Source: Candidatus Poribacteria bacterium
Lineage (GTDB): Bacteria > Abyssobacteria > SURF-5
Assembly (NCBI GenBank): GCA_016215705.1
Contig: JACRIR010000105.1
Location: forward strand, 1-13,150
Length of the DNA stretch: 13,150 nt
Reading direction: 5' to 3'
Below, piece by piece: positions 1 through 13,150 of the stretch. The notes below the pieces were generated by a model. The model was not told the DNA's origin and did not search any database. It saw only the letters and a list, made by a program, of their open reading frames with translations. Numbering within the stretch: position 1 is the stretch's first letter; the number at the start of each line of letters is the position of its first letter. The translations under genes were made by a program, and so were the position numbers.

Positions 1-15
1 ACATCTTAACAATTA

Positions 16-35
16 GGGCACGGCGCGCCGTGCCC
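16..35. repeat. Perfect 20-bp GC-rich palindrome downstream of the oxidoreductase operon
   Basis: The arms GGGCACGGCG and CGCCGTGCCC are exact reverse complements with no spacer. As RNA it would fold with an 8-bp stem and a CGCG loop. It begins 33 bp after the stop codon of the gamma-subunit gene (minus strand) and is followed in that direction by TAATTGTT, so it may act as a weak terminator for the operon. The flanking tail CCCCTAC...ATGCCG (33-55) recurs beside a second palindrome at 3401-3433, so it is probably a dispersed repeat as well. Confidence 0.7.
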
Positions 36-68
36 CTACGGACAAAACAATGCCGAATCGGACATCTG

Positions 69-623
69 TCATGGTTTTCTGGCCAGCAGGTTGCCTTCGC
101 GAACGGCTTTCTTGTTCAGTTCGAGGAGCGATTCGCGGCGCGTGCCCTGGAAGCGTTTTGTGACGGCGCGCTCGAGCATGCCCACTGGAACTGACTCTAC
201 CTTGCCTATGTATGCGCCCAGCAGAACCATGTTTGCCACCTGAAGGTCGCCCAATTCGATCGCCTTCTCGGATGCCGGCACGTGAAAGACCTCGATATCG
301 TTCCGCTCGCCCTTGGCGGAGATGACGGAATCGTCACAGAAAATGATCCCGCCCGGCTTAAGACGCATCTCGAACGTCGTGAATGATGCCGGGTCCATGA
401 CGACCGCATGCGCCGGATTGAAAGTCAACGGGCTCGCTATCGGATTGTCAGAGAATATTACGGTGCATTCGCTCTCGCCACCACGCATCGCCGGCGAGTA
501 GTTGGGGAAATATGAAACGTGCTTAAAAAGCTGCATCCCGGCCTCGGCGAGAATCTGGCCGAGAGTGAGTACCCCCTTGCCGCCGAGTCCGGAGAACGTA
601 ACTTCAAAGTATTTGGGTTGCAT
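69..623 (-). CDS. 2-oxoacid:ferredoxin oxidoreductase, gamma subunit
   Basis: This 184-residue protein is the gamma subunit of a four-subunit 2-oxoacid:acceptor oxidoreductase, which oxidatively decarboxylates a 2-oxoacid to acyl-CoA and passes electrons to ferredoxin in the cytoplasm. The N-terminus has the family's glycine-rich loop, here GLGGKG (residues 12-17), followed by LGQILAEAG. The segment PNYSPAMRGGESECTVIFSD is typical of the family. The length is normal for a stand-alone gamma subunit (about 180-190). The ATG at 623 has GAGG 10 bases upstream. It is the last gene of the operon, 112 bp after the beta subunit. The loop reads GGKG where many homologues have GGQG. Substrate specificity cannot be read from this subunit. 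Confidence 0.92.
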   Translation of the reverse strand: MQPKYFEVTFSGLGGKGVLTLGQILAEAGMQLFKHVSYFPNYSPAMRGGESECTVIFSDNPIASPLTFNPAHAVVMDPASFTTFEMRLKPGGIIFCDDSVISAKGERNDIEVFHVPASEKAIELGDLQVANMVLLGAYIGKVESVPVGMLERAVTKRFQGTRRESLLELNKKAVREGNLLARKP

Positions 624-644
624 TATCGATTTTCCTCGCAGTCA

Positions 645-730
645 GTCAACGGTCAACGGCTTGTGGTCTAAGTAACGATGCCAAGATATCATCATCTGAA
701 CCATAAACCATTAACCATGAACCAGAAACC
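645..730. repeat. Intergenic spacer with short degenerate tandem repeats
   Basis: The 112-bp gap between the beta and gamma genes holds two direct copies of GTCAACG (645-651 and 652-658). At 698-730 there is a run of degenerate ACCATNAACC-like units (ACCATAAACC, ATTAACC, ATGAACC, AGAAACC). I see no gene or clear promoter here. It looks like low-complexity repeat filler between co-oriented operon genes. Confidence 0.45.
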
Positions 731-735
731 CCGCT

Positions 736-1506
736 TCAGTCATATATCGAGTCTATGTTCTTGAATTCGCCGAGTGGGAACTCCTTCAGCATGTGTTCCT
801 GAATGTATGCCACCGAATCGACTGGCGACATGCCCCAGACCGACGGGCAAGCAGAAATGAACTCGACGAAGCTGTAGCCCGCGCCACTCATCTGTTTCTG
901 GAAAGCAGTCGTGAGGACTCGTTTCGCTTTCTTGAAATTCCCGGGTGTATGAACGGTCACGCGGGCGGAGTAAGCGACCGCCTTGTGATACGCCGCCAGT
1001 TCCGCGCCGTGGAACGGAAAGCCGTCTTCCCGCCGCCGCCCCTGCTGGGTGGTTGTCGTCTTCATACCCGTGAGCGTCGTGGGCGCAAGCTGACCGCCTG
1101 TCTGGCCATAGCCGGCATTGTTAAGAAAGATTGTGGTCAGATTCTCGTTTCTCAATACCGCGCTGAGGAAGCATCCGAGGCCGATTGCGCCGAGGTCGCC
1201 GTCGCCCTGGAGTGTGAACACGAGCGCGTCGGGATGAATCCGCTTGGCGGCGCTCGCCATCGCGGGAGCGCGTCCGTGCGGACATGAGGCCCAGTCGATG
1301 CCTATCGAGATCGGCGCTCCGCCGAAGCTGCAGCCGACACCCGCAAAACCGATGGCTTTTCCCCCGAGTTTCAACTCCTCGAGAACTTCGCAGATGACGC
1401 GCGTGATGATGCCATAGTGACAGCCGGGGCAGTACAGACTCGGAAAACCGGTCCTAAGTTCCGGCTTGCCACAGACCAACACCTTCTTCTGTTCGCTTGT
1501 GCTCAT
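736..1506 (-). CDS. 2-oxoacid:ferredoxin oxidoreductase, beta subunit (TPP-binding)
   Basis: This 256-residue subunit binds thiamine pyrophosphate and carries the catalytic centre of the oxidoreductase. Visible motifs are the N-terminal CPGC (26-29), HGRAP (77-81), and the TPP/Mg signature GDGDLGAIG (101-109) ending at the NN of residues 129-130. GYGQTGGQLAPTT and the MKTTTTQQGRR segment follow, as in VorA/KorB-type beta subunits. The length fits the family (about 250-290). The motif reads CPGCHYG where most relatives have CPGCGHG, so the histidine is shifted by one position. The ATG at 1506 has GGAG upstream at a longer than usual distance. The gene lies 378 bp after the alpha gene, and that gap is filled by an inverted-repeat element. 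Family assignment is firm; the exact 2-oxoacid is inferred from the alpha subunit. Confidence 0.93.
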   Translation of the reverse strand: MSTSEQKKVLVCGKPELRTGFPSLYCPGCHYGIITRVICEVLEELKLGGKAIGFAGVGCSFGGAPISIGIDWASCPHGRAPAMASAAKRIHPDALVFTLQGDGDLGAIGLGCFLSAVLRNENLTTIFLNNAGYGQTGGQLAPTTLTGMKTTTTQQGRRREDGFPFHGAELAAYHKAVAYSARVTVHTPGNFKKAKRVLTTAFQKQMSGAGYSFVEFISACPSVWGMSPVDSVAYIQEHMLKEFPLGEFKNIDSIYD

Positions 1507-1568
1507 AATATTTTTCCCATCTCCGTATGATTCGTGATTTACGGTTACTGCTGTCCAAAACAGCTCTT

Positions 1569-1877
1569 TTCACCGCAAAGGCGCAAAGAACGCAAAGAGA
1601 AATCTTATACGCCCTGTTGCCCAAATAGAATTGAGCTTCACAGTGCTGTTAGGGTTGTCATTCTGAGGAGCGAAGCGACGAAGAATCTCTCGTTTTCTCG
1701 TAGATTTGCGACCTATAGACAGAGATTCTTCGCTTCGCTCAGAATGACAAACGGCTATTACCATTTGGGCAACACGCCGTATAGTCCAAACACCACCCGT
1801 TGAATACCTTCCTTCAAAAGCTCGACATTCATTCTTTGCGCTCTTTGCGCCTCGGGTCTGAGACCCTTTGCGGTGAA
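1569..1877. repeat. Three-layer nested inverted-repeat element between alpha and beta genes
   Basis: Almost the whole alpha-beta gap is a nest of inverted repeats. The outer layer is TTCACCGCAAAGGCGCAAAG and its continuation (1569-1599), facing its inverse at 1834-1877. The right copy is interrupted by the small palindrome GGGTCTGAGACCC (1854-1866). The middle layer is TATACGCCCTGTTGCCCAAAT (1606-1626 and neighbours) facing ATTTGGGCAACACGCCGTATA (1763-1783). The inner layer is GTCATTCTGAG...GAAGAATCTCT (1655-1690) facing AGAGATTCTT...AGAATGACAAAC (1721-1751). The element ends 7 bp from the alpha stop codon. No coding potential was recognised. It looks like a non-autonomous miniature element, or several nested ones, and would form a long hairpin in the operon mRNA. 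Confidence 0.75.
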
Positions 1878-1884
1878 GACGGCC

Positions 1885-2961
1885 TTACAGGAGCCGCCTG
1901 ATTTCCTCGAAGACGCGCTCGGGGAAGATGAGGCCGTTGGGCTGGTCGCTATTGCGCGCCCACAGACCCAAGTAGTGCACGGGCACTTGCGCCCGGACCG
2001 CGAGGTCGACGTCCTCCTTCATCTGCCCGTTGCTGTCCTCGACGCAGAGCACCTGCTTCGCTTTCAAGGCGGCTTCGCGGAGCGCGGCCTCGGGATACGG
2101 CCAGAGGGTTATGGGTCGGAACAGGCCGACCTTCATGCCTTCGGCCCGCGCCATCTCTATCGCTTTGGCGCACGTGCGCGCAGTCGAGCCGTAAGAAACC
2201 AGAAGCAGTTCTGCGTCGTCGGTATGCGTGGCCTCGTAACGCACCTCATTCTCCTCGATTCGTTTGAACTTCTTGAGGAGCGCCTCGTGCCACGATATGA
2301 CGCCGCCGTAATTCAGCCATCCGACAGTGTGCATGTAGCGCAGGCCGTCCTTCTTATCCGTCCCCTTGAGCGCCCAGAACTTGTCGGGCAGTTCCTCGAA
2401 GGTAAGCTCTTTGAGCTCGACCGCCTCTGCCATCTGGCCAAGAACATAGTCCGAAAGCACAAAACATAGAATGCGGTACTTGTCGGCCAGATGAAATGCA
2501 AGTTGCATCTGCTCGTAAATCTCCTGGCCGGACCACGGCGCGAGCACAATGCAATGATAGCCGCCCTGACCGCCGCCTTTGACCACCATTCTATAGTCGG
2601 TCTGGCCCGCCTGGCCGCCTGTGCCTATGCCCGGGCTCATTCGGGACACATTAACCACGACGCAGGGCGCCTCGATTTCCGCCGTATATGAGATGCCCTC
2701 CTGCATGAGAGCCAGGCCGGGACTCGAGGTGGACGTCATCACTCGAGCGCCCGCAAGTGCGCCCCCATAGACCATGTAGATCGAGGAGACTTCGCTCTCG
2801 GACTGGACAAATACGCCTCCGACCTTCGGCATTTCGCGAGACATGAACTCAGGGATATCATTCTGTGGCGTGATCGGATAACCAAAGAAATACCTGCACC
2901 CGCCGGCGATCGCGCCTCGAGCGACTGCCTCGTTGCCGGTCATGAACATTCTGTCTGCCAT
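1885..2961 (-). CDS. vorB: 2-oxoacid:ferredoxin oxidoreductase, alpha subunit (VorB-type)
   Basis: This 358-residue subunit holds the pyrimidine-binding domain that pairs with the beta subunit to bind TPP, plus the C-terminal domain II. The N-terminus GNEAVARGAIAGGCRYFFGYPITPQN (9-34) and the block TSTSSPGLALMQEGISYTAE (76-95) are signatures of this family. The wording of these blocks and DYVLGQMAEAVEL is closest to subunits annotated as 3-methyl-2-oxobutanoate:ferredoxin oxidoreductase VorB. The length matches (about 350). The start at 2961 lies 6 bp after the ferredoxin stop codon, so the two are cotranscribed. The best functional guess is oxidation of branched-chain 2-oxoacids from amino-acid breakdown, or the reductive reverse reaction. 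2-oxoglutarate remains an alternative, because family wording does not prove the substrate. Confidence 0.92.
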   Translation of the reverse strand: MADRMFMTGNEAVARGAIAGGCRYFFGYPITPQNDIPEFMSREMPKVGGVFVQSESEVSSIYMVYGGALAGARVMTSTSSPGLALMQEGISYTAEIEAPCVVVNVSRMSPGIGTGGQAGQTDYRMVVKGGGQGGYHCIVLAPWSGQEIYEQMQLAFHLADKYRILCFVLSDYVLGQMAEAVELKELTFEELPDKFWALKGTDKKDGLRYMHTVGWLNYGGVISWHEALLKKFKRIEENEVRYEATHTDDAELLLVSYGSTARTCAKAIEMARAEGMKVGLFRPITLWPYPEAALREAALKAKQVLCVEDSNGQMKEDVDLAVRAQVPVHYLGLWARNSDQPNGLIFPERVFEEIRRLL

Positions 2962-2967
2962 GTTGTC

Positions 2968-3198
2968 TCACTCGCTTTCATCTATGAATTTGTACACCTC
3001 GATTGCGAAATCGGGGCACATATTGCCGCAAGTTCCGCAAGCGACGCATTCCTCGGGATTGATAAACTCCGGAAGGAGCGCACCCGAGCGCGTGAATTTG
3101 TCCCTGGATATCTGAATGCATCCTTTCGGGCAATACTCGACACACAAGGCGCAGCCCTTGCACGTGTCATCAAGGATTATTATCTCACCTTTTGTCAT
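2968..3198 (-). CDS. 2-oxoacid:ferredoxin oxidoreductase, delta subunit (2x[4Fe-4S] ferredoxin)
   Basis: This 76-residue protein has two complete CxxCxxCxxxCP clusters (Cys 13, 16, 19, 23 and Cys 51, 54, 57, 61), each binding a [4Fe-4S] centre. An extra cysteine sits at residue 27. It carries electrons from the alpha/beta catalytic core to soluble ferredoxin. It is the first gene of the operon and sits 6 bp before the alpha gene. That position and order (delta, alpha, beta, gamma) match four-subunit Kor/Vor operons. The ATG at 3198 has a GGAG Shine-Dalgarno site 7 bases upstream. I could not find a convincing -10/-35 pair; the upstream region is occupied by a repeat element from 3248. Confidence 0.93.
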   Translation of the reverse strand: MTKGEIIILDDTCKGCALCVEYCPKGCIQISRDKFTRSGALLPEFINPEECVACGTCGNMCPDFAIEVYKFIDESE

Positions 3199-3247
3199 GT
3201 GATTCTCCGTTCCTTGTTAAGATCTACACGATAACGAACTCGTACTA

Positions 3248-3580
3248 ACCGCAAAGGCGCAAAGGACGCAAAGCAATCTTTCGCAACGACATTTCCCTCA
3301 CCACGCATTGTTGGTAATCGGCTTCGACAAGCTCGGGCCTCAAGTGTCTGTACGACTCAGTATCAATTTCTTGAAGTCTTACCGTGATTTCTTTTTGCAA
3401 GGGCGGTTCGCGAACCACCCCTACAAAATGCCGGTACTCCTACAGTAGACTTCCGCTCTTGCTGGACTGAAAAAGAAGAGGCTATTATTCGCATAATTCG
3501 TCTCGCGCCTTGCGCGATTCGCGACATTCGTGATCCCGGAGTTTCTTCTTTCGGCTTCGTATTTGCGCCCTTGCGGTGAA
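3248..3580. repeat. Composite repeat region upstream of the oxidoreductase operon
   Basis: The 390-bp gap between the ferredoxin and dehydrogenase genes contains no recognisable gene. It is bounded by ACCGCAAAGGCGCAAAGGAC (from 3248) and the inverted TTTGCGCCCTTGCGGTGAA (3562-3580), the same outer module as at 1569-1877. Inside are GCTTCGACAAGCTCGG (3321-3336), a 20-bp palindrome with one mismatched pair (3401-3420), and a CGCG-rich stretch with ATTCGCGACATTCGTG (about 3519-3534). The palindrome tail CCCCTAC...ATGCCG (3418-3433) repeats the tail at 33-55. The layout suggests a mosaic of short dispersed elements, with the later ones landing inside the earlier one. Confidence 0.65.
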
Positions 3581-3588
3581 ACCCCCTT

Positions 3589-4554
3589 TTAGAAGTTCAC
3601 ACAAAACTCGGGCTTGTCGCCGCGGGCGACCCTCTTGATCGCCTTTGCAACCTGGGCAAAATTGCGCGCTCTCGACTCGAACGTGGACGTGGCCACGTGC
3701 GGCGTGAGCACGACGTTATCCAGTTTGAGAAACCTGTCATCGAGACTAATCGGCTCCTCCCAAAACACATCGAGGCCGGCCCCCGCAATCTTGCGCTCCT
3801 TGAGTGCGCGCAGAAGACCATCCCGTTCCACGAGTCCGGCGCGGGCGATATTTATGAAATAAGCCGTCTCCTTCATTTTGCAAATTTGTTCGTAGCCTAT
3901 CATGGAGCGGGTCTCGTCATTGAGAGGGCAGTGGAGCGACACGAAGTCGCTCTCGGTCAGTATCTTATCAAGTTGGTCTATGCCCGCGAGGAAATCGACG
4001 TCAGGGCTATGAATGTGGTCGTGGTACTTGTCGACGGCGAGTATCTTCATCTCGAAGTTCCTGGCGCGCCTCGCGGTTTCCTTGCCGCTGTGACCGAGGC
4101 CGACGAGCCCGAGCGTCTTGCCATCCAGTTCCGCGCCGAGTGGCAGAAAAAAGATGCCCTTGCGAAGGTTTTCCTGTGCCTCATTAAGTCTGCGAGAGAG
4201 CAATATCATGAGGGCAATGGTCAACTCGCCCATCGACGCAGCGCTTCCGTATGGAACGTTTGCCACGTAAACGCCGCGCCGCGTCGCCGCCTCGACGTCA
4301 ACTCCGTCGAGCCCGACTCCCGCCTGGATTATCAACTTCAGCTTGGGAGCGGCATTGATGACCTCGGCGTCTATCTTCGATACGGCCGGTATTATGACTT
4401 CGGCGTCCGAAACCTGTTCTGAAAGGGGGACCGTGTCATCCATTGAAGCCAGTTCAACCGGAAAATCACCCAACTCCTCAAAAAAGGCGAGAAGCGGGTT
4501 GCCGCCGGCGTTTGTTGCCGCAACTTTGGGAGATACAGCGATAAAGACTTTCAT
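3589..4554 (-). CDS. D-isomer-specific 2-hydroxyacid dehydrogenase (NAD-dependent)
   Basis: This 321-residue cytoplasmic oxidoreductase of the phosphoglycerate/D-lactate dehydrogenase superfamily interconverts a D-2-hydroxyacid and a 2-oxoacid with NAD. The Rossmann loop is GLGHSG (152-157). An aspartate at the end of the next strand (ILAVDKY, Asp175) favours NAD over NADP. The catalytic triad is visible as Arg238 (NIARAG), Glu267 (WEEP) and His286 (TPHVA). The start at 4554 is chosen because AGGAGGT lies about 9 bases upstream. The frame stays open to a TTG at 4671, but that codon is part of the -35 box of this gene's own promoter. There is no ACT domain, so it is not a full-length SerA of the long type. 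The substrate is unknown. It is transcribed alone and stops just after the repeat region at 3248-3580. Confidence 0.9.
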   Translation of the reverse strand: MKVFIAVSPKVAATNAGGNPLLAFFEELGDFPVELASMDDTVPLSEQVSDAEVIIPAVSKIDAEVINAAPKLKLIIQAGVGLDGVDVEAATRRGVYVANVPYGSAASMGELTIALMILLSRRLNEAQENLRKGIFFLPLGAELDGKTLGLVGLGHSGKETARRARNFEMKILAVDKYHDHIHSPDVDFLAGIDQLDKILTESDFVSLHCPLNDETRSMIGYEQICKMKETAYFINIARAGLVERDGLLRALKERKIAGAGLDVFWEEPISLDDRFLKLDNVVLTPHVATSTFESRARNFAQVAKAIKRVARGDKPEFCVNF

Positions 4555-4642
4555 CCTGAAAGACCTCCTAAGGAATAGGTGAAAGGAGAAAAGGACAAAA
4601 AGCAATCTGCTGTGTTCCAGTATGTCGCAGAGGGCGAGAGTC

Positions 4643-4671
4643 ATTATACCAATCGCGTATCCATTTTTCAA
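4643..4671 (-). promoter_or_regulatory. Sigma70-like promoter of the D-2-hydroxyacid dehydrogenase
   Basis: Read on the minus strand there is TTGAAA (4671-4666), a 17-bp spacer and a perfect TATAAT (4648-4643). Transcription would start near 4636, giving a leader of about 80 nt before the ATG at 4554. The match to consensus and the ideal spacing make this one of the strongest promoters in the window. It also rules out a start codon at 4671. Confidence 0.75.
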
Positions 4672-4750
4672 TACGCTGATTACGGGTGGGCCTGCGACAT
4701 ATATATTTGACCAAACTAGCCTAAATTTGCAGATTTTATGTCATATGCTA

Positions 4751-4779
4751 TTGACAAATCTACACCTTAAAGATAAAAT
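4751..4779 (+). promoter_or_regulatory. Sigma70-like promoter of the vWA/FHA gene
   Basis: A perfect TTGACA (4751-4756) is followed by a 17-bp spacer and TAAAAT (4774-4779), in an AT-rich setting. Transcription would begin near 4786, leaving a leader of about 285 nt before the ATG at 5070. It is divergent from the dehydrogenase promoter, with about 150 bp between the two start points. Confidence 0.65.
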
Positions 4780-4822
4780 ACATTATTAAGGTCAATACTT
4801 GCTGAATGGTGAATTTTACCGC

Positions 4823-4930
4823 CATTCCTGCCGCGGAAGGAATGAATCTGCCCTACGCAACGAGAATACCCCACTTCAGAGTTGGAGAGGCAGAGTAAGG
4901 GCGCGCGGGTTTCCTTCAAGATTCCGCGGC
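4823..4930 (+). other. Possible structured leader RNA
   Basis: The leader of the vWA/FHA gene has a hairpin with arms CATTCCT (4823-4829) and AGGAATG (4838-4844). Its loop region also contains GCCGCGGAA (4830-4838), which is an exact reverse complement of TTCCGCGGC at 4922-4930. The two pairings overlap and cannot form together fully. I do not recognise a known riboswitch class here. Short complementary runs can arise by chance. Confidence 0.25.
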
Positions 4931-4978
4931 GGATGAAGGCGCATCAGTCCCTCCGGATCGTAACCCATGATCCTGGAG

Positions 4979-5000
4979 AAGTGTGAATAGATTCACACTT
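4979..5000. promoter_or_regulatory. CRP/FNR-family-like operator, perfect 22-bp inverted repeat
   Basis: Arms AAGTGTGAAT and ATTCACACTT flank a 2-bp AG centre, with every base paired. The core is TGTGA (4982-4986), six bases, then TCACA (4993-4997), which matches the CRP consensus TGTGA-N6-TCACA exactly. Its centre lies 80 bp before the vWA/FHA start codon. If a second promoter uses AGTAAT (5022-5027) as its -10 box, the site would sit about 44 bp before that start point, near the position of class II activators. If the upstream TTGACA promoter is used, a protein bound here would act as a roadblock. Which of these holds is inference. Confidence 0.55.
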
Positions 5001-5069
5001 GCAAGGGCCTGACCCAGCCTAAGTAATCGGATGCGTTCGCGTTAGGATATTCAAGGTCGGAGGCTCAGA

Positions 5070-7478
5070 ATGACGGAAACAAGTTCACGCGTCACCAGGA
5101 AACGGCAGAAAGCCGCTGTTGTTGCGTGGCTTCTTTTTGTGATTCTGCCGGTTTTCTCTTGGAACCGCGCGTACTCGTATGCAGCGCAAGACATATGGCC
5201 CTCTTCGGAAGAGGACTCCCGTCTGAGCATTGTTTTCGTAATCGACGTCTCGACAAGCATGTACGACATTCTTGATGGGCTGAAGGAGGCCCTGAAGGAG
5301 TACGTGAGAGAATTAAGGACGGGCGACTCGATTGCAATAGTGACCTTTGGTAAATATTCTAAGCTCCACTATCGAACCACAATAAGAGCAAGTTCCGACG
5401 TCGAGAAGCTGCTGGAATTCTGCGATGCGCTCTCATGTCCGGATGAATACACATACATTCCGCACGGGCTTAATACGGGCGTGAGAGAATTATATCGGTT
5501 CTTCCAGGAGAATCCGAACGGCCGACACATGCTCGTCGTGATGAGCGACGGACGCAATAATCCTCCGAAAGATATTGATGAGAAGTCCGTTGTAACTTAT
5601 GATGGGATAAAGAATAAGTTCTTCTCCAAGTTCGAGCCGGGAGACAACTGGTACATCAGCTACGTCGCCCTGAGAGGCGCTTCGGACCTGGAGTTGGCCG
5701 ATTTCGTTCAAACGGAATGCCATGGGAATAAAATAGAACTACACCTCGACCAGTTGCGCGGAAAAACCGGCGCGCCCCCGCTCATATGCGAAGCCAGAAT
5801 TCAACTGGGCGCCAACGTCCGTGTGGGGTCCGACAGGATCATCAATTTCGGAAGCGCGTGCGTCCCGATAAAAGTCGATATTCCCTTATTGATAACTCCA
5901 CTCAGAGGAAAGCCGGAAGGACAGCCCATCAAGATAAACCCGATTTTGACCGATGCTCTTGCTACCAGCAAGCTTACGGCCAAGGTGACTCCTTCAGAGA
6001 TAGTATGCGGAGCGACTCCCACAAAAGCATCGGTCGCATTCTCAATAAACGGAGAGTGGGAAGAGGAAATCAACGGGTCATTATTGCTGGAGCCCGTCGG
6101 TCATACGATCTTCATTGTTCATCCGCTGCAACTCCTGTTCAAGTTCGAGAAGCCGCCGAAAATCAACGTCGGCAGATACAATACTGCTGTCAAAGGCTCG
6201 CCATGGGAAGAAATAGACCGACTCACTTTGGGGCCGCTCAAGCCGGGAGGAAAAGTCGAAGAGAAACTTGTGCTGAGGCTGGATGGCGGCGTTCCATCCG
6301 AGGGAATGGAAATACAAACGACTCCTGATATCAAGTTGCCGGAAGGTATTGTTTGCACATCGTCTGCCGAACTGAAATTGAACAGATTACTCGGGAGTGA
6401 GGCGGTTATCTCGATCTCCGCCGAGGCGAATGAAGGCTCCAGTTTGCCGATTGGCTGGAAAGTCGATGGCAACCTGGTGCTGAAAAGCCCCGGCGGGGTT
6501 GCGAAATTCTTTCCCAACCCGATACCCATAAGGGTATTCACTTCAGAGGCGGGAGAGAACTCCGGTTGGGCGGCGGGGAAAGGCGCTCCCTCGCGAGAGT
6601 TGCGCCCATGGGAATGGACAAAGCAGAACTCGAGATTGATCCTGTTCGGCATCACTCTTCCGGCATTGTTTGGCGGCTCGATAATGTTCTTTGGAATAGC
6701 GCGATGGAAAGCATACATGAACAGATTCCTTCCTCTTGAGGGTTGGCTCATGGTAGTTGAAAAACCGCAAGGAATGAACTTGAAAAACATAGAGCTCAAG
6801 CCCCTGAGCGAAAGACTGAAGAAGTCGAAGCTTATTTTTGGCAGCGAGCCTTTCTCTGACATCGCCATTCCACACAAATCGGTTGACAAGCAGCACGCCC
6901 AGGTTCGGTCGGGGCGCGAAGGGACGCCGGCCCCGGTCTACATAAGAAGCCTGGGCATGAACGACGTCAACGTCAACGGCGCCGTCATTGATGAAGAAGT
7001 AAAGCTCGGGGACAGGGATATTATCAAAATCGGAGACGTTCAGTTCGTTTATTCCAATTCTCCCCTGAAACAGGTTGTCGTGCACTACAAGGACGGCGAT
7101 GTAAGGTACGGGATTCCTTTGACGTGGAACATAGAGGAAGACGGCTTCCTGCTAAGGCCGGAAGGCAAAGGGGCAACAGAACTTCAAATGTATATTCCTT
7201 TCAAAGACCTGAAAGCGGTTTTCTTCGTCAAGAGCTTCGACAAGGAGATCGCGAAAAAAATAGATTGGTCCAGCATCTATGCAAAGAAGGACCACCTCAT
7301 CGTCGAGTTTCTCGACGGCGAGGAATTGGACGGATACACGATCCAGGATTACAATCCGAATGCTTCTCGATTCTTTGTCGTGCCAGGGACTGAATCCGGA
7401 AAGGAAGAAAACAACATTTGCGTTCTGGTGGAGCGATTGTTTACGAGAAAGATCAAAGTGGTTAGCAAACAGACGTGA
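5070..7478 (+). CDS. Membrane protein with von Willebrand A, transmembrane and FHA domains
   Basis: This 802-residue protein starts with an uncleaved anchor or signal segment (residues about 15-38). A vWA domain follows (about 51-235) with the metal-binding MIDAS motif DVSTS (Asp59, Ser61, Ser63) and MSDG (Asp160). Residues 240-500 are a beta-rich stretch I cannot assign. A transmembrane helix lies at about 522-543. An FHA-like domain spans about 588-665 (SDIAIPHKSVDKQHAQV...NVNG). The C-terminus (about 668-800) contains FVKSFD and VEFLDGEELDGYTIQDYNP and resembles small domains that accompany PilZ or FHA proteins, but I cannot name it firmly. The likely topology is vWA outside the cytoplasmic membrane and FHA inside, fitting a signalling or adhesion role. 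FHA residues that usually contact phosphothreonine look altered: GS for the usual GR, and Asp606 for Ser. GGAGG lies 7 bases before the ATG. The gene stands alone on its strand. Confidence 0.85.
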   Translation: MTETSSRVTRKRQKAAVVAWLLFVILPVFSWNRAYSYAAQDIWPSSEEDSRLSIVFVIDVSTSMYDILDGLKEALKEYVRELRTGDSIAIVTFGKYSKLHYRTTIRASSDVEKLLEFCDALSCPDEYTYIPHGLNTGVRELYRFFQENPNGRHMLVVMSDGRNNPPKDIDEKSVVTYDGIKNKFFSKFEPGDNWYISYVALRGASDLELADFVQTECHGNKIELHLDQLRGKTGAPPLICEARIQLGANVRVGSDRIINFGSACVPIKVDIPLLITPLRGKPEGQPIKINPILTDALATSKLTAKVTPSEIVCGATPTKASVAFSINGEWEEEINGSLLLEPVGHTIFIVHPLQLLFKFEKPPKINVGRYNTAVKGSPWEEIDRLTLGPLKPGGKVEEKLVLRLDGGVPSEGMEIQTTPDIKLPEGIVCTSSAELKLNRLLGSEAVISISAEANEGSSLPIGWKVDGNLVLKSPGGVAKFFPNPIPIRVFTSEAGENSGWAAGKGAPSRELRPWEWTKQNSRLILFGITLPALFGGSIMFFGIARWKAYMNRFLPLEGWLMVVEKPQGMNLKNIELKPLSERLKKSKLIFGSEPFSDIAIPHKSVDKQHAQVRSGREGTPAPVYIRSLGMNDVNVNGAVIDEEVKLGDRDIIKIGDVQFVYSNSPLKQVVVHYKDGDVRYGIPLTWNIEEDGFLLRPEGKGATELQMYIPFKDLKAVFFVKSFDKEIAKKIDWSSIYAKKDHLIVEFLDGEELDGYTIQDYNPNASRFFVVPGTESGKEENNICVLVERLFTRKIKVVSKQT

Positions 7479-7484
7479 TGGTAT

Positions 7485-7547
7485 GGCCTCGCCGCGAAAA
7501 TAGGGGACACGATGTCGCATCGTGTCCCCTATTTTCGCGGCGAAGCC
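7485..7547. terminator. Long hairpin between convergent genes, possible bidirectional terminator
   Basis: Two 30-nt arms (7485-7514 and 7518-7547) are complementary except for one C-A pair and are separated by a 3-nt loop, TCG. The arm core is GCCGCGAAAATAGGGGACAC. It begins 6 bp after the vWA/FHA stop codon and lies 52 bp beyond the stop of the convergent lipoprotein gene. There is no classical U-tract, so termination is inferred from position and stem stability. It could equally be a dispersed palindromic repeat that landed between the genes. Confidence 0.6.
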
Positions 7548-7599
7548 CCTTCTCTCCCTTGCGGCATTGTGTCCCTGTTTTCGTCTCGATTTCCCGGGT

Positions 7600-9060
7600 T
7601 CATTGCTTTTCCGGCACTGCCGCCGTCGCCGGCTCCTTTGCCTTCCGGAATTTCTCCAATTGGCCCTGATAGTATTGCATGTCATCGGGCTTCTTGGCTA
7701 TCGCCTCTTTTATGATCGCAATCGCAAGATCATAGTCCCCGTGAGCATAGTATGCCTCGGCCAGGGTATCAATATACCATGGATGCGGTTGCAACTCGAC
7801 CGCCTGATTAGCGTGTTTTATGGCAGCCTCGGGATCCAAGATGTCGTGGCTCTTCGAGGTGGCCATAAGCCATGCGATCTCGTTATGAGCGCCGGCGGGT
7901 TCGATAGCCACGACTTTTTCAAATGTTTTCATGAGTTCGTCACGCCGGTCGTTTTTCTCGTAGAGCTCCATGAGCCGGAAATACGACATTTCATAGCGTG
8001 GCTCGAGGTCAATGGCTTTCCGGTATTCAGCCTCAGCCGAGGCGTCATCTCCGGTTTGTTGGCGTAAATCACCCAGCGCGCCATGTGGGGCAGGTGAACC
8101 AGGGCGGAGTGTGGCCGCTTGCTGGAACTGTGCGGCCGCCCGCTCATTTTCGCCTGCTTTCATATAAGACTTCCCCATCCCCATTCGGGCCTCGAAGCTC
8201 TCCGGATCAATCTCAAGAACTGATGAGAAGTTTTCGATCGCAGCCGTTGTGTCTCCTTTATCGAATGAATCGTCGGCCCTCCTTAAAAGGATTGCTGTTT
8301 TGACCCGTTGCGCTTCGCGGTTTTGCGGATCTATCTGCAGGGCGGCAGTGGCTGCGGCGTCAGCGGCATCAAGCTTCCTCTGCCTCAGATAGCAATACCC
8401 GAAGAACGCCAGCACGTCCGGATTGCCGGGTGTCGCGCCGGCTGCCTTCTGAGCCGTTTCGATCGCCGCTTTGATCTCGTTCGCATCGAGAAGATTGCGC
8501 GCCTGTTTCAGCAAAAGCTCGCTATCATCCGGTTTCTGCTTAAGTTGTTCGGCCAGTGCCCTCATGGTTCCGCGGTTGGCCTTAATGTCCTTGATCCACT
8601 CGAGCATGAAATCGGCGTCGCGATAACCGGCTTTCCTGTCGATTTCGGTCTCATCCGGTCCCAGAACAACAAGCATGGGGAACGTCTGCACCTTCAAGCG
8701 CCGCACCAATTGAAGCTCGACGTCGCCATCGACCCCGACGGGGATAAAATCTCTCAGAGCACGAAGCACGTCCGGATCAGTGAAAGTCCATTTCTCCATC
8801 ATGTCGCAGGGCTCGCACGAATCTCGGTTGAAAAAGAGGAACAGTTTCCGGCTTGGATGTCCCGCCGACGCGCGAAGCACTTCGTAATATCTGAGCCATT
8901 CGATTTGAGATGTTCTCGCTTCGTCCGGGAGACGGTCGAACTCACCCGAGGGAGTAATTCCGGCGGCGCTCAGCCTGCTGCCCGCGCAACCGGCTGCCGC
9001 GAGCGGAATCACGCAAAATGTGAAGATACGCAAGACGCAAGCAAGAATCCCGATTCTCAT
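7600..9060 (-). CDS. Lipoprotein with thioredoxin-like domain and TPR repeats
   Basis: This 486-residue protein begins with a lipoprotein signal peptide whose lipobox is LAAAGC, giving a lipidated Cys25. Ala follows the cysteine, which would allow sorting to an outer membrane. A thioredoxin-like domain spans about 68-160, with the redox pair CEPC (82-85) after FLFFNRD and a cis-proline at 128 (QTFPML). From about 170 to 470 there are some seven or eight tetratricopeptide repeats (for example AAIENFSSVLEIDPES and ASAEAEYRKAIDLEPR), which usually mediate protein contacts. The start at 9060 is chosen because it overlaps the peptidase stop by 4 bp (ATGA), has GGAG 8 bases upstream and begins a proper signal peptide. 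The frame remains open upstream to 9504, but only over the peptidase gene. It is the last gene of its operon. A role as a cell-surface assembly or redox factor is inference. Confidence 0.85.
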   Translation of the reverse strand: MRIGILACVLRIFTFCVIPLAAAGCAGSRLSAAGITPSGEFDRLPDEARTSQIEWLRYYEVLRASAGHPSRKLFLFFNRDSCEPCDMMEKWTFTDPDVLRALRDFIPVGVDGDVELQLVRRLKVQTFPMLVVLGPDETEIDRKAGYRDADFMLEWIKDIKANRGTMRALAEQLKQKPDDSELLLKQARNLLDANEIKAAIETAQKAAGATPGNPDVLAFFGYCYLRQRKLDAADAAATAALQIDPQNREAQRVKTAILLRRADDSFDKGDTTAAIENFSSVLEIDPESFEARMGMGKSYMKAGENERAAAQFQQAATLRPGSPAPHGALGDLRQQTGDDASAEAEYRKAIDLEPRYEMSYFRLMELYEKNDRRDELMKTFEKVVAIEPAGAHNEIAWLMATSKSHDILDPEAAIKHANQAVELQPHPWYIDTLAEAYYAHGDYDLAIAIIKEAIAKKPDDMQYYQGQLEKFRKAKEPATAAVPEKQ

Positions 9061-10808
9061 TGGTTCAACTCCGAGCCGGTGGGCAGGTTGGTTTTGGTCA
9101 GGGACTTCTGCAGAAGGCGGACTCCTATGGTCAACGCCGCCGCCGTTATCAATACGGCCTGCGGCGAAAAAAACCGATATCCGGCCCCCGTCAGCAAATA
9201 CCAGAAGATATAGGGACCCAGCGATAGCTTTGCCGCGAACATCACGAGCATGAGCGCAAGTGGCGCGGCGGCGGCCAGTGCCAGAACGACGTTCAGCGCG
9301 CGTCGAAGCAGCCCGGCGTCGCCTTCCATCCAAACCCATAACAGCGCGGCAGGCGCCAGGAACAGGCTTGCAGCAAACCCATTGAGCGCAAGGGCAATTA
9401 TTGAGACGGTGAGCAACGTATCCAGGCATACTGCCTTGGCGCTGGCAAAATCCGGTCTTCCCCACAAAGACAGGAACCGGCGCGCAACCGATACGACTAT
9501 CCATCCTCCGATGAGTTCGGCTGCCAGGATGGCGGCGGCTCGAGTATTCGGGTTCTTCAGAAACGGGTCGAGCGTGGTGGCTGGATACAATTCATATCGC
9601 GGAATGAAATCCGTCCATACCATATAATAGAGGGTGACAAGCGCTGCCACCCACGGCAAGAAAAAGAGGCCCATGTTGGTGACTTCGGCGAGAACGTCGC
9701 TCATGAATTTCCGGCGAAATCTAACGTTATAGTATTGAAAGCCGGTGACCAGGAGGAGAGGCAGGAACAGGAACGCCTGGAGTGTGATCGTGCCGGCGTG
9801 GCCTACATACGTTCGCTTGCCCGTCCTGAGATAGTAAGAATTGTTATCCATCGAATAGTCGAGCGCGTCGATCGAATGAATCATAAGCTCGGCGGTCCTG
9901 CCAAGAACTTCAAAGAGACCGGGATTCAGGTTCTCTATTGTGTCGAAAGGCGTATGGTACACCTTCTGGGCCAGCGGACTGTCCGAATGGTCCCCTCCAA
10001 TATTGATGCCCGGGATTCCTGCGCGAAGGAAAGGCCCCTGGTCGGTGCTCGAAATGTTGACAGCTTGCGCCAGATAATGCGAAAGCGGGTCGGGAGACCC
10101 GGGCTCGCCACCCGCTCGCGTGGCGCAGTCTTCCGCCAGCATCCAAAGCCAGAGCGGAGCATATCCGCGGAATTGTCCTTCGCCGCGAATGCAAACTTTC
10201 TCGGGGTTCTCGAGTCTCACGTAGTCGAGCGATATGACCGCGCGGATGCGTTTCAGGCCCGGATATTCCTTCGCAAAATGGCGCGCGCCCAGCATCCCCC
10301 ACTCTTCGCCGTCGGACGCGATAAAGATGAGGGTCTTCTTTTGTTCCTCATGCGAGAAAACGCGGGCGAGTTCGAGCAGCACGCCGACGCCGCTCGCGTC
10401 ATCCATTGCGCCTTCACGCACGTGATAGGGAATGTCGTAATGCGCGATAAGGGCTACCGCGTCCTCGCGGATTCCTTCGTCGACCCCGATGACATTGCGG
10501 CCTCCGACCCGTCGGCCTGCGATCCATGCTTCAAACTCTTGTTGCTCCGTGCGCAAGCCCGCGCGTTTCATTTCCGCTTCTATCCATTTTGCGGCGCCCC
10601 TGCTTCCTTCAGTGCCCGTTCCTCTCTCGGGATACTGCGTTACCAGATTCTTTGTGGCCTCATATGCGTTCGAGGGGGAGAACGAAAGTTTCGTTTCCGG
10701 AACCCGCACTTTTTCGGCCTGATTGCCGGTAGTTCTCAGAATAAGAGTTGCAAGCAGGAAAACGAGCGCAGTGCTGATTGCGAGGATGGAACGTTGGAGA
10801 TCGGTCAT
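9057..10808 (-). CDS. M28-family zinc metallopeptidase with C-terminal membrane domain
   Basis: This 583-residue protein has an N-terminal membrane anchor (about 7-25), an M28 aminopeptidase domain (about 45-315) and a C-terminal region with about six hydrophobic helices (about 340-572). The co-catalytic zinc site is complete: His123 (AHYD), bridging Asp136 (GAMDDASG), general base Glu168 with ligand Glu169 (DGEEWG), Asp195 (SLDYV) and His285 (YHTPFDT). The peptidase domain most likely faces the outside of the cytoplasmic membrane. An M28 domain followed by a helix bundle recalls eukaryotic ERMP1-type proteins, though homology of the helix part is not shown. The ATG at 10808 is 12 bp after the dehydratase stop and has no clear Shine-Dalgarno site, so translation may be coupled. 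The stop overlaps the start of the lipoprotein gene. The substrate is unknown. Confidence 0.92.
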   Translation of the reverse strand: MTDLQRSILAISTALVFLLATLILRTTGNQAEKVRVPETKLSFSPSNAYEATKNLVTQYPERGTGTEGSRGAAKWIEAEMKRAGLRTEQQEFEAWIAGRRVGGRNVIGVDEGIREDAVALIAHYDIPYHVREGAMDDASGVGVLLELARVFSHEEQKKTLIFIASDGEEWGMLGARHFAKEYPGLKRIRAVISLDYVRLENPEKVCIRGEGQFRGYAPLWLWMLAEDCATRAGGEPGSPDPLSHYLAQAVNISSTDQGPFLRAGIPGINIGGDHSDSPLAQKVYHTPFDTIENLNPGLFEVLGRTAELMIHSIDALDYSMDNNSYYLRTGKRTYVGHAGTITLQAFLFLPLLLVTGFQYYNVRFRRKFMSDVLAEVTNMGLFFLPWVAALVTLYYMVWTDFIPRYELYPATTLDPFLKNPNTRAAAILAAELIGGWIVVSVARRFLSLWGRPDFASAKAVCLDTLLTVSIIALALNGFAASLFLAPAALLWVWMEGDAGLLRRALNVVLALAAAAPLALMLVMFAAKLSLGPYIFWYLLTGAGYRFFSPQAVLITAAALTIGVRLLQKSLTKTNLPTGSELNQ

Positions 10809-10820
10809 AAGGTTTCGTCG

Positions 10821-12533
10821 CTAGAGAATTCGCCTAACCATCGCTCCTTCATCGAACTGTGTAGCGAGCAGTCGCCAATCAACAAGAATGCCCGATGTAA
10901 CGCGCGAAGGCGGCGGCTGCCACCGCTCAAGCCGCTGCCGTATCTCCTCCTCCGGGACCTCGAGCCGGACCTCGCGGTCAGGGATACTTATCGAGACGAA
11001 ATCACCGTCGCAAACGGCGGCAAGCGGGCCGCCAACCTGCGCCTCGGGAGTGATGTAGCCGACATATAGAGCGCCCACGGTTGCGCCCGAGAAACGACTG
11101 TCGGTAATCACGGCTACATCGTGAACGCCGAGGGCTTCCAGGAGTAAAACGACCTGAAAATTATCGGAAAATCCGGGCGCTCCGCGAGGCCCTTCATAAC
11201 GAATGACGACAGCCGTTCCTGACTCGACCTCTCCGGACAAGACTCCGAGAATAGCCGCCTGCTGGGTGTCGTAGCATTTACAGGGTCCGCGAAACGTTTG
11301 CCTTTCGTCACCGGCTACCGTGTAACGGGAGAGAGAGCCGCGAGGCGCCAGATTCCCTCTGAGCACAACTATCCCGCCGTGAGGCGACAAACACTTATCA
11401 AGGGGGCGAATAACGTCTTCGTCGAGAATCTTCGTCTCTTCGAGAATCCTTGCGACGCTCTTGCCGGCCACTGTGGGCCGGTCAACCGCCACGCGATCCT
11501 GCAGCCGCTTCAGCGCCGCAAAGGGTCCACCTGCCCGGTGCAAGTCAACCATAGTATGCGGTCCGCTCGGGCGAATCGGGCAGAAGTACGGCGTCTGGTC
11601 GCTGATTTCGGCGAAGGTGTCGATTGTAACGTTCAGGCCGAGGGTTTTTGCCAGGCTCAGCAGATGGAGTATTCCATTGGTTCCGGCCGACGTGGCCATG
11701 ATAAGCCTGGCGGCGTCGGCGATAGAACTCTCCGTAACGTAATCGGAAAACTTTGAGCCTTCGCGCACAAGTCGCACGATTGCCTCGCCGGCTTCCTTTG
11801 CTTTCCGCAGCCGTTCGATATCCGGCCCCGGAATCGTGGAGGAACCGGGAAGGCACAAGCCCATGACCTCCGTAGCCATTTGAACCGTGTTCGCGGTGGT
11901 CAGCTCGGGACATGCGCCGCAGGACATGAGCCATTTGCTCTCCATCCCGTGAATCGTTTTCTTGAATTCTTCCTCGCTCATCGAACCGGCAAGAACTTCA
12001 TTGACGCAACGCAGGATCACGTCGGTCGGGAAGACGGTGGGTTCTCCCCTGAATTCTCCGGGATATGCCGGTCCGCCTGTCACGAAAATCGTCGGCAAAT
12101 CAAGGCGGGCGGCGGCAAGCCACAGGCCGGGGATGCTCTTGTCGCACGTCCCTATGCAAACGAGGCCGCCGGCGCCGTAGTTGCGCATCTGAACCTCGAC
12201 CGAATCGGCTATGGCATCGCGTTGGGGCAGGTCGTAGAGCATGGTCAGGTCATTGATTCCACGGTTCTGACAGTAACCGCCGCAGGGGCCGATGGTATTG
12301 AATTCTATGGGGGTCCCGCCTGCCAGATATATGCCTGCCTTCACGGCTTCGGCCACTTGTTTGAGATGCATGTGGCCGACGCCCGCGTCCTGTACGGTGT
12401 TGGCGATTACAATGAGTGGGCGGCCCAGCTCCGCGTCGGTGAAGCCGCTGGCTTTATAGAAGAAGCGATGTGTTTGCAGCCCCGCAAGAAGTCCAAGCGC
12501 ACGGGAGGCTTGTTCGGGCGACAGTTTTTTCAT
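10821..12533 (-). CDS. IlvD/Edd-family dehydratase, divergent dihydroxy-acid dehydratase homologue
   Basis: This 570-residue protein belongs to the iron-sulfur dehydratases that remove water from dihydroxy acids or sugar acids. Family blocks are IEFNTIG (76-82), CDKSIPG (130-136, with Lys132 the likely carbamylated residue), SCGACPELTTANT (204-216), GNLAPRGS (393-400), VVIRYEGPRGAPG (442-454) and SRFSGATVG (479-487, Ser482 the likely base). The cluster cysteines 130 and 208 are kept. Aligned by eye to E. coli IlvD, Mg ligand Asp81 becomes Gly85 and Glu491 becomes Asp457. The usual DGIAMGHxGM region is replaced by CGGYCQNRGINDLTML with extra residues. Branched-chain amino acid synthesis is therefore possible but not assured, and I leave the symbol blank. 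The ATG at 12533 with AAGG upstream is preferred over a TTG at 12566. It is the first gene of a three-gene operon. Confidence 0.88.
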   Translation of the reverse strand: MKKLSPEQASRALGLLAGLQTHRFFYKASGFTDAELGRPLIVIANTVQDAGVGHMHLKQVAEAVKAGIYLAGGTPIEFNTIGPCGGYCQNRGINDLTMLYDLPQRDAIADSVEVQMRNYGAGGLVCIGTCDKSIPGLWLAAARLDLPTIFVTGGPAYPGEFRGEPTVFPTDVILRCVNEVLAGSMSEEEFKKTIHGMESKWLMSCGACPELTTANTVQMATEVMGLCLPGSSTIPGPDIERLRKAKEAGEAIVRLVREGSKFSDYVTESSIADAARLIMATSAGTNGILHLLSLAKTLGLNVTIDTFAEISDQTPYFCPIRPSGPHTMVDLHRAGGPFAALKRLQDRVAVDRPTVAGKSVARILEETKILDEDVIRPLDKCLSPHGGIVVLRGNLAPRGSLSRYTVAGDERQTFRGPCKCYDTQQAAILGVLSGEVESGTAVVIRYEGPRGAPGFSDNFQVVLLLEALGVHDVAVITDSRFSGATVGALYVGYITPEAQVGGPLAAVCDGDFVSISIPDREVRLEVPEEEIRQRLERWQPPPSRVTSGILVDWRLLATQFDEGAMVRRIL

Positions 12534-12627
12534 TGGGACCTTGTTGATTGGAAAGGCCGGGGGCAAACCCGAAGCATGGGTCTCTCCCTCAACTCATAAA
12601 AGTATTTATTTCGGTTGGCTAAAAAGT

Positions 12628-12657
12628 ACTATAACATAGGCAGAAGATTCAAATCAA
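12628..12657 (-). promoter_or_regulatory. Likely promoter of the dehydratase-peptidase-lipoprotein operon
   Basis: On the minus strand TTGATT (12657-12652), an 18-bp spacer and TATAGT (12633-12628) form a reasonable sigma70-type promoter. The start point would be near 12621, about 88 nt before the ATG at 12533. The match is weaker than the two promoters near 4700. It lies directly beside the purine-rich tract. Confidence 0.45.
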
Positions 12658-12660
12658 GCG

Positions 12661-12880
12661 ACGCAGAAAAGCAGAAGCAGGGCGAAAGAAGCAGGGCGAA
12701 AGGGAACAATCGGGGGGAAAGATTGGGTGGGGAAATGGGCAAAAAGGGAAACAAGGAAACGAAAGCTGAGTAAAGGCAAGGCCTCACATAAGGGCATGAG
12801 GCTCCTAAGAAACGGGAAAGACGAAAGGAGTAAGACGAAAAGGAAAAACAAAAAAGAATGAAAGGAAAAGGAAACCCGGT
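12661..12880 (+). repeat. Purine-rich tract with tandem 14-bp repeat and G-quadruplex motif
   Basis: About 220 bp of the plus strand are strongly biased to A and G. It includes an exact tandem duplication of AAGCAGGGCGAAAG (12675-12688 and 12689-12702). It also has four G-runs in quadruplex spacing at 12712-12739 (GGGGGG, GGG, GGGG, GGG with loops of 7, 1 and 4). A small inverted repeat GCCTCA/TGAGGC lies at 12781-12802. The minus strand is open here but would encode a Phe/Leu/Ser/Pro-rich low-complexity peptide, which I do not accept as a gene. Between 12880 and 12970 I see no gene. Confidence 0.6.
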
Positions 12881-12970
12881 TCGTGGTTTAGGCTGAAGTT
12901 CCCCTTTAACCAAATGAGTATCCTGTTGAGATAGAAGGGATTATAGCCGGAATTGGATTCTGCTCTCTGG

Positions 12971-13150
12971 CTACAACCCCAGCAGTTCGAGAGCGCGCTT
13001 CTGTAAAGAAGTCAGTTCGGTTAATATATCGACCGTGCCGGCTTCTGGGGCGGAATTGACCCGACAGCGGTTGCGGCAACGGGTTCCGAGCTCCATCATG
13101 AGTGTATCGAAACTATGGACAGGCAAGCCATGCTGCGTGAGATGTCTTGC
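12971..13150 (-). CDS. C-terminal fragment of a probable transposase, cut by the window edge
   Basis: Reading the minus strand inward from base 13150 gives 59 residues to a TAG at 12971, with no in-frame stop. The sequence includes LPVHSFDTLMMELGTRCRN and ends SLQKRALELLGL. The pattern of a sF..Lm..LgT..RN segment followed by a terminal LT..T.LQ.RALELLG resembles the C-terminus of IS1634-like (IS4 superfamily) transposases as I remember them. The start lies outside the window. The assignment is tentative because only the tail is seen; it could be another protein. If it is a transposase, one end of the element should lie between about 12880 and 12970. Confidence 0.4.
   Translation of the reverse strand, partial: ARHLTQHGLPVHSFDTLMMELGTRCRNRCRVNSAPEAGTVDILTELTSLQKRALELLGL

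Follow-up and report, generated by a model that had tools for sequence, protein, structure and literature searches.

The IlvD-like gene and its surroundings

The window, by which we mean the whole stretch of 13,150 nucleotides that was analysed, carries a gene for an IlvD/Edd-type protein, followed by a gene for a membrane peptidase.

10821..12533, minus strand: IlvD/Edd-family dehydratase homologue of 570 amino acids (P0001), recognised by its open reading frame, both Pfam domains and a structure model
9057..10808, minus strand: M28-peptidase membrane protein, 12 bases downstream of the IlvD-like gene and in the same order in G001, a genome of another genus of the same family

The open reading frame check of the window gave exact limits for the IlvD-like gene, which starts with ATG at 12533, stops at 10821 on the minus strand and encodes 570 residues; this start codon is supported because the orthologues begin at the same place. 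The two genes are probably co-transcribed; we claim no functional link between them.

Both superfamily domains are present at full length, ILVD_EDD_N (PF00920) with 300 bits and ILV_EDD_C (PF24877) with 174 bits. The first PROSITE motif of the IlvD/Edd superfamily, C-D-K-x(2)-P-[GA]-x(3)-[GA] as stated in PMC5770437, is found as CDKSIPGLWLA at residues 130-140. The second, around T-D-[GA]-R-x-S, is not matched: the segment reads AVITDSRFSGAT, where Val475 and Ser479 break the strict pattern despite the retention of the catalytic Asp, Arg and Ser. This mismatch does not exclude membership, because the C. crescentus enzyme XyDHT breaks the motif too (PMC5770437). The comparison with a solved dihydroxy-acid dehydratase (DHAD) proposed in an earlier note on this DNA gave a full-length match. 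An AlphaFold2 model with a pLDDT of 91, in which residues 81-100 are among the weakest (pLDDT 66-68), is closest to the M. tuberculosis DHAD 6ovt (Z 49.7, rmsd 2.0 Å over 536 residues), tied with a plant DHAD and L-arabinonate dehydratase. Against holo DHADs and sugar-acid dehydratases together, Z ranges from 47 to 50 and TM from 0.85 to 0.90, with an rmsd of about 2 Å over about 535 residues. By its domains, fold and first motif, the gene product is a member of the IlvD/Edd superfamily.

It is also outside every named enzyme family tested, with scores that fall short of the curated cut-offs of all NCBIfam IlvD/Edd models. The best models are ilvD models, with 507 and 485 bits; the dihydroxy-acid dehydratase equivalog TIGR00110 gives 485 bits against a cut-off of 618, and likewise 485 bits for the orthologues L008 and L009. 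The models for L-arabinonate dehydratase (NF009559, 369 bits against 882; the protein has Gly53 and a C-terminal Leu), 6-phosphogluconate dehydratase (TIGR01196, 171 against 708) and YjhG/YagF (TIGR03432, 152 against 808) are not reached either. Because the best-scoring models are ilvD models, automatic annotation would probably name the gene ilvD and mistakenly place it in branched-chain amino acid synthesis.

The window and G001 share the order of neighbours: the M28 peptidase, a TPR/thioredoxin protein, then a 2-hydroxyacid dehydrogenase, a ferredoxin and a 2-oxoacid:ferredoxin oxidoreductase. In the window, an operon at 69-4554 encodes a D-2-hydroxyacid dehydrogenase, a small ferredoxin (2968-3198) and the alpha, beta and gamma subunits of the oxidoreductase; alpha falls above the cut-off of the VorB subfamily, while beta and gamma are far below every named equivalog. 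An intergenic dispersed repeat adjoining the oxidoreductase operon, at 1560-1800, has 66 matches in the same genome, some two dozen of which exceed 130 bases at 78-91% identity. It is partly palindromic, and both strands of some copies match. On the opposite strand, a gene for a VWA-FHA-DUF6982 protein (5070-7478, plus strand) lies between the TPR and hydroxyacid dehydrogenase genes; since these are adjacent in G001, it was inserted or lost between the sister genera. A glycyl radical enzyme of the PFL2-3 subfamily, below every specific equivalog cut-off, is encoded near the orthologous gene in G001 (L041 822-3260, minus strand).

A lost metal ligand among retained catalytic residues

Residues were mapped by aligning the protein with MAFFT to three E. 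coli enzymes, IlvD, Edd and YjhG, and to the R. leguminosarum L-arabinonate dehydratase. E. coli IlvD residues D81, E491, C122, D123, K124, C195 and S517 correspond to G85, D457, C130, D131, K132, C208 and S482 of the window protein. Conservation was counted in the nine members of its clade and in 70 other IlvD/Edd proteins, 69 of which have a residue at position 85. The following codons, all on the minus strand, bear on the active site.

12282..12284: Cys84, a cluster-cysteine position of the Cys-Asp-Gly type, aligning with the Cys of the CDG motif (PMC5770437)
12279..12281: Gly85, the lost Mg ligand (E. coli Asp81, R. leguminosarum Glu91); Gly/Ala in 9/9 of the clade, Asp/Glu in 69/69 elsewhere
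12261..12272: four-residue insertion (residues 88-91) beginning with Cys88; a gap in all homologues outside the clade
12231..12233: Asp101, a clade-specific invariant acid; Ser in most other homologues
12138..12146: Cys130-Asp131-Lys132, the cluster Cys, Mg ligand and carbamylated-Lys position, all retained in the alignment
11910..11912: Cys208, a cluster cysteine retained in the alignment
11904..11906: Glu210, between cluster Cys208 and Thr213, a candidate replacement ligand; Glu in 9/9 of the clade
11715..11717: Asp273, a clade-invariant acid; Asn in all 69 other homologues
11325..11327: Arg403; Lys in 68/69 other homologues
11163..11165: Asp457, equivalent to the Mg ligand Glu491; Asp solely in this genome
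11088..11090: Ser482, the catalytic base position, retained in the alignment

The four Mg ligands have been described as fully conserved in the family and the Mg site as universal (PMC5770437), and the ligands are conserved in all DHADs compared (PMC9543379). E. coli Asp81 aligns with R. leguminosarum Glu91, whose counterpart in the xylonate enzyme, Glu92, binds Mg together with three other protein ligands (PMC5770437). At this position the clade has Gly (seven of nine) or Ala (two), against Asp (68) or Glu (one) in the 69 other homologues. The replacement of this ligand by Gly had been proposed from an alignment by eye; a proper alignment does not recover the Asp, and the claim emerges stronger than it was made. 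The site of four protein ligands that marks the superfamily is incomplete, with Gly85 at position 81 and the other three conserved in type. Published variants underline the importance of the ligand: Ala at this place (alignment position 138) cost three enzymes virtually all activity, and changes there abolished or lowered activity, none of them shifting substrate preference (PMC9314677).

The second substitution that the earlier note had singled out, Glu491 to Asp457, is confirmed by the alignment and carries little weight. It is a conservative change private to the window genome, the other eight orthologues keeping Glu, and was rejected as a functionally defining feature. The same note had seen the CDGIAMGH.GM segment replaced by a longer cysteine-containing stretch. 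The replacement, CGGYCQNRGINDLTM, is real and longer by four residues, but Cys84 is not the novelty it seemed. It occupies the usual cluster position of the CDG motif, is Cys in 49 of the 69 other homologues, and has a counterpart in 6-phosphogluconate dehydratase that has been proposed to bind the cluster there (PMC5770437). Cys88, considered as an essential new cluster ligand, was rejected since the orthologue of G016 (L009) has Ala there.

The catalytic residues themselves are retained. The cluster cysteines and the carbamylated lysine were rightly reported as kept (C122 to C130, C195 to C208, K124 to K132), and Ser482, Arg480, Cys130/Asp131/Lys132, Cys208 and Thr213 are invariant across the clade. 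At the position of the N-terminal cluster Cys of [2Fe-2S] members (E. coli position 49) stands Gly53, as in the E. coli-type [4Fe-4S] enzymes; Gly as opposed to Cys at this site is a marker of the [4Fe-4S] subgroup (PMC9543379). Because Cys84 lies at the Cys-Asp-Gly position and Gly53 replaces the N-terminal Cys, the protein would most likely carry a [4Fe-4S] cluster with Cys84, Cys130 and Cys208 as its ligands.

Other residues are peculiar to the clade. Asp101, Glu210 and Asp273 are invariant in it and never acidic among the other homologues, position 210 being mostly Gly elsewhere. The recognition-helix residues are altered to an invariant RFFY.AS, and all nine usable sequences have in common TIGPC[GA]GY, the four-residue insertion, YDLPQR and GACPE. 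The Thr equivalent to Thr213 hydrogen-bonds the Mg-bound water in the xylonate enzyme (PMC5770437), and since Glu210 lies between it and cluster Cys208, this glutamate is the first candidate for a substitute Mg ligand.

Set against characterised enzymes, the clade protein resembles E. coli IlvD, a [4Fe-4S] DHAD of the TIGR00110 type, in its fold, the Gly at the [2Fe-2S] Cys position, Cys-Asp-Lys, the C-terminal-side cluster Cys and the catalytic Ser, but differs from such enzymes by the missing Asp81 ligand, the insertion, Glu210/Asp101/Asp273, a location outside the ilv operon, a score below cut-off and an identity of 34-40%. With Edd it shares the Cys of Cys-Asp-Gly, Cys-Asp-Lys and the Ser base, whereas the Asp of that motif is Gly and the family score remains far off. 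The [2Fe-2S] L-arabinonate/D-xylonate dehydratases (R. leguminosarum 5J84, C. crescentus 5OYN) have the same fold (Z about 49) and three of the four Mg ligands in common with it, unlike the N-terminal cluster Cys, the Glu91/92 ligand and the C-terminal His, which the clade protein does not have. It likewise shares a CDG-type cluster Cys and the superfamily domains with the YjhG/YagF D-xylonate dehydratase, whose Asp ligand is lost in the clade protein and whose model score is also far from reached.

A constrained clade beside canonical ilvD genes

Orthologues were found in three phyla. The copy of G001 is 80% identical to the window protein; six of the nine genomes of a second phylum (G022, G041, G042, G045, G046 and G047) have copies 61-64% identical and a seventh, G043, a C-terminal fragment only; G016, the only genome of a third phylum in the comparison, has a copy 50-52% identical. 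A profile search of 386 diverse genomes gave no further clade members at E 1e-160, and a scan of genome contigs with the single protein as query gave zero matches. A DNA pattern for NTIGPCGGY, which would miss Ala85 members, hit four contigs of public MAGs, all from genomes already reached. A description of the clade was not found in the open-licence literature.

The placement in a tree suggested by the earlier note gave these proteins a fully supported clade of their own (100/100), whose stem measures 1.2 changes per site. The canonical IlvDs from these genomes fall elsewhere in the tree, together with E. coli IlvD. The sister of the clade is weakly placed (85/60), and long branches carry the Edd, YjhG and arabinonate sequences. 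Between clade pairs with estimable dS, within the phylum of G022, dN/dS is 0.04-0.06, and we conclude from this that the gene is a working gene under strong purifying selection. This small branch of the IlvD/Edd superfamily is strongly conserved and has to date come from three bacterial phyla, all of them poorly sampled.

A separate, canonical ilvD was found. The window genome, a draft MAG of 270 contigs, has four other intact IlvD/Edd genes and one fragment; L001 reaches 757 bits, over the ilvD cut-off of 618, and lies in an ilvD-ilvB-ilvN-leuC cluster. G016 carries ilvD-ilvB-ilvN-ilvC with leu genes, G022 carries ilvD-ilvB-ilvC, and in G042, G046 and G047 the canonical ilvD is 4-5 kb from ilvC. 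In all genomes examined (G000, G016, G022, G042, G046 and G047), the clade gene stands away from these loci as a second paralogue. IlvD/Edd paralogues are numerous in G000, G001 and G002, with five to eight per genome (L001-L004, L071, L072, L083, L084, L093-L096), and one of them lies about 4-13 kb from a gene of the HpaB type (4-hydroxybutyryl-CoA dehydratase family) in each (G000:C49, G001:C14, G002:C48).

The neighbours of the clade gene differ between lineages. A branched-chain transaminase gene is found close upstream in G001. In G022, G041, G042 and G043, which represent one family, a 4-hydroxybutyryl-CoA dehydratase homologue (1u8v, E 1e-204) adjoins it. The gene order in this phylum (L042 4198-11377, L027 8022-14135) is clade gene, 4-hydroxybutyryl-CoA dehydratase homologue, histidine kinase and sigma-54 response regulator; in G041 an extra gene, patatin-like by eye, separates the first two. 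Neither neighbour set occurs beside the clade gene in G046 and G047, whose genomes give no match over cut-off for 4-hydroxybutyryl-CoA dehydratase; this enzyme was therefore rejected as an obligatory partner. No neighbourhood common to the clade and naming a substrate or pathway was found in the loci compared, and with such differing neighbours the context does not name the substrate.

Proposed function of the clade protein

Either something makes good the missing ligand carboxylate or the protein carries out different chemistry. We put at about one in two the probability that the clade protein dehydrates an acid other than dihydroxyisovalerate by means of a [4Fe-4S]-type cluster and a rebuilt Mg site, in which Glu210 most likely takes the place of the lost carboxylate. 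Its substrate would be a 2,3-dihydroxy carboxylic acid, and the family's iron-sulfur dehydration is argued from the retained Ser482 base, Cys-Asp-Lys and cluster cysteines. An oxygen-sensitive cluster held by Cys84, Cys130 and Cys208 would offer a free iron to take the leaving 3-OH. Ser482 would remove the C2 proton, the 3-OH would be lost to the cluster iron and tautomerisation would yield the 2-oxo acid. Mg would be bound by Asp131, carbamylated Lys132 and Asp457 (Glu in the relatives), and Glu210 on the Cys208 loop, or as second choice Asp101, may make up for the carboxylate lost at position 85.

A different acid, already suspected in the earlier note, is plausible given the separate deep clade, the changed recognition helix and the canonical IlvD that would handle dihydroxyisovalerate. 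Set against this are the lack of a substrate-naming neighbourhood and the published changes at the ligand, which affected activity and not specificity (PMC9314677). The transaminase of G001 and the VorB-like alpha subunit of the window would fit a branched-chain role, and it is precisely at residues 81-100 that the structure model has its lowest confidence.

The transaminase and the VorB-like subunit count for a second DHAD for dihydroxyisovalerate and dihydroxymethylvalerate, an unlikely but serious competitor, in which three protein ligands would bind Mg along with water or a substitute acid, and divergence would reflect a redundant isoenzyme or adaptation. The top scores still belong to ilvD models, and the C-terminal His of sugar-acid dehydratases is absent; but each genome examined has a canonical ilvD with branched-chain genes, none of which adjoin the clade gene in the phylum of G022 or in G016. 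The very long stem common to three phyla and the strict new residues are also unlike drift, and Ala at the lost ligand abolishes dihydroxyisovalerate activity in tested DHADs (PMC9314677). Slightly less likely is a Mg site truly lost or occupied by another metal, with a different reaction (another lyase, isomerisation, hydration) or a non-catalytic role. The disappearance of an otherwise universal ligand, Asn273 to Asp and Lys403 to Arg at nearly invariant positions, the insertion within the active-site loop and the dead Ala variants of relatives (PMC9314677) speak for it. A metal-free or non-catalytic protein would, however, not need the three other Mg ligands, including the carbamylated-Lys position, and the catalytic Ser, which are all kept under strong selection.

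Although the fold is as near to L-arabinonate and D-xylonate dehydratase as to DHAD, a dehydratase of sugar acids (pentonate, hexonate or threonate) is improbable: the score is far under the L-arabinonate dehydratase cut-off, the N-terminal cluster Cys, C-terminal His and Glu ligand are missing, and no sugar genes were recognised nearby in the annotated loci. A frameshift, chimera or annotation error might be feared in a draft MAG of so many contigs, yet it is barely credible, as independent orthologues from other assemblies and phyla have the same features. A sequencing slip or chance at position 85 was rejected on the 9/9 against 69/69 contrast and the low dN/dS.

With this ligand lost, the metal site of these proteins, and probably their substrate, differ from those of known IlvD/Edd enzymes. 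Tentatively, and at somewhat less than even odds, they may form an undescribed IlvD/Edd class kept in candidate phyla, with a Mg site rebuilt or abandoned, and acting on something other than the known dihydroxy and sugar acids. A natural clade under strong constraint that has lost the universal ligand shows either a way of rebuilding the metal site with a different carboxylate or a scaffold open to other chemistry.
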